DNA of 64,000 nucleotides from NCBI RefSeq assembly GCF_000012305.1, contig NC_007204.1, positions 1,860,001 to 1,924,000 of the forward strand. Direction: 5' to 3'. Shown one piece after another: positions 1-64,000 of this stretch. The position numbers were made by a program, and so were the translations under genes. Each line of letters begins with the position of its first letter. Positions within the stretch are counted from its first letter, which is position 1. This stretch comes from Psychrobacter arcticus 273-4. Its GTDB lineage: Bacteria > Pseudomonadota > Gammaproteobacteria > Pseudomonadales > Moraxellaceae. The notes under the pieces are model-generated. The model worked only from the letters and a program-made list of their open reading frames with translations, did not search any database and was not told the origin of the DNA.

Positions 1-161
1 TGACTCATCCTAAGTCATAAACAGTAATTCATGAGACAGTGGGCTGTTCTGTCCTATTATTGATACTGTCTCAACACTACATCCTTGCGTATCCTTGTGT
101 TGATGGGTGTATTCTAAGACAATTGATGTGCAGCGACTAGAGGCTAAAGACCTTATTTGAT

Positions 162-177
162 GTAAGCATTTGCTTAC
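162..177. repeat. 16-bp inverted repeat
   Basis: GTAAGCA and TGCTTAC are perfect inverted arms separated by TT. It lies about 60 bases beyond the stop codon of the leftward EEP-family gene, in a 237-base gene-free left edge. It could be a protein-binding palindrome. It lacks a T tract, so it is not an obvious terminator. Confidence 0.35.
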
Positions 178-237
178 GTCTGAATGGCTCAGTTAGCAGG
201 TATTTTTTGCTCATTAGGATTCTTCTGAATCACACTT

Positions 238-1356
238 CTACTCGGATTCTTCATGCTCTTTAGATACCTTGCAGCCTTCTTTTTTGCCTGCTTCTATCTT
301 ATTTTCTGCCTCTTTAAAGTCTGCTGCTTGTGCTGTAGGAGCATTTCCTTCTTGATTACTCTCCTCCTCTGGCTCATATTGCAACGTTGTCATCACAGGG
401 AAGTGGTCAGAGCCAATCGAAGGTAAACGTTCAATATCAATCACTGTAAAGCAAGCACTATGGAAAAGATGATCCAATGCCCAACGTAAAAACGGATAAT
501 TAACATGAAAAGTATTGATAAAATGTCGCCCGATACGGGGATCTAGTAGCCCTGAAATACGTTGAAAACGACGTGTGGTCTGTGACCAAGCAACATCATT
601 GAGATCACCTGCCAATATGGCCGTTTGCTTATTGTCTTTAATATGCTTGCCAACCATCAATAGCTCAGCATCACGGGTGGTAGATTTATCAGCTTCTGTT
701 GGACTCGGTGGCATCGGATGCAAGCAATAAAGCCAAACTACACGCCCGCCCTGCAAACGCAGTCGGGTGTGAATGGAAGGTATGTCATCAATGATCAAAT
801 ATTTAATCTCAGGTTCTATCAGCTCAAGCTTGGAATAAAGATGCATACCGTATAAATTATCTAAAGGTACTTTTACCGTATAAGGGTAATCAGACTCAAC
901 TTGATTAAGCGCTTTTTCCCATTTTTCATCACTCTCTAAGGTTATCAAAATATCAGGCTGTTTCTGTTGTACCAACTCAACCAATTTGTAGGTATCGTCA
1001 TTAGTAGTCAGTACATTTGAAACCATGATTTTTAACTGATACTCGTGTACATCTGGCTTATCTTTGGCATTTAGTACTTCTTTTTTCCATAGCATAGTAT
1101 ACGGCAATACCATTCTGAGCTGAAATACTAAGGTAATACTCAAAACGGCAAATAACAGCCACTGCCCTAGCTGCCATTCTGAGCCAAATGTCACCAACCC
1201 TATCCATGCAATGATGCCTAGTATCAGGATTTGGATACGAGGGAAATCCACACCGCGTACCCACCAGTTATCAAGTGGTAGCCAGCCCCAAATAGTGACA
1301 AATGCGATGAGCCCTGCCAGTCCTTGCGCACCATAATATAGAAAGGAAAAATCCAT
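238..1356 (-). CDS. Membrane-anchored endonuclease/exonuclease/phosphatase (EEP) family protein
   Basis: The 372-residue product opens with about three hydrophobic segments (roughly residues 8-30, 40-60 and 65-85), then an EEP-superfamily domain from about residue 105. Visible motifs are the acidic metal ligand in LITLESDEKW, the histidine in CLHPMPPSP, the GDLND loop, ALDHLF, and the terminal GSDHFPV. These are the residues that bind the divalent metal and the phosphate in DNase I-like enzymes. A tail of about 40 residues rich in Glu and Lys follows. Family membership is clear, but the substrate (nucleic acid, phospholipid or inositol phosphate) cannot be told from sequence. It starts at an ATG, is transcribed alone and diverges from asd. 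Confidence 0.85.
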   Translation of the reverse strand: MDFSFLYYGAQGLAGLIAFVTIWGWLPLDNWWVRGVDFPRIQILILGIIAWIGLVTFGSEWQLGQWLLFAVLSITLVFQLRMVLPYTMLWKKEVLNAKDKPDVHEYQLKIMVSNVLTTNDDTYKLVELVQQKQPDILITLESDEKWEKALNQVESDYPYTVKVPLDNLYGMHLYSKLELIEPEIKYLIIDDIPSIHTRLRLQGGRVVWLYCLHPMPPSPTEADKSTTRDAELLMVGKHIKDNKQTAILAGDLNDVAWSQTTRRFQRISGLLDPRIGRHFINTFHVNYPFLRWALDHLFHSACFTVIDIERLPSIGSDHFPVMTTLQYEPEEESNQEGNAPTAQAADFKEAENKIEAGKKEGCKVSKEHEESE

Positions 1357-1825
1357 AATGTGTATCGACCATTGATTATGTTAATTATTATTGTAGTTTA
1401 GCGTCTGTAATAGCTGAACGGTAAATCTCTCAATAGAACACATATAAAAATGTTTAAAGAAAAAATATAGAAATTAAAGTTGCTTAAGACGATCATTAAA
1501 AATGATGGCTTACTTTAGCATTCCAGACAACCTGCGCCTACTACTGAACACTAATTACCTAATAGATACTATAAAACATTACAATGATAATGCTTGCATC
1601 GGTACTTATGAGATTAAGTAAGGTTTTTATTTTATTAATAGTCAACCTTACTTTTAGTGCATTAACAAAGCTAGATTAATACCATAACTCAAAGTTATAA
1701 CCAACATAGTTAATAGTGCAGGCAAAACTCTTTAAATCTATCAAAAAACCTTGCTTTTTGGGGCTATTCACGGCATTGTTATTGGTTGACGATGCAACAA
1801 TTTATTGTAAAAAGGATTAAGTTTG
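1357..1825. other. Divergent intergenic region, EEP gene / asd
   Basis: These 469 bases separate two divergent genes and must hold both promoters. They are strongly AT-rich and I find no coding frame. The only clear structure is a 10-bp inverted repeat at 1616-1653 (separate entry). AAGGA at 1812-1816 is the Shine-Dalgarno sequence of asd. I see no lysine-riboswitch-like fold by eye. Confidence 0.6.
1616..1653 (+). terminator. Orphan terminator-like hairpin
   Basis: AAGTAAGGTT (1616-1625) and AACCTTACTT (1644-1653) are perfect 10-base inverted arms with an 18-base loop, and the right arm runs into TTTTAG. The shape suits a factor-independent terminator on the plus strand. The preceding protein gene is on the other strand, so either a short RNA ends here or it is an attenuator in the asd leader. 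Confidence 0.35.
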
Positions 1826-2959
1826 ATGAGTGATTTAACAGTAGGCTTGGTAGGCTGGCGCGGTATGGTAGGGTCAGTATTGTTACAACGTATGATGGAA
1901 GAAAAAGATTTTGACGGTATTACGCCAGTATTTTTTTCAACCAGTAATGCAGGCGGTGATGCGCCAACCTTTGATGGTATTAAGACCAGTCAACTAAAAG
2001 ATGCTCATGATATTGAAGCCCTTGCCGCTTGTGATGTAATTATTACCTGTCAAGGTGGCGACTACACCTCAAAGGTACATCAACCACTGCGTGATAGCGG
2101 TTGGGCTGGCTATTGGATTGATGCGGCAAGCACATTACGCATGGAAGATGACAGCATCATCATTCTTGACCCAGTTAACCGTACTGTTATCGATAGTGCA
2201 CTCGCTGAGGGTAAAAAAGACTTTATCGGCGGCAACTGTACCGTGTCACTAATGCTAATGGCTATTGGTGAATTATTCAATAAAGGTTGGGTCGAATGGG
2301 TCAGCGCCATGACTTATCAAGCAGCAAGTGGCTCTGGTGCCAATAACATGCGTGAGCTCATCGAAGGTATGGGTGTATTGCGTGATGCTGTCAAAGATGA
2401 GCTTGCCAATCCTGCCAGCGCCATTCTTGAGATTGATAAGAAAATCGCTCAAACTCAGCGCTCAGACGACTTCCCTAAGCAATACTTTGGCGTGCCATTA
2501 GCCGGTAGCTTGATTCCTTATATCGATGCGCAGTTAGAGAATAAGCAATCTCGTGAAGAATGGAAAGGTGGTGTTGAAACCAATAAGATCCTTGGCAACT
2601 CTGAAGCGGATAAGATTGCTATCGATGGTATGTGTGTCCGCGTTGGTGCAATGCGCTGTCATGCACAAGGCCTAACCATTAAGCTCAAAAAAGATATTCC
2701 GCTAGAAGAAATCGAAGCGGCATTGAAAAATAGCGGTAATCAGTGGTTAGACGTGGTGGAAGACAATAAAGAAGCCACTATGAACCGCTTAACGCCTGTG
2801 GCAGTAACCGGCACCTTGACTGTCGCGCTAGGTCGCCTGCGTAAGCTTAATATGGGACCTGAATATCTAGGCGCATTTACAGTGGGTGATCAATTGCTAT
2901 GGGGTGCAGCTGAACCATTACGCCGCATGCTAAATATCATTCGCGAGCAAAACAGCTAG
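1826..2959 (+). CDS. asd: Aspartate-semialdehyde dehydrogenase
   Basis: This cytoplasmic enzyme reduces aspartyl phosphate to aspartate semialdehyde with NADPH, the branch step for lysine/diaminopimelate, threonine and methionine. The N-terminal nucleotide-binding loop [12 protein letters not shown] and the catalytic cysteine in GGNCTVS (about residue 138) are present. The 377-residue length matches the Gram-negative Asd subgroup. A TTG directly precedes the ATG at 1826; the ATG is preferred because AAGGA lies nine bases upstream. The gene is transcribed alone and ends at a strong hairpin terminator. Confidence 0.97.
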
Positions 2960-3000
2960 ACCCAATGTTCCTAGACTCAATGTTCTGAATATTAGATATA

Positions 3001-3027
3001 AAAAGACAGCAAGCGCTGTCTTTTTTT
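3001..3027 (+). terminator. asd terminator
   Basis: AAAAGACAGC pairs with GCTGTCTTTT around a four-base loop (AAGC) and is followed by a run of seven T residues, about 40 bases after the asd stop codon. Confidence 0.85.
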
Positions 3028-3032
3028 ATGGA

Positions 3033-3119
3033 TTATTTTTGTTGATAAGCAATCATGATTTCATTGCGGCGCATAAAAGGCAGCATCCATGGCGGATTAT
3101 AACGTGCCAGTTCAGGTGT
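3033..3119 (-). pseudogene. C-terminal remnant of a SOUL-type heme-binding protein
   Basis: Read leftward, 28 in-frame codons end at TAA (3033-3035) and encode a peptide containing ELARYNPPWMLPFMRRNE. That ending closely resembles the C terminus of SOUL/HEBP heme-binding proteins, where a (Q/R)YN-P-(W/F)...RRNEV pattern is typical. The reading frame runs directly into the TATA end of a 138-bp repeat at 3119, and beyond the repeat I find no frame continuing the protein. I infer a gene whose 5' part was deleted, with the repeat at the breakpoint. The family assignment rests on a short peptide and recollection of the family. Confidence 0.55.
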
Positions 3120-3256
3120 ATAGTCGGTGAAAAGTAATATCGATACAACACGTACTGCTGGTGCAAATTTTTCTTGCTTGCTGTGCCTACGCAGACAGAG
3201 GCTGCAAAAAATTTACACCAGCAATACGGTAGCGACTTTAAAGTATTTTAACTATA
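3119..3256 (+). repeat. 138-bp palindromic element, copy 1
   Basis: Full-length copy in the reference orientation (left end TATAGTCGGTGAAAAG, right end ..TTTTAACTATA). The inner arms GTACTGCTGGTGCAAA and the complement of TTTACACCAGCAATAC form a long stem. It abuts the SOUL remnant and lies 181 bases before tgt. In this copy both arms carry the GCTGG variant. Confidence 0.93.
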
Positions 3257-3392
3257 GCTTCTATGTTTGGTTAGTTTTTTCTATTTTAGCAACGACTCGA
3301 TAACGATGTCTGGAGTTCTTAGTTATAGCTGGCTATAACTATCCTATCAAATCTGTAGTGGGCAAACTTCAATGTCCAAAAAAACCTAACAA

Positions 3393-3401
3393 TGCTATAA
3401 T
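3393..3401 (+). promoter_or_regulatory. Extended -10 promoter of tgt
   Basis: TGCTATAAT is an extended -10 element (TG-N-TATAAT) 36 bases before the tgt ATG. The region 17 bases upstream (TGTCCA) is a poor -35, as is usual with extended -10 promoters. Confidence 0.5.
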
Positions 3402-3404
3402 TAG

Positions 3405-4589
<1,185 letters not shown>

Positions 4590-4634
4590 TAGTAATGGTA
4601 AATTAACACCAACTATTCAAATATGAAATGCAAT

Positions 4635-4667
4635 AAAAAAGGCTTAAGATTATCTTAAGCCTTTTTT
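4635..4667. terminator. Bidirectional terminator between tgt and the transporter gene
   Basis: AAAAAAGGCTTAAGA pairs with TCTTAAGCCTTTTTT around a three- to four-base loop. A on the left and T on the right let it work for both converging genes. Confidence 0.88.
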
Positions 4668-4708
4668 ACTCGCTAAATTTCAACAAGCGAAATATCAATA
4701 ACCCGTAA

Positions 4709-6061
4709 TTAACCTATCAGTGCAACAACAAATATCACGATAATCGCGATTGGTGCCACGAATTTAGTGATGATTTGCCAAATCTGCCAAGCGCCATTTG
4801 ATAAATTAAGCTCTTGCTGAATGCTACGTTGGTCCATTCTCCAAGCAAAGAAGATAATACCTGCAAGACCAGTTAACGGTAATAAAAACTTACTGGTAAG
4901 TTTGTCTAGCGCATCGAAGATGCCATTACCCATGATGGTAAAGTCGCTCCATAGGTTAAACGACAACAGCGCAGCAATACCCAATAGCCAAATCACAGTA
5001 CTAGCAGCAATGGTAGACATCGTACGGTTCATCGACGTACGTTCTTCTAAGAACTCGACACTTGGCTCTAGCAGTGATATCGACGATGTCACAGCAGCAA
5101 AGGTAATCAATAAGAAGAACAAAGTACCGATGATTGTACCACCAGCCATGCCACCAAAAGCAATCGGTAGACTGACAAAAATCAAACCAGGACCTGATGC
5201 AGGATCAAGACCATTACTAAAGATGATTGGGAAAATTGCCAAACCAGCTGCTAAGGCAATGACTGTATCTAAAATAACAACAGTACGAGCAGTTTTTAGC
5301 AAGTTTACTTCACGACCTAAGTATGAACCATAAGCCACCATGATGCCCATACCAATAGATAGGGTGAAGAAGGCATGACCCAATGCCGCTAGCATTACAT
5401 CAACGGTCAACTTGCTCAAATCAGGTGCAAATAAATAATTAACCGCTTCACCAAAACCACCGTTTATCACGTTATAACCAACGATGATAAATAAAATCAC
5501 ACCCAATAATGGCATCATGATTTTAGCAGCGTTTTCAATACCGCGTGTTACACCGATACCAACGATAAGCGCAGTGATAATCATAAATACAGTATGCCAA
5601 ATCGTCAACGTACCTGCTGATGCTAGCATTCCATCAAAAGTTGCAGCGACAGAGTCACTATTTTGACCGGCAAAACTGCCTGTGCCAACTTTGGTGATAT
5701 AGTTCAGCGCCCAGCCACCGATGACACTATAAAAAGATAGAATTAAGAAACCACCTAGGATACCTGTCACGCCGACAATACCCCAGCTACTTGACTTACC
5801 TTCACTGACAGCGACATCTTTAAAGGTATTAATAGGATTCTTTTGACCACGGCGACCAATTAACCACTCGGCGACCAATACAGGAAAACCAACCAAAGCA
5901 ATACAGAATAAATAGGCAATAACAAAAGCTGACCCACCGCTTTCACCTACCATATAAGGGAACTTCCAAATATTTCCTAACCCGACTGCCGAGCCTACTG
6001 CTGCCAGTACGAAGCCGAAACTTGAGCTCCACTGCGCATGATCTTGTTTATTAATAGCCAT
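4709..6061 (-). CDS. Sodium-dependent neurotransmitter:sodium symporter (NSS) family transporter
   Basis: A 450-residue integral inner-membrane protein with about 11-12 hydrophobic segments, related to LeuT-type amino-acid symporters. The N-terminal signature SSFGFVLAAVGSAVGLGNIWKF is the family hallmark: unwound helix 1 carries the sodium and substrate site. Likely substrates are amino acids; which one cannot be read here. The frame can be extended to a TTG at 6082, but GAGGAAGG lies about five bases before the ATG at 6061, which I take as the start. It is convergent with tgt and has no partner genes. Confidence 0.93.
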   Translation of the reverse strand: MAINKQDHAQWSSSFGFVLAAVGSAVGLGNIWKFPYMVGESGGSAFVIAYLFCIALVGFPVLVAEWLIGRRGQKNPINTFKDVAVSEGKSSSWGIVGVTGILGGFLILSFYSVIGGWALNYITKVGTGSFAGQNSDSVAATFDGMLASAGTLTIWHTVFMIITALIVGIGVTRGIENAAKIMMPLLGVILFIIVGYNVINGGFGEAVNYLFAPDLSKLTVDVMLAALGHAFFTLSIGMGIMVAYGSYLGREVNLLKTARTVVILDTVIALAAGLAIFPIIFSNGLDPASGPGLIFVSLPIAFGGMAGGTIIGTLFFLLITFAAVTSSISLLEPSVEFLEERTSMNRTMSTIAASTVIWLLGIAALLSFNLWSDFTIMGNGIFDALDKLTSKFLLPLTGLAGIIFFAWRMDQRSIQQELNLSNGAWQIWQIITKFVAPIAIIVIFVVALIG

Positions 6062-6256
6062 TTTGCCTTCCTCATACTTCAATTAATATTGCTTATAATC
6101 ATCCTTGATTATTATAAATAGCTGTCCATAATGTTTGACTATCTACTCCATGCATCAATGTGACGCATTCAGCAACATTAAGAAAGAATTGTTTACATTG
6201 TTATAGAGGCTCAGTTTCTGCTAAGCGACCAAAAAAGTCAAGTAGTCATAAATATA

Positions 6257-6285
6257 AAAAGCCATAACGAATAGTTATGGCTTAA
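6257..6285 (-). terminator. lpxA terminator
   Basis: On the minus strand AAGCCATAAC pairs with GTTATGGCTT around TATTC and is followed by TTT. It lies about 85 bases beyond the lpxA stop and closes the long leftward envelope cluster. Confidence 0.8.
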
Positions 6286-6369
6286 TACAATTGTTATTAA
6301 CATCAATAAGATTTGGTTTGGCTCATGACCCTTTATTTAAAACACACTGCCTATTTTATAACACAAAAT

Positions 6370-7149
6370 TTAACGAACAACACCGCGGCGACTTTTCTGT
6401 AGCGAATCAATCAAAAACTCGATTTTTTGCTCTTTTGGTAGCAAATCTTGCTTCAATACTTCAAGTGCTTGCACCGTCGTTAAACCGGATCTGAATACAA
6501 CACGATAAGCTTGACGCAGCACATCGATGCTATCTTTAGACCAGCCTTTACGGCGCATGCCTTCGACATTAAGACCGTGCGCCTTGGCTGGATTACCTGA
6601 AACCATGGTAAACGCCGCTACATCTTTTAAGACTAAAGTTGCACCACCAACCAAACTGTAATCATCAATCGTACAAAACTGATGAATGCCTGAGTTACCA
6701 CCGACGATAATATGATTACCAATGGTAACGTGACCGGCGACGCCGACATTATTGGCCAGTACATTGTGGTCACCAATTAAGCAATCGTGAGCCACATGGG
6801 TATTGACCATTAACAAGTTATGACTGCCTATCTTGGTCAAGCCACCATCTTGCTCAGTACCACGGTGCAAGCTACAGGCTTCGCGAATGGTATTATGATC
6901 ACCAATCTCAAGCCAAGTACGCTCGCCCGCATACTTTAAGTCCTGTGGGTCTTCACCAATGCTTGAAAATTGATAAAACTGATTGTGTTCACCGATACGA
7001 GTCAATCTAGTGACAACCACATGACGATGCAACACCGTATGGGCACCAATCGTAACCTCATCACCGACGATACAGTAAGGGCCAATAGTTGCGGTTTCAT
7101 CAATCGTAGCAGACGGTGAGATGAGTGCTGTTGGATGGATCTGACTCAT
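6370..7149 (-). CDS. lpxA: UDP-N-acetylglucosamine acyltransferase
   Basis: First step of lipid A synthesis: transfer of a 3-hydroxyacyl chain from acyl carrier protein to O-3 of UDP-GlcNAc in the cytoplasm. The 259 residues are mostly hexapeptide repeats (left-handed beta helix: IGPYCIVGDEVTIG and similar), followed by a helical C-terminal region. The catalytic histidine lies in NTHVAHDC, and VGVAGHVTIG and GIHQFC match the family. It is the last gene of the lpxD-fabZ-lpxA run, 176 bases after fabZ. The lpxB gene that follows it in many relatives is not here. Confidence 0.97.
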   Translation of the reverse strand: MSQIHPTALISPSATIDETATIGPYCIVGDEVTIGAHTVLHRHVVVTRLTRIGEHNQFYQFSSIGEDPQDLKYAGERTWLEIGDHNTIREACSLHRGTEQDGGLTKIGSHNLLMVNTHVAHDCLIGDHNVLANNVGVAGHVTIGNHIIVGGNSGIHQFCTIDDYSLVGGATLVLKDVAAFTMVSGNPAKAHGLNVEGMRRKGWSKDSIDVLRQAYRVVFRSGLTTVQALEVLKQDLLPKEQKIEFLIDSLQKSRRGVVR

Positions 7150-7325
7150 AATAGAGGCCTTTGTATCATCGAATGCAAGTAAATTAGTAAAAAAAATACG
7201 ACAGCTTAGTGATATTAACTACCCTAAAGCTGCCTCTATTAAAAAATAATATGATGATGCTAACAAATAGATATCAACATCATGGTTTAAATATTTTATG
7301 CATTATTCAAAGTTATCAATGTGAT

Positions 7326-7835
7326 TTATTGCTCTTGACGGGCAATCATAATCTGCGCACTAACCGCAAGCTCATCTTCAACATGTACGGTACAATCAAA
7401 CTTATAAATACCCTGCTTTTGCATTACAATTTTAGAGCGGATAATCAGCTGATCACCAGGGATAACACGGCGCTTAAAGCGCACTTTATCAACGCCTGCG
7501 AACAGGTATAAATAGCCATCTTCTGCCGTCAATCCTGCACTAATAAAACCAAGCACACCTGATACCTGTGCCATGCATTCAACCATTAATACGCCTGGCA
7601 TGATGGGCTCATCAGGGAAATGCCCATTAAAAAACTCTTCGTTAATCGTGACGTTTTTTATGCCCGTGATACATTCGCCTGGTGTACAGGCAACTATCTT
7701 ATCCACCAATAAAAACGGGTAACGATGTGGCAAATAATGCTTTAACGTATGGTAAGTTAATGGCAACGTTAACCCTTGTTCAGCCAAGCTTTTGATGTCT
7801 TCTGCCGTTGGGTTATCAATATTGCTAGTGCTCAT
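7326..7835 (-). CDS. fabZ: 3-hydroxyacyl-ACP dehydratase
   Basis: A hot-dog-fold dehydratase of type II fatty acid synthesis that removes water from 3-hydroxyacyl-ACP and competes with LpxA/LpxD for that pool. The catalytic histidine is in PHRYPFLLVDKI and the catalytic glutamate in GHFPDEPIMPGVLMVECMAQ. At 169 residues it is about 20 longer than E. coli FabZ because of an N-terminal extension before the first motif. It lies between lpxD and lpxA as in most proteobacteria. Confidence 0.96.
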   Translation of the reverse strand: MSTSNIDNPTAEDIKSLAEQGLTLPLTYHTLKHYLPHRYPFLLVDKIVACTPGECITGIKNVTINEEFFNGHFPDEPIMPGVLMVECMAQVSGVLGFISAGLTAEDGYLYLFAGVDKVRFKRRVIPGDQLIIRSKIVMQKQGIYKFDCTVHVEDELAVSAQIMIARQEQ

Positions 7836-7948
7836 AGTAGCGATTCCTTGCTGTATTTTAAGTCTTGCTTGAGGTTAAAATTTTGCTGAGTTTTTAATAT
7901 TACAAATCATCTAAGTATTAATTTTCTTTAACGATAAATCTTTAACCG

Positions 7949-8965
7949 CTAATCACGACCAAGCTGGCGAAATCTTACTGCAGCACGGCGCCAGTTAGTA
8001 GTTGGCATAGCGGCAGTTCCAGAAGAGTACGATCCGGCGGTGGTAATTGACTTGGTGACCATGGTCATACCAGACAAGGTAACATCATCTGTGATATCAA
8101 TATGTCCCGTAATACCAACCGCCCCGCCAATGATACAGCGTTTGCCAATACTGGTACTACCCGCGATACCTGTATGAGCAGCGATAGCAGTACCATCACC
8201 GATACGGACGTTATGTGCCACTTGTACGAGGTTATCAATAATAACATGATTTCCAATCACCGTATCATCGATAGCACCCCGATCAATACAGGTTTGACTG
8301 CCAATGCGTACATGATTACCTATCAGCACACGCCCTAACTGTGCAATACGCTCCCAACCTGTAACACTAGGATTTCTGGTGGGTGCAAAGCCAAAGCCTT
8401 CTGAGCCGATGCTCACCCCAGCGTGCAACCTGACATGGTTACCAATGATACAATCATGCCCTATCACCACTTGTGGCTTGATAACGCAATCTGTGCCAAT
8501 AGCAGTATTGTCCTCGACGACTACATGAGCCTGAAGGGCGCTGCGATCACCAATCTGTACTTGCTCACCGATGACACAAAAAGCGCCGATAGTCACTTGA
8601 TTGCCAATAACGGCACTGTCGGCGATGACGGCTGTTGGATGAATACCACTGACTGAGGGTTGACGAGCAAAAAGTTGACTCACGCTAGCATAAGCCAAAT
8701 AAGGGCTAGCAACGATTAAGGCGACTGTATCATTTGGCGCTTCGTTATGATGCTCTGCAGTGATAAGTACTGCCCCAGCATGAGTATTAGCCAAACTGGA
8801 GAGATAATGAGGATTGGCCAAAAAACTTAACTGCTGGCGATTGGCCATCATTAAATTACCAATACCCTTTAAGCTTAGACGGCGCTGCTCAGCGTTAAGC
8901 TCAGCCTTGTTAAGAACAGGCTGACGCTGCTCAATCTGGGAGATGAGTTGCTCAATCGTTATCAT
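7949..8965 (-). CDS. lpxD: UDP-3-O-(3-hydroxyacyl)glucosamine N-acyltransferase
   Basis: Third step of lipid A synthesis: N-acylation of UDP-3-O-acyl-glucosamine. An N-terminal uridine-binding domain (to about residue 105) precedes a hexapeptide-repeat beta helix and a short C-terminal helix. The catalytic histidine is in VQVAHNVRIG, and GSEGFGFA and IGSQTCIDRGAIDDT are conserved. The frame extends to a TTG at 9004; I favour the ATG at 8965 (338 residues) because its MITIEQLISQIEQ aligns with the start of known LpxD proteins. Neither start has a clear Shine-Dalgarno sequence, so this is uncertain. It follows bamA directly, without skp. Confidence 0.95.
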   Translation of the reverse strand: MITIEQLISQIEQRQPVLNKAELNAEQRRLSLKGIGNLMMANRQQLSFLANPHYLSSLANTHAGAVLITAEHHNEAPNDTVALIVASPYLAYASVSQLFARQPSVSGIHPTAVIADSAVIGNQVTIGAFCVIGEQVQIGDRSALQAHVVVEDNTAIGTDCVIKPQVVIGHDCIIGNHVRLHAGVSIGSEGFGFAPTRNPSVTGWERIAQLGRVLIGNHVRIGSQTCIDRGAIDDTVIGNHVIIDNLVQVAHNVRIGDGTAIAAHTGIAGSTSIGKRCIIGGAVGITGHIDITDDVTLSGMTMVTKSITTAGSYSSGTAAMPTTNWRRAAVRFRQLGRD

Positions 8966-9115
8966 AGTAAGTATTAGTATTGGCATGAATAAGAGAGTCG
9001 TCAAGTTGAGATGTCATCTTGACGACCGGCTAAATCTAACGGAGTCTTTATCTACTTAAAGGTTTAAATAATAGCAATCAAACCCTGAAAATAATAAGAC
9101 ACAATTAGTAAATAC

Positions 9116-11527
9116 TTAGAAAGTGTTACCAATTTGGAACTGGACTTTTTCAGTCACATCGCCATCTTTATCACCGATAGGTACAGCGTAGCTCAGAGAA
9201 ATCGGACCGATTGGCGTATACCAAGTTACGCCTAAACCGGCACTAAAGCGCAACTTATTGTCTTGCGTTAATAGTGGTACACCAGTATCGTCGCCAGTAG
9301 CTGGATCAATAAAGGTACGATTTTCTTTATCCGTGGTATCAAACACCTGACCACCTTCAGCAAATAGTACTGGACGTACTTGATCTGCCCAATCACCCTT
9401 AAATGGCATTGGTAAAATCAATTCGGTACCAAAGCTAACTAACGCATTACCACCAATTTCTTCTGCTTTTAATGAACCAGGATTTTCACTAACAGCGTCA
9501 TTATAACTTTGTGATTTAGGTCCAAGCGTTGAAGCTTCATAGCCACGTACCGAACCATAACCACCAGCATAGAAGTTTTCATAGAAGGGTAAATCGTTAC
9601 CATAGCCAAGCTTGGTATAACCGCGAGCAACCCAGTCTTTGTAGATAGGTTGATAAATATTGCCACGATATACCAGTTTTTGATAACTGGTATCACCTAA
9701 ACCAATGGTCGCATCGACTGTATGGCTCATGCCTTTATTTGGAAATACGGGACGATCTAAGGTGCTGTAATCCCAACCGAATAGCAAGTTGTAGCTCTGA
9801 TATTCATTTTTAAAGCCCGTACGACCAGTATCAGTGAACTTCTCAAACGTACCACCGTCATCGATAATCTGCTGAACGCTTGACACACCAAGACGGCTAC
9901 CGCCACGTACAGTCGTGTTATCAATGTTTAAGCCAGCACTGACGCGTTTGGTTTCATCAACCGGATAGCTATAGTTCAGCGTCGCGCCATAAGCGTCGGT
10001 AACATATTTACTGACGTTTTTATCATCGTATTTGGTTTCACGGTAGTAAGCACTGATACCTTGTGATACACCATTTTCTGTGAAATATGGATCGGTATAG
10101 CCCAAGCTATAAGAATCACGCGTCTCTGAGCGCGACAAAGCCGCTTTAACACGGTCGCCAGTGCCCATAAAGTTGTTTTGAGTCAGATCTAACTGGAAGG
10201 TGACACCACCACTTTGTGAATAACCGGCCGCAATGGTTGAGCTACCAGACGGCTGCTCTTCAACCGTATAGTTTACATCCACTTGGTCTGGCTGATTAGG
10301 AACAGGCTTGACATCGACGTTGACGTTTTTGAAAAACCCTGTACGCATAAGGCGTGTACGTGACAGCTGAATCTTGTCACTAGAAGCCAGTGACCCTTCT
10401 AACTGGCGCATTTCGCGACGTAATACTTCATCTTGAGTTTTTAAGTTACCGGTAAAATTGATACGGCGAACATAAATAGGACGTGCAGGATCAATATAGT
10501 AATCGATATCGACTACTTTGGTCTCGTCATTGATACGCGGTACTGGTCTAATTTGCGCTAAATAATACCCTTCATTACCATAACGACTCTTAAGAGCGGC
10601 AGTGGTAGCATCAAGCTTGGCTTGTGAGTATTTTTCTTTCGCATCAAAAGTGACCAGCTCTTTCAATTCACTGGTTTCAAAAGTCGGCTTACCTAAGAAA
10701 TTAATTTCACCAAACTGATATTGCTCGCCTTCGCTAAGACTGACCTCGATAAACACACTACTCTTATCTTCACTGATATTGAGCACCGCATTATCTACCG
10801 AAAAGCGTACATAACCATCATTTAGGTAAAGGGCTTTTAGGTTCTCTAAACTTGCCGCGAGCTTCTCTTTCGCATAACGGTCAGATTTAGATAACAGACG
10901 TGTCCATGAAGACTCTTTTACCGCAAAGACTTCTTTAATCTCTTTATCACTAAAGTGCTTATTACCGATGATATTGATATCGACGACTTTGGCAGGCTTG
11001 CCTTCGATAAAGCGTACGTCAAGTTTGACGCGGTTGCCATCAAGCAGCGTCTGATCGACTTCAATATTGCTATTGTAATAGCCTTGACTAATATATTGCT
11101 GTTGCAGCTCGTTTGCCACCCCTTGTAGGGTCGCTTGCTTAAGCACATTACCCACAGCAAGACCTGCATTACTTAAGCCTTGCTCAAGCCCTTCTTTGGG
11201 AATGAGTTTGTTGCCATCAAAATTAACTTCTGCAATCGTCGGACGTTCAACGACATCAAAGCGCAGCTTGCCACCTTCGATACGGCTTTGAATGTCAGCA
11301 AAGTTTTCAGTCGCATATAGTGCTTTGATACTGGCAGCCAGATTTGCATCATTGACCGTATCACCTACCGTAATAGGCAGTACTGGATATAAACTATCAG
11401 GTGTTAGGCGTTGTAGACCATTAAAGCCAATATCAGTGACCACAAATTCTGCAGCCTGAACCGGCATACTCATCATTGCTACAACTAACGGCAACCCAGC
11501 CGCGCTCATAAATAAAGGCGTACGCAT
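9116..11527 (-). CDS. bamA: Outer membrane protein assembly factor BamA
   Basis: Central subunit of the BAM complex, which folds beta-barrel proteins into the outer membrane. A signal peptide (cleavage probably after VQAA) is followed by POTRA repeats, seen as modules beginning like VVDINIIGNKHFSD and YVRRINFTGNLKTQ, and a C-terminal barrel ending in phenylalanine (QFQIGNTF). At 803 residues the size is normal. The frame starts at a GTG at 11533; the ATG at 11527 has better spacing from a weak GGA. It lies between rseP and lpxD. Confidence 0.97.
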   Translation of the reverse strand: MRTPLFMSAAGLPLVVAMMSMPVQAAEFVVTDIGFNGLQRLTPDSLYPVLPITVGDTVNDANLAASIKALYATENFADIQSRIEGGKLRFDVVERPTIAEVNFDGNKLIPKEGLEQGLSNAGLAVGNVLKQATLQGVANELQQQYISQGYYNSNIEVDQTLLDGNRVKLDVRFIEGKPAKVVDINIIGNKHFSDKEIKEVFAVKESSWTRLLSKSDRYAKEKLAASLENLKALYLNDGYVRFSVDNAVLNISEDKSSVFIEVSLSEGEQYQFGEINFLGKPTFETSELKELVTFDAKEKYSQAKLDATTAALKSRYGNEGYYLAQIRPVPRINDETKVVDIDYYIDPARPIYVRRINFTGNLKTQDEVLRREMRQLEGSLASSDKIQLSRTRLMRTGFFKNVNVDVKPVPNQPDQVDVNYTVEEQPSGSSTIAAGYSQSGGVTFQLDLTQNNFMGTGDRVKAALSRSETRDSYSLGYTDPYFTENGVSQGISAYYRETKYDDKNVSKYVTDAYGATLNYSYPVDETKRVSAGLNIDNTTVRGGSRLGVSSVQQIIDDGGTFEKFTDTGRTGFKNEYQSYNLLFGWDYSTLDRPVFPNKGMSHTVDATIGLGDTSYQKLVYRGNIYQPIYKDWVARGYTKLGYGNDLPFYENFYAGGYGSVRGYEASTLGPKSQSYNDAVSENPGSLKAEEIGGNALVSFGTELILPMPFKGDWADQVRPVLFAEGGQVFDTTDKENRTFIDPATGDDTGVPLLTQDNKLRFSAGLGVTWYTPIGPISLSYAVPIGDKDGDVTEKVQFQIGNTF

Positions 11528-11790
11528 AAACACTATCCGTCAATAAAAAACTTGCTTAAGTTAAGTTGAAAAGCACATGTTGCCTCGCCTCTTTTGCATC
11601 ATATCATAAACACATAGAGGACAGACTCAGAACACTTTATATAAAACGCGTCATAAAATAAACTAAAATATAAAATTAGTACAGTAGCAAGGCGATAAAA
11701 GAAATTGCTTATCAGCCTAATAATGGATGCAGGATAAGCATAAAACCATTAGCCTCTCTCATCTTACCTTGCAAGGCGTATTCTATGTCA

Positions 11791-13164
11791 TCAAAAAAGC
11801 CGACTGATATCATTACCAATTGCTAACACCATGAAACCTGCCAGCAAGAGTAAGCCGATATTTAAGCCCACCATTTGCACGCCTTCAGAGAGTGGCTTAC
11901 CGCGTATCAGCTCGATCAGATAATAGACAATATGACCGCCATCTAATACCGGAATGGGCAACAGATTCAGGACAGCAAGGCTCAAACTGATTAAAGCCGC
12001 GGTAGACAACACCATTTGCCAACTGATATCAAAGCTTTGCTTGGCAACTTTTGCAATGGTAATCGGACCTGATAAATTATCAAGACCAATCATACCTGAT
12101 AGCATCTTGCCCATTGAGCTGACAGTCATGACAGCCAATTGTTCCGTCTTTTCAAACGACTTTATCAACGACTCACCAGGACCATAGACCACAGTGGTTT
12201 TGTATTCATCAGGAATAATAATCTCAGACTGTGCCACCATAGCACCAATTTGTCCATAATCGTTACCTAAATTGTCTTTTTTACCTTGCGGCATAATCTG
12301 TAATTCAATCGGCTTATCATCACGCAATACGCTAAATGTCAGCAAAGTCTCAGGATTATCGCGAATAATACGAGTGGCGCTGATCCAGTCGTTAATTGCT
12401 TCATCATTAATAGCAGTGATACGGTCACTAACTTTTAGACCTTGACGACTGGCCGCGCCATCAGGCGTTAAATCGCCGACTATCGGTGCAATATTCGGTT
12501 GCCACGGTATCATACCAAAGCTTGATAGCGCATCTTTGCCTTGCGCCGCGCCTTGCATAAACTCTTTAATAGGTGCTTGGTAGGTCTTGGTTGCACCCTT
12601 GTCTACTTCTGATTGCAAGGTAACACTTATATTGGTTGTCTCACCCATGCGCCCAGCAAGGCGATAGTTAATCCCTTCCCACGTCTGCACGTCATGACCA
12701 TCAATCGCAACGATTTTATCACCAACCGGCAGCTGCGCCATCGCTGCTGGGGTATCCGGTAACACTTGACCAATCTTGGTGGCGAGCTGTTCTGATGGGG
12801 TCATAAATAACACCCAGAACAATACAATCGCAATGACAAAGTTCATGATAGGACCGGCGGCGACAATGGCTATTTTCTTAAGCGGATGCTGACGATTAAA
12901 TGCTAAATGCTGCTCTTCTTTTGCCACCTCACCTTCACGCTCATCGAGCATCTTGACGTAGCCACCGAGTGGTAAGGCTGAAATACGATAATCAATGCCG
13001 CTTTTTTTGCTGGTCCAGCCAAAGAGTTTGGGACCAAAACCGATAGAATACGTGAGCACTTTAACGCCGCAAAGTCGCGCCACAATATAGTGACCCCATT
13101 CATGCAGAGCAATAAGCGGACCTAAGACAAATATTGCCGCAAGGAGCGTTAATAGAAACGTCAT
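11791..13164 (-). CDS. rseP: Site-2 intramembrane zinc metalloprotease RseP
   Basis: An inner-membrane protease that performs the second cleavage of anti-sigma factors such as RseA and clears remnant signal peptides. The zinc motif HEWGH lies in the first transmembrane helix and the third ligand region VLDGGH near the C terminus. Two PDZ domains lie between (about residues 120-215 and 220-310). Length is 457 residues. The cognate sigma factor and anti-sigma genes are not in this window. It is co-directional with dxr upstream and bamA downstream. Confidence 0.96.
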   Translation of the reverse strand: MTFLLTLLAAIFVLGPLIALHEWGHYIVARLCGVKVLTYSIGFGPKLFGWTSKKSGIDYRISALPLGGYVKMLDEREGEVAKEEQHLAFNRQHPLKKIAIVAAGPIMNFVIAIVLFWVLFMTPSEQLATKIGQVLPDTPAAMAQLPVGDKIVAIDGHDVQTWEGINYRLAGRMGETTNISVTLQSEVDKGATKTYQAPIKEFMQGAAQGKDALSSFGMIPWQPNIAPIVGDLTPDGAASRQGLKVSDRITAINDEAINDWISATRIIRDNPETLLTFSVLRDDKPIELQIMPQGKKDNLGNDYGQIGAMVAQSEIIIPDEYKTTVVYGPGESLIKSFEKTEQLAVMTVSSMGKMLSGMIGLDNLSGPITIAKVAKQSFDISWQMVLSTAALISLSLAVLNLLPIPVLDGGHIVYYLIELIRGKPLSEGVQMVGLNIGLLLLAGFMVLAIGNDISRLF

Positions 13165-13244
13165 GATCTTTTCTCAGTAGGTACTCTTAATATCATTATT
13201 AGATACTCTTAACATCATTATAAAGGTGATAGCGTTTGATACGT

Positions 13245-14453
13245 CTAGGCCAATCTTGCCACCAGCTTATCAGTATACTGACGTGCTAGATTATCAATCG
13301 CCAAAATCTCATCAATATCGGCCGTCTCAGTCAATAACGGCACTTGTATCTCATTCAATGCTTGCTCATTAATATCAGCAATATCCGTCAGACGAATCTT
13401 ATTGTTCAAAAATGCCGACACTGCAATCTCATTCGCCGCATTTAAAATAATGGTCGCGTGCGTACCCGCTTGCATAGCCTCTCGTGCCAGACGCAAGCAG
13501 GCAAACTTTTGCAAATCAGGCTCGATAAACTCTAAACCATTGAGCGCAAATAAGTCTAATGGCTGCGAGCCACTGTCAATACGATCGGGATAACTGAGTG
13601 CATGGGCAATGGGCGTTTTCATATCTGGGCTGCCAAGCTGCGCCAAAAAGCTGCCATCGCTATATTCTACCATTGAGTGAATGATACTTTGTGGATGAAT
13701 CACCACATTTATCTTATTTTCAGGCAAATCAAATAAATGACAGGCTTCAATCAGCTCAAGCCCTTTATTCATCATCGTGGCAGAATCAACCGATATCTTT
13801 TGCCCCATCGACCAGTTTGGGTGTTTGACCGCTTCAGCGACGCTTGCTTGCTGCATCTGCGTAAAAGACTGCTGTAAAAACGGTCCGCCAGAAGCCGTCA
13901 GCCATAGCTTACGCACGCCATGATTTGATCGGTGGATTTGGGTGTTATCCTGCTGGATGGCAAATGGCAAGCACTGAAAGATAGCGTTATGTTCAGAATC
14001 AAGCGGCAACAAGGTTGCATGATGGGTTTTGACCGCATTGATCATCACTTGCCCAGCCATGACCAGTGCTTCTTTATTCGCCAGTAAAATACGCTTGCCT
14101 GCTCGCGCGGCGGCTAAAGTAGAAGGCAAACCAGCGGCGCCCACGATGGCAGCAACGACCGTATCAGTTTGCGAATCGGTAGCAATATCTACCAAACCAG
14201 CATCGCCGCCGACTACCTCGATATCTAGACCTGCCGCACTAAGACGCTTGGCAAAGTCATCGACTGCGGTTGTCGGTACGCCAACCCGCTTAGGAGCAAA
14301 CTGCTGACAGAGAGCCAGCAGCTTATCTAAACGATGATAGCCAGATAACGCATAAACGTCGTAATACTGTGGTTGTGCCGCCAAGATGGCTAACGTACTG
14401 TCGCCAATTGAGCCTGTCGCGCCTAATACGGCGATACGCTGGGTCATAACCAT
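13245..14453 (-). CDS. dxr: 1-deoxy-D-xylulose 5-phosphate reductoisomerase
   Basis: Second enzyme of the methylerythritol phosphate pathway; it makes the isoprenoid precursors used by UppS two genes upstream. The NADPH-binding loop AVLGATGSIGDST, the metal and substrate motifs LDSEHNAIFQ, ASGGPF, and the region PNWSMGQKISVDSATMMNKGLE are all present. Length is 402 residues. Two ATGs are possible (14453 and 14447); AGG lies five bases before the first. A diverged copy of the palindromic repeat lies between it and cdsA. Confidence 0.96.
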   Translation of the reverse strand: MVMTQRIAVLGATGSIGDSTLAILAAQPQYYDVYALSGYHRLDKLLALCQQFAPKRVGVPTTAVDDFAKRLSAAGLDIEVVGGDAGLVDIATDSQTDTVVAAIVGAAGLPSTLAAARAGKRILLANKEALVMAGQVMINAVKTHHATLLPLDSEHNAIFQCLPFAIQQDNTQIHRSNHGVRKLWLTASGGPFLQQSFTQMQQASVAEAVKHPNWSMGQKISVDSATMMNKGLELIEACHLFDLPENKINVVIHPQSIIHSMVEYSDGSFLAQLGSPDMKTPIAHALSYPDRIDSGSQPLDLFALNGLEFIEPDLQKFACLRLAREAMQAGTHATIILNAANEIAVSAFLNNKIRLTDIADINEQALNEIQVPLLTETADIDEILAIDNLARQYTDKLVARLA

Positions 14454-14525
14454 GAGTGCCTATAAATAATAATGTAAGTAATACTATAGTCGATTCAAAA
14501 TAAAGTAGATACATCATGTTTTGAC

Positions 14526-14604
14526 GCAGCACTGGTATAAATTTTTCTAGCGTGCTGTGCCTGCGCAGATAGAGGCTGCAAAAAATTCATTCCAGTCCCG
14601 CTGT
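14526..14604 (+). repeat. Diverged core of the palindromic element, copy 2
   Basis: Only the central part is recognisable: ..CACTGGTATAAATTTTTC, then TGCTGTGCCTGCGCAGATAG, then AGGCTGCAAAAAATTCATTC. Relative to the full copies it has many substitutions and lacks the TATAG termini. It sits between cdsA and dxr. It may be an old decayed insertion or a separate subfamily. Confidence 0.8.
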
Positions 14605-14704
14605 ATCATTTTTATACTGGGCTTACTATATAAAAACTAAATCAGCCGACAAGTTTATGTGCTATCAAATGACTACCTAAGCCGTTTTGATAGCTTTAGG
14701 TAAA

Positions 14705-15514
14705 TTAAACGACCATTAAACCGAACTGCTGTATCGCCCAAAAACCCAGCGCAAATATCGGCGTAGCAGATAGCAGCGAATCGATTCGATCAAGCACGCC
14801 GCCATGCCCTGGCAAAATAGTGCCTGAATCTTTAACATCAGCGCGGCGTTTGAGCATAGACTCGAACAAATCGCCCAGTACTGATGCCAAAATCGTCAGC
14901 GCAGACAATGCCACAAACGCGATAAGCGCTGCGCCCGTCAATTGTAACTTAAAGACACTTATGATCACTACGACCAGTAGTCCAGTGACTAAGCCGCCAG
15001 CAAGCCCTTCCATAGTTTTATTGGGTGAGACATTTGGTGCCATTTTTCGGCGACCAAGCTTGCGCCCAACAAAGTATGCACCACTGTCTGCACACCAGAC
15101 CAATAAAAACACATACAGTAGCCACCATGCCGACAATTGCCATAAGTAAAACATAGCAGTAATGGAAGCGGTTAATATCACAGCCCCCATTAGAGCCAAT
15201 TGCTTACCATACCAATTGGTAGACGTTGGAAAAACTCGTACCCAAGACAGCGCCATTAGCCATATAACGAGAGAAGCTGTCCACCAAAACAGCCATGTGA
15301 CTTTAAACATCAGTGAGACTAAAGTCAGCAGCAACACCCATAGCACGAAGACCGCTGGCTGACGCCATTTTGGCATCAACTTCGTCCATTCATGGGCAGC
15401 AATAATTACCCCAATCACCAAAAGTGGTGCAAACAATATAGGAGTTTGGCTCGCAAACATTGCAATACCAACGATAATAACGAGAACAATTGCCGTCTTA
15501 ATTCGTTGCCACAT
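14705..15514 (-). CDS. cdsA: Phosphatidate cytidylyltransferase
   Basis: This integral membrane enzyme makes CDP-diacylglycerol from phosphatidic acid and CTP, the precursor of all major phospholipids including the cardiolipin made by the synthase encoded near 41 kb. The 269 residues contain about seven to eight hydrophobic segments, and the family signature runs from SMLKRRADVKDSGTILPGHGG to VLDRIDS. It is 130 bases after uppS and 251 bases before dxr in the direction of transcription. Confidence 0.96.
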   Translation of the reverse strand: MWQRIKTAIVLVIIVGIAMFASQTPILFAPLLVIGVIIAAHEWTKLMPKWRQPAVFVLWVLLLTLVSLMFKVTWLFWWTASLVIWLMALSWVRVFPTSTNWYGKQLALMGAVILTASITAMFYLWQLSAWWLLYVFLLVWCADSGAYFVGRKLGRRKMAPNVSPNKTMEGLAGGLVTGLLVVVIISVFKLQLTGAALIAFVALSALTILASVLGDLFESMLKRRADVKDSGTILPGHGGVLDRIDSLLSATPIFALGFWAIQQFGLMVV

Positions 15515-15644
15515 ATTTATTGAGCCTTATAATAATGAAGGACATTTGATAAAACTGCTGACTATAATAGCGTATGGATAGTGACGCACGCTATTGAAAG
15601 TGACTCAAACTGACAAAAGTCGTTTAATGTTATTAACGCAATCT

Positions 15645-16403
15645 TTAAGATATTTTTTGCGTCGTCACTACTTGTTCACTGGTTTTACCAAAGCGGCGTT
15701 GACGTTGGGCAAAATCTTCTAGCATTGCTGCTAGCTCATCGACTCTAAAATCCGGCCACAATGTTGGGGTAAAAAATAGCTCTGCATAGGCGGATTGCCA
15801 CAATAAAAAATTCGAGAGACGGTACTCACCGCCGGTACGTATCAGCATGTCTACTTCTGGCGCATCCGCCAATTGCACATACTCTCCAAGCTTTTCTTTA
15901 TCAATATCCTCAATTGCTAAATGACCTGCCTGTACTTGCTGTACCAGCTGTTTTGCTGCATGAGCGATATCCCACTGTCCACCGTAACTGATGGCGATGA
16001 CCAATGTCATGGCATCAAAATTAGCCGTTTTTGCTTCAGCATCTGCCATCAATATTTGCAAATCATCACTAAGCTGACTGCGGTCGCCGATAAAACGCAG
16101 ACGAATGCGATATTTCAGCATACGAGGCATTTGCTCACTGATGGTTAAGCGCAGTAAATGCATCAGCAATGCCACCTCGCTTGGTGGACGCTGCCAATTC
16201 TCACTTGAAAAAGCAAATACCGTCAAAACTTCAATACCCGTACTGACGCAATACTCAACAATAGGGTCTAGCGCATCTTTGCCAGCGATATGTCCTTGAC
16301 CTTTGCCTAAATTATGGACTTTGCCATAACGGTTATTGCCGTCCATGATGACAGCGATATGGCGTGGAAGAAGGGCTGGAGCTAAATTATCTAACATAGA
16401 CAT
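15645..16403 (-). CDS. uppS: Undecaprenyl diphosphate synthase (cis-prenyltransferase)
   Basis: Elongates farnesyl diphosphate with eight isopentenyl units to the C55 carrier lipid for peptidoglycan and surface polysaccharides. Visible motifs are HIAVIMDGNNRYGK (catalytic Asp), VFAFSSENWQRP, and RTGGEYRLSNFLLWQSAYAE. The common NRWAK is NRYGK here, a mild deviation next to the catalytic loop. Length is 252 residues. A long hairpin separates it from frr, so it probably has its own promoter and leads the uppS-cdsA-dxr run. Confidence 0.96.
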   Translation of the reverse strand: MSMLDNLAPALLPRHIAVIMDGNNRYGKVHNLGKGQGHIAGKDALDPIVEYCVSTGIEVLTVFAFSSENWQRPPSEVALLMHLLRLTISEQMPRMLKYRIRLRFIGDRSQLSDDLQILMADAEAKTANFDAMTLVIAISYGGQWDIAHAAKQLVQQVQAGHLAIEDIDKEKLGEYVQLADAPEVDMLIRTGGEYRLSNFLLWQSAYAELFFTPTLWPDFRVDELAAMLEDFAQRQRRFGKTSEQVVTTQKIS

Positions 16404-16545
16404 AGGCTAACTTGCTTGTTGTTGAGGTAAAATAATCATAACACGCGCCATACTATATAAAAATCTTAGTACGTAGTTTTTATCAAGCGCTTATAGAGAA
16501 GAGTGTTATAAAAAAGATATCTAAAAAGCTTCATCGTCTACACGG

Positions 16546-16586
16546 AAACAAACAGCCAATAGTACTTTGATATTGGCTGTTTGTTT
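16546..16586 (-). terminator. Long hairpin after frr
   Basis: AAACAAACAGCCAATA and TATTGGCTGTTTGTTT form a perfect 16-bp stem with a nine-base loop, about 60 bases beyond the frr stop codon. The U-rich 3' arm suits termination or RNA stabilisation, though no further T tract follows on the minus strand. Confidence 0.65.
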
Positions 16587-16645
16587 TTAGCGACTCGTTA
16601 TATAAAACATTGATAGCACGTCGTTTTGATAGTGATAGAAGGGGC

Positions 16646-17200
16646 TTACACTGACATCAAATCGCTTTCTTTTTTGCTTAGACGACTATCAATGGTCTCG
16701 ATATACTTGTCAGTGATTTTTTGAATATCATCACTGGCACGGTGCTCGTCATCTTCTGAGATCTCTTTTTCTTTTGCCAGCTCTTTAATGTCATTCATCA
16801 TATCACGGCGGATATTGCGAATAGAAACACGGCTATTTTCTGCTTCACCACGTGCCAATTTTTGCATATCGCGGCGTGTCTCTTCTGTCAATGCTGGCAT
16901 TGGCACGCGAATTACGTCGGCAGTCATTGGATTGAGACCTAGGTCCGCTTCGCGAATGGCTTTGTCAATCGCTTGTACCATAGTGCGGTCAAAAGGCTGT
17001 ACCAATAATGTACGCGAATCTTCAACGTTGACGCTCGCTACTTGATTGAGCGGTGTATCAGAACCATAGTAACTGACCATCACACCTGACAACATACCTG
17101 GATGCGCGCGTCCCGTACGGACTTTACTAAAAGTGCTTTCAAGCGCTTCTAGAGTCTTTTGCATGCGCGCTTCGCCGTCTTGCTTAATCTCTTTAATCAT
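16646..17200 (-). CDS. frr: Ribosome recycling factor
   Basis: Together with EF-G it splits the post-termination ribosome. The 184-residue sequence is typical: [11 protein letters not shown] near the N terminus, [15 protein letters not shown], and [13 protein letters not shown] in the long helical bundle. AAGG lies seven bases before the ATG. It follows pyrH by 127 bases, the common pyrH-frr arrangement. The upstream rpsB-tsf pair is not adjacent; rimO is there instead. Confidence 0.97.
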
Positions 17201-17327
17201 GAGGTATCCTTATTTATCGCTACCGACAAATCATTTATTGTTAATTATAAAAACTATTCAGGTGTTTTTTACAGATAAGCAGCTGTCTTACTTCTACTTA
17301 TCTTTTTACATGTTTGTGCGTCTGACA

Positions 17328-18053
17328 TTAATGATAGACACGTGTGCCTTCATTTTCACCCATCACAACATTTAATAAGGCATTGGGCTTATTCATATCA
17401 AAGACTTGTAATGGCACATCGTGCTCACGACATAACGCAATAGCCGTTAAATCCATCACGCCAAGCTTTTGCTCTAACACTTCATCAAACGTTAACCCGT
17501 CGTATTTAACCGCATCGCTATGTAGGCTTGGGTCTTTATCATAAACGCCGTCTACTTTGGTCGCCTTTAGAATCAAGCCCGCTTCAATTTCAATACCGCG
17601 TAAGCAAGCTGCTGTATCTGTGGTAAAGAAAGGATTACCCGTACCAGCAACAAAAATGCATACTTCACCATTTTTGAGATAGCGAATCGCATTACGGCTG
17701 CTATAGCTTTCAGTCACTTCACCAATCGGTAAGGCTGACATCAGGCGCGTTTTAATATTACGGCGCTCAAGGGCATCACGCATTGCCAGACCGTTCATGA
17801 CGGTTGCAAGCATGCCCATTTGATCGCCAGTGACGCGGCCAACCAAACCTTCTTTTTGTAATTGAGCACCGCGATATAAGTTACCGCCACCGACCACAAT
17901 ACCCACTTGTACACCAAGTCCACGCAAATGTGCGATAGATAAGCTCATCTTATCGAGCACTTCGGTATCAATACCCATATCTTTAGTACCGGCTAAGGCT
18001 TCACCAGAAAGTTTTAGCAAGATACGAGAATAACGCGGGGTTTTGTCAGACAT
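17328..18053 (-). CDS. pyrH: UMP kinase
   Basis: A hexameric bacterial UMP kinase of the amino-acid kinase family that converts UMP to UDP and is inhibited by UTP. Motifs include [41 protein letters not shown] and [14 protein letters not shown]. Length is 241 residues. AAGG lies eight bases before the ATG. It begins the pyrH-frr unit. Confidence 0.97.
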
Positions 18054-18186
18054 GAGGTCACCTTGTCAGTATTGAATTATAATTAAAGTTATCGGTAAAA
18101 TACAAATAGAGTTTGCTTTGAGACTTGACGGCATTGCCCCACTTAAGGATAAGCAGGTACAAAGGTCAAATTGCGCTAATTGTAGC

Positions 18187-18211
18187 AAAAACTGCCCACT
18201 ATTGGGCAATT
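18187..18211 (-). terminator. rimO terminator
   Basis: On the minus strand AATTGCCCA pairs with TGGGCAGTT (one G-T wobble) and ends in TTTTT, about 30 bases beyond the rimO stop codon. Confidence 0.8.
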
Positions 18212-18242
18212 TTCACTGACATATTATGTGGGTGCTTGCGCT

Positions 18243-19820
18243 TTAGGCTTGATAACTGGCAAATAAATCATATTCGCTAGCATCATCGATGGTAACCGTT
18301 AAGAACTGTCCGACTTTGACGTGAGCGTCAATATCATCGACATAGACATGACCGTCAATCTCAGGCGCGTCAGCATAACTACGGCAAATCGCTACGCCCT
18401 CTTCTCTATCAATTTCGTCCACCAATACCATCAAGGTTTTGCCGATTTTTTCTTGCAGTTTTTGAGCTGAGATATCTTGCTGTAATGTCATCAAACGCTC
18501 ATAGCGCTCTTGTTTAACGTCTTCTGGCACATGATTTGGCAAGTCATTGGCGACCGCACCTTCAACTTCTGAATAGGTAAAAGCACCAACGCGATCAAGG
18601 CGGGCTTCAACCAACCAATCTAGCAAACATTGAAAGTCTTCTTCAGTTTCCCCTGGGAAGCCAACGACGAACGTTGAACGAATAACGATATCAGGGCAAA
18701 TCTCACGCCATGCATGGATACGCGCCAAGGTATTTTCGCTATGCGCAGGGCGTTTCATCGCTTTTAAAATGCGATGGCTGGCATGTTGGAACGGGATATC
18801 TAAATACGGTAATAACTTCTTCTCGCCCATGAGTTCAACGACTTTATCCACGTGTGGATACGGATAAACATAGTGCAGACGCACCCAAATACCCAAATCG
18901 TTTAACGCTTGGCATAAGTCATAAAATTTTGACTTAAGCGGCATACCATTCCAAAAGCTGGTCTTATACTTTAAATCCAGCCCATAAGCGGAGGTATCTT
19001 GCGAGATAATCAACAGCTCTTTTACACCCGCTTTTTTCAGTGCCAGTGCTTCATTCATCACACTGTCAATCGGACGCGAAACCAAGTCACCGCGTAAACT
19101 TGGAATAATGCAGAAGGTACAACGGTGGTTACAGCCTTCTGAAATTTTTAGATAGGCATAATGGCTAGGCGTTAATTTAATGCCCGCCTCATTAATCAAA
19201 TCTATTTTTGGATCATAACTGGCATCCAAACTACGGTCAGGCTTGGGCACATGCAGTGCAACTGCTCTAATCACTTCGTCATAAGCATGAGCACCAGTCA
19301 CGGCTAGCACGGCAGGATGCATTTCACGAATTTTATCTGCTTCTTTACCCAAGCAACCCGTCACAATCACTTTACCGTTCTTGCTAATCGCTTCACCGAT
19401 GGCATCTAGCGACTCTTGTACCGCTGACTCAATAAAGCCGCAAGTATTAACCACAACTAAGTCTGCACCGTCATAGTCACTAGCAACTTGATAACCATCA
19501 CGGCTCAGTTCTGTAATAATACGCTCACTATCCACCAAAGCTTTTGGACAACCAAGCGATACAAAACCAATCTTTGGCGCTGCTGTTACTGAACTAGAGG
19601 CTGTCGCGCTGCTAGTTGCATCACCACTTTGGGCAATGCTACGGTTTTGATTATGATTGGCTTTATGGTGGTAAGGTTGAACACTGTCTATAGAGCTTTG
19701 CGCGGGCGTTGCTGTCGGCTTGGCAGGATTAAAGAGAGTGGCAGTGTCTTTTGGGGCAGTAGAAGCTGGCTGTGAAGGGGCAATAGTCGTATTAACGGAC
19801 TCGGTAGAAATTTTGGGCAT
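18243..19820 (-). CDS. rimO: Ribosomal protein S12 methylthiotransferase
   Basis: Radical-SAM enzyme that methylthiolates the beta carbon of an aspartate in ribosomal protein S12. The N-terminal MTTase domain begins at [17 protein letters not shown] with its cluster cysteines, the radical-SAM CxxxCxxC is CNHRCTFC, and a TRAM-like C-terminal domain follows. At 525 residues it is about 80 longer than usual because of a Ser/Thr/Ala/Pro-rich N-terminal tail with no recognised domain. The frame extends to TTG 19874, but AAGG six bases before the ATG at 19820 supports that start. Confidence 0.93.
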
Positions 19821-19916
19821 GGCTAACCTTGCTAGAGATAAATTGGCTGTGCGCATTGTACGTTTTTTTTGCAAAAATCGCCAGTTTTGCCGCTCTATCG
19901 TGTTAATTTATGGTTA

Positions 19917-20054
19917 TATAGTTGAAATACTTTAAAGTCGCTACCGTATTGCTGGTGTAAATTTTTTGCAGCCTCTGTCTGCGTAGGCACAGCAAGCAAG
20001 AAAAATTTGCACCAGTAGTACGTGTTGTATCGATATTACTTTTCACCGACTATA
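19917..20054 (-). repeat. 138-bp palindromic element, copy 3
   Basis: Full-length copy in the reverse orientation (TATAGTTGAAATACTTTAAA at the left, CACCGACTATA at the right). It lies between the divergent starts of rimO (19820) and ntrB (20091), only 36 bases before the ntrB ATG. It therefore sits inside the region that must contain both promoters. Confidence 0.95.
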
Positions 20055-20090
20055 TATTATATCAAGCATCTATTTATCTGGGTATTACTC

Positions 20091-21479
20091 ATGACCGCTG
20101 ATTTTATAAGCACAAAACCGACACCTGACTTAGCTTTTATATCACAGCATTTGTTTACGGCTATCTTATGGGTCAATGATGAATTGTCTATTACTTGGCT
20201 AAATGCCCAAGCTGAGCAGTTACTAGCGATCAGTAGCGGACGATTGCTTAATCAGTCGGTGTTGATGTTGCTTGCGCCCCAAGAGTTGAAAACCAAAAAC
20301 AATATTTTTATTAACAGCCCAAAAGATAAAAACTGTTCTTTGACTGAGCGCTTTCATCAAGCAAAGCAGTATCAACAACCTTTTATTGACCATGACCATC
20401 TAATAAACACCCAGTTAAATAACAACTTACCACTCTCGATTGACTACAGTGTAACCCCTGTTATTTATCAGCAGCAAAACTATTTTATTATAGAGATGTG
20501 GGGCAAAGACCGCCAAAGTCGCATCTCAGAAGAACAGCGCCAACAGCAGCAGTACAATGTTGCGCGCCATATGCTACGCTCGGTTGCCCATGAAATCAAA
20601 AATCCGTTGGCTGGTATTCGCGGTGCTGCACAATTGTTGCAGCGTCAATTTATCAAATTTAGTGAGAGCTCTTTTAATCATTACAGTGCTGATACTGACC
20701 ATACGAGCCTTATTTCAAATCTCACTGTAAAGCCTGATAACCATTTACAAAAAACTGCTGACAAATTACGCAGCTATACCGATATCATCATCTCAGAGAC
20801 AGATCGCCTAACTCAGCTGATTGGGCAGTTTCTTGGTTCCAATCAATTACCACATTGGCAAACGCTCAATATTCATGAGCCAATAGAGCATGTTTTGGCA
20901 TTGATCATCCATCAATATCCGCAAGTTTTATTGCAGCGCGACTATGACTTATCGTTACCTGAACTCTGTGCCGATAAAGACCAGTTGATTCAAGTCTTCT
21001 TAAACCTAATCAATAATGCTTGCGAGTCCATGACTGAACGTGCACAAACCTTGCTGCATCAAAAACCTTCTGAACTACATGCTTCACCATCAGAGATTAG
21101 CGCTTTTAATAGCAATGACGGTTATCAAGCTATTCTGCATATTCAAACTCGAGTTGTTTTTCAGCATACGATTGCTGGGCAGCAACATAAACAAGTACTA
21201 CAAGTTGCTATCACTGACAACGGTTCGGGCATTCATCAAGATATCATTGGGCAGATATTTTTCCCTATGGTGACCAGTCGCGCACTAGGAACTGGGCTTG
21301 GTTTATCCATTGTGCAGGATATTATCAACCGTCATCATGGTATGATTAATGTCAGTTCCACTCAAGATCAGCGCGCCAGTACGAATACTAATGCCAATAC
21401 CAATAATAAAAACAGCCATCATAGTCAGACCCGCTTTACCCTTTATTTGCCTTTTCATCAGCCAATCGCTGAAAGTTAA
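20091..21479 (+). CDS. glnL: Nitrogen regulation sensor histidine kinase NtrB
   Basis: Cytoplasmic two-component kinase (NtrB/GlnL) that phosphorylates NtrC under nitrogen limitation and is normally controlled by PII. The 462-residue protein has an N-terminal PAS-like sensor region (to about residue 140), the phosphoacceptor histidine in VAHEIKNPLAGIRGAAQL, and ATPase N, G1 and G2 boxes NLINNACESM, DNGSGI and GTGLGLSI. An insert of about 35 residues separates the H box helix from the rest of the dimerisation domain. A longer frame starts at a TTG inside the repeat (20022); the ATG at 20091 is preferred because the upstream codons are repeat-derived. ntrC follows after 41 bases. Confidence 0.93.
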   Translation: MTADFISTKPTPDLAFISQHLFTAILWVNDELSITWLNAQAEQLLAISSGRLLNQSVLMLLAPQELKTKNNIFINSPKDKNCSLTERFHQAKQYQQPFIDHDHLINTQLNNNLPLSIDYSVTPVIYQQQNYFIIEMWGKDRQSRISEEQRQQQQYNVARHMLRSVAHEIKNPLAGIRGAAQLLQRQFIKFSESSFNHYSADTDHTSLISNLTVKPDNHLQKTADKLRSYTDIIISETDRLTQLIGQFLGSNQLPHWQTLNIHEPIEHVLALIIHQYPQVLLQRDYDLSLPELCADKDQLIQVFLNLINNACESMTERAQTLLHQKPSELHASPSEISAFNSNDGYQAILHIQTRVVFQHTIAGQQHKQVLQVAITDNGSGIHQDIIGQIFFPMVTSRALGTGLGLSIVQDIINRHHGMINVSSTQDQRASTNTNANTNNKNSHHSQTRFTLYLPFHQPIAES

Positions 21480-21520
21480 TGCCACTGTTTTCATCTTCTC
21501 ATGCTTATTAGGCTAAATAC

Positions 21521-23260
21521 ATGACTCAGTATAATGATACCCAACCTGTTACAAGCAATGAGCAAACGCCAATAGTTACAGTCAATAACACTCCTGATAA
21601 TGAGCCTGCCACTTTATGGCTCATTGATGATGATGCGGCGCTACGACTGGTACTTGCGGATACCTTTGAAGACGCTGGATTGACGGTTATCAGCTTCACC
21701 CAAGCACAAGCCGCGTGGACACGCCTTAATGATATTCTGCAAGCGTCAGAGACAGCTGCATTATTACCTGATGTGATATTGACCGATATTCGTATGCCGA
21801 TGATGGATGGTCTGTCGTTTAGTGATTGGGTGCATCAGCATTTTCCTAAGCTACCGATTGTCATTATGACAGCGCACTCCGATCTTACCTCCGCTATCAG
21901 TAGCTATCAGACAGGCGCATTTGAATATCTACCAAAACCTTTTGACTTAGATGATGCCGTTGCCACAATTTATAAAGCCATTAATTATCAGCCGAATCTA
22001 GTCGTATCAAATCATTCAATCGAGTCTAATACGAATATAAGTACTGACATCGTATCCGTTGCTACTGTGAAGCCTAATGTCAAAGAACGGCCTATTAGCA
22101 AGCCAAATGCAGCCAAATCAGCTAGAAAAACCCCTAAATCTGCTGAAAGTAACGCTCAGGAAAAACCCAAACCCCAAACCAATAACAATCCAAGCGGCAT
22201 TATTGGTCAATCACAAGCCATGCAAACGGTTTTTCGTGCCATTGGAAGACTCGCGCACTCACCGATTACCGTTTTAATCACTGGTGAATCAGGCACAGGT
22301 AAAGAGTTGGTCGCTAGCGCCTTACATCAGCATTCACCGCGAAAAAACAAAACCTTTATTGCCCTTAATATGGCGGCGATTCCGCATGATTTGATTGAGT
22401 CTGAATTATTCGGTCACGAAAAAGGCGCATTTACTGGCGCAACAACGACTCGGCAAGGTCGATTTGAGCAGGCTGATGGCGGGACACTATTCTTAGATGA
22501 AATCGGTGACATGCCTTTTAGTACCCAAACGCGGCTGCTACGAGTGCTGGCAAATGGTGAATTTTTTCGCGTGGGCGGGCAGCAGCCCGTCAAAGTAGAT
22601 GTACGCATTATTGCCGCTACCCATCAAAACTTAGAAGAATTGGTCAAACAAGGCAAGTTCCGTGAGGATTTATTTTATCGCCTTAATGTCATTCGTATGC
22701 CACTACCACCTTTACGGACGCGACCTGAAGACATTCCAGCATTGGCTAATCACTTTATGCGGCGCGCTGCTAAGCAGATGAATAGTGCAGAGAAAGAGCT
22801 CCATCCGACAGTGCTACAGGTGATGCAGTCCTTTGAGTGGCGCGGTAATGTCCGCCAACTTGAGAACGTCTGTCTCTGGTTGACCGTGATGGCGACCGGT
22901 TACACCGTTATGATTGATGACTTGCCGCCAGAGTTGCGCGAAAATAGCGCCGCTACCTTAGAAAATCAACAGTCTATATCTTCAGAATATATGACTGAAA
23001 ATAACCATCTGCAAAGTCAGCAGGCTGCCGGCACCCAAAGCTGGCAGCAAGCCTTAGCCGTTTGGGCTAAGCACTCGCTACAAGCTGGCGCAACCGATAT
23101 TTTGCAGACAGCAACACCTGAGTTTGAACGGGTCTTACTGACCGCAGCGCTCCATCATAGCGGCGGCAAAAAGACAGCCGCTGCCAACTTACTTGGCTGG
23201 GGACGCAATACGCTGACACGTAAATTACAGCAATTAGATCTCTCATCATATCAAGAGTAA
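21521..23260 (+). CDS. glnG: Nitrogen regulation response regulator NtrC
   Basis: Sigma-54-dependent activator of nitrogen-assimilation genes. The 579 residues contain a receiver domain (about 28-150; acidic pocket LIDDDA, phosphoacceptor in LTDIRMPMMDG, lysine in YLPKPFD), a central AAA+ domain (Walker A GESGTGKE, sigma-54 loop GAFTGA, Walker B LFLDEIGDMP) and a C-terminal Fis-type helix-turn-helix (GGKKTAAANLLGWGRNTLTRK). It is about 110 residues longer than E. coli NtrC. The extra length is an N-terminal tail, a Lys/Pro/Ser/Asn-rich linker between receiver and AAA+ domains, and a second linker before the HTH. Confidence 0.95.
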   Translation: MTQYNDTQPVTSNEQTPIVTVNNTPDNEPATLWLIDDDAALRLVLADTFEDAGLTVISFTQAQAAWTRLNDILQASETAALLPDVILTDIRMPMMDGLSFSDWVHQHFPKLPIVIMTAHSDLTSAISSYQTGAFEYLPKPFDLDDAVATIYKAINYQPNLVVSNHSIESNTNISTDIVSVATVKPNVKERPISKPNAAKSARKTPKSAESNAQEKPKPQTNNNPSGIIGQSQAMQTVFRAIGRLAHSPITVLITGESGTGKELVASALHQHSPRKNKTFIALNMAAIPHDLIESELFGHEKGAFTGATTTRQGRFEQADGGTLFLDEIGDMPFSTQTRLLRVLANGEFFRVGGQQPVKVDVRIIAATHQNLEELVKQGKFREDLFYRLNVIRMPLPPLRTRPEDIPALANHFMRRAAKQMNSAEKELHPTVLQVMQSFEWRGNVRQLENVCLWLTVMATGYTVMIDDLPPELRENSAATLENQQSISSEYMTENNHLQSQQAAGTQSWQQALAVWAKHSLQAGATDILQTATPEFERVLLTAALHHSGGKKTAAANLLGWGRNTLTRKLQQLDLSSYQE

Positions 23261-23374
23261 TATTAGCGTTAATAAAGTGCTAAAAAATATGAATTAAAAA
23301 ATTAACAATATCAATTATTTATGATATTTAGTAAAAAAAATCGTTAAATAATTAAAAATAAGCGTAAATAGGGC

Positions 23375-23402
23375 TTGCCAAACGATTCAAACTCTATATA
23401 AT
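23375..23402 (+). promoter_or_regulatory. tRNA-Leu promoter
   Basis: TTGCCA and TATAAT separated by 16 bases, about 88 bases before the mature tRNA 5' end. Confidence 0.75.
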
Positions 23403-23490
23403 AGCCAACCACTGAGACGCACTACCGAATCAGTTATTTATCTCAATGGGGTTTGAATATCAACACCAAAGATGATAAGGTAATGAAAAT

Positions 23491-23575
23491 GGGGCTGTGG
23501 CGGAATTGGTAGACGCACCAGATTTAGGTTCTGGCGCCGCAAGGTGTGAGAGTTCGAGTCTCTCCAGCCCCACCA
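23491..23575 (+). tRNA. tRNA-Leu (anticodon UAG)
   Basis: 85 bases including an encoded CCA. The acceptor arm is GGGGCTG/CAGCCCC, the anticodon stem CCAGA/TCTGG encloses TTTAGGT (anticodon TAG), and a long variable arm identifies it as class II. The T arm contains GTTCGAGTC. It reads CUA and other CUN codons. Confidence 0.97.
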
Positions 23576-23607
23576 TTTTCGGATAGTACATCTTAGACCA
23601 AATATTA

Positions 23608-23632
23608 AAGCCTGCTTTTAGCAGGTTTTTTT
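23608..23632 (+). terminator. tRNA-Leu terminator
   Basis: CCTGCT/AGCAGG stem with a three-base loop followed by seven T residues, 35 bases after the tRNA. Confidence 0.85.
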
Positions 23633-23659
23633 GTGTCTGAATTTTATGCTGTTTAATTA

Positions 23660-23797
23660 TATAGTTGAAATGCTTTAAAGTCGCTACAGTACTACTGGTG
23701 TAAATTTTTTGCAGCCTCTGTCTGCGTAGGCACAGCAAGCAAGAAAAATTTGCACCAGTAGTACGTGTTGTATCGATATTACTTTTCACCGACTATA
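23660..23797 (-). repeat. 138-bp palindromic element, copy 4
   Basis: Full-length, reverse orientation, between the tRNA-Leu terminator and the 3' end of the protein kinase gene. Its TATAG end supplies the kinase TAG stop codon (23793-23795). Both inner arms carry the GTACTACTGG variant. Confidence 0.95.
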
Positions 23798-24785
23798 GCG
23801 TCTCTAAATCGCTCAACACCTCCTCCATGTTTTGATAGCGCTTGTCCATCCTCTTTGCCAGTGCTTTATCGGCAATACATTGATAATGACGATACTCTAA
23901 GGGCAAGATGGGTATCGGATGCTGGCAGTGCTGGGTCGCCCACTCTCTCAACCACTCATCATTTTTTGAGTCTAAATTAAACGGTCGCTCACCGACTAAT
24001 ATTTCATACATCATAATTCCAAATGCGTATATGTCGCTTTGTACCGTTGCACGCTGACCTTGCCAACGCTCAGGGGCAAGGTAGGCAGGCGTGCCAGCAC
24101 TACTTGCTGAACTTGGCTTATGAAGAGCTCTCGCCAAGGCAAAATCAGTCAATAAAAAATCAAACGTGATACGGCTATTATCCGCATTATTTGTTAGGAA
24201 ACCTTCTAGCAAAATATTACTGGGCTTAATATCATTATGTAGCCAGCCTACTTGATGTAAGTGATAGATAAGATAAGCAGATTGCACGATAAATTGATGT
24301 TTTTGCGTCTCTGTTAATAATAAATGCTTTTGAGCGCTCAGCTGATTTGCCAAGCTGCCATTAGGATAATAAGGCATGACAAGCACCGTCAGCTGCTGCC
24401 GCCCTAATATTTGCAAAGTGATATTTTCATAGGCTAATAGTGGTGGCGCTATAGCGGTAAAACTATTTTGATTTTTCGATAAACTATTTATAGATGTTAG
24501 AACATTAGCTTCATAAGTTAAATCAGCAGAATTTTGATTATTATCAGCACATAACTGCCATTTAATCATCACCTGACCAAACTGTAGATGTTGTGCGCGT
24601 GTTAAGCCTTGATAGTCAAGCTCGCTACCATTACTTTGCTGACTGAGGCGTTGAGGCGATATCTCGCTATAATTTAGGTTAGAAAAGAATATAGTCAATG
24701 CTGGCAGGATTTGTTGCGCTTGTGTTCGCAACGCTTGTTTTGCACCTGCTTGTATTGTAGACGGAATACTGGCACTATTTTTCAT
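23793..24785 (-). CDS. Hanks-type Ser/Thr protein kinase
   Basis: A soluble 330-residue protein consisting of a kinase domain after an N-terminal region of about 60 residues. Visible landmarks are the ATP lysine in QVMIKW (K75), the helix-C glutamate in YEANVL (E92), the catalytic loop HNDIKPSNILL (D185, N190), the magnesium loop DFA (214-216) instead of DFG, and GTPAYLAPERW. No transmembrane or sensor domain follows, unlike PknB/Stk kinases. All catalytic residues are present, so it is probably active; its target is unknown. The last codon lies next to, and the stop within, palindromic repeat copy 4. It diverges from the DUF815 gene across 61 bases. Confidence 0.88.
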   Translation of the reverse strand: MKNSASIPSTIQAGAKQALRTQAQQILPALTIFFSNLNYSEISPQRLSQQSNGSELDYQGLTRAQHLQFGQVMIKWQLCADNNQNSADLTYEANVLTSINSLSKNQNSFTAIAPPLLAYENITLQILGRQQLTVLVMPYYPNGSLANQLSAQKHLLLTETQKHQFIVQSAYLIYHLHQVGWLHNDIKPSNILLEGFLTNNADNSRITFDFLLTDFALARALHKPSSASSAGTPAYLAPERWQGQRATVQSDIYAFGIMMYEILVGERPFNLDSKNDEWLREWATQHCQHPIPILPLEYRHYQCIADKALAKRMDKRYQNMEEVLSDLETL

Positions 24786-24846
24786 GGTAAAGTGATGCCT
24801 CTATATATCTAATATCATCTTAATTCTTTATGAGTAACCAAGTATT

Positions 24847-25833
24847 ATGTCTCAATCACCCAAGCCCGTTATGAATTATGCCCTGCCCGACCATTTATTG
24901 GATTTACTCGGGAAGTATCTGCAAGAGCAGGTCACGCCAACCATTGAGATCGATCCTGCGCAGCTGGCTTATCGCTGGGTCGGTGGGCAGACTGGACATT
25001 TAGAGCCGCTAGCCGTTAATTTATTTTTAAATTTAGATGACTTACATGGTATCGATACCCAAAAATCAAAGCTGGTACAAAACACGTGTCAATTCCTCAA
25101 AGGCTATCCTGCCAATCACGTGTTGATGACAGGGACACGGGGTGCTGGAAAATCATCGCTGATTCGGGCATTGCTACAAGCCTATCATAATGAAGGTCTG
25201 CGCATTATTGAAATTGCCCGTGATGATTTAAAAATGCTTGATAAAATACGGGCAGCGATTAAAGCATTGCCAGCTGACTGCAAATGTCGCTATGTGGTGT
25301 ACTGTGATGACTTGGCATTTAATGGTCAAGATGAAAGCTACCGTACCTTAAAAAGTGTGCTCGATGGCGCCCTTGATTCAGAGCAAGACAAGTTATTGGT
25401 CTATGCGACCAGTAACCGCCGCCATCTACTACCGCAGCTGATGAAAGACAATGTTAATATTTATAATGGTCAAACCGATGAGGTTAACCCTTATGAGACC
25501 ATCGATGAGACGGTGTCATTATCTGACCGTTTTGGTTTATGGCTATCATTTCATCCAATGGATCAAAACACTTATTTACACATCGTGCATCATTATTTAT
25601 CTATTCAACAGAAAATCGATGCTAGAACTCTTCATGATGACATGCACGGTGATGCAGCAAATAAAGGTGCAGAGAGCATTGATGAGCTACCCACTCATAT
25701 CAGAGCAGCCGCATTACGCTGGGCATCAGAGCGCGGTGGACGTTCGGGACGAGTGGCGTATCAGTTTAGTCGTTACTGGATAGGACAGACCCAATTGGCA
25801 GCTGAAGACAACCTTTCTCAAAAATTCATCTGA
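24847..25833 (+). CDS. DUF815-family AAA+ ATPase
   Basis: A 328-residue cytoplasmic ATPase of the DUF815 family. It has a Walker A motif (TGTRGAGKSSL, about residues 96-105), a Walker B-like segment RYVVYCDDLAF, a sensor region LLVYATSNRRHL, and the family stretch YETIDETVSLSDRFGLWLSFHP. The cellular role of this widespread family is not established. It shares a 61-base divergent promoter region with the protein kinase, which may mean co-regulation but does not prove a functional link. Confidence 0.88.
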   Translation: MSQSPKPVMNYALPDHLLDLLGKYLQEQVTPTIEIDPAQLAYRWVGGQTGHLEPLAVNLFLNLDDLHGIDTQKSKLVQNTCQFLKGYPANHVLMTGTRGAGKSSLIRALLQAYHNEGLRIIEIARDDLKMLDKIRAAIKALPADCKCRYVVYCDDLAFNGQDESYRTLKSVLDGALDSEQDKLLVYATSNRRHLLPQLMKDNVNIYNGQTDEVNPYETIDETVSLSDRFGLWLSFHPMDQNTYLHIVHHYLSIQQKIDARTLHDDMHGDAANKGAESIDELPTHIRAAALRWASERGGRSGRVAYQFSRYWIGQTQLAAEDNLSQKFI

Positions 25834-25891
25834 AGTACCCAAAAAAGTGAGTTTTAGCATAGATACGCTCTTTTATCCAAATCCTTATTTT

Positions 25892-26176
25892 CTATAACGA
25901 CTGGCATAGCATGGTTCTTTGACCTTTAATCATCTGCCCACCATTGGCCTTGGCCGTGCATTCATTGACCATATTGGACTCATAAGATTTCCAACCACCA
26001 TAAAAGCTGGCAACACACAGCAAAACTACCAGCAGTTTTTGTGACCATGCTTTGATAGAGACCTGCTGGCTATTCACATTGCCATCAGCTCTATTAAGTG
26101 AGTGTTCAGCAGCACTGTTGGTATTGTCGGTATCGGTATCGGCAATGTCATTATTCAATTTATTTAAGTCTGTCAT
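25892..26176 (-). CDS. Small single-pass membrane protein, function unknown
   Basis: A 94-residue product I do not recognise. The first 45 residues are polar and rich in Asn, Asp, Thr and Ser. One hydrophobic segment (about residues 49-64, LLVVLLCVASFYGGW) follows, then a C-terminal part with two cysteines (NECTAKANGG and TMLCQSL) that could form a periplasmic disulfide. It ends close to the convergent DUF815 gene. Codon use resembles its neighbours and the frame starts at ATG. Confidence 0.65.
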   Translation of the reverse strand: MTDLNKLNNDIADTDTDNTNSAAEHSLNRADGNVNSQQVSIKAWSQKLLVVLLCVASFYGGWKSYESNMVNECTAKANGGQMIKGQRTMLCQSL

Positions 26177-26186
26177 TTTTTATCCT

Positions 26187-26223
26187 AAAAAAGGTTCTGT
26201 CTATGAATAAACAAAACCTTTTA
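26187..26223 (-). terminator. Possible GST terminator
   Basis: On the minus strand AAAAGGTT pairs with AACCTTTT around a loop of about 19 bases and is followed by TTA. It lies between the GST gene stop and the start of the small membrane protein gene. The long loop makes this a moderate call. Confidence 0.5.
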
Positions 26224-26262
26224 TTGTTATATTAAATCAATGGTTAACAATAAGCGCCGCAC

Positions 26263-26931
26263 TTAAAACTGTAGACGACCGCCCTTTTCTTCTGCACGTT
26301 TAAAGGCATCACGCTCTTCACAACGCTTAAGCCAAGTTAAGATATTGGTATATTTACTACTGTCTAAACCTGTGCCTGCATTGGCACCGACCACAGCCAG
26401 ATGAATCTGAATATCAGCGGCGCTAAATTCTGCCCCTGCAAACCAATGATTGTCTTGTAAATGCTGCTCCATCATATCGAGTATGGCAGTCAAGCTATTG
26501 TTTATGACATTTTTTTCGACTTGCTTTTTGATGCTTTTGCTCACAGGTTTGATCAGCATCGGCGACTGCTCAACCACTTTAGTGAATACCAAACGCATGA
26601 CCAACGGCGGCATTAGTGATGCTTCGGCAAAGTGTAGCCAAAAAGTATAGGCTTCCCACGCCGCTTCATTGTCATCAGCAGGCTTAAACTGCTTTTCTTT
26701 ATCATAATACTTTAATAGATACTCGATGATAAAGCCTGACTCGATGAGCACACGGTCATTTATTTCTAACATGGGTGCATGGCCGAGCGGATGTATTTGT
26801 TTTAAACTGTCAGGCGCGCGGTAAGCTTTGTTACGCTGATGACAGGTCAATTGGTAGTCGACATTCAGCTCTTCTAATAACCATAAGATACGAAATGAGC
26901 GTGAGTTTGCCAGATGATGAAGATGTAGCAT
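26263..26931 (-). CDS. Glutathione S-transferase family protein
   Basis: A 222-residue soluble GST. The N-terminal thioredoxin-like domain has the conserved cis-proline region LGHAPMLEINDRVLIESGFIIEYL, and the all-helical C-terminal domain ends with the N-capping region FSAADIQIHLAV. The N terminus (LHHLANSRSFRILWLLEEL) carries the serine of Ser-type bacterial GSTs. Likely roles are conjugation or peroxide reduction; the substrate is unknown. It is transcribed leftward, alone, behind a 455-base spacer that contains repeat copy 5. Confidence 0.9.
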   Translation of the reverse strand: MLHLHHLANSRSFRILWLLEELNVDYQLTCHQRNKAYRAPDSLKQIHPLGHAPMLEINDRVLIESGFIIEYLLKYYDKEKQFKPADDNEAAWEAYTFWLHFAEASLMPPLVMRLVFTKVVEQSPMLIKPVSKSIKKQVEKNVINNSLTAILDMMEQHLQDNHWFAGAEFSAADIQIHLAVVGANAGTGLDSSKYTNILTWLKRCEERDAFKRAEEKGGRLQF

Positions 26932-27121
26932 AGACCATCCTTATAATAAGTTTTGAGTATTCAAGAGCAGATTTTATAAGTCAATTCTTCAATATTCTGT
27001 TTAAATAAATGGGTTTGATAAATCAAATAACCCGATTTAAGTTAATAATAATGCTTAATAATAACTCAGTTACTGTTTTAATTATAGCTTTGCTTACCAA
27101 GCCACGTTTATCGCCCGATAC

Positions 27122-27259
27122 TATAGTCGGTGAAAAGTAATATCGATACAACACGTACTACTGGTGCAAATTTTTCTTGCTTGCTGTGCCTACGCAGACA
27201 GAGGCTGCAAAAAATTTACACCAGCAATACGGTAGCGACTTTAAAGTATTTCAACTATA
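27122..27259 (+). repeat. 138-bp palindromic element, copy 5
   Basis: Full-length, reference orientation, between gyrA and the GST gene. The left inner arm is GTACTACTGG while the right arm is the GCAATAC variant, so the stem has two mismatches or wobbles. The rest of the spacer 26932-27386 is AT-rich, with no coding frame and only the gyrA terminator. Confidence 0.95.
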
Positions 27260-27292
27260 TTGATCATTACCTCAATAACAACAGCCTTAAAA

Positions 27293-27335
27293 AATAGAAA
27301 AAAACAAAGCCTCCAACGATAACGTCAGAGGCTTT
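27293..27335 (-). terminator. gyrA terminator
   Basis: On the minus strand AAAGCCTC pairs with GAGGCTTT and is followed by GTTTTTTT. It starts about 50 bases beyond the gyrA stop codon. Confidence 0.8.
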
Positions 27336-27386
27336 TTTTATAAAAGGTAATAAAAGAATGGATCAAAAAGCTCACTAATAAAAGCG

Positions 27387-30179
27387 TTATTCGTCAGTGT
27401 CAGTTTCTGAATGACTAGCCTCATCAAAGTATGTTTCTGTAGCATCACTATTTGCCGCATCCACATCCATCTGTTCTTGACCTTTTACTTCAAACGTTCC
27501 GTCTTCTTTCATCGCATCAATCAGCTCATTGTCGCCTTCTTCGTGTTCAACACGCGCCATAGCAACCAGCTTTTCATCTTTTGATAAACGAATCAAAGTG
27601 ACGCCTTGGGTATTACGACCTGAGCTGGCAACATGCTGTACCGGCGTACGTACCAAAGTGCCTTTGTCTGAGATCAAAATAATATCATCTTCAGGCTCAA
27701 CCTTGGTTGCTCGTACAAGCTCACCATTACGCGCACTAGTCTTGATAGCAATCACACCGCCACCACCACGATTTTGAGTGTTAAACTCATCAATAAAGGT
27801 ACGTTTGCCAAAACCATTTTCACAAGCAATTAAGATTTCGCGGACGTCATCTTCAATCACTACCAACGATTTGATAAATTCATCAGCAGTCAGGCGCATG
27901 CCACGGACACCTTTCGCAGTACGACCCATAGCACGAGCATCATTCTCATTGAAACGAATGGCTTTACCACTTGACGCAAATAGCATGACCTCTTGGCTAC
28001 CATTGGTGATACGAGCGCTCACCAATTTATCGCCTTCCTCTAGACCAACGGCAATCAAGCCATTCGAGCGAATATTGGCAAACTGCTTAAGCTCTACTCG
28101 TTTCACGGTACCATTGGCAGTTGCAAAGAACACAAAAGGTGGCTCTGCTTGAGTGCTATCGTCTAATAGATCATTATCACTATCTACTAGGGCATCTGTT
28201 GATGATGTTTCACCTTTTACCGATAGCTCTTCTACTATTTTTGGAATAGGCAATATCGTTGTGACCGTTTCATCAGCATGTAAGCCAATAAGATTGACCA
28301 GTGGACGACCACGGGCGCCACGGCTGGCAATCGGCACCTCAAAACCACGTAGGCTAAAGACACGACCCGTATCAGTAAAGCATAGTACGGTTGCGTGCGT
28401 CGACGTGACAACTAAATGATCAATCACATCGTCTTCTTTCATTGCCGTCGCTGATTTGCCTTTACCACCACGTTTTTGCGCGACATAATCATCAATTGGC
28501 TGAGTTTTCGCATATCCGGTACGTGATACCGTCATGACAACCGTTTGCTCTGGAATAAGATCTTCACGGTTAAAGTCCATGCGTGAATCAATAATATCAG
28601 TGCGGCGCTCATCACCAAAGTTGTCACGAATCTCAATCATCTCATTTGAGATAATAGTCATTAGCTTATCAAAATCACCAAGAATCGATTCTAAGTGAGC
28701 GATTTCACGCAGTAAGTCTTGATATTCTTCAGTCAATTTGTCTTGCTCAAGACCTGTCAAGCGATGCAACTGCATGTCTAAAATGGCATTGACCTGCTCA
28801 AGTGATAAGCGATAGCTTGCTTGATTGTCAATCAGACCAAATGGTGCTTTTGGATCTTCACCTTCGATAAAGTCTGGACGTACCGACTGGCTGCCTGCAG
28901 CGGTTAGCATCGCCACAACGCTACCTGAGCCCCAAATGTTACTCAATAGATTTTCACGAGCCAAGCCGCGGTTTGCAGAGGCTTTAATCGTCGCAATAAT
29001 CTCATCAATATTAGCAAGTGCAACGGTCAAACCTTCAAGCAAATGACCACGGACACGGGCTTTATTAAGCTCAAAAATGGTACGGCGCGTGACGACTTCT
29101 TGGCGATGGCGGACAAATGCGGCAATCAGCTGACGTAAGGTCAATAGCTTTGGCTGACCATTATCGAGCGCCACCATATTGATACTAAAGCTAGATTCAA
29201 GTGGTGTTTGCAGGAATAGGTTATTGACGATGACTTCAGCAGTCTCACCGCGACGCAAATCGATAGCGATACGCATGCCATCTTTGTCAGACTCATCACG
29301 AATCTCGCTAATACCTTCGATTTTTTTATCACGCACCAGCTCTGCGATACGTTCAATCAGCTTGGCTTTATTGGTCTGATAAGGCACTTCGGTGAAGACA
29401 ATGCGCTCACGGTCACGGTTGACGCCTGTCTCACTCATCGGCTCAATAATATAACGACCGCGTACGTGCAAGCGACCTTTACCGGTACGATAAGCATCTA
29501 AGATACCCGCACGACCATAAATAATACCGCCTGTCGGAAAGTCAGGACCTAAGATATGAGACATCAGCTCTTCAGCAGATATTTGCGGGTTTTCGGCATA
29601 AGCTAAGCAGGCGTTAATCACTTCCGTCAGATTGTGCGGCGCCATATTCGTTGCCATACCAACTGCAATACCAGTAGCACCGTTAATCAATAAATTAGGA
29701 ATACGCGCAGGCAACACGCTTGGCATACGCTCAGAGCCATCGTAGTTGTCTTCCCAGTCAACCGTATCTTTGTCCAAGTCAGCAAGCATCTGATGGGTGA
29801 GCTTGGTCATACGTACTTCGGTATAACGCATCGCTGCCGGAGGATCATCATCAATCGAGCCAAAGTTACCTTGACCATCAACCATCGGGTAACGCAAGCT
29901 AAAATCCTGCGCCATACGCACGATGGCATCATAGACTGCGCTATCACCATGTGGGTGATATTTACCAATGACATCGCCGACCACACGTGCGGACTTCTTG
30001 TAGGCTTTGTTATAATCATTAGACAATACATGCATCGCGTACATCACACGGCGGTGTACTGGTTTGAACCCATCACGCACATCAGGCAGCGCGCGCGAGA
30101 CGATCACGCTCATCGCATAATCCAAATAGGACTGCTTTAATTCGTCCACAATGGCAATAGGACTGACCGATTCGCTCAT
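27387..30179 (-). CDS. gyrA: DNA gyrase subunit A
   Basis: The breakage-reunion subunit of DNA gyrase, 930 residues. The catalytic tyrosine is in MRYTEVRM and the GyrA box QKRGGKGK begins the C-terminal wrapping domain. The quinolone-resistance region [13 protein letters not shown] keeps serine (Ser80, E. coli 83) and aspartate (Asp84, E. coli 87), the susceptible state. A stretch of about 30 acidic and Ser/Thr residues (around [17 protein letters not shown]) interrupts the wrapping domain, and the tail is acidic. A GTG at 30203 is in frame, but GGAG five bases before the ATG at 30179 decides the start. Confidence 0.97.
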
Positions 30180-30241
30180 ATACACTCCCTCACTCACATC
30201 CACTCTCTAGTATTGACATACATAAGCAATGATGGGCAACA

Positions 30242-30265
30242 ATAACGGCACCAAAGCGCCGTTAT
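30242..30265. promoter_or_regulatory. Inverted repeat over the gyrA start site
   Basis: ATAACGGC and GCCGTTAT are perfect eight-base arms eight bases apart. On the minus strand the upstream arm overlaps the gyrA -10 hexamer and the downstream arm lies just past the predicted transcription start. Confidence 0.5.
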
Positions 30266-30288
30266 ATAATAAACACAGTGACCATCAA
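30261..30288 (-). promoter_or_regulatory. gyrA promoter
   Basis: On the minus strand TTGATG and TATAAC are separated by 16 bases, about 80 bases before the gyrA ATG. Confidence 0.6.
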
Positions 30289-30373
30289 AAAAGACTTAGC
30301 AACCACTCAAATCTATAGAGAATTAGCGATAGTTTTAATGTTGAATAAAAGAAGCTATTTTAGCACAAATTTG

Positions 30374-30407
30374 TTAATTTAGGGGCATCTAGATGCCCCT
30401 AAATTAA
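30374..30407. repeat. Perfect 34-bp palindrome
   Basis: TTAATTTAGGGGCATCT is followed with no spacer by its exact reverse complement. It lies about 195 bases upstream of gyrA and 300 bases upstream of cmoM. No T tract extends beyond the arms. The rest of the 503-base spacer between gyrA and cmoM (to 30706) is AT-rich and noncoding. Confidence 0.9.
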
Positions 30408-30706
30408 GTAAAACTGCTTATTAGTCGCTACTTTCTGAGACAGTTATTACGATTAAAAACCCTTTACCGACAGCGTTGTCCTGACTTAGTAATTTTACCA
30501 ATCTTGCAATTGAACTTGCTGACTTTTAAGCCATATGAGATGCTGATTATTTTGTTTTAACAAGACATATTTTATCTTTGCACTTGATAAACATAATGGA
30601 TTCAATTTGAAAATAATACCTTAAAAAGGCTAAAGCAACGCTAGATTAGCTTCATGCTTTATTGTACGATACAGCACCATAACCCTCCCGATATAGACCG
30701 CCTTTT

Positions 30707-31594
30707 ATGCCGACAAAACCTCAAGATATTAACAATAGCGAAGCGGCAGACTCTACAGAAAATCTGACAACACAAGCGATAGAAGAAGTTGCACGTACGG
30801 ATCGTAGCTTTGATGCGATTGCCGATCATTTTGAAAAAAAGGTCTATGGTGGTTTAAAGGGAGACATTCGATTAGCAGTATTGCGCCGTGATATTTTTGA
30901 CTATTGTGCGCAGATGAGCGGAAAACTTGGGCGACCGTTACGTATTTTAGATGTGGGCGCAGGACTGGCGCAAATTGCGATTGAGCTTGCCATTCAAGGG
31001 CATACCTTGGTCATCAATGATATTTCAGCCAATATGTTAGATAAAGCGCAGGCGAGCGTTGTACAAGGCAATGAGAACCCTGAGAAATTGGCTATCACTT
31101 GGCATGTATGCCCGTATCAAGAGCTTGAAGAAAAATTGGCTGGTAAAACAGAGAAGTTCGATTTGATTATGTGTCACGCACTGATCGAATGGTTAGCAGA
31201 ACCTATCGAGGTGATGGACTTTTTTGATCAGCAATTAACCGATAATGGGGCGCTATCGCTGTGCTTTTATAATCCAGCAAGTTTTGATTATCGTAACTTG
31301 ATAATGGGCAATTTTAATTTGCTTGATAACACTGCATATAAAGCGGACAATAAAAAGAGCCTAACGCCCAATCATCCGGTTGCAAAGGAAGAGGTTGAGG
31401 CTTGGTTAGAGGTTCATCATTATCACACGGTACTTGCCAGTGGTCTTCGCGTGTTCCACGATTATTCGCCGCTTAAACGTGGCGGTCATAACGACCCTGA
31501 AGCAGTCATACGCATGGAGCTACGCTACTCGCAATTAGAGCCGTATAAGTGGCTTGGTCGCTACTTACATATATTGGCAACTCGGCACAATTAA
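30707..31594 (+). CDS. cmoM: tRNA 5-carboxymethoxyuridine methyltransferase CmoM
   Basis: SAM-dependent methyltransferase that methyl-esterifies cmo5U34 in certain tRNAs. The 295-residue sequence follows E. coli CmoM closely as I recall it: RSFDAIADHFEKKVYGGLKG, the SAM loop ILDVGAGLAQIAIELA, DLIMCHALIEWLAEP, SLCFYNPASF, and the C-terminal GLRVFHDYSP and EPYKWLGRYLHILA. The extra N-terminal 30 residues are polar. It converges on fbpC, and repeat copy 6 lies between them. Confidence 0.9.
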   Translation: MPTKPQDINNSEAADSTENLTTQAIEEVARTDRSFDAIADHFEKKVYGGLKGDIRLAVLRRDIFDYCAQMSGKLGRPLRILDVGAGLAQIAIELAIQGHTLVINDISANMLDKAQASVVQGNENPEKLAITWHVCPYQELEEKLAGKTEKFDLIMCHALIEWLAEPIEVMDFFDQQLTDNGALSLCFYNPASFDYRNLIMGNFNLLDNTAYKADNKKSLTPNHPVAKEEVEAWLEVHHYHTVLASGLRVFHDYSPLKRGGHNDPEAVIRMELRYSQLEPYKWLGRYLHILATRHN

Positions 31595-31646
31595 CGGTGA
31601 TAACTGCTTTTAATAAGAATTATCAAGAGTCATTCTTGATAATCGC

Positions 31647-31784
31647 TATAGTTGAAATACTTTAAAGTCGCTACCGTATTGCTGGTGTAAATTTTTTGCA
31701 GCCTCTGTCTGCGTAGGCACAGCAAGCAAGAAAAATTTACACCAGTAGTACGTGTTGTATCGATATTACTTTTCACCGACTATA
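31647..31784 (-). repeat. 138-bp palindromic element, copy 6
   Basis: Full-length, reverse orientation, between the convergent cmoM and fbpC genes. Its right end overlaps the last codons and the TGA stop of fbpC. Confidence 0.95.
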
Positions 31785-33143
31785 TCTTATTTCTTCAATT
31801 CTCTCTGATCTATCATATTCTGACCAAGTCGTAGTATTGATATCTTTTTCATCAAATACCACGACATGCTCTAGTATCGGTAAGATGCCAATTTGCGTGC
31901 CGATGTCATGATTATGATGACTGGCGACTAAGGACAACACGGTTTGACCATCATCCAGTTGCAAGCGATAGAGATAGTTGGCACCGCGAAACACCCGACC
32001 AACCACTAATGCAGTCTGCGTACTTTCATCATCATGGACAATATCATCGGGACGTACCAATACTTTAATCGGCGTACCATTTGGATAATCGTACTCACAA
32101 TACTGCGGCTGACCTGACGCATCATAGACTTCCATCCGTCGATAAATATCACCAAGTGCCGTCTCGACATGACCTTCTTTGATGATGCCATCTATCATCG
32201 CGCCTTCGCCGACGAACTCAGCGACAAACGGGCTGACCGGCTCATGATATAGCTCACTTGGGGTTGCCCACTGTACCAGCTTACCCTGATGCATAACTCC
32301 GACTTTATCAGCAAGCGCAAACGCTTCATTTTGATCGTGAGTGACCAAAATAGCAGTGGTATTGGTGCGCTTAAGAATATCGCGAACATTCATCGCCAGT
32401 GATTCACGCAACACCACATCCAAGTTCGAAAACGGCTCGTCGAGCAGCAACAGCTTAGGCTTTGGCGCTAATGCACGAGCCAACGCCACCCGTTGTTGTT
32501 GTCCGCCTGATAGCTCGCTTGGGCGCTTATCGGCATGTTCAGACAATGCCACCAGCGCGAGCATCTCAGCAACGCGGGCTTTTTTGTCGGCAGCAGACCA
32601 TTTATTGAGACCAAAGGCGATATTTTTTGCCACGCTTAAATGACCGAACAGCGCATAGTCTTGAAACACCATGCCCATCCCACGTTTGGCTGGCGCAACG
32701 GCAAATGAGACACGTGCTGCTTGCTCTGTCAGCCGCTGAGTGTTTAGAGTGATTTTACCGCCGCGACTCTCTTCTAATCCCGCAATCGCTCTTAATGCCG
32801 TGGTCTTGCCGCAGCCGCTATAACCCAAAAAGCAGCCAATTTCACCTTGCTGCAAGTTTAGCGATAAACCATTGACCACTATGGTATCGTCATAGCCAAC
32901 CACCAAGTCTTGTACACTAAAATACGGCTGAGTGGCGGCGGTCTCATGATGTTGAACGAAGGAGCTATCTAAACTAGCAGTGCTGTGTTGTAACTCCTTC
33001 TCCGCTAAAGCTTGCGCCATTTGTGCCTTAGTTATGATGGTAATAGGTGGCTTTTTCACATTACTTAGTCGTGCTTTGCTCTGAGGCTCTACAGACTCAG
33101 AGTCTGCTGGATTTATTGAATCGTTCATCAAGTCAGTATACAT
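31773..33143 (-). CDS. fbpC: Iron(III) ABC transporter ATPase
   Basis: ATPase of a ferric-iron uptake system, identified by the adjacent permease and binding protein. The 456 residues begin with a polar extension of about 70 residues with no recognised domain, then an ABC domain (Walker A GYSGCGKTT, signature LSGGQQQRVALARAL, Walker B LLLDEP, H loop LVTHD) and a C-terminal TOBE-like regulatory domain. The last three residues and the TGA stop come from repeat copy 6. Another copy lies 17 bases upstream of the start, separating it from fbpB. No clear Shine-Dalgarno sequence is seen before either ATG (33143 or 33128). Confidence 0.87.
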   Translation of the reverse strand: MYTDLMNDSINPADSESVEPQSKARLSNVKKPPITIITKAQMAQALAEKELQHSTASLDSSFVQHHETAATQPYFSVQDLVVGYDDTIVVNGLSLNLQQGEIGCFLGYSGCGKTTALRAIAGLEESRGGKITLNTQRLTEQAARVSFAVAPAKRGMGMVFQDYALFGHLSVAKNIAFGLNKWSAADKKARVAEMLALVALSEHADKRPSELSGGQQQRVALARALAPKPKLLLLDEPFSNLDVVLRESLAMNVRDILKRTNTTAILVTHDQNEAFALADKVGVMHQGKLVQWATPSELYHEPVSPFVAEFVGEGAMIDGIIKEGHVETALGDIYRRMEVYDASGQPQYCEYDYPNGTPIKVLVRPDDIVHDDESTQTALVVGRVFRGANYLYRLQLDDGQTVLSLVASHHNHDIGTQIGILPILEHVVVFDEKDINTTTWSEYDRSERIEEIRYSR

Positions 33144-33160
33144 AGACAGTACCAGTAAGC

Positions 33161-33303
33161 TATAGTCGGTGAAAAGTAATATCGATACAACACAACACGT
33201 ACTACTGGTGCAAATTTTTCTTGCTTGCTGTGCCTACGCAGACAGAGGCTGCAAAAAATTTACACCAGTAGTACTGTCGCGACTTTAAAGTATTTCAACT
33301 ATA
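33161..33303 (+). repeat. Palindromic element, copy 7 (143 bp)
   Basis: Reference orientation, between fbpB and fbpC. It is five bases longer than the others because ACAAC is duplicated near the left end (GATACAACACAACACG). Both inner arms carry the ACTACTGG variant. Confidence 0.95.
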
Positions 33304-33426
33304 TTAGTTAAGAAAAACCAGCTTCACAATGTTGAAAATATTGAACGTTAAAAGTGTGAACAATGTGAGAAGCACCCATTAAAATCTGTCGATCACTTAA
33401 GCACAATGTTTTAATCAAAAAATACG

Positions 33427-35121
33427 TTAACCTTGCTTGTCACTTTGACGCAGTAATATCCAGACAGGAATAAGACCGACCAGCACAATCAATAGACTTG
33501 GCAATGCGGCTCGTCCCCACATGCCCTCACTGGTCATCTCAAACACCCGTACCGCCAGCGTATCCCAGCCTTGGCGCCGTGTCATCAACGTAATCGGCAT
33601 CTCTTTCATGACTTCGACAAAACCCATCAACAAACCCGTCAATACCCCTGGGCTCAATACGGGCAACATCACTTGCCGCCAGCGCTGAAAAGGACTATCG
33701 CTAAGCAATTTAGCAGCCGCTTCTTGATTGACCGTTAAACGCTGAAGCTGACGGTCTACCGGCTGAAAGCTCACCGTCATAAAACGTGTCGATAAAGCCA
33801 GCAGCATCACAATCACACTACCAGATAAAAACTGCGTAGAGGTTATACCAAAAGCAATCAGCTGATTATCAAGCCAAGCAATCGGAATAAAGATACCGAC
33901 CGCTAATACCGTACCTGGTACTACATAACCCAAATTGGCTAAGACAGTCATAAGCTTGGTCGATTTATCCGGATATTGACGCTTAATCCACGCAATCATA
34001 ATCGCTAAGACCGCGATAAACGCGGTGGTCATACTAGCAATCATGAGGCTATTGGTGACAAAATCAATATAGCGGGCATCAAAATCTTGCTGGAAATTTG
34101 CCGCTGTCCAATAGATAAGCTGTGCAAAGGGTATCAAAAATGCTATTAAGAATACCAGCGTACAAAGCAGCGTCATAGCAAGCTTAGCCGGTTTACTAAC
34201 CTCAAAACGTTGGCTACTACCTTGCGTAACGATCTTGCCGCGTTTTGCCTGCCAATATTGCTCAAATAGGACAACGATGAAGACCACACCAATTAATAGC
34301 GCTGCCAACTGTGCCGCTGTCGTCAAGCTAAAAAACCCAAACCAGGCTTTATAAATAGCAGTAGTAAAGGTATCGACATTAAATACCGATACCGCACCAA
34401 AGTCCGCTAGCGTCTCCATACTTGCCAGTAGCAAACCACCGATGACCCAAGGCAATGCTTGCGGTAATGCCAACCGAAAAAACACTCGACCACGACTTAA
34501 GCCAAGCATCTGCCCAGCTTCTATCGCTCGCCTACCTTGAGATAAAAAGGCTTGGCGCGCCAGCAAATAAACATAAGGATAAAAGGCGAATGACAATATC
34601 AGCCCTGCGCCCCAGACGTTACGTACCGATGGAATGGCAGCCGTAAAACCAAAATCTCTTAATGCGGTTTGTAATGGTCCACTAAAATCAACAATACCGA
34701 CTGTGACAAATGCCAAAACATAAGCTGGCATCGCCAGCGGTAACATCAGCGCCCACGAAAAAAACCGCTGTCCAGGGAAGCGGTACATACTCGTAAGCCA
34801 TGCCAATGCCGTGCCAATCGTGCCAGAAATCACTGTGACCATCAATAGTAAAATAGCCGTATTTTTGAGCACTTGCGGCAATACGTACTCACGCATATGC
34901 GCCCAAATATCAGCGACTGGCTGCGTCCATGACAATAACACGATTAAAATCGGTACTAGCATAAACAACGAAATCAGTCCTAAGACTGATTTCGAGATGA
35001 CACGTTTACGGGTAGCATGGTCTTGGCGAATAGAGTTACTCGTATCGCCTTTCTCATTGCTTTCATTACTTTCATTGACAGTATCATTCTGACTTGCAGA
35101 CGCTTCTGGCATTGTTATCAT
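33427..35121 (-). CDS. fbpB: Iron(III) ABC transporter permease, fused two-domain type
   Basis: An inner-membrane permease of 564 residues with about 12 transmembrane segments in two homologous halves, as in FbpB/SfuB/HitB. Each half has a cytoplasmic EAA-type loop (EAGQMLGLSRGRVFFRLALP and EAAAKLLSDSPFQRWRQVMLP) that contacts the ATPase. A polar N-terminal tail of about 45 residues precedes the first helix. It lies 53 bases after fbpA. The start may be 35121 or the ATG at 35112. Confidence 0.9.
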   Translation of the reverse strand: MITMPEASASQNDTVNESNESNEKGDTSNSIRQDHATRKRVISKSVLGLISLFMLVPILIVLLSWTQPVADIWAHMREYVLPQVLKNTAILLLMVTVISGTIGTALAWLTSMYRFPGQRFFSWALMLPLAMPAYVLAFVTVGIVDFSGPLQTALRDFGFTAAIPSVRNVWGAGLILSFAFYPYVYLLARQAFLSQGRRAIEAGQMLGLSRGRVFFRLALPQALPWVIGGLLLASMETLADFGAVSVFNVDTFTTAIYKAWFGFFSLTTAAQLAALLIGVVFIVVLFEQYWQAKRGKIVTQGSSQRFEVSKPAKLAMTLLCTLVFLIAFLIPFAQLIYWTAANFQQDFDARYIDFVTNSLMIASMTTAFIAVLAIMIAWIKRQYPDKSTKLMTVLANLGYVVPGTVLAVGIFIPIAWLDNQLIAFGITSTQFLSGSVIVMLLALSTRFMTVSFQPVDRQLQRLTVNQEAAAKLLSDSPFQRWRQVMLPVLSPGVLTGLLMGFVEVMKEMPITLMTRRQGWDTLAVRVFEMTSEGMWGRAALPSLLIVLVGLIPVWILLRQSDKQG

Positions 35122-35174
35122 AAGTTGTTACCGTAGCATACGCATCATAACTCTATTAAATGACTGGCAGCTTT

Positions 35175-36299
35175 TTATTTATAGCCTGCTTTGTCCATCA
35201 TTTGAATGGCTTGGGTTTGTAATTTACCAAACTTCTGTACATTTATATCGTCTGGTTTGAACTGACCCCAAGATCTAAGCATCTCCGACTCATCAATCCC
35301 AACTTTGACTGGGAATTCTTTATCAGCGCTGGCATAAAGACCTTGCGCTTTATCAGAAGACAACCATTCCATCAGTTTCAATGCGCCATCAGCATTGTCT
35401 GAACCCGCTACTACGCCAGCACCTGAGATATTAACATGCGTACCTGTCGTGCCTTGGTTTGCCCAAAATATTTTTACTGGGAAATCAGGCTTTTCATCCA
35501 GTATACGACCATAGTAGTAGCTGTTAGCAATACCCACTTCACACTGACCAGCGGCGATAGCTTTTAGTAGATTGGTATCATCGCTAAAGACGTCGGTTGC
35601 TAAGTTATCAACCCAACCACGGATGACCGCTTCTGTTTTTTCAGCACCTAAATGTTCCATCATGCTAGCAACCAATGACTGGTTATAAACCTTTTTCGAG
35701 GTGCGTAGACACAATTTTCCTTTCCACTTTGGATCCGCCAAATCTGCATAAGTTGATAACTGATCAGCGCTTACTTTACTTGGATCATAAAAAATCGTAC
35801 GAGCGCGTAATGACAAGCCCGTCCAAAGACCTGCTGGATCACGATATTTAGCCGGTACGTTTGCTTCCAAAACGCTAGAAGCAACTGGCTGTAATAAACC
35901 TTGCTCAGTCGCTTGCCATAAGTTACCCGCATCAACGGTCAACAAAATATCGGCTGGCGTGTTTTTACCTTCCGCCTGTAAGCGCGCCATCAGTGGACCA
36001 TCTTTGTCTGTAACCAGCTCAACCTTCACACCCGTCTGTTCAGTGTAGCGATCTAATAAAGGCTTGATTAGCTGCTCGTTACGTGATGAGTAGATAGTCA
36101 CTGTCTGTCCATCAGCGCTAGCCGCGTTGTCTTTTGCTACTTCTTGCTCAGTGCTTGGCGCTGGCGTTTCAGTTTCAACGCTTTCTTCTGGCGTCGATGA
36201 ATTACTACAGCCAGCAAGCGCCAACATCATGCCAAATACGGCAACCGGTAAAGTAAGCTTGGTAGAAGATAAATTTGCACTGATCACATTCAATAACAT
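35175..36299 (-). CDS. fbpA: Iron(III)-binding lipoprotein
   Basis: Substrate-binding protein of the uptake system. A signal peptide ends in a lipobox (LALAGC), so it is probably lipid-anchored. A Glu/Thr/Pro-rich linker of about 40 residues follows, then the type II periplasmic binding fold beginning VTIYSSRNEQLI. Adjacent tyrosines in ANSYYYGR match the paired iron-binding tyrosines of FbpA proteins. Length is 374 residues from the ATG at 36299; an ATG at 36311 is also possible. GGGGA precedes 36299 at good spacing. A Fur box lies about 110 bases upstream, as expected for iron control. Confidence 0.9.
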   Translation of the reverse strand: MLLNVISANLSSTKLTLPVAVFGMMLALAGCSNSSTPEESVETETPAPSTEQEVAKDNAASADGQTVTIYSSRNEQLIKPLLDRYTEQTGVKVELVTDKDGPLMARLQAEGKNTPADILLTVDAGNLWQATEQGLLQPVASSVLEANVPAKYRDPAGLWTGLSLRARTIFYDPSKVSADQLSTYADLADPKWKGKLCLRTSKKVYNQSLVASMMEHLGAEKTEAVIRGWVDNLATDVFSDDTNLLKAIAAGQCEVGIANSYYYGRILDEKPDFPVKIFWANQGTTGTHVNISGAGVVAGSDNADGALKLMEWLSSDKAQGLYASADKEFPVKVGIDESEMLRSWGQFKPDDINVQKFGKLQTQAIQMMDKAGYK

Positions 36300-36409
36300 G
36301 GCTTTCCCCATAATAGCGCGACGGATAGGTAAGATAAAACGACATTAAAAATCATAGCTTGATAGGATTAATAAGACCCTAATGTCTGGAAAGCATATAC
36401 TAATGGAAA

Positions 36410-36424
36410 TGAGATTAATTATCA
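36410..36424 (-). promoter_or_regulatory. Fur box upstream of fbpA
   Basis: TGAGATTAATTATCA matches the 7-1-7 Fur consensus TGATAATNATTATCA at 12 of 14 specified positions. On the minus strand, TTGATA (possible -35) overlaps its edge and a weak -10 (TAGTAT) lies 17 bases on. This predicts iron-dependent repression of fbpABC. Confidence 0.7.
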
Positions 36425-36554
36425 ATACATTTATTTAGCCCAATTATTCAGTTAAATAATGGATAATTAATGATGTTTAGAGTGGTTTTTTAAAAGAGTT
36501 TTGATGCATTGTTCAAATGAGATTTACCGTTGTTATTACCTTATAATAATCATC

Positions 36555-37298
36555 TTATAACAACCATTGCCCCAAAATAGCATTGACCGCCGACTCTGTG
36601 CGCAATATTCGCGCACCTATATGAACGGTTTGGCAACCTTGGGTGGTCAGTAGCTCAATTTCGTAATCAATCCAGCCACCTTCTGCACCGATAAAAACCA
36701 TACTTGGCAGTAATGACCTATGAGATGATTCAGAACTTTCTAGTTGTTGTTGGATATATTGGGAAAATGACAGCGCACCATAAGGGTGAGCCACAATGGC
36801 GCGATTGGTGATTAACTGTGCCAACTTATCCTCAACAAATGGCTTAAAACGTTTTTGCAAACTGATGCGCGGAGCTACTGTATCAACGCCTTGTTGCAGC
36901 CCTTCTAATACGAACTCATCAAGGCGACTAAGCATCGGACTTTGCCAGTAGCTTTTTTGGGTACGATAGCTATTAATCAGAATAATATCGCGGACACCAA
37001 GCGCAGTCATGTCCATAATCAGACGGCGTAATACTTTTGGGCGAGGCAATGCCAACACTAGCGTGAGATTAAGCTTAGGTGGCGGTGCTGTCGTTAAATT
37101 CACCTCATCTAGCAAAATACGTTCAGGTGCTATATCAGCAATTATAGCGTTGCCAAGATTACCTTCTAGCTGCCCAATTCTTAGGGTATCGCCTACTTTT
37201 GCCCCCAATACTTGATTAATATGCGCAATTTGCGCCGCTGCATTGATGTGGGCAGAGTTCTTAGAGAAGTTTGCAGCCGGTAATAAAATACAGTTCAT
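36555..37298 (-). CDS. rsmE: 16S rRNA m3U1498 methyltransferase
   Basis: SPOUT-class methyltransferase for U1498 of 16S rRNA. An N-terminal PUA-like domain precedes the knotted SAM-binding domain with its diagnostic FIGAEGGW and IGARILRTESAVNAILGQW. Length is 247 residues. It begins eight bases after the waaA stop codon, so the two are almost certainly cotranscribed even though their functions are unrelated. Confidence 0.95.
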   Translation of the reverse strand: MNCILLPAANFSKNSAHINAAAQIAHINQVLGAKVGDTLRIGQLEGNLGNAIIADIAPERILLDEVNLTTAPPPKLNLTLVLALPRPKVLRRLIMDMTALGVRDIILINSYRTQKSYWQSPMLSRLDEFVLEGLQQGVDTVAPRISLQKRFKPFVEDKLAQLITNRAIVAHPYGALSFSQYIQQQLESSESSHRSLLPSMVFIGAEGGWIDYEIELLTTQGCQTVHIGARILRTESAVNAILGQWLL

Positions 37299-37306
37299 AG
37301 GGGTTC

Positions 37307-38875
37307 TTAGTTTAAATCTTGGCTAACGTTTTGCATAGCATGCTGCTCGATAACCTTTTCGATCATCGATAACTGACGACTCAATACTGCTTGCTGTTGC
37401 TCAGTCATCTGTGCGCCCGCTTGTCCTGCCTGCTTGGCCAACGTTAAATGACTCAGCCAATATTTTAGCTGTTGACAAAGAAGCATTTTATTATCTACAG
37501 ATTTTGGGTGCTTTATGGCTTGATCAACACTATCAAGAGGACGATAAAAATCATTGTTTGGCTGATATAACGCCCCTACGCTCGCCAATTTATCCACGAC
37601 GCTTTGGCAAGATTGAGTGTAAATGCCCATTAACACCGGTGTCGCCACACTTGCCGGCTCAACCGGATTATGTCCGCCAACTTCGACCAATGAGCCGCCA
37701 ACCAATGCCACATCTGCAAGCGTATACCAATTCATCAGTTCGCCCATACTGTCTGCCAGATAGACTTGAGTGTTGATATCTATAGCCTCTGCTGCACTGC
37801 GCCGCGCCATGATCAATCCCGATTTTTGGATAAGCGCTGCTACTTCATCAAAGCGTTCTGGATGCCTTGGGACGATAATAAGCAGTACCTCTGCCAATGC
37901 AGAGTTTGACAGTAATTGCTGTTGCCATGACAGTACCGTATTTTCTTCACCACTATGAGTACTTGCTGCCACCCAAATTGGGCGATTAATAATACCTAAA
38001 TCTGCAGCAATATCACTCGTACGTGCTTCTATATCCGTAAGCTTATGGGTTATATCACCGTCTATGTCAGCGACATTATCATTAAGCTTAGGCGTATTAA
38101 TAACCCACTTTAGCGAGCCTGCTACACGGATCTGGGCGCTATGCGCACCCAATTGCCGAAAGCGTTTGGCGGAGTCATTATCCTGCGCAATGATTAAGCT
38201 CAGGTTTTTCACCATGCTTGCGCTTACCGCCCCAATCTTTTGATAGCTTTTAAAAGAGGATGTTGACAGTCGCCCATTGACCAAGATACTCGGGATATGA
38301 TGCTCAGACAGTTTGGTTAAGATGTTTGCCCATAGCTCCGTTTCTACAAACAAAGCAGCGATAGGTTGCACATGATTTAAAAACCTTTCAATCACCGCTG
38401 GACTATCAACCGGCACATAGCTGTGACTTAATCGCCCCTGCGCAATGTCTTCTGCAAATCGGCTGGCACCGCGTGCAAAACCCGTCTGAGTGGTATTGGT
38501 CAGCCATATCCGGTAACCACAAGCCAATAGCACGTCCAATAATGGCGCAACGGTATTGGTCTCACCTAAAGAGACCGCGTGGCACCAGATGGTTTTATTT
38601 TGCTTACTAATATTGATGCTGCTGCTATTTAAATTCGCAGCTGGCATAGGCGTTTGTGTCGCTATAGGAGGCGCAGGATAACGCTTACCAAAACGCTGCT
38701 CAACTTCTTGCTGATAATTATCACGCGCATGCGAGCGACGCCATACCTGTAGTCGATATAGCGGCTTTAGTAAACCAATACTTAATTGATAATAAACAGG
38801 TGGCTTATGTACCGCTCGGCTTTGCATAGGCAAAGCGTTATCGGAAAGATTTTTTGAGGTGTCAGAAGATGGCAT
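37307..38875 (-). CDS. waaA: 3-deoxy-D-manno-octulosonic acid (Kdo) transferase
   Basis: Adds Kdo to lipid IVA at the cytoplasmic face of the inner membrane. The N-terminal GT-B domain contains the SLGET motif (CHAVSLGETNTVAPLLD) with the catalytic glutamate. The C-terminal domain contains LVNGRLSTSSF and the nucleotide-sugar site GGSLVEVGGHNPVEPA. The 542-codon frame begins at a TTG (38935); I prefer the ATG at 38875 (522 residues), though no convincing Shine-Dalgarno sequence is visible and the ATG at 38827 also fits. The polar N-terminal part is longer than in E. coli WaaA. Confidence 0.92.
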   Translation of the reverse strand: MPSSDTSKNLSDNALPMQSRAVHKPPVYYQLSIGLLKPLYRLQVWRRSHARDNYQQEVEQRFGKRYPAPPIATQTPMPAANLNSSSINISKQNKTIWCHAVSLGETNTVAPLLDVLLACGYRIWLTNTTQTGFARGASRFAEDIAQGRLSHSYVPVDSPAVIERFLNHVQPIAALFVETELWANILTKLSEHHIPSILVNGRLSTSSFKSYQKIGAVSASMVKNLSLIIAQDNDSAKRFRQLGAHSAQIRVAGSLKWVINTPKLNDNVADIDGDITHKLTDIEARTSDIAADLGIINRPIWVAASTHSGEENTVLSWQQQLLSNSALAEVLLIIVPRHPERFDEVAALIQKSGLIMARRSAAEAIDINTQVYLADSMGELMNWYTLADVALVGGSLVEVGGHNPVEPASVATPVLMGIYTQSCQSVVDKLASVGALYQPNNDFYRPLDSVDQAIKHPKSVDNKMLLCQQLKYWLSHLTLAKQAGQAGAQMTEQQQAVLSRQLSMIEKVIEQHAMQNVSQDLN

Positions 38876-38997
38876 GCAAAAGCCCGGATGATTAATGGAG
38901 CAGATAATAGGAGTTGCGCATAAAAAACGCACCAATTCTACCTGAATTTATTGCCAAACAATACGCTTTTAAATTCAGGAATATTGGTCATCGTTTT

Positions 38998-40293
38998 TTA
39001 GACCAGAATAATAATGAGTAAGGCTATAACAATAATCACTGCAAACAGTAGCTGATAGCGCTTAAGACTATGCTGCTCTTGCTTTTGTGTGGTGATTAAC
39101 GCTTGCGCTTGTTGCCACTGACCGACCAAGCTTGCCGCTTCTATGTGCCCGTTTTCTGCCGCTTGTTCGAGCCAATATTTGCCAATCTTAAGGTCTTGCG
39201 TCACCCCTACGCCTTGATAATACATTTTACTCAGTAAGCGCTGGGCACGACTGTCATTTTTACTCGCCGCTTGTTGGACCCATTCAACCCCCGCTTCTAT
39301 GCCAACGACCTTATCTGCGCCTTCATTTGCTATCAAACCTTCGCCAAGCAGCTCATACATTGCCAAGCGCAGCATCGCAGCGCTATTGCCTGCATCTGCC
39401 GCTTTTTTTAATCCTAGCAGTGCTTGCTGTTTTGCTTGTCGATGCGCCTCTGAAAACATAACTTGCTCACGTGGCTTTTGTTGCTTTGCAATATGACGCT
39501 CAAACTGGTCTAAAACTTTGCATTCCTGCTCATATTCAGTCTTGCTAGTGGCCTGTGTTACTTCTATCTCATTTAGTTCTATCAACAGTTGGCTAAACAT
39601 CTCTGGCGTTGGCGGTTTTTCTGCTACTGTCTTTGCTACAGGCGTGGTCTTTACTATTTCTATAGCTGCTACTTCAGTGACTGATTTATCTGTTACTACT
39701 ACCTGACCTGCTATAGCTTTTGGCAATCTGGCACTAACGGCTTGATATAAGCCACTATCGACTTGGGAACCTTGCGCCGATTTAAACGCTCGGTCGATAT
39801 GACCAAATAGACGCATCCCTATCGGTTCTAAAGCAAAGAAAAGGGGAGTATTATCTCTATTACTGCTATTTTTGGTATAAATATCAGTATCAGTGCCATA
39901 AAGCATCGCCATATGCTGATAAAAATCATCAGTTGTCAGTGCCAATTCAGGATAGCGCGCATCTAGCTCAAACCGACCAAACCATCGCGGCGATTGCCGC
40001 CATTGCCGCGCCAACACTCTGCCAGCATAAAAAGCCAAAAACACCATAAAATTACGATAGCGCTCGTCTTTTAATAACGTTGCTTCATCCCAAATGCCTG
40101 CTTTAACCATATCACGGCGTATCTGAGACAGCAGGGTGTCTATACGCTGCAAGCTTGCCAGCGATTCATCCAAACTACAGTGATGCAAATCTACTTCGTA
40201 AGCGATACCGCCTGCGACAGCACGCCTTACCAAGAAATCTTGCCAATAGCCTGCTGCAATATAATCAAGGGGCGTTAAGGGCGGTGCAGACAT
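38998..40293 (-). CDS. Sel1-repeat protein with C-terminal membrane anchor
   Basis: A 431-residue protein. The N-terminal 180 residues are an uncharacterised domain (starts LTPLDYIAAGYWQDFLVRRA). A polar linker follows, then at least three Sel1-like repeats (such as GNSAAMLRLAMYELLGEGL and NDSRAQRLLSKMYYQGVGVT). The last 20 residues are a transmembrane segment (LLFAVIIVIALLIIILV) typical of a tail anchor, with the repeats in the cytoplasm. Sel1 repeats mediate protein contacts; no specific role can be assigned. Confidence 0.8.
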   Translation of the reverse strand: MSAPPLTPLDYIAAGYWQDFLVRRAVAGGIAYEVDLHHCSLDESLASLQRIDTLLSQIRRDMVKAGIWDEATLLKDERYRNFMVFLAFYAGRVLARQWRQSPRWFGRFELDARYPELALTTDDFYQHMAMLYGTDTDIYTKNSSNRDNTPLFFALEPIGMRLFGHIDRAFKSAQGSQVDSGLYQAVSARLPKAIAGQVVVTDKSVTEVAAIEIVKTTPVAKTVAEKPPTPEMFSQLLIELNEIEVTQATSKTEYEQECKVLDQFERHIAKQQKPREQVMFSEAHRQAKQQALLGLKKAADAGNSAAMLRLAMYELLGEGLIANEGADKVVGIEAGVEWVQQAASKNDSRAQRLLSKMYYQGVGVTQDLKIGKYWLEQAAENGHIEAASLVGQWQQAQALITTQKQEQHSLKRYQLLFAVIIVIALLIIILV

Positions 40294-40395
40294 AAGGAGC
40301 GCGTATCCTTTAAAAAAGTAAATTAATCATAGAAGCAATAAACGAAAAATCATCATACAAAATATGTCACTTACCTTAACCTAAAATAGGCAACG

Positions 40396-42039
40396 CTACA
40401 ATAATGGACTAAATAATCGTATCACATTATCAAACAAGCGCTCAGCCTTATGACGCTGTTGCCACTCATCCAAGCCCAAAAAATGACAGCTTTGTAAATA
40501 CGACTCTTGGCAAGCGGCAACTTGTGCAACCATTTCAGGCGTATAAATCGCCAAACTGACTTCCATATTCAGATAAAAACTGCGCATATCGATATTTACG
40601 GTACCAAATAGGCAATAATCGTCGTCAATAACAACCGTCTTCGCATGCAGTAGACCACCCTTAAACAAGGCAATGGTCACTCCCACCTCTAACAACTCTT
40701 GATAATAGGCTTGCGAGGCGTGCTGAACCAAAAAAGAATCAACCTTTTCAGGGATAATCAGCGTGACTTCGACGCCGCGCTTAGCCGCCGTTACCAGCGC
40801 ACCTGATAAAGCTTCGTCCGGTACAAAATATGGCGTTGTGATACAAATACGGTGATTAGCACGATGCAACACTGTTACTAAGGTGTTATAGATGACATGA
40901 GCGGTTACTTGTGGCGCTGAAGGAATAAGCTGTGCGACTACGCCTTTTACCACCGGCAGCTGCGGAATCACTGTCGACATCGCGCCAATACAAGGCATTT
41001 CTACATTCTCTATCGCGTCATCCAATACTTTGATGCGACTATTGAGATCATTAATCGTCGGATTGCGCAGATACAGCTTACGCGTATAGCTATTGACTCG
41101 TTGATGCAGCGCGTCTAGATTGTCGCTATTTTCCGCCCCAATATCGGTTACTAATACTTTTGCCATCGCGGTAGCAATACTGATGTCAGTATCACTGACA
41201 CTGCGTATCGCCACATCAATCCATTCACCGACCGCCTTATCTTGCTTAAAAAACTTAGGATCAACCAAGTTAAAGCTACCGATATAGCCGATATACTCAT
41301 CAATGACCACGATTTTGCGATGATTGCGCAAATCTGAGCGTTTAAACAAGGTTTTAAACAGCCCTACTGGCAATGACTGATGGACAAAAACGCCCGCTTT
41401 TTCTAATTTTCGATGCGCTTTACTATTAAAAAAGCTAAAACTACCCACACTATCAATCAGAATATGACATTCAACTCCGCGCTGAGCCGCTGCCATCAAC
41501 GCATCTATCACATCAAGCACTTGCCCCTTAGGATAAATAATATAAAACTCCATCAAAATACTGCGCTGAGCGGCATCGATGTCATCAATCATACGCTTAA
41601 AAATAATATTGACATGCGTCAACAGCTGCATGTCATGGTCTGAAAACACCCCAAACCCTGTCCAACGCGTACCAATGTGACTGACTCCGCGATAATGAGT
41701 TGGCAGTACCTCTTGCCCTTTATCAAATATCAAGTGCTCGCGCTGCGCCATCTCATTCATCAATAGCCGCGCTTGATCCATACGCTGACGATAGCGTCGA
41801 CCAATCATCGGCTCACCGACGAGCACATAAGCAATCAAGCCAAATATTGGCAAGGTGAACAACACCGCTATCCATGCGATTGCCACCCCAATGTTGCGCT
41901 GTACCGAGACAATACGCAAAGTCATCACAATCATAAGAATAATATGAAATATCAGACCAAGCCCAGCAAAGTCTGTCCATGACCATGCTGCCACTTGCTG
42001 CTCAGTAGTAGATAAAGCTTCTATTGTTTTCGCCTCCAA
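40396..42039 (-). CDS. cls: Cardiolipin synthase (phospholipase D type)
   Basis: Membrane enzyme condensing two phosphatidylglycerols to cardiolipin. Two N-terminal transmembrane segments precede two HKD motifs: HRKIVVIDEYIGYIGSFN and HAKTVVIDDDYCLFGTVNID. Length is 547 residues from the first available codon, a TTG. No ATG lies near the expected start. GGAGG overlaps that TTG codon, and ATA eight bases further is at normal spacing, so the true initiator is unclear. It is transcribed alone. Confidence 0.93.
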   Translation of the reverse strand: MEAKTIEALSTTEQQVAAWSWTDFAGLGLIFHIILMIVMTLRIVSVQRNIGVAIAWIAVLFTLPIFGLIAYVLVGEPMIGRRYRQRMDQARLLMNEMAQREHLIFDKGQEVLPTHYRGVSHIGTRWTGFGVFSDHDMQLLTHVNIIFKRMIDDIDAAQRSILMEFYIIYPKGQVLDVIDALMAAAQRGVECHILIDSVGSFSFFNSKAHRKLEKAGVFVHQSLPVGLFKTLFKRSDLRNHRKIVVIDEYIGYIGSFNLVDPKFFKQDKAVGEWIDVAIRSVSDTDISIATAMAKVLVTDIGAENSDNLDALHQRVNSYTRKLYLRNPTINDLNSRIKVLDDAIENVEMPCIGAMSTVIPQLPVVKGVVAQLIPSAPQVTAHVIYNTLVTVLHRANHRICITTPYFVPDEALSGALVTAAKRGVEVTLIIPEKVDSFLVQHASQAYYQELLEVGVTIALFKGGLLHAKTVVIDDDYCLFGTVNIDMRSFYLNMEVSLAIYTPEMVAQVAACQESYLQSCHFLGLDEWQQRHKAERLFDNVIRLFSPLL

Positions 42040-42202
42040 CCTTTAATGGCACACTATAATCAAATATAACCAATCAAGTATAGAGGCTTTTATCTGCCAC
42101 GCAATAGGTAACTATGTAGTTGCTATATAGGCTATTACATCATCTAGCTATACTCTCAAAAGCCCTTTTCGCAATCATTTTATAAAAAATATGAAATAGT
42201 GT

Positions 42203-42230
42203 TTGACAGCCATGTGTAAATCTATATAAT
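42203..42230 (+). promoter_or_regulatory. Promoter of the tRNA-Val/tRNA-Asp unit
   Basis: TTGACA and TATAAT, both perfect consensus, with a 16-base spacer, about 80 bases before tRNA-Val. Confidence 0.9.
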
Positions 42231-42309
42231 ACACACCCACAGCAGCAGAGCTTAGTGACAAACTTAGGGCTCGGTTAATGTAGAATAAATTGCCTAGCAA
42301 TTGTTCAAA

Positions 42310-42385
42310 GGGTGATTAGCTCAGTTGGTAGAGCGTCTGCCTTACACGCAGAATGTCGGCGGTTCGAATCCGTCATCACCCACCA
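42310..42385 (+). tRNA. tRNA-Val (anticodon UAC)
   Basis: 76 bases including CCA. Acceptor arm GGGTGAT/ATCACCC; anticodon stem TCTGC/GCAGA with loop CTTACAC (TAC); T loop GTTCGAATC. Confidence 0.98.
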
Positions 42386-42439
42386 CTATTTTAGCGACGT
42401 GGACCTCTTGATAAAGGTGAAACGCTAAAGATGACCTAA

Positions 42440-42516
42440 GCAGCGGTAGTTCAGTTGGTTAGAATACCGGCCTGTCACGCCGGGGGTCGCGGGTTCGAGT
42501 CCCGTCCGCTGCGCCA
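42440..42516 (+). tRNA. tRNA-Asp (anticodon GUC)
   Basis: 77 bases including CCA. Acceptor arm GCAGCGG/CCGCTGC with discriminator G; anticodon stem CCGGC/GCCGG with loop CTGTCAC (GTC). It lies 54 bases after tRNA-Val and is cotranscribed with it. Its anticodon G34 is a substrate for the Tgt encoded at 3.4 kb. Confidence 0.98.
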
Positions 42517-42558
42517 TATTTAAAACGAATTTAGACTCTCGAGTTTAAGCAAGTTTCG

Positions 42559-42589
42559 CCTCAAACATTAGATTGTTTGAGGTTTTTTT
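42559..42589 (+). terminator. Terminator of the tRNA-Val/tRNA-Asp unit
   Basis: CCTCAAAC/GTTTGAGG stem with an eight-base loop followed by seven T residues. The following 200 bases up to the orn terminator are AT-rich with no recognisable feature. Confidence 0.88.
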
Positions 42590-42797
42590 GTGTCTGTAGA
42601 CTTATATAAGTTATTGATTTATACGTGTTTACTTTTTTTCATTCATATGTGAAATCTGAGTAGATTATTCTTTTTTACTGCATCAGTAACGAGTTTATGC
42701 GCAGACCGTCTACCTTTTAGAAATCGGTGAGCAGGTGCTCAGTGACCAAACGGTGACCATTTTTTGATCAAGGTTGTTAAAATTTGGTTTTTGATAC

Positions 42798-42857
42798 AAA
42801 AAAGCCTTCAAACAAATTAGCCCAATCTTAGCGCTTGATTCATCTGAAGACTTTTTT
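42798..42857 (-). terminator. orn terminator
   Basis: On the minus strand AAAAAGTCTTCA pairs with TGAAGGCTTTTT (one G-T wobble) around a long loop and is followed by a T run. It begins about 28 bases beyond the orn stop codon. Confidence 0.6.
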
Positions 42858-42884
42858 GATACCCTTTTTTCTAAGGTGTCAGTT

Positions 42885-43472
42885 TTAAGGTATCAGTTTA
42901 AAGAAATGCTGACGATAGTGTTTGAGCTCGCGAATTGAATCACGAATATCATCTAACGCTAAATGACTGCCACCTTTCTCAAAATTCTTGAGGACATCAG
43001 GACGCCAGCGGAAACACAGCTCTTTGATGGACGACACATCAAGATTACGATAATGAAAGAACTTCTCTAATTCTGGCATTTGACGCGCCATAAAGCGGCG
43101 GTCTTGGCAAATCGAGTTACCGCACATCGGCGACTTGCCACTATCGACCCATTTATTCAAAAACTTAAGGGTTTCAGCTTCTGCCTCTGCTAAAGTCACT
43201 GTACTACGACGCACACGGTCAACCAGTCCCGACTGCCCATGCTGCTTGGTATTCCAGTCATCCATACCATTTAGTTTACGATCAGAGACTTTAATCGCAA
43301 AGACAGGTCCTTCGGCAAGGACGTTCAAATCTTCATCGGTGACAACGGTGGCTATCTCGATAATCTCATCGTTTAAGGTATCAAGTCCGGTCATTTCTAG
43401 GTCAATCCATACCAACCCTTTTTTGCCTTGGTTTTTGATTTTAATTTTATTGGGATGGTCGCCGGTGGTCAT
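42885..43472 (-). CDS. orn: Oligoribonuclease
   Basis: A 3'-5' exonuclease of the DEDDh class that degrades RNA di- and short oligonucleotides, including pGpG from cyclic di-GMP turnover. The motifs are [11 protein letters not shown] (Asp, Glu), [10 protein letters not shown] (Asp) and [11 protein letters not shown] (His, Asp). Length is 195 residues from the ATG at 43472, which has GGAT seven bases upstream; the frame could extend to 43505 at a non-ATG codon. It diverges from rsgA, a pairing common in gammaproteobacteria. Confidence 0.96.
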
Positions 43473-43693
43473 AAAATATCCTATGGTCAATAAAGTTTGA
43501 GACAATTTAACAGCACTGTTAGTAAAATAAATCGCCTATAAATGTTTGTACTTAGACAACAATCACTGGCACCTATTGATTTATAAACACCAAAACATTA
43601 CAAAATCTCTGCTCAGTGCAGGCGCTTTAGGCTGTATGTTAGCAAACTTTCACGCTACACTGAGCAATATTTTTTATAATAGGTCACAAACCC

Positions 43694-44797
43694 ATGGCAT
43701 TAATCCGGCAACGCAAACTGACTAAACAGCAGATTCGTCGCATCGACAAGCAGCAGCTGTTTAGTCAAGACAGTATTGATGACAGTTTGATGGATGGCGT
43801 GGTCATGGCGCATTATGGCAAGCAGTTGGAGGTACAAGTGACCAGCTTGCCAGCAGTGATACCGATGCAGCCTGATATTGCGCCTGATGATCCTGAGCCA
43901 TTTTGGCAAACGATGGCATTGGGTGATATTTGGCGCTGCCACGTACGTACGAACTTACCGATGCTAGCGGCAGGCGATCAAGTACGCTGGAGCGCTGATT
44001 CAAACACAGGCTTTGGGCGTATCGAATCGGTCAAGCCTCGCACCTCACTTGTCTCTCGCCCCGACCGTTATCATAAGCTCAAGCCTGTCGCCGCCAATGT
44101 TGATATTCTTGCTATCGTGTTTGCGCCCTTACCTGCTGCCGCCCCGACACTTATTGATCGCTATTTAGTCGTATGCCATCATGCTGGAGTAAAGCCTTTA
44201 TTAGTGCTCAACAAAGCCGATTTATTGGCGCAAGAAAACGGCGTCGATACCAATGAATTATTGGCGCAATATGCTTCGCTCGGTTATGAGAGCGTATTGA
44301 CCTCAGTCGATTGTCCTGAAAACGTCACTGATAGCGATGAGCAAGAAGGACTTGATGAGCTAAAACGTTACATAGATAAAAAACTGGTTATTTTTGCCGG
44401 TCAATCTGGTGTCGGTAAAAGCAGCTTAATCAATGCCTTGTTACCTGAATCAGCACAAAGCGTGAATATCATCTCTGATAACTCAAAACTCGGTCAACAT
44501 ACCACCACGACCAGTCGCTTATTGCCCTTTAATCCCGATGATTTGACCCAAGGTGGCATTGTCGATACCCCCGGTATTCGCGAGTATGGTATTTGGCACT
44601 TGACGCCTGATGACATTATCTCAGGCTTTGTCGAGTTGGTAGCATTAGCGGGCGACTGTCAGTTCCGCGACTGCCGCCACACTCACAATAGTAAAGGCTG
44701 CGCGTTGTGGGCGGCGGTTGCTGATGGCGAGGTATTGCAACGCCGCGTCGAAAACCTTGTGACGTTAAGAGAAGAGGCAGATACTAAACCTTATTAA
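43694..44797 (+). CDS. rsgA: Ribosome small-subunit-dependent GTPase A
   Basis: Late 30S assembly GTPase. It has an N-terminal OB-fold region, then a circularly permuted GTPase domain in which G4 (LLVLNKADLL) precedes G1 (GQSGVGKSSLIN) and G3 (VDTPGIREYG), and a C-terminal zinc domain (CQFRDCRHTHNSKGC: three Cys, one His). Length is 367 residues. The N terminus is rich in Lys, Arg and Gln as usual for RsgA. Confidence 0.96.
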   Translation: MALIRQRKLTKQQIRRIDKQQLFSQDSIDDSLMDGVVMAHYGKQLEVQVTSLPAVIPMQPDIAPDDPEPFWQTMALGDIWRCHVRTNLPMLAAGDQVRWSADSNTGFGRIESVKPRTSLVSRPDRYHKLKPVAANVDILAIVFAPLPAAAPTLIDRYLVVCHHAGVKPLLVLNKADLLAQENGVDTNELLAQYASLGYESVLTSVDCPENVTDSDEQEGLDELKRYIDKKLVIFAGQSGVGKSSLINALLPESAQSVNIISDNSKLGQHTTTTSRLLPFNPDDLTQGGIVDTPGIREYGIWHLTPDDIISGFVELVALAGDCQFRDCRHTHNSKGCALWAAVADGEVLQRRVENLVTLREEADTKPY

Positions 44798-44945
44798 GCC
44801 CTACTGAGCCTTATCAAGCGTTAATCACGATGTTGGCCATCACACGTTTACTATGGTTGGGCTAATCGGTATAATAGTGCCTTGTTCAATCCATTAGGCT
44901 GTCTTCTCAGCGTAATAGAACACTTATTTTTTTTGGAGGTATGGT

Positions 44946-45401
44946 TTGGATCGTGCGCTGGAATTTGTGGGAAACCACCCGTTTTTATTTGGTATATTAG
45001 CCGTACTAGCCGTGCTATTTTTTGCTATTGAAAACAAACGTAGCGGTAAAAAGATTTCACCCAATACCCTTGGTATGATGGTGAATTCGCAAAATGCGCA
45101 GCTTATCGATATCCGCGCCAAAAAGAAGTTTGTCACCGGTTACATCCAAGGCAGTCGCAACATCCCGTTTACTGAGCTCAAAGACCGCATTGAGGAAATT
45201 CGTGCGATTGAGCAACCAGTGATTATCATCTGCGACATGGGTGTACAAGCAGGTGCGGCGATTCAAATGATTGGTAAAGAAAACGTTTATCGTTTAGAAG
45301 GTGGTATTGGTGGTTGGCAAGGCGCTGGAATGCCGCTCGTTGGGATAAAAGATGCTAAGCCAAAAAGTAAAATGAAAGCAAAACCAAGCTTGCATAAATA
45401 G
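44946..45401 (+). CDS. Membrane-anchored rhodanese-like protein
   Basis: A 151-residue protein with one N-terminal transmembrane segment (FLFGILAVLAVLFFAI) and a rhodanese domain (QLIDIRAKKKFVTGYIQGSRNIPF, then the active-site loop IICDMGVQAG with the catalytic Cys, then LEGGIGGWQGAGMPL). It corresponds in position and architecture to E. coli YibN, encoded just before grxC and secB. The start is a TTG at 44946: GGAGG at 44935-44939 is six bases away, whereas the ATG at 44941 is too close and in another frame. Its sulfur acceptor is unknown. Confidence 0.88.
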   Translation: MDRALEFVGNHPFLFGILAVLAVLFFAIENKRSGKKISPNTLGMMVNSQNAQLIDIRAKKKFVTGYIQGSRNIPFTELKDRIEEIRAIEQPVIIICDMGVQAGAAIQMIGKENVYRLEGGIGGWQGAGMPLVGIKDAKPKSKMKAKPSLHK

Positions 45402-45440
45402 TTTGCTAGAGCATTAACTTACTATCTATCAATAGTGAAT

Positions 45441-45474
45441 AAAAAAGACACCTCTTCATAGGGTGTCTTTTTTT
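45441..45474 (+). terminator. Terminator after the rhodanese gene
   Basis: AAAAAGACACC pairs with GGTGTCTTTTT and ends in a T run, about 40 bases after the stop codon. Confidence 0.87.
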
Positions 45475-45667
45475 ATGTGGCATTTATTATACTGACAACG
45501 CTTTTGCATTTATTTGGCTTGAATTTATATTGCCTATCCCCACTTTATAGTGAGCATCAAACAATATATTTGCCTATGACTTATCGATAGTAGATTATAA
45601 TAATTTTTATTCAATGAATGTTTATCATAAAACTCTTACCTTATAAATTTATAAACAAGGAATTTTC

Positions 45668-45931
45668 ATGACTGTATCTGTTAAAGTTTACACCACCCCT
45701 ATCTGCCCATACTGCTCAAACGCCAAGCAATTGCTTAAATCAAAAGGTGTTGATTATGAAGAGATTGGTATGCACGACATGAGTAGCGATGATCGTCGTG
45801 CTTTGATGCAAAAAACCAATAACTATCGCACCGTGCCACAAATTTTCGTTGGTGAGACCTTTGTCGGTGGTTTTGATGAGCTGAATCAAATGAACCAACA
45901 AGGCAAACTTGACGAGCTATTAGCGGGTTAA
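45668..45931 (+). CDS. grxC: Glutaredoxin 3
   Basis: An 87-residue dithiol glutaredoxin. The active site CPYC lies in TTPICPYCSNAKQLL, with the glutathione-binding TVPQIFVG and GGFDEL. It reduces disulfides and glutathione mixed disulfides in the cytoplasm. AAGGA lies close before the ATG. A terminator separates it from the rhodanese gene, so the conserved order does not mean one transcript. Confidence 0.96.
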   Translation: MTVSVKVYTTPICPYCSNAKQLLKSKGVDYEEIGMHDMSSDDRRALMQKTNNYRTVPQIFVGETFVGGFDELNQMNQQGKLDELLAG

Positions 45932-46126
45932 TTTGCTATCTTGCTGTTCCAGCTGTCTTTATCTATCTTACTAATCTAGGTGAGTAATTTATATAAGTAA
46001 GAATAAGGACCGCTATAAAGGGCTTTGCTAAAAAATATCGAGCTTTTGTCTTGATTTATATTACAATGCTATTTTATTAAAATAACAGTTTGTCCAATCA
46101 TTTGATTAACTTTTAGAGGAATTATC

Positions 46127-46573
46127 ATGGCTGAAGAACAAGCACAACCACAATTGGCATTAGAGCGTATTTATGTCAAAGATATGTCACTTGAAGTCCC
46201 AGGCGCTGGCGTATTTACCAAAGAGTGGAACCCTGAGCTTGATATCAACCTATCTAGCAATGCCGAAAAACTGGATGATGATCACTATCAGGTCGTACTG
46301 ACTGTTAGCGTCACTGCGAAAAATGCAGAAGAAGCCGCATTCATTGCGGAAGTTCATCAAGCAGGTATCTTCTTATTAAAAGACATCCCAGAAGACCAAA
46401 TCGGTCAAATCTTAGGTGCTTACTGCCCGAACGTTTTGTTCCCGTATGCTCGTGAAGTCATTAGCGACATCGTAACGCGTGGTAGCTTCCCGCAGTTATT
46501 GCTTGCGCCAGTGAACTTTGATCAAGCTTATGCCCAAAGCCAACAGCAAGTTGATGCTGAAGGTAACGCGTAA
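46127..46573 (+). CDS. secB: Protein-export chaperone SecB
   Basis: Tetrameric chaperone that keeps preproteins unfolded and delivers them to SecA. The 148-residue sequence has the conserved [13 protein letters not shown] segment and the [20 protein letters not shown] region. AGAGGA lies about six bases before the ATG. The gpsA gene that follows secB in E. coli is not present. Confidence 0.97.
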
Positions 46574-46620
46574 GGGTTAGATTAAAAATGTGCTACTGTT
46601 AAAGGTGGTCTGTTTTGATA

Positions 46621-46658
46621 AAAAAGCCGTTTACTCATCATGAGTAAGCGGCTTTTTT
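46621..46658 (+). terminator. secB terminator
   Basis: AAAAAGCCGTTTACTCA pairs with TGAGTAAGCGGCTTTTTT (one wobble) around a short loop, ending in a T run. Confidence 0.9.
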
Positions 46659-46687
46659 GTAGATTATCTTTAGTGTTTACTTAGAAA

Positions 46688-46825
46688 TATAGTTGAAATA
46701 CTTTAAAGTCGCTACAGTACTACTGGTGTAAATTTTTTGCAGCCTCTGTCTGCGTAGGCACAGCAAGCAAGAAAAATTTGCACCAGTAGTACGTGTTGTA
46801 TCGATATTACTTTTCACCGACTATA
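46688..46825 (-). repeat. 138-bp palindromic element, copy 8
   Basis: Full-length, reverse orientation, placed exactly between the secB and adk terminators, that is, between two convergent transcription units. Both arms carry the GTACTACTGG variant. Confidence 0.95.
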
Positions 46826-46827
46826 TT

Positions 46828-46865
46828 AAAAAAACCCTGCGAATGGCTATTAATAGCGGCAGGGT
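46828..46865 (-). terminator. adk terminator
   Basis: On the minus strand ACCCTGC pairs with GCAGGGT (with an inner GCTAT/ATAGC stem), followed by about seven T residues, some 55 bases beyond the adk stop. Confidence 0.85.
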
Positions 46866-46918
46866 CCTCAATAACAATAATCGATTAATCAGCTAAATCA
46901 ACAGCTTCAGCACAAATA

Positions 46919-47662
<744 letters not shown>

Positions 47663-47794
47663 TCAAAAGCTCAAGTATTTTTAGTCTTAATGCGGCAAGA
47701 TACCATGACTTATCTGTTCATGGGACACGGTTGCGCGCCATAGATGAGACGATGGCGCACACTGAATGTAGGATGTTATTTTGGAATTAGCGCA

Positions 47795-49075
47795 TTAAGG
47801 AACTTGTTGGTTAATATCAACATTGACCTGATTTTGCTCGACGCTTATCACCACCGGATTACCTGATAAATCGCCCGACTCTGCAATGGCAGTGCCGCTA
47901 TGACTGATGCGAGCAATCACTGCCAACTGAACTTTTTCATCACGAGCAGATTTTAGTGTACGCTCTGGCATCATAGCATCTAAATCACTCAGGCTAATAG
48001 TTGCTTTGCCTTGCTTAATAATGCTAATCGGTAAACGCTTGGCGGCAAATGGCGGACCACCTTTAACGTCACGTATCGCGACAAACAACACATCTTCAGC
48101 TTTCACTAGTGGCAACAACTTATCATCAATAGATACAGTCACCTCAATGCCTTCAGATGCTTGCTGCTTTTGCGCCTTGACATTGGCGCTTAGCTCATCA
48201 AGACTGCTCAGTGCTTGAGTATGATCACCTGGTTTGGCAGCAATATTCTTACGTAAACGCTTAATCCAACCTTGTGCTTGCTCAAAATTATTACCACGCG
48301 CCTCACCCATTGCCATCAGCATCTGCGCACCTTCGTGCTGCGGATTTTTGGCAAGGACATCTTGCAGAACACGGCGGCTATTGGCATCCAACTGACCTTT
48401 ATTGGCAAAAAAACTAATCTGCGCATAGGTGGTGGCGATCTCTTCGTTGTCTGGTGACAGACGATAAGCACGAGACAAGGCTTCAATGGCTGAGTCGGTG
48501 GCTTCCAAAGATAAGAACAGCTCTGATAAACGCATCCAGCGATCAGGATCATCAGCATGACGATAGACGTTGGTCTGCATCGCACTGATCAACTGAGTAC
48601 CATCTTCAATTGCCCAAGCTGGCGGCTGATCAATCTTGCCGGTCAATAAGTCATCTGCCACTTGAGCAACTTTATCCTCCGCCGCCCACAAATCGAACAC
48701 CGGTGTACGGTCACCCACCAAAAAGTAAGCCAATGCTGCCAGCACAGGCACCCATACTATGATAATCAAACGACTCTTGATACCAGGCGCAACCATTGGA
48801 GTGACTTCACGCTGAGCATCCAATAGCTGGCGCTCAAGCTCAATTTTCTGATTTTGATAATGGGCATCATCAATAGTGCCATTGTCTTTGTCCGATTGTA
48901 ATTCTGTCAAACGTTCACGAAATACACTAATATTGATATCTAGCAGCTGATTGTCAACGGGATTTTCTCGTAAACGTGACGCTCGTAGCCAAGGCATGAT
49001 AACGATAACTGCCAGTACGAGTGCAACCAGTAAGCTTAGGGCAATAAATAAGCCAAAAGTAGAAAATAGGGTCAT
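47795..49075 (-). CDS. ccmI: Cytochrome c biogenesis protein CcmI
   Basis: Apocytochrome c chaperone of the System I heme-ligation pathway. Two transmembrane segments (about residues 5-28 and 100-122) flank a cytoplasmic helical loop with FRERLTELQSDKDNGTID. A periplasmic domain with TPR repeats follows (around DPDRWMRLSELFLSLEATDS), and a beta-rich C-terminal domain completes the 426 residues. Its ATG overlaps the ccmH stop codon (ATGA), so translation is probably coupled. It is the last gene of ccmF-ccmG-ccmH-ccmI. Confidence 0.9.
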   Translation of the reverse strand: MTLFSTFGLFIALSLLVALVLAVIVIMPWLRASRLRENPVDNQLLDINISVFRERLTELQSDKDNGTIDDAHYQNQKIELERQLLDAQREVTPMVAPGIKSRLIIIVWVPVLAALAYFLVGDRTPVFDLWAAEDKVAQVADDLLTGKIDQPPAWAIEDGTQLISAMQTNVYRHADDPDRWMRLSELFLSLEATDSAIEALSRAYRLSPDNEEIATTYAQISFFANKGQLDANSRRVLQDVLAKNPQHEGAQMLMAMGEARGNNFEQAQGWIKRLRKNIAAKPGDHTQALSSLDELSANVKAQKQQASEGIEVTVSIDDKLLPLVKAEDVLFVAIRDVKGGPPFAAKRLPISIIKQGKATISLSDLDAMMPERTLKSARDEKVQLAVIARISHSGTAIAESGDLSGNPVVISVEQNQVNVDINQQVP

Positions 49076-49650
49076 TTTTTATCCTCTATGCTTGTGATGT
49101 CTTGATCGCTGTTTTTGACGCTATCATTGCGATTGGCTCGTGATAACAGACGCTCAAGTTCCGATTTTTCTGCTGCTGATAATGCTGCCACGCTGTCTAC
49201 TATGGTGCCGCTTTGACCACGGGCAATACGCTGACTGCGCTTACTTTGCCAAAACCAGCCAACGATCAATGTAATTAATAATAGTGGCGGGAAGAACCAT
49301 AATATCCAAGTGGAAGGACGTACTGGCGGCTTATAAGTGATAAAGTCGCCATAACGCTCCTGCATATAGGCACGAATCTCACCATCACTACGACCTTCTT
49401 TAATCATGTCATAGGTTTTTTGCTTTAAATCTTGGGCAATAGGCGCATCAGAACCTGCCAAATTTTGGTTTTGACATTTTGGGCAGCGCAGCTCTTCGAT
49501 GAGACCGCGATACTGAGCCTCTTGCTGTACTGAGTCAAAGTCGTAGACGTCAATGGCGGCATAGGCATGGATGCTAAGCACACCAAACAAGCAAGCGATA
49601 ATTAAACTTGCCAAATTTTTCGTGATGGATTTGAATGGCATTATCATCAT
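49072..49650 (-). CDS. ccmH: Cytochrome c biogenesis protein CcmH
   Basis: Thiol-redox component that reduces apocytochrome c before heme attachment. A signal sequence, the redox motif LRCPKCQNQNLAGSDAP and a C-terminal transmembrane segment (WILWFFPPLLLITLIVGW) are visible in 192 residues. It is the short form lacking the fused CcmI domain, which is a separate downstream gene. The ATG at 49650 overlaps the ccmG stop (ATGA) and has AAGGA nine bases upstream; a GTG at 49656 is less likely. Confidence 0.94.
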   Translation of the reverse strand: MMIMPFKSITKNLASLIIACLFGVLSIHAYAAIDVYDFDSVQQEAQYRGLIEELRCPKCQNQNLAGSDAPIAQDLKQKTYDMIKEGRSDGEIRAYMQERYGDFITYKPPVRPSTWILWFFPPLLLITLIVGWFWQSKRSQRIARGQSGTIVDSVAALSAAEKSELERLLSRANRNDSVKNSDQDITSIEDKK

Positions 49651-50297
49651 TTGCACGCTTCCTTAACTTGGTCAGGATCAGGGCTGACATTGCTCTTATC
49701 CGCCTCATTGAGTACCATCAAACAAGGCCTGATACGGCTTTGCCAATTGCTTTCATTAATCTCACCGACAATGTGCTGACGAATAACGCCTTCACCATCA
49801 ACCACAAAGGTTTCTGGCGCACCGGTCAAACCCAAATCTAAGGCAAATTGACCGGATAAATCTTGGATAGACATCGAAAAAGGGTCACCGCCTCGATTTA
49901 AATAACCGAGCGCGTCACCAATATCATCTTTATAATTGACGCCCACCAGATTGACACCGCGTTCCTCTAACTGCATTAAAAAAGGATGCTCAATGATACA
50001 AGTTGGGCACCAAGAGCCCCAAATATTCATCAAAAACGGCTGATCTGGCAGGTTGTCATTGGTCATGATACGACTGGTATCTGACAATAACGGCAGCTCA
50101 AAAGCGGGCACTGGGCGCTCAAGAGCCGTATTGGTGACGATATCGGTAGGCTGACCTAAACGAAAATATAGCATGACTATAAAAGCAGCAAAGATGATCA
50201 GCGGAATCAAAAACCATATTCTGATTTGGCTTTTCTTCATCGTTTGCTTGCCTTTTTTCTCAGGACTTTTTTGAGGAGACTTATTTGACTGAGTCAT
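49647..50297 (-). CDS. ccmG: Thiol:disulfide interchange protein CcmG (DsbE)
   Basis: Membrane-anchored thioredoxin-like protein that keeps apocytochrome cysteines reduced. An N-terminal transmembrane segment (FLIPLIIFAAFIVMLYF) precedes the thioredoxin domain with active site GSWCPTC and the cis-proline region LTGAPETFVVD. Length is 216 residues from the ATG at 50297, with GGGGAGAAG upstream inside the end of ccmF. The C-terminal 30 residues contain two additional cysteines (RPCLMV, KEACK), not usual in E. coli DsbE. Confidence 0.94.
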   Translation of the reverse strand: MTQSNKSPQKSPEKKGKQTMKKSQIRIWFLIPLIIFAAFIVMLYFRLGQPTDIVTNTALERPVPAFELPLLSDTSRIMTNDNLPDQPFLMNIWGSWCPTCIIEHPFLMQLEERGVNLVGVNYKDDIGDALGYLNRGGDPFSMSIQDLSGQFALDLGLTGAPETFVVDGEGVIRQHIVGEINESNWQSRIRPCLMVLNEADKSNVSPDPDQVKEACK

Positions 50298-50298
50298 C

Positions 50299-52344
50299 TT
50301 ACTTCTCCCCCATTGGTGCCGTGGCATCTGTCGCATTGTTAATATCTAAGTCAGCAACGGTCGCAAAACCTGACTTACTCGCTGCGATTTGAGCGGGCGT
50401 CTTAGTTGTTTTGAGACGATAGCGCCTATCAAGCATACTCAGCAGACCACCCAATGCCATAATAATAGCGCCAAGCCATATCCAGCGAATCAATGGCTTC
50501 ACGTAAATACGTATCGCCCATTGGTTGCCGTCTTCAGCGATAGGCTCACCGAGTGCTACGTACACATCACGCATAAGGCTGGCATCAATCGCTGCCTCAG
50601 TCAGTGGCATACCACTGATAACATAGGTACGTTTTTCTGGATATAAAGTAACGACTGGGCGACCGTCTTTGGTCACTTCAACTTCTGCTTGCATACCATC
50701 AAAGTTACTGCCTCTGACTTCATGGAAGTCTTTTATTTCAAAGTCGTACCCTTGCACATGAACAGTATCCGTTTCACCCAATGCCACATCGCGCTCAATA
50801 CTTAAGGTACTGGTAAAGGCAATACCAATGACCGCTATAATAACGCCAATGTGAGCTGTCTGCTGACCCCAGTAGCTTAAACGCAGCTTAGCTAAGCCTT
50901 TAAAGAAGCTTGGGGCATTTTTGGTCTTGTCTTTAAAATCAACTACCATCCATAACAATACCCAAAAACTCACCGCTAGCGTCACGCCAATATTGAGCAT
51001 GGCAGATGGGCTAACAAAATAGGCAATAACTGCGGCTAAAACAAGGCTACTTGCCGCAATGACCATGCCAACGCCCAATAACGGACGGCTGTCTTGTTTC
51101 CAGCGGATATTAGAGCCCATGCCCATTGCTACCATCAATAGCCAAGTCAACGGTACAAACAGCGCATTAAAATACGGAGGACCTACGGATACCTGACCTA
51201 AATTAAAGGCATCGGCAATGATGGGATATAGCGTACCAAGTAATACCACTAAGGTCGCAATCAAAATAATGACGTTGTTAATGACTAAAAACGACTCACG
51301 TGAAATCAGCTGATACTGACTCTCGATCGTAAGACGCCAGCCACGTACAGCAAACATCAATAAACCACCACCAATAATAATCCCAAGAATCGCTAAAACC
51401 ACTAAACCACGCGTGGGATCTGCGGCAAATGAATGCACAGAGGTAATTACCCCAGAGCGTACCAAAAATGTCCCGAGTAAGCTTAATGCAAAGGCAAAAA
51501 TTGCCAGCATAATCGTCCACGCTTTAAAGACACCACGCTTTTCAGTGACTGCAAGCGAATGTAGCAATGCCAAACCTGCCAGCCAAGGCAGCAATGAAGC
51601 GTTTTCTACTGGATCCCAAAACCACCACCCACCCCAACCAAGCTCGTAATATGCCCACCACGAACCTAGTGCAATACCGATGGTTAAAAACCCCCAAGCA
51701 GCCAATGCCCATGGACGTGACCAGCGTGTCCATACCGCATCCAAGCGACCTTCCCACAATGCTGCCATACAAAATGCAAACGGCACCACCATACCAACAT
51801 AGCCCATATACAGCATCGGTGGATGGATAATTAGACCAAAGTCTTGTAAGACAGGATTTAGGTCAGCACCATCCACTGGCAGGTTTGGTAAAGTGCGGTC
51901 AAACGGTGACGAGGTAAAGATGAGCATTGCCAGCATCATCATCTGTACACCGGCTAATATCACCAATACGCGCGCGCGCATCGACAATGGTAAACCACGA
52001 CTAAAGTATGAGACCAAGGCACACCACGTTGCCATGATAGTCATCCATAGCAGGAGCGAGCCTTCATGCCCGCCCCACGTCGCTGATAGCTTATAATACC
52101 AAGGCAGCAAAGTATTCGAGTGCTGCGACACATAGACAAGGCTAAAGTCATTAAAATAAAAGCCTGCCATTAGTGCGCCAAACGAGGTAATCATGGCTGC
52201 AAACTGCGCCCACGCCAAGCTCGGTGCCAAACGCTGCCAAGCAACATGGTCACGCATAACGCCTATTGTTGGTAATACTACCTGCAAAATCGCCAACATA
52301 AAGGCGGCTAGCACGGCAAAATAACCCAATTCTGTGATTAACAT
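50299..52344 (-). CDS. ccmF: Heme lyase subunit CcmF
   Basis: Polytopic membrane core of the cytochrome c synthetase. The 681 residues contain about 15 hydrophobic segments, the tryptophan-rich WGGWWFWDPVENASLLPW motif, and conserved histidines in WGGHEGSLLLW, IIHPPMLYMGY and LLHSLAVTEKRG. AAGG lies nine bases before the ATG. It is the first ccm gene visible; ccmABCDE are not upstream, so the pathway is split across the genome. The 238-base spacer to the DUF445 gene holds no recognisable feature. Confidence 0.96.
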   Translation of the reverse strand: MLITELGYFAVLAAFMLAILQVVLPTIGVMRDHVAWQRLAPSLAWAQFAAMITSFGALMAGFYFNDFSLVYVSQHSNTLLPWYYKLSATWGGHEGSLLLWMTIMATWCALVSYFSRGLPLSMRARVLVILAGVQMMMLAMLIFTSSPFDRTLPNLPVDGADLNPVLQDFGLIIHPPMLYMGYVGMVVPFAFCMAALWEGRLDAVWTRWSRPWALAAWGFLTIGIALGSWWAYYELGWGGWWFWDPVENASLLPWLAGLALLHSLAVTEKRGVFKAWTIMLAIFAFALSLLGTFLVRSGVITSVHSFAADPTRGLVVLAILGIIIGGGLLMFAVRGWRLTIESQYQLISRESFLVINNVIILIATLVVLLGTLYPIIADAFNLGQVSVGPPYFNALFVPLTWLLMVAMGMGSNIRWKQDSRPLLGVGMVIAASSLVLAAVIAYFVSPSAMLNIGVTLAVSFWVLLWMVVDFKDKTKNAPSFFKGLAKLRLSYWGQQTAHIGVIIAVIGIAFTSTLSIERDVALGETDTVHVQGYDFEIKDFHEVRGSNFDGMQAEVEVTKDGRPVVTLYPEKRTYVISGMPLTEAAIDASLMRDVYVALGEPIAEDGNQWAIRIYVKPLIRWIWLGAIIMALGGLLSMLDRRYRLKTTKTPAQIAASKSGFATVADLDINNATDATAPMGEK

Positions 52345-52582
52345 ACGGTCTAACCTTGTTTACCTTAACGGTCATTGTTTATTTTAGGGATTGGTGTTTC
52401 AGGATAGTCGAAAGTATCCAGTACTCGTTACTGCTGGTATTTTTTGCTGCTATTATTATCTAAATAGCCCTATCGGCCATTGCAGCTTAGGGCGCTTACA
52501 GCATGGTACATTAGCGTCAACTTGTCACGTTTCTGTATCCATTATGTATGCGATGTGTATAAAGAGCATGAAAAACAACTTA

Positions 52583-53917
52583 TCACTGCATGGCAGGGGA
52601 AAACACCAAGACCAGATGCAACCAACCTGCCAAAAATCCTGTTAAGCCGCCCAGCACAATTAGCGTCATTTCATCTTCACGGAAGGCAGGACGTAATAAG
52701 TTTTGGAATTCATCGGGTGAGAGCGCGCGAATGCGGTCACGAAATAGCCCAAATATCTTACTGGCACGGCTTTCATTAAGCTCAGGATCACGTAGTGGCA
52801 CCATCGTTGCAACGATAGATTTATCAATGATAGTATTTTTTAATTGCCCAAATTCGCGGCGACCCAGTCCTAATCGTAAAGTCGTATTAATCACTGGCGA
52901 CTCCAATACCTTGTACAGATGCGACTTCATCAACTCACGCGTTTCGATGGCGTGGTCACCATACATCATCTCATTCATGATGTTCTCAAGCGTCACTAAA
53001 TCCTTGACCACAATTTCAGCAAAAACCTCAGACACCTCTTCTTGGCGCTTCATAAAGCCACCTTGGAAACGATATCGAGCGATGTGCGGTAATTGCGGTT
53101 TGATAAAAGGGAAACGACTCTGTAAGGCAAAAAACTTCACGTAACGGATAAAATGTGGCTCTACAGGATTAAATACCATCCAAATCGCAATCCAGTTAGT
53201 AAGAAAACCCCAAATAGCAGCAAAGAAAGGTACTGTCCAATGTTGCGGCACTACCAAAAATATAAACATTTGGATAATGCCAAAAATTAGCCCAATCAAG
53301 GCACTAATATGCCAAATAAAATTGATTTCTTTTTGTCCAACTTTTAAGAACATATTGACCATCAAACGACGATCACTTTCCATCTTGTTGACAATCATCT
53401 TGCGCATATCGACCAAATCTTCGACATGATAAGTCAAGTCAGTCACCAAGGATTGCATAATGCTTGGCAGCTCTTGGTGCGCTTGGGTATAGACACGGCG
53501 CTTAAGCGCATAAGGAAGATTGCCCCACAGTGCCGGCGAGTGATCGAGCATAATCTCATCAATCAAGCTTTCAAGGTTTTTATCGACCGCCTCAGTGATG
53601 AATATCGCCATCTGGTCTGGTTCCATCGCCTGAAAAAATTCATCAAGTGAGCCCAACTTCGATAGCGTCTGATCAACAATCACGCCAGATATCTTACCCG
53701 CTTTTCTTGGAACAATACCTTGCCAGCCAAGACCTGGTAGCCCAAAAAACGGGAAGTTAGCGATGCGAATACCGCGAAACTTAATTGGATAAAACAGCAT
53801 CTTGAGCGCCATCAACACATGAATCCAAGTCACAAATGCTGTCACCGGCGGAATGGTCAGCATGGCAAAAAATTCAGGGTGCTCAGCGATTGTTTGCCAC
53901 AATGAAGTTACATCCAT
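52583..53917 (-). CDS. DUF445 family membrane protein
   Basis: A 444-residue protein of the DUF445 family, function not established. Hydrophobic segments lie near the N terminus (about 18-40), in the middle (about 200-255, ALIGLIFGIIQMFIFLVV and FFAAIWGFLTNWIAIWMVF) and at the C terminus (TLIVLGGLTGFLAGWLHLVLV). The middle motif GFLTNWIAIWMVFNPVEP resembles the conserved NxxAxxxLFxP pattern of the family. It is transcribed leftward alone; repeat copy 9 starts 95 bases upstream of its ATG. Confidence 0.85.
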   Translation of the reverse strand: MDVTSLWQTIAEHPEFFAMLTIPPVTAFVTWIHVLMALKMLFYPIKFRGIRIANFPFFGLPGLGWQGIVPRKAGKISGVIVDQTLSKLGSLDEFFQAMEPDQMAIFITEAVDKNLESLIDEIMLDHSPALWGNLPYALKRRVYTQAHQELPSIMQSLVTDLTYHVEDLVDMRKMIVNKMESDRRLMVNMFLKVGQKEINFIWHISALIGLIFGIIQMFIFLVVPQHWTVPFFAAIWGFLTNWIAIWMVFNPVEPHFIRYVKFFALQSRFPFIKPQLPHIARYRFQGGFMKRQEEVSEVFAEIVVKDLVTLENIMNEMMYGDHAIETRELMKSHLYKVLESPVINTTLRLGLGRREFGQLKNTIIDKSIVATMVPLRDPELNESRASKIFGLFRDRIRALSPDEFQNLLRPAFREDEMTLIVLGGLTGFLAGWLHLVLVFSPAMQ

Positions 53918-54011
53918 GACTTTATGTATCCTTGCCGTGATAATCGATGTTGACCAAATACCCTTAGCGCATTAAGAACGCTTAGCAATAAGAAGCCCTC
54001 TCCCCAATAAC

Positions 54012-54149
54012 TATAGTTGAAATACTTTAAAGTCGCTACAGTATGGCTGGTGTAAATTTTTTGCAGCCTCTGTCTGCGTAGGCACAGCAAGCAAGAAAAA
54101 TTTGCACCAGTAATACGTGTTGTATCGATATTACTTTTCACCGACTATA
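54012..54149 (-). repeat. 138-bp palindromic element, copy 9
   Basis: Full-length, reverse orientation, upstream of the DUF445 gene. Its arms differ from other copies (GTATGGCTGG on one side, CCAGTAATAC on the other), the most divergent of the full-length copies. Confidence 0.95.
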
Positions 54150-54331
54150 CTACAAAAGAAATCGCCTGATTTTAGCATACTTGACATCCATTAGCACAGT
54201 TAGACCCTAGGCAAGTTGTGACTAGAGATGACACGTTTTACGCGCTACTTTGATGTACGAAACCCTTAAAATAATCTACCAAAGTTATTGCCAGCAGTTG
54301 ATTTTACGACCGTATTTTTATCCTTTACGTG

Positions 54332-54371
54332 GTTATTATCTACGTTATTAAGTTATTATCTACGTTATTAA
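54332..54371 (+). repeat. 20-bp tandem duplication
   Basis: GTTATTATCTACGTTATTAA occurs twice in direct, head-to-tail succession with no mismatch, in the mrdA upstream region. Confidence 0.9.
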
Positions 54372-54698
54372 ATATGTCACTAACCATAATAAGACTCATC
54401 ATAATGCCATCTTTCATAACAGCGATAAAATAAATGACTGCCTACTGCGTCATTGCTTTTGATCTGTTATAATTTGCCGTTAGATTTTAATAAGTATTTG
54501 TATGTATATGATGGCAAAATTACTAACATAAAATCTTCCTCATAGCGTACTATGTCCTTGAAATAATTTGGCTTATTTCTTATGCTCACCTTGCTTTGCC
54601 GGCATAATATTTGGCATGGTCGACTGCAATTCTATTACGACATCCTTTGATACTTTCTTGATTTATTGTCTCACTGACCGTTTGGGTACTGACTTTAT

Positions 54699-56693
54699 AT
54701 GAACAAACCGCTCACTCCTGATACCGAACAGGTCAATAGTATTTTTACCAGTCGAATTCTTATCCTTGGATTAATAATATTTGTGGGTTTGCTAGGGTTA
54801 ATAGCACGTTATGGGTTTCTGCAGATTTTTGCGCACGATAAATATACGACCCAATCGGACAACAATCGTATCAAATTGATTTCTGCCCCGCCAAGCCGTG
54901 GTTATATTTATGATCGCAATGGCATTATCCTTGCTGACAATCAGCCTGTATTTACTGCCATGTTAAGTCCTGACGAAGTGGGAGACCCAGAACGCACCTT
55001 ACAATTACTGGCACCTATCTTTGATTTGACGGATGAAAATATCACCGATATTTTAGCGCGTCTGAGTAAAAATAAAAACGATCCGGTGACCATCAAGATT
55101 GATTTAACCGAGGCGCAGTTGGCGCAGTTTAGTGAACGTAAGCCCTTTTTCCGCGGTGTCACTATTCAAAGTAAGCTCACACGCTCCTACCCTTATGATG
55201 AGCTTTTCGCTCATGTTATTGGCTATGTTGGACGCATTAATGACAAAGAATCTAAGCAGATAAATAAAGATCGATATGCCGGTACTGACCTTATCGGTAA
55301 GATTGGCATCGAAGATTTTTATGAAAATATTTTACTTGGGCAACCGGGCTATCAGTCGGTAGAAACCGATGCGCACGGTAATATCCTGCGTCAACTCGAT
55401 ACCAAAGCACCAATCGCCGGCAATGACATTACCCTAAGCTTAGATTATGGATTGCAGGTTGTAGCGCAGCAGCAGCTTGATGGTCGGCGCGGCGCTATCG
55501 TGGCGATAGATCCCAAAAATGGCGACGTATTGGCATTTGTCAGTAATCCAAGTTATGACCCAAACCCTTTTATCTCCGGCATCTCCTTTAAAGACTATGA
55601 CGATCTACGTGAAGATTTGGATCAGCCACTTTATAATCGTGCCCTGCAAGGTACTTATCCGCCCGGCTCAACCATTAAGCCCTTTGAAGGCTTAGGTGGT
55701 ATTCATTATGGCCTGCGTAACTGGGATACCACTATTTACGATCCAGGTTATTTTAGCCTGCCGGGTGATTCACACCGTTTTCGCGACTGGAAAAAAGGTG
55801 GTCATGGTACGGTTGACCTCAAACAATCCATCGTCATGTCAGTCGATACTTATTATTATAAATTGGCTTATGAGATGGGCATTCAGCGCTTACATGACTG
55901 GATGGTACGTTTTGGGTTCGGTGAAGAGACTGGCATTGACTTGCCCAATGAAAAATCTGGGGTTATGCCTTCACCAAAATGGAAAAAAGACACTTACGAT
56001 AAAGGCTGGTTACCGGGTGAAACGATTTCTGTCAGTATCGGTCAGGGCTATTTCTTAGCGACGCCACTACAGATTGCCAATGCAACTGCCATGACGGCGA
56101 GCAAAGGCTTCCACATCACCCCCCATCTATTAAAAAGTAGTGACGGGGCGGCAGCAGTCGATGTCATCACTAAGCCTGATGGCAAGATTGATTACAATGG
56201 CAAGCCTTCTGACTGGCTACGTATGCACGATGCGATGGAAGAAACCATCAAAGCGGGAACAGGACGTGGCATTTATACACCGCGCTATCGTATTGCTGGT
56301 AAAACAGGTACGGCACAGGTGAAATCGATTGCTCAAGGCAAAAGCTATAATAAATCCGCGCTGGATAAGCGCCAGTGGGATCATGCTTGGTTTAATGGCT
56401 TTGCTCCAGTGGAGGATCCACAAATTGCCCTAGCAGTATTGGTCGAAAACGGCGGTGGTGGTAGTGTCGTTGCTGCTCCTATTGGCAGAGCCTTATTTGA
56501 TTATTGGGTATTGCAGCGCGACACCAATCCTATTTTGCCGCCTACTACTGATCAGCTAAAGGTCATTAAACGCCAAAAAGCATTCGAAAAAGCCACGCTT
56601 GATGCCATACGTGATAAAGAAGACAAAGCATTAAAAGCAGCAAAAGAAAAGACAAAAGCGCAGGCTCAAACTGCTACAGCGACCACTGAATAA
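54699..56693 (+). CDS. mrdA: Penicillin-binding protein 2
   Basis: Class B peptidoglycan transpeptidase of the elongasome. The 664 residues contain one N-terminal transmembrane helix (about 18-40), the pedestal domain beginning RGYIYDRNGIILADN, and a transpeptidase domain with active-site serine in GSTIKP (Ser324), SVD (SVDTYYYK) and KTG (AGKTGTAQV). A Lys/Ala-rich tail of about 50 residues follows. The partner rodA is not adjacent; rsmD follows after 33 bases and is probably cotranscribed. Confidence 0.96.
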   Translation: MNKPLTPDTEQVNSIFTSRILILGLIIFVGLLGLIARYGFLQIFAHDKYTTQSDNNRIKLISAPPSRGYIYDRNGIILADNQPVFTAMLSPDEVGDPERTLQLLAPIFDLTDENITDILARLSKNKNDPVTIKIDLTEAQLAQFSERKPFFRGVTIQSKLTRSYPYDELFAHVIGYVGRINDKESKQINKDRYAGTDLIGKIGIEDFYENILLGQPGYQSVETDAHGNILRQLDTKAPIAGNDITLSLDYGLQVVAQQQLDGRRGAIVAIDPKNGDVLAFVSNPSYDPNPFISGISFKDYDDLREDLDQPLYNRALQGTYPPGSTIKPFEGLGGIHYGLRNWDTTIYDPGYFSLPGDSHRFRDWKKGGHGTVDLKQSIVMSVDTYYYKLAYEMGIQRLHDWMVRFGFGEETGIDLPNEKSGVMPSPKWKKDTYDKGWLPGETISVSIGQGYFLATPLQIANATAMTASKGFHITPHLLKSSDGAAAVDVITKPDGKIDYNGKPSDWLRMHDAMEETIKAGTGRGIYTPRYRIAGKTGTAQVKSIAQGKSYNKSALDKRQWDHAWFNGFAPVEDPQIALAVLVENGGGGSVVAAPIGRALFDYWVLQRDTNPILPPTTDQLKVIKRQKAFEKATLDAIRDKEDKALKAAKEKTKAQAQTATATTE

Positions 56694-56726
56694 AATGTCG
56701 AGTATGAACAAGGTATCGAAGGTAAG

Positions 56727-57416
56727 ATGATGAAAAAGCCCTCAAGCGCGCATAATTCTAACAAAAATCAAAAAACCAAACTTACTGCGGCTGGTGATGT
56801 ACGTATTATCGGTGGTCAGTTTAAACGCCGTGTTGTGCGCTTTGTGGATGCAGAAGGCTTGCGCCCGACCCCAGATAGACTACGCGAGACCTTGTTTAAT
56901 TGGCTGATTGCTAATATTCATGATGCCCAAGTGCTCGATAGCTGTGCTGGTAGCGGCGTCTTAGGTTTCGAAGCCTTATCGCGCGGCGCTGCCCATTGCA
57001 CCTTTATCGAAATGAATGCTGCCCAAAGTCAAATGTTACGCCAAAGTGCCGAGCTGTTACGTCTTGATATCGACAGCCATCAAATTATTCAAGGCACAGC
57101 CGAACAAGTTCTACAACAAAAGCAGCTTGTGCCACGTCCCTTTGATATCGTGTTTATTGATCCACCTTATGCTGAGGATTTGTGGCAACCTATTTTGACC
57201 ACCTTGTTTACCCAAGATCTAATTGATACAGACACGCTTATCTATTTAGAAGCAGATAAGGAGTTGAATGAGCAATTGAGCGAACTGGCGGCGGTTTTTA
57301 ATACCACGCTAGCGGCGCAAAAAGGCACTCATCATCAAACATTGTATTTTGACTGTCTGAAACAGACTAAAGTTGGACAAGTTGTTGCTGGACTTTATCG
57401 TCTATTATCGTCATAA
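56727..57416 (+). CDS. rsmD: 16S rRNA m2G966 methyltransferase
   Basis: N2-methylates G966 of 16S rRNA. The 229-residue protein begins with the family segment RIIGGQFKRRVVRF, then GLRPTPDRLRETLFNWL, the SAM loop LDSCAGSGVLGFEALSRGA and the catalytic motif IDPPY (IVFIDPPYAED). The N-terminal 20 residues are basic and Asn/Lys-rich. GAAGG precedes the first ATG (56727); a second ATG follows immediately. It lies just behind mrdA. Confidence 0.94.
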   Translation: MMKKPSSAHNSNKNQKTKLTAAGDVRIIGGQFKRRVVRFVDAEGLRPTPDRLRETLFNWLIANIHDAQVLDSCAGSGVLGFEALSRGAAHCTFIEMNAAQSQMLRQSAELLRLDIDSHQIIQGTAEQVLQQKQLVPRPFDIVFIDPPYAEDLWQPILTTLFTQDLIDTDTLIYLEADKELNEQLSELAAVFNTTLAAQKGTHHQTLYFDCLKQTKVGQVVAGLYRLLSS

Positions 57417-57528
57417 TTGCCTAGTTAATGAATGCTATTAATAAAATTTACAAATGTTTAAAACCGCTAAAAAACTGGCCAACGCTGCAGTTTAATGTAT
57501 ATAAGGCGAAAATAAACCCCAATGCAGC

Positions 57529-57557
57529 TTGCAAGCGTAGGCGCTACTGCTTATAAT
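57529..57557 (+). promoter_or_regulatory. rplM-rpsI promoter
   Basis: TTGCAA and TATAAT separated by exactly 17 bases, about 70 bases before the rplM ATG. Confidence 0.85.
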
Positions 57558-57571
57558 GTGCAGTCTGTTTT

Positions 57572-57602
57572 TTGAGAGCCCCGTTCCCAGCTAAACTCTC
57601 AA
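57572..57602 (+). promoter_or_regulatory. Leader hairpin of rplM mRNA
   Basis: TTGAGAG and CTCTCAA form a perfect seven-base stem with a 17-base loop in the 5' leader, 25 bases before the rplM ATG. It could be a site for feedback control by L13; this is inference from position. Confidence 0.45.
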
Positions 57603-57627
57603 CGAATTCTAATTTTAAGGTTTTATC

Positions 57628-58056
57628 ATGAAAACACTTAGTGCAAAACCAGCTGAAGTGACCCATGACTGGTATGTCGTAGATGCTGACGGCAAAACCC
57701 TTGGTCGCTTAGCTACTCAAATCGCTACACGCTTACGTGGCAAGCATAAGACTTGTTTTACTCCACACGTAGATACTGGTGACTTTATTGTTGTCATCAA
57801 TGCAGAAAAAATCGCGGTAACGGGTAAAAAAGCGCAAGATAAAAAATACTATCGTCACAGTGGTTACCCAGGCGGTATTAAAGAAACCAACTTCACTAAG
57901 CTGATTGCACATAAGCCTGAAGATGTTCTACACAAAGCGGTTAAGGGTATGCTTCCTAAAGGTCCTCTTGGCTACGCGATGATCAAGAAGCTAAAACTTT
58001 ATGCGGGTACCGAACATCCACATGAAGCTCAGCAACCTAAAGAACTAGACATCTAA
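57628..58056 (+). CDS. rplM: 50S ribosomal protein L13
   Basis: A 142-residue ribosomal protein with the typical start [19 protein letters not shown] and the conserved [19 protein letters not shown]. Strong promoter and biased codons indicate high expression. TAAGG lies before the ATG. It is cotranscribed with rpsI ten bases on. Confidence 0.98.
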
Positions 58057-58066
58057 GGATACACTT

Positions 58067-58453
58067 ATGGAACGCAATTACGGAACTGGTCGCCGCAAGA
58101 CTTCTACTGCTCGTGTCTTTTTAGCGAAAGGTACTGGTAGCATTGTTGTTAACGGCAAACCACTTGATGAGTATTTCAGCCGCGAAACGTCGCGCATGGT
58201 TGTTCGTCAGCCTTTAGAATTACTTGAATCACCTACTGCTTATGACCTTTACATCACTGTAAAAGGTGGCGGTATTAGTGGTCAAGCTGGCGCAATCCGT
58301 CACGGCATCACGCGTGCATTGATTGAGCTTGACGCATCTAACAAACCTGCTCTAAAAGCAGCCGGCTTTGTTACTCGTGATTCACGTCAAGTTGAACGTA
58401 AGAAATTGGGTCTACGTAAAGCACGTAAACGTCCACAATTCTCAAAACGTTAA
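58067..58453 (+). CDS. rpsI: 30S ribosomal protein S9
   Basis: A 128-residue ribosomal protein: [15 protein letters not shown] at the start and the basic tail [16 protein letters not shown] whose terminal residues reach the P-site tRNA. AAGGA lies before the ATG. It is the second gene of the rplM-rpsI operon and ends at a strong terminator. Confidence 0.98.
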
Positions 58454-58536
58454 TCAAAGCTATCTCTTATATTTTTGCGACTGTTGTCTTTATCTCAGAG
58501 CAACAGCTGCAGCATTAAGTATAAGAATAGATTTGC

Positions 58537-58575
58537 AAAACCTTATAAGCTGGTCACAGCTTATAAGGTTTTTTT
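58537..58575 (+). terminator. rplM-rpsI terminator
   Basis: A perfect 16-bp stem (AAAACCTTATAAGCTG and its complement) with a four-base loop and a following T run. Confidence 0.92.
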
Positions 58576-58734
58576 ATGCCTGACAGTTTTATAAGCTGGG
58601 ACTATTGTAAAAAACCAACTGCTATATCGCACTCATTTGCCGATAAATCCTGCATCTCAAGGTGCAAATTACCTTGCAAAGCCAAGCATACTGCCCCATC
58701 ATAATCATAAATTTTCATTACTAGTAACAGTCTT

Positions 58735-59826
58735 ATGAAAGCGCCTGAACAATACGATCCTAGCAAATCTACTTCAAAGAGCAGACTGCCGTCACCAGAT
58801 AGACAGTCGACCGTAAAGTCGCCTACTTTACCTGCTGGCACACCGACGATTACCCAAACGCATAAGCGAACCGATCAAGCAGAAAAAAAACCTTTTGAGT
58901 GGCAGTTTTTAATGCCTAAGTATTGGGGCATTTGGCTATTATTTGCTATTTTTTTGCCGCTGGTTTATCTACCGTTACGGTGGCAATTTTGGCTCGGTCG
59001 TAAGCTCGGTATTTTAATCTATACTATAGTAGGCTCACGTCGACGTGATACCTCAATTAATCTCAAGTTGGCATTTCCAGAAAAGCCAGAAGTTGAACGT
59101 GAACTGATGGCAAAACAAGTCTTTGTCAATCAGGGCATTGGTGTGTTTGAAACTTTATGTGCTTGGTTCCGTCCGAATGTCTTTACCCGTACCGTATCTA
59201 TCTCAGGGTTACAGCATGTCATTAATGCACAAAATAATGGTCGCGCTGTTATCTTACTGGGTGCCCATTATACGATGCTTGATCTAGGCGGTATGCTCTG
59301 TACCCAATTCTTCCCAATGGATGGTATGTATCGTCCGCAGAATAATGCGCTGCTTGATTGGTTTATTTATAACGGTCGCACGAGTATCCTTAGCAAACAA
59401 ATCTCCAATCGCAATATGCGTAGCCTCGTTGACTCTCTTAAAAAGGGTCATGTGATTTGGTATTCACCGGATCAAGATTACGGTTTAAAACCAGGCGTCA
59501 TGGCGCCATTCTTTGGCGTACCAGCGGCAACCCTTACAGCAACGCGGCGACTGGCAACATTAGGTAGTAAAGAGCATCCACCAGCAGTAATGGCACTACA
59601 TACTTATCGGCAGACGCCAGACAATTTACCAAGCGGTAAACGTCCCCATTATCATCTGACGATTACGCCAGAATTAGATAACTACCCTAGCAATGACGAG
59701 ATTGCTGATGCCACGCGGGTTAATGAAGTGCTAGAAGGCTTAATTCGTATCGATCCCACTCAGTGGATGTGGTTCCATCGCCGTTTTAAAAACGCTCCCG
59801 AAGGTCGTAGAGATATCTATAAGTAA
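58735..59826 (+). CDS. Lipid A biosynthesis acyltransferase (LpxL/LpxM type)
   Basis: Late (secondary) acyltransferase adding a fatty acid to Kdo-lipid A at the inner membrane. The 363 residues have a polar N-terminal tail of about 60 residues, one transmembrane segment (WGIWLLFAIFLPLVYL), the HX4D catalytic motif in LGAHYTMLDLGG, the conserved YRPQNN and SPDQDYG, and the terminal WFHRRFK. Which of LpxL, LpxM or LpxP it matches cannot be decided by eye. It is transcribed alone between rpsI and trpS. Confidence 0.92.
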   Translation: MKAPEQYDPSKSTSKSRLPSPDRQSTVKSPTLPAGTPTITQTHKRTDQAEKKPFEWQFLMPKYWGIWLLFAIFLPLVYLPLRWQFWLGRKLGILIYTIVGSRRRDTSINLKLAFPEKPEVERELMAKQVFVNQGIGVFETLCAWFRPNVFTRTVSISGLQHVINAQNNGRAVILLGAHYTMLDLGGMLCTQFFPMDGMYRPQNNALLDWFIYNGRTSILSKQISNRNMRSLVDSLKKGHVIWYSPDQDYGLKPGVMAPFFGVPAATLTATRRLATLGSKEHPPAVMALHTYRQTPDNLPSGKRPHYHLTITPELDNYPSNDEIADATRVNEVLEGLIRIDPTQWMWFHRRFKNAPEGRRDIYK

Positions 59827-59869
59827 GCTTTTATTCCCACGAAAATCACTGGCATAATTTGCTATAATT

Positions 59870-59878
59870 TGCAGCTAA
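59870..59878 (+). promoter_or_regulatory. Extended -10 promoter of trpS
   Basis: TGCTATAAT, the same extended -10 sequence as before tgt, lies 73 bases before the trpS ATG; the -35 region is weak. Confidence 0.45.
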
Positions 59879-59951
59879 GATTTTTTGCTGTTACCAGCAT
59901 ATAAATAACTGTGAATTTATAATAATTTGATAAATCAATAACGGATTTCCC

Positions 59952-61040
59952 ATGAGTAATAACCAGATTTCTGACAGCCAAACGAATATTAATAGCTCAG
60001 CACCAGCCAAACGCATCCTCACGGGTATCAAACCTACTGGCACCCTACATTTGGGTAATTACGTTGGCGCGATTCGTCCAGCGATTGAATCAATTAAAAA
60101 CAGTGATGATGAAGCATTCTTTTTTCTAGCGGATTATCATGGCATTATCGGCTGTTATGACCCTGCTATTATTCATGAATCTACCAAAGCCATTGCGGCG
60201 ACTTGGATTGCTTGTGGTCTTGACCCTGAGCGTGTCACTTTTTACCGTCAATCAGATGTGCCTGAAATCTTAGAGCTTGCCTGGATTCTAAACTGCTCAT
60301 GTGCAAAAGGTCTGATGAATCGAGCGCACGCTTATAAAGCGTCAGTCGATATCAATATGGAAAAGGAAAATGTCGATCCTGATCAGGGTATCAACATGGG
60401 GCTATTTGGCTATCCGGTTCTGATGGCAGCAGATATCTTGATGTTCAATGCCACGCATGTGCCTGTTGGTCGTGACCAAATCCAGCATATTGAGATGGCA
60501 CGTGACATCGCAGGCACCTTTAATCATCGCTATAAGACGCTGTTTACGCTGCCGTCTGCTGTGGTAGATGACGATATTCCACTACTCACAGGTCTTGATG
60601 GGCGTAAAATGAGTAAAAGTTATAGTAATACCATTCCCCTATTTGGTGAGATTAATCCACAAGTTAGCGGCGAAAAGCAGATGCATAAAGCCATTATGAA
60701 AATCGTCACCAACTCGCAGTTACCTGCTGAGCCAAAAGACTCTGATGATTCTGCTATTTTTGAGATTTATAAAGCCTTTGCAACGCCAGAAGAGATTGTC
60801 GATATGCGTAGACAGTTTGCTGCCGGTATTGGCTGGGGTGATGCAAAGCAAGCCTTATTTGACAAAATCAATAATGAAGTTGCGCCGTTCCGCGCACGTT
60901 ATGAGGAACTGATGGCCAACCCGAAAGAGCTAGAAGAAATCCTACAGATGGGTGCAGAAAAAGCTCGTCGTCATAGCCGTAAGCAATTAGACAAAACTCG
61001 CCGTGCTATTGGTATTCGTCCACTTGCTAAACTTAAATAA
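59952..61040 (+). CDS. trpS: Tryptophanyl-tRNA synthetase
   Basis: Class I synthetase charging tRNA-Trp. The ATP-binding HIGH equivalent is TLHLGN ([15 protein letters not shown]), and the KMSKS loop is [10 protein letters not shown]. Length is 362 residues; an N-terminal tail of about 20 polar residues precedes the catalytic fold. Its stop codon is three bases from the deleted repeat copy 10. Confidence 0.97.
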
Positions 61041-61043
61041 AAT

Positions 61044-61112
61044 TATAGTCGGTGAAAAATCATATCGATACAACACGTACTACTGGTGCGACTTTAAAGT
61101 ATTTCAACTATA
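61044..61112 (+). repeat. Deleted palindromic element, copy 10 (69 bp)
   Basis: Reference orientation with both TATAG/CTATA ends intact but the central 69 bases missing: ..GTACTACTGGTGC joins directly to GACTTTAAAG... The junction shares GC with both sides of the deleted segment. It lies between trpS and scpA. Confidence 0.93.
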
Positions 61113-61137
61113 TTTATGACGATAATAGATTGCCGCC

Positions 61138-62004
61138 ATGCAAAGTAATCGATTAACTGAGTCTAGCGCAGAGATTCATGATATGTCTCTGCGTATTTAT
61201 CAGACGCCTGTTCAGCATTTACCAGAAGATCTGTATGTGCCGCCGCAAGCGTTTGCTATTTGGCTCGAGCAGTTTGCAGGACCACTAGATTTTTTATTAT
61301 ATCTGGTCAAGAAAAATAACGTCGATTTGACGCGAATGCCCATATTACCGATTACAGAGCAGTATTTGGCTTATATCAGTAAATTGGACACCAATCATTT
61401 TGAGTTGGCGGGTGACTATCTACTAATGGCATCAACCTTGATTGCGATTAAGACTGAGCTGCTACTCCCTATGCCAGAAATGCCTACGGATGAGCGTGAT
61501 CCAAAAGCTGAACTGATTGAGCGTCTTGAGGAATACACCCAAGTCAAAGCCGCCAGTCAACGTTTAGACAACTTAATCCGACTTGAGCGCGATGTATTTT
61601 TGGCTATGGTCAGTATGCCCAATCAAGACATTATGAATTCGGAGCTGCCAAGCTACTCACCTACCCTGTTGATTGATAGCTTGTTTAAGATGCAGCTGCA
61701 ACCAGACTATCAGATGCATAGCATCAAGGTCGATGCCGTGCCACTTGCTGATCGTATCGCTAGTATCAGTCGGCAGCTGAGCACGGATGGTGCGCGCTCT
61801 TTTCATGAGCTGTTAGATAAAGCTCAAGGTAAAATAGGTGTGGTGGTCAGCTTTGTTGCAGTGCTTGAATTAATCAAGCGTCAACTGATTGGTGTGGTTG
61901 CTAATAATGTAGACAGTGGCGTTAGCACAGCAACTAACGCTGATGGCAGTCTGTCTACTCATAGCGATTTACTCGAAAAATTAACGTTAGAGTGGCTAGC
62001 ATAA
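61138..62004 (+). CDS. scpA: Segregation and condensation protein A
   Basis: Kleisin subunit of the Smc-ScpAB condensin-like complex. The N-terminal domain carries QFAGPLDFLLYLVKKNNVDLTRMPI, the middle ELAGDYLLMASTLIAIKTELLLP, and a C-terminal winged-helix ends the 288-residue protein. It is followed by scpB after 62 bases. Many gammaproteobacteria use MukBEF instead, so ScpAB implies an Smc protein encoded elsewhere. The start is 25 bases after repeat copy 10. Confidence 0.95.
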   Translation: MQSNRLTESSAEIHDMSLRIYQTPVQHLPEDLYVPPQAFAIWLEQFAGPLDFLLYLVKKNNVDLTRMPILPITEQYLAYISKLDTNHFELAGDYLLMASTLIAIKTELLLPMPEMPTDERDPKAELIERLEEYTQVKAASQRLDNLIRLERDVFLAMVSMPNQDIMNSELPSYSPTLLIDSLFKMQLQPDYQMHSIKVDAVPLADRIASISRQLSTDGARSFHELLDKAQGKIGVVVSFVAVLELIKRQLIGVVANNVDSGVSTATNADGSLSTHSDLLEKLTLEWLA

Positions 62005-62066
62005 TCTGAACGGGCTTTATAATAAGTCTAAGACAAAATCATTAAACTGAAGAAGATTACATTGAA

Positions 62067-62618
62067 ATGGCAGCTACAGACGATACTAAAGAAGACCTAC
62101 TGTCTATTAAAGACATCAGCAAACAGATCGAAGTTTTACTGCATGCTTCAGAAGTGCCCTTGACTGCTAATCACTTAAAAAAACACCTCTCCTTGACGAC
62201 TAAGACCTTAGAGCAGGCTCTAGCACTGCTAAAGCAACGTTTGGATCTTGGCGTATTAAATTTACATCATACTGCCAGTGGTTATCGCTTGCAAATCGCT
62301 GATAGCCATAGTGCCTTAATCCAAAGCGTCTTTCCACAACGTCAAGAACGTCTAAGCCAAGCGTTACTTGAGACACTGAGTGTGATTGCTTATAAGCAAC
62401 CGGTGACGCGCAGCGACATAGAACATGTGCGCGGTGTGACGCTATCGAGCACTATATTACGCCAACTATTTGATAAAGGTTGGATTGAAGAGAACGGTCA
62501 TAAAGATACTTTAGGGCGTCCGGCATTGCTGCACACCACACCGAAATTTTTAGATGCCTTTGGACTGAGCCATTTGGATGAGCTGCCGCCCATGCCAGAT
62601 ATAGTTGAAATACTTTAA
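62067..62618 (+). CDS. scpB: Segregation and condensation protein B
   Basis: Dimeric winged-helix partner of ScpA. The 183-residue protein contains ISKQIEVLLHASEVPLTANHL, the conserved ETLSVIAYKQPVTRSDIEHVRG segment and GRPALLHTTPKFLDAFGL. The final five codons (IVEIL) and the TAA stop lie inside repeat copy 11. The protein therefore ends with a repeat-encoded peptide, and the family's variable C-terminal tail is short here. Confidence 0.94.
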   Translation: MAATDDTKEDLLSIKDISKQIEVLLHASEVPLTANHLKKHLSLTTKTLEQALALLKQRLDLGVLNLHHTASGYRLQIADSHSALIQSVFPQRQERLSQALLETLSVIAYKQPVTRSDIEHVRGVTLSSTILRQLFDKGWIEENGHKDTLGRPALLHTTPKFLDAFGLSHLDELPPMPDIVEIL

Positions 62619-62737
62619 AGTCGCTACAGTACTACTGGTGTAAATTTTTTGCAGCCTCTGTCTGCGTAGGCACAGCAAGCAAGAAAAATTTGCACCAGTA
62701 GTACGTGTTGTATCGATATTACTTTTCACCGACTATA
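62600..62737 (-). repeat. 138-bp palindromic element, copy 11
   Basis: Full-length, reverse orientation. Its left 19 bases are translated as the end of ScpB. Both arms carry the GTACTACTGG variant. It lies between the convergent scpB and lolA genes, just before their shared terminator. Confidence 0.95.
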
Positions 62738-62799
62738 TAGACAGCATCAGAGCATCCTCTTAAATAAATTAAAATTAGACCGATAAAATATTCTTACTC

Positions 62800-62840
62800 A
62801 ATAAAAAAGGACACACCATTTAGGTATGTCCTTTTTTATT
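62800..62840. terminator. Bidirectional terminator between scpB and lolA
   Basis: AATAAAAAAGGACA pairs with TGTCCTTTTTTATT around a 13-base loop; A and T runs on either side suit both converging units. Confidence 0.88.
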
Positions 62841-62897
62841 GTTCTAGTAAGTCAGCTTAATCAATAAATTTCTTGATCAGCTTTTGATAATTGGCTC

Positions 62898-63599
62898 TTA
62901 TTGATTGATAATATCAACACCTTTTGGTGGTGTGAACTTAAACTGACTGCTACTGATGCTTGAGTTCATTTTGATACGGCTAAACCTAATAGAGGTGGTT
63001 TGACCCAAGCTATCATTTAACACCATCATCACAGGCTTACCACCGCTAAAGCTCATTGATAAGCTCTTAAAGCTGGCACTATCTGACTTTGGATACAACA
63101 CATAGTAGTTTTTATTGGCATACGGCTGGGTGATTTTAAAGTTCTTATCGATTTTACTTGGGTCACCCGATAGTAATAGCGCCGGTGTATTACCCACCTG
63201 GCTGTCTACCTTTTGTTTGGTTGCTTGCTCCAAATCCTTATCATAAACCCACATCGAGCTACCATTCGCCACAATCAGCTGTTCTGACGGTGATTTAGTT
63301 TCCCAGCGGAAATTATTTGGACGTTGTACACTCATAGCACCACTGAACGTACCGCTATTAGCGCCCTTGGTCGTTTGGCTAAAGTTGGCAGTCATGCTTT
63401 TGGTATTGGTTAAAAGCTTGTTTAGACGCTTAGACGCCGTTAATTTATCTGCAGGTGCTGCTGTCGCCGATTGCGTTAATGCCATCATAGGAGCTGCAAC
63501 GCCAAGCGTGGTCATTAAAACACCTGCCAATGCTCCGCCCATAAGTTTTTGTTTTAACGTTATTGCCTGTTTATTCGATTGATTGGTTAATAAAGTCAT
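62898..63599 (-). CDS. lolA: Outer-membrane lipoprotein carrier protein LolA
   Basis: Periplasmic chaperone carrying lipoproteins from LolCDE to the outer membrane. A signal peptide (hydrophobic core ALAGVLMTTLGVAAPMMAL, cleavage probably near ATAAPA) is followed by the LolA fold with NFSQTTKGA, SGAMSVQRPNNFRWE and LIVANGSSMWVYDKDLEQ. Length is 233 residues from the ATG at 63599, which has GAGGA at good spacing; the 54-base upstream extension in frame is less likely. The ftsK gene that often precedes lolA is not here. Confidence 0.94.
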   Translation of the reverse strand: MTLLTNQSNKQAITLKQKLMGGALAGVLMTTLGVAAPMMALTQSATAAPADKLTASKRLNKLLTNTKSMTANFSQTTKGANSGTFSGAMSVQRPNNFRWETKSPSEQLIVANGSSMWVYDKDLEQATKQKVDSQVGNTPALLLSGDPSKIDKNFKITQPYANKNYYVLYPKSDSASFKSLSMSFSGGKPVMMVLNDSLGQTTSIRFSRIKMNSSISSSQFKFTPPKGVDIINQ

Positions 63600-63873
63600 T
63601 ATAAATCCTCTTTCAAAATGCAAAATCGCATAAAAAATAAAACGTTTTATCAAATTTTTGTTTTCGGTAAATGTTTATCGTACGAGTACAAAACCGGTGT
63701 GATAAAACAATGAGGACAGTGTGCCAGTTTTTTTATTACGCGCCTAGTCATGATTTGCAATCATTACTACCGACGCCATACACGCTTGTAACCAGCACCG
63801 TTACACAGTAATAAATGGTCGTTATGATGGTTTTAATAGTTTTTAGCGCTGGTTAACATAAGCTTATAGGCAT

Positions 63874-63910
63874 AAAAAAGCCCTTACTACCTACCGGTAA
63901 TAAGGGCTTT
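63874..63910 (-). terminator. Terminator of the gene at the right edge
   Basis: On the minus strand AAAGCCCTTA pairs with TAAGGGCTTT and continues into a T run. It lies about 50 bases beyond the stop at 63962. The remaining spacer to lolA (63600-63873) shows no gene. Confidence 0.82.
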
Positions 63911-63961
63911 CTTAGTCATCGAATTATTTTACCTAAAAGATAAAACAATCTAGATGGGCAA

Positions 63962-64000
63962 TTATGCGCTTTCAACCATCACATAACGACGGTTAAATTT
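63962..64000 (-). CDS. 3' end of a gene cut by the window edge
   Basis: Twelve in-frame codons followed by TAA read KFNRRYVMVESA at the C terminus, and a good terminator follows. The codons are those of a well-expressed gene. The FNRRY segment resembles the end of ribosomal protein L31 (E. coli has a comparable DRFNKRF), but this is too short to assign. Confidence 0.45.
   Translation of the reverse strand, partial: KFNRRYVMVESA

Follow-up and report, generated by a model that had tools for sequence, protein, structure and literature searches.

In Psychrobacter arcticus 273-4, the intergenic region between the divergent rimO-like and ntrB-like genes carries one copy of a repeat that is best explained as a non-autonomous IS630-type MITE, i.e., a genus-restricted, non-coding, and hairpin-forming element. 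As to its consequence, we consider it rather probable that this MITE, seated in a TA near the expected ntrB transcription start, is read through from the native promoter and becomes a hairpin leader that influences the processing or stability of the ntrB mRNA. These readings are based on an analysis of the window, namely a 64,000-nt stretch of contig NC_007204.1 (positions 1,860,001 to 1,924,000), together with the rest of the P. arcticus genome and a set of relatives. Coordinates are given relative to the window (Table 1), except where the genome is named.

The ntrB-side copy is made up of a 134-bp TAG...CTA element and its flanking TA target duplication, starts with TATAGTTGAAATAC, and ends with TTTTCACCGACTATA. 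Its + strand is co-directional with ntrB, and the 36 nt that had been reported between its right end and the ntrB ATG agree with the coordinates obtained here (20054 vs 20091). The ntrB-like gene is followed by one encoding a sigma54-activator response regulator (Pfam), which is consistent with the gene name. To look for empty sites, relatives were gathered by NtrB similarity, and 54 of the 57 resulting loci were from Psychrobacter. The element was absent from the rimO-ntrB upstream region in all 54 Psychrobacter loci examined, which bears out the proposal of the first-pass annotation that a mobile repeat had inserted into this divergent promoter region. The filled site is 136 bp longer than the empty sites of the closest relatives, which corresponds to the 134-bp TAG...CTA unit plus the duplicated TA: the site in the window reads ATTTATGGTTA-TATAG...CTATA-TATTATATC, where relatives have ATTTATGGTTAAATATTATATC or variants thereof. 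These empty sites show that the ntrB insertion is younger than the split from the 54 sampled relatives, in a collection that may omit the genomes nearest to P. arcticus. For a second copy, at position 23660, the joined flanks align ungapped across the TA to relatives such as those at loci L046 and L035; with several other relatives, the alignment has gaps or is interrupted at this point. The strong hairpin, the hundreds of copies, and their exclusively intergenic location could also suggest a REP/BIME-type palindrome or a regulatory RNA feature of the host's own making instead of a transposed unit. This is already contradicted by the precise insertion at TA, the empty sites in relatives, and the IS630-like element ends, and we regard it as highly improbable.

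Table 1. Features at and around the rimO-ntrB locus and the related copies at fbpC (window coordinates)
Feature	Position	Strand	Basis or remark
rimO-like gene	18243..19820	-	Radical_SAM, UPF0004, TRAM_2 (Pfam)
Candidate rimO promoter CTGGCG-18-TACAAT	19884-19855	-	promoter scan; left of element
Candidate native ntrB core promoter TTGCCG-N16-TATGGT	19887..19914	+	aligned columns in relatives; tentative
TTGCCG hexamer	19887-19892	+	
TATGGT hexamer	19909-19914	+	
MITE copy, 138 bp	19917..20054	+	repeat families; 54/54 relatives empty; RNA fold
TTGTAT hexamer, inside element near right end	20025-20030	+	
Best promoter-like pair at right edge, TCGATA-N17-TATATT, -10 straddling boundary	20030..20058	+	
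ACTATA hexamer, element's outer right edge	20049-20054	+	
TATATT hexamer, across element boundary	20053-20058	+	
Native ntrB leader with ribosome-binding region, retained	20055..20090	+	aligns to relatives' leaders
ntrB-like sensor kinase gene	20091..21479	+	HisKA 7.9e-13, HATPase_c 8e-15 (Pfam)
Copy at fbpC 3' end	31647..31784	+	right end supplies fbpC stop codon (31773-31775)
Copy between fbpB and fbpC	33161..33303	-	right end 17 nt before fbpC ATG

The features that define a bacterial MITE are present save for a proven partner element. The repeat is a short, non-coding, multi-copy unit with terminal inverted repeats, and it shows a TA target duplication along with empty sites (54/54 at ntrB, and the second locus at 23660). 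Its TA target and IS630-like TATAG ends are those of an element putatively mobilized by an IS630-type transposase. IS630-type transposases were detected in 84 of the 105 Psychrobacter genomes, and 58 of 74 IS630 (PF13358) loci displayed TATAG...CTATA ends 860–960 bp apart with a TIR score of at least 15/28. These comprise 47 distinct end pairs, as some of the 74 loci were retrieved more than once through overlapping sequences. These IS630-family ISs share the TATAG...CTATA ends of the MITE, with 28-bp imperfect inverted repeats, but are coding, about 889–921 bp long, and have an interior unlike that of the MITE. An origin by internal deletion of an IS630 element was rejected, the interiors being unrelated with no internal sequence in common. 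The best end-pair sum between an IS630 element and the MITE was 43/56, where shuffles reached at most 37, and none of the 74 IS630 loci examined proved to be an exact cognate with closely similar ends. Strong core matches at IS loci L131/L173 and L102 fall outside the IS boundaries. The MITE ends that an expected IS630 parent would match are TATAGTTGAAATACTTTAAAGTCG and TATAGTCGGTGAAAAGTAATATCG. The P. arcticus genome was also considered as a source of an intact parent IS and yielded three IS630 remnants only; judged from their positions, the end pairs found 400–2500 bp apart in 864 kb of sampled sequence appear to be the outer ends of separate copies.

The element is very abundant in its own genome (2,650,701 bp, single contig), where 321 left and 319 right ends were identified with up to 3 mismatches, i.e., around 320 copies or ~1.7% of the genome, and a reversed control pattern gave 0 matches in the same genome at the same threshold. 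A 28-bp core pattern matched this genome 342 times. Within the window, seven further full-length copies were identified (3119, 23660, 27122, 31647, 46688, 54012, and 62600), along with a 143-bp variant (33161-33303). Across the genus, 80 of the 105 Psychrobacter genomes matched the 65-bp centre of the element, compared to 2 of 243 other genomes of the family, both of them marginal. The 28-bp core pattern was detected in 67 of these 105 genomes, with counts ranging from 1 up to 264, and 342 in P. arcticus itself; among the other genomes, G018 has 264 copies, G072 141, G025 119, and G066 114, and 38 genomes had none. These uneven core counts reflect lineage-specific amplifications. Plasmid or phage carriage was rejected, with no match in the plasmid or phage collections, and the element displays no recognizable coding content; an Rfam search returned no family besides tRNAs.

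To place the copies in their genomic context, we examined 108 full-length copies in 864 kb of the P. arcticus genome (40 stretches plus the window), none of which (0/108) is located within an ORF of 90 aa or longer. Context classes were assigned to 106 of these, two copies at stretch edges being left out, with genes taken from a crude longest-ORF caller (at least 90 aa), for which distances to gene starts are approximate. Copies were over-represented between convergent genes (37 of 106 vs 14.7 expected, p=4e-8), an excess that recurred when the sample was split in two (p=2e-6 and 0.002 for the halves). Tandem gaps contained 43 copies where 62.1 were expected (p=2e-4), and divergent gaps showed neither excess nor deficit (26 vs 29.2 expected, p=0.52). 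Copies next to tandem genes had no orientation bias (24/43 co-directional), which provides no indication that a function as leader has been selected.

We then considered from where ntrB may be transcribed. An alignment of the intergenic region, built from 53 relatives and the empty-site model of the window (43 distinct sequences; L021, which is truncated, was left out), revealed a block that is strongly conserved up to TTAAATATTA and then diverges abruptly, and the insertion splits this block near its ntrB-side end. In a scan with a promoter score matrix, the columns of TTGCCG-N16-TATGGT, or close variants of it, were top-scoring in 37 of the 43 distinct sequences and within the top three in 41, and we tentatively take this pair as the native ntrB promoter on the basis of its sequence. 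The candidate pair is uncut, and because the element starts 2 nt after TATGGT, a transcript initiated 6–8 nt downstream would begin within the element's first few bases. The key base at position 2 of the candidate -10 is a G in place of an A in 6 of the 43 sequences (TGTGGT), and the actual native promoter may therefore lie elsewhere in the conserved block. No terminator was found in 19700-20200. Of the two routes raised by the first-pass annotation, read-through from the TTGCCG..TATGGT pair just before the repeat is the favored one.

The other route invoked the outer edge of the element as a promoter. TTGTAT..ACTATA is a poor match to the consensus (3/6 and 2/6, i.e., 5/12), and a different pair, the best at this edge (TCGATA-17-TATATT), scores 7.84, level with the median best score in shuffled sequences (7.62). 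If functional, the right edge would be a mobile promoter, with its -35 (TCGATA) inside the element and its -10 (TATATT) formed by the terminal TA and four flank bases, that would drive ntrB by replacing or adding to the native promoter. This pair has the highest score on the + strand between 19820 and 20091 (9/12 consensus matches), and the sequence of the right terminus varies little across the genus. The right flank of the ntrB copy also ranks among the 6 best -10 scores of 106 right ends, and a single copy such as this one could act as an edge promoter. A promoter scan of the 500-bp region returned 2 sites, with 1.1 expected. Genome-wide, however, right ends facing gene starts do not have better -10-like flanks (score of at least 4) than those facing stops (7/50 vs 7/56, p=0.91), and neither end prefers starts, with 31 right and 25 left ends facing a start within 200 nt. 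Because of this lack of flank bias and end preference, a mobile-promoter role is not visible genome-wide, and it was rejected as the general role of the element. Copies are in addition concentrated between convergent genes, where promoters would be of no help. Overall, we consider it unlikely that ntrB is driven by a promoter at the element's edge.

The claim that the 138-base repeat forms a hairpin was supported by computed RNA folds, which reached -48.1 kcal/mol (z -5.86) for the + strand and -33.9 kcal/mol (z -2.03) for the - strand. With regard to strand-specific RNA selection, the + strand provided the better fold in 47/47 copies from the P. arcticus genome and 17/20 copies from the genus. 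Wobble columns numbered 17 for the + strand and 8 for the - strand (p=0.11), and private changes in P. arcticus copies (15 from WC to GU, 11 from WC to AC) displayed no bias. Across 20 gap-free copies, standard pairs were found in 93.8% of 1000 pair cells, and the terminal pairs (1-8/131-138) were kept in 97.5% of cells. Compensatory changes on both sides were observed for 9 of 50 pairs in these 20 genus copies, vs 5.8 in shuffles and 2–4 in slid controls, under a pairing model that was derived from one of the 20 sequences tested and is thereby favored. This set included the window copy and 19 of 20 copies fetched from other genomes, after one near-duplicate was dropped. Sequence diversity was lower in the core than in the stem arms, both across the genus (0.048 vs 0.107–0.124) and in 101 P. 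arcticus copies (0.003 vs 0.037). One could speculate that this nearly invariant core (AGCCTCTGTCTGCGNAGGCACAGCAAGC), held in co-varying arms, represents a functional module common to genus-wide MITE subfamilies that differ in their IS630 ends, e.g., a site for RNA processing or protein binding through which the repeats become harmless or useful once transcribed. Each insertion, including the one at ntrB, would then put a gene under shared post-transcriptional control. We see this as a distinctly unlikely prospect.

Within the favored reading, the MITE would have transposed into a TA located at about the expected ntrB transcription start, and because this event did not disrupt the native -35/-10 pair, the latter most likely continues to drive ntrB transcription. 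Based on the sequence, the ntrB transcript would start in or near the element and carry the long hairpin as its 5' leader, with the native 36-nt leader and its ribosome-binding region kept behind this hairpin. The hairpin is predicted to remain unpaired with the ribosome-binding region, and sequestration of this region was rejected, as the computed RBS/AUG pairing does not depend on whether the element is present. At the meningococcal mtrCDE locus, a Correia element separates the genes from their native promoter, forms part of the mRNA, and is cleaved by RNase III (PMC2649163; review PMC10969869). By analogy, the likely effect at ntrB would be on mRNA processing or stability, where the hairpin leader is perhaps cut by RNase III and ntrB translated from the remaining leader. 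The repeat would itself be primarily a genomic parasite, tolerated where its harm is small. It is also possible, albeit less probable, that the insertion is functionally neutral, i.e., a recent and tolerated parasite in the leader with no measurable consequence for either gene, ntrB or rimO. In line with this, the element overlaps neither the native promoter pair nor the candidate promoter of rimO nor the ribosome-binding region, and copies in divergent gaps are neither enriched nor depleted. However, one would normally expect a -48 kcal/mol hairpin positioned right at the 5' end to affect RNA stability, and the insertion did split a conserved block. The ntrB case represents a plain insertion, for which an effect on ntrB is plausible but unproven.

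The first-pass annotation had also compared this repeat to Correia elements, a parallel that is valid for architecture and position but does not extend to membership. Longer Correia elements contain an IHF site, for which the consensus is WATCAANNNNTTR, and no match to it with up to 1 mismatch was found within 19917-20054; one 1-mismatch match starts at 20060, outside of the element. The Correia core and inner-end motifs (CCGGTACGG / TCAGGACAA), as given in PMC2649163, are absent from the Psychrobacter element by inspection. In PMC2649163 and PMC2229807, Correia/NEMIS/CREE elements of Neisseria are described as about 100–160 bp long, and share with the Psychrobacter MITE a hairpin-forming sequence, more than 100 copies, a TA target, and a frequent location 5' of genes. 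They differ by their core and genus, while for the Psychrobacter copies 37/106 are between convergent genes and an edge promoter is unsupported. RUP elements of Streptococcus pneumoniae (107 bp, 108 copies), which are related to IS630-Spn1, are likewise intergenic with a TA target and IS630-like ends (PMC2229807). RUP is set apart here by genus; the Psychrobacter element has around three times more copies, and no intact IS630 was found in its own genome. MITEAba12 from Acinetobacter is also a Moraxellaceae MITE, of about 113 bp and with reported outward promoters, but has 9-bp duplications, ISAba12-like TIRs (GGCTTTGTTGC-type), and 1–22 copies per genome (PMC6382973 and PMC10969869).

Neither a description of this Psychrobacter MITE family nor a match to its end and core strings was found in the collection of papers searched, which has limited coverage of subscription journals. 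The family appears to be a previously undescribed and very abundant bacterial MITE, with a Correia-like architecture but distinct from Correia. Its approximately 320 copies in 2.65 Mb exceed the copy numbers given in the cited sources for Correia (about 120–250) and RUP (108). It provides a counterpart to Correia outside of Neisseria, with hundreds of natural insertions, many of them adjoining genes, and because dozens of sequenced relatives have empty sites, the consequences for leaders and gene ends could be measured comparatively. For ntrB itself the significance is modest, namely the leader of a nitrogen-control operon that was probably changed in one lineage.

Beyond ntrB, the first-pass annotation had noted that the same element end faces the start codon of fbpC. 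This is correct for the right end, but the gene there is part of a co-directional fbpA-fbpB-fbpC row. fbpC has a MITE copy on either side, the first between fbpB and fbpC and the second at the fbpC 3' end. Both element ends (e.g., 19917-19935 and 20036-20054) contain, within 19 nt, a stop codon in each of the three reading frames, and several copies supply the stop codon of an adjoining ORF.

Several variant forms were also identified. A 69-bp short form from which the centre is missing is found at 61044-61112, and a similar 69-bp form at genome position 1010194. A second subfamily, with a similar core but other arms, is represented in the window at 14485-14630 (ends TATAGTAAGCCCAG... / ...GGAATCGACTATA) and elsewhere in the genome at 534910, 538469, 1066462, 2161586, 2171755, and 2186819; its best match to the end of a bounded IS630 is 23/28. 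A third subfamily (genome 118412-118550, L058) has ends TATAGTAGATCC... / ...GAACCGACTATA, and 25/28 positions of its right end agree with the end of a Psychrobacter IS630 (L094). In the copy at genome 1069020-1069157 (L071), the core is inverted relative to the arms, which suggests an inversion within the hairpin. Finally, small tandem expansions (GTGTT/GTATT repeats) occur near the right arm of the copies at window 33161-33303 and genome 2181948-2182095.

Follow-up and report, generated by a model that had tools for sequence, protein, structure and literature searches.

The scpB locus and its repeat

The gene scpB occupies positions 62067–62618 of the forward strand in the window, a 64,000-nucleotide stretch of the Psychrobacter arcticus 273-4 chromosome, and encodes a protein of 183 amino acids. 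This protein belongs to the ScpB domain family, matching the Pfam model SMC_ScpB over residues 20–175 (E = 7.7e-47) and TIGR00281 over residues 18–178. It ends ...PPMPDIVEIL, the last codons being GAT (62598–62600), ATA, GTT, GAA, ATA, CTT and TAA (62616–62618). A repeat starts at 62600 and the scpB frame terminates within it, as a sequence-only reading of this DNA had stated; the codons can be read directly and the repeat is genuine. Including both copies of TA, this MITE-like copy covers 62600–62737 on the forward strand (element proper, 62602–62735), with boundaries taken from alignment with empty sites in relatives, and it extends another 119 bases beyond the scpB TAA. Further downstream, an inverted repeat, AAAAAAGGACACACC...GGTATGTCCTTTTTT (62805–62842), which was read in the sequence and is conserved in the two closest relatives (genomes G043 and G058), is probably the scpB terminator, now situated about 190 bp past the stop codon; a scan for consensus terminators did not flag it. 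A shortened derivative of this repeat, with both ends kept and the middle absent, is found at 61041–61112 between trpS and scpA, starting a few bases past the trpS stop.

The repeat is about 138 bp long with its TA copies. The first 25 bases of its left end have 321 matches at three or fewer mismatches in the 2.65 Mb of the P. arcticus genome, a single contig of 2,650,701 bp, against none for the reversed-pattern control. Its traits are those of a MITE: it is short, has terminal inverted repeats (the majority of 176 copies end in TATAGTTGAAATAC and TATAGTCGGTGAAAA), occurs in many dispersed copies, and shows a TA target-site duplication at scpB, the same pattern being read at xseA and at an ABC ATPase gene. 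The outer bases of the element pair in the predicted fold, which for its RNA is a long hairpin of -50.2 kcal/mol (z -6.1). At either end every reading frame meets a stop within 18 bases, so that only six kinds of tail occur: IVEIL-TAA, YS-TGA or TAG from the left end, and IVGEK-TAA, a YSR-type-TGA or TAG from the right end.

Related copies are present in 14 of the 15 Psychrobacter genomes searched. Copies are about 94–100% alike within the P. arcticus genome and at most 88% identical to copies of relatives (G043, G058 and G025 compared), which suggests that in each species the copies arose in a burst of their own or were homogenised. The ends have no match at 12 loci of DDE_3 (IS630-type), the sole transposase family tried as a partner. 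The repeat has no Rfam match above the gathering score, and none in the plasmids or viral contigs searched. MITEAba12 of Acinetobacter, which has 9-bp duplications and other ends, was rejected as a match.

Empty sites and the ancestral ScpB tail

The site was compared with those of the two closest ScpB relatives, in Psychrobacter glacincola (genome G043, locus L010) and in genome G058 (locus L011). In the alignment neither has the repeat; their proteins end ...PPMPD-I-DSIRASS and ...PPMPE-I-DSIRASS, respectively, followed by TAA. Homology with both resumes on either side of the P. arcticus element, and behind it, at 62740–62763 of the forward strand, lies GACAGCATCAGAGCATCCTCTTAA, which matches the ends of the L010 and L011 reading frames in the alignment and holds the complete ancestral tail D-S-I-R-A-S-S-stop, now untranslated. 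The empty site in two close relatives and the intact displaced tail behind the element show that insertion of the repeat replaced the original scpB end, just as the sequence-only reading had proposed. The alignment makes visible the insertion itself, the doubled TA and the altered reading frame: TA copies stand at 62600–62601 and 62736–62737, which fits a TA target duplicated upon insertion, the first T of this ancestral target being a presumed base for which G043 and G058 have C or G. The repeat had been credited with the last five codons and the stop. It does supply the stop together with V, E, I and L (62604–62618, from the sequence and the empty-site alignment), but the preceding Ile 179 is ancestral, being the same in the filled state and in the two empty-site relatives, and the TA of the target together with the TA end of the element rebuilds its codon, so that four new residues (VEIL) replace seven (DSIRASS).

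Tails were read at 70 Psychrobacter ScpB loci, that of the window included, and the window's protein was aligned with 68 others. VEIL is absent from all 68, and thus the observation that the sequence-only reading had named as contrary to its claim, a relative ending in IVEIL in the absence of the repeat, was not found. An IVEIL end that is ancestral to ScpB and resembles the repeat by coincidence is refuted by the same absence, by the empty sites and by the run of repeat past the stop. The tail itself had been called variable, which is only partly right, for across the genus Psychrobacter it shows moderate conservation, with the rough pattern D-x-x-A-I-[KR]-A-[ML]-S. Its best-conserved position is 182, an Ile in 87% of relatives; by coincidence VEIL again places an Ile there.

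A related repeat (113 bits) lies in the opposite orientation at the scpB stop of another species (G002, locus L185, positions about 540–700), where the protein ends ...PDMNAI-TAG. This insertion is an event independent of that in the window. It may have left the protein unchanged, the ancestral stop possibly being already at the insertion point, because the sequence to the right of the repeat would continue the same Ile with TGA. In a further genome (G059, locus L188), scpB is interrupted by TAG after ...TTPQF and the remainder is in another frame, owing to a frameshift, pseudogene formation or a sequencing error.

Genes ended by other copies

The survey covered 206 near-full-length copies in stretches around listed matches, an incomplete census of the roughly 310–320 in the genome and one weighted towards its first 1.7 Mb. 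In 12 of them the stop codon of an ORF of 100 or more amino acids lies no further than 19 bp from one end of the copy. One of the 12 ORFs (1079364–1079696), which also ends IVEIL, is spurious, its frame differing from that of the conserved gene at the same place, and was discounted; 11 recognisable genes remain, ScpB included. A thirteenth ORF (242307–242621), which stops 106 bp inside a copy, was discounted. The lengths by which ORFs overlap copies fall at the values set by the three frames of each element end.

Besides the scpB copy, two of these copies lie in the window on the forward strand, both at ORFs of the minus strand. The copy at 23660–23797 supplies the TAG stop of a protein kinase ORF (23793–24785), which ends DLETL with its length kept. 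The copy at 31647–31785, inserted in a TAG stop, adds YSR-TGA to an FbpC-type ABC ATPase (31773–33143), so that EEIR-stop of the empty-site relative becomes EEIRYSR-stop. Comparison with empty-site relatives elsewhere gives HNK-stop to HIVEIL-stop in a thioesterase, LGNS-stop to LGNIVAIL-stop in Mpl, DSLL-stop to DSLLYS-stop in a Sua5-type protein, and AST-stop to STYS-stop in XseA, where the insertion is in TAA. Relative to the proteins of relatives, ...ATKF becomes ...TNIVGEK in a DUF6122 protein and ALIL becomes AIVIFIYS in a CobW-like GTPase, while in an M16 peptidase (G000:C1:1117115-1117262) the element end truncates a basic C-terminal tail. At NrdB (G000:C1:1526543-1526680) the end DFDDFEL is unchanged and the element supplies the stop; this exact DDFEL end suggests selection against altering the C-terminus.

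The ORF ends that reach less than 30 bp into a copy, or stand no more than 10 bp away from one, are 3' ends in 38 cases and 5' ends in 3, a count from which 14 further 5' ends, located more than 30 bp inside a copy, fall outside. Such gathering at gene 3' ends might be taken further, to a MITE family adapted to these positions, whose two ends would serve as stop cassettes in all three frames and would repeatedly give core proteins minimal new tails (ScpB, Mpl and XseA among them, with NrdB unaltered), host tolerance having shaped the ends of the element. We regard this extension as unlikely.

Origin and meaning of the VEIL tail

The explanation that we favour, at a probability of about 0.9, is that the VEIL tail is a tolerated, near-neutral replacement of the ScpB C-terminus by a MITE-like element inserted at TA. 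The high-copy element inserted at a TA spanning scpB codons 178–179 and duplicated it. In the scpB frame its left end reads ATA GTT GAA ATA CTT TAA, and because this frame stops translation a few codons into the element, the translated protein is predicted to end VEIL, not DSIRASS. The insertion would be tolerated because the lost segment lies beyond the folded domain of ScpB, which ends at residue 175–178, and perhaps also through the hydrophobic residue kept at 179 and the Ile at 182. The data favour transposition of a non-autonomous element at TA, and the insertions that survive would be those touching only a dispensable end; since both ends have stops in all frames, each insertion into a gene adds at most about five residues, and surviving copies gather at the 3' ends of genes. 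Tolerance and near-neutrality are what we infer for scpB, and against replacement at no cost stands the moderate conservation of the tail in the genus, as losing the last residues may not be free.

The sequence-only reading had regarded the repeat as exapted into a core protein. True exaptation would mean that the VEIL tail was selected for improved or changed function or stability of ScpB, and the conserved Ile kept at 182 could be counted in its favour, as could the fact that ScpB with VEIL presumably still works in the Smc-ScpAB complex. Nevertheless it is very improbable, and the term is not supported. The copy corresponds to the family consensus, and nothing in it is tuned to scpB, because several other copies of the genome match it base for base over 140 bp; the VEIL-ended protein occurs in one species of the sample; the segment is outside the domain; and the same tails are found on unrelated proteins, the thioesterase having acquired the same peptide simply from the reading frame. 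The insertion looks like a tolerated accident of a familiar type, not like the start of a new function.

The main effect might instead be on RNA, a hairpin in the 3' UTR altering the stability of scpB mRNA, for example as an RNase III substrate. The strong hairpin of the element now stands between the scpB stop and the probable terminator, and the NEMIS repeats of Neisseria are reported to be RNase III substrates (a title cited in PMC2229807), although any insertion of this repeat family would do likewise. This reading is compatible with tolerated replacement, and we hold it to be unlikely as the main effect.

The scpB insertion is a clean, recent-looking case in which a mobile repeat has given a core protein of chromosome segregation a new end while the empty sites and the displaced tail remain. 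Together with some ten parallel cases in the P. arcticus genome and another insertion at scpB in a different species, it turns the repeat family into a natural experiment that shows which proteins accept a new C-terminus (ScpB, XseA, Mpl) and which retain the exact old one (DDFEL of NrdB).

The scpB case is a fresh example of a known phenomenon, with a repeat undescribed in the literature searched, where no paper on it in Psychrobacter was found. The Correia/NEMIS repeats have a TATAGT start similar to that of the Psychrobacter repeat. As described, they are also alike in size, in TA ends and target duplication and in the long hairpin, whereas their 155-bp form, which has stops in all frames, is reported almost exclusively from intergenic sites in Neisseria (PMC2229807). 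RU-1/ERIC, RU-2 and RU-3 of enterobacteria are likewise small, with TA ends and TA duplications, and are fused to gene 3' ends, as in an amidase that has lost its normal stop; however, their open frames are longer and can extend a protein by tens of residues (PMC2759123), while the ends of the Psychrobacter repeat are closed within 18 bases. QMITE1 and QMITE2 of Coxiella burnetii provide ubiB, recN, ogt, mutT, pntAA and others with their stop codon, in some cases preceded by a few final residues (PMC5896051, table 2); they are located at gene 3' ends, and genes of known function have none at the 5' end (PMC5896051). They too are short non-autonomous repeats supplying the ends of functional genes, but they differ in sequence and sizes and have direct repeats of lengths other than TA (PMC5896051). 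In the Psychrobacter case, the ancestral tail is seen directly in empty-site orthologues.
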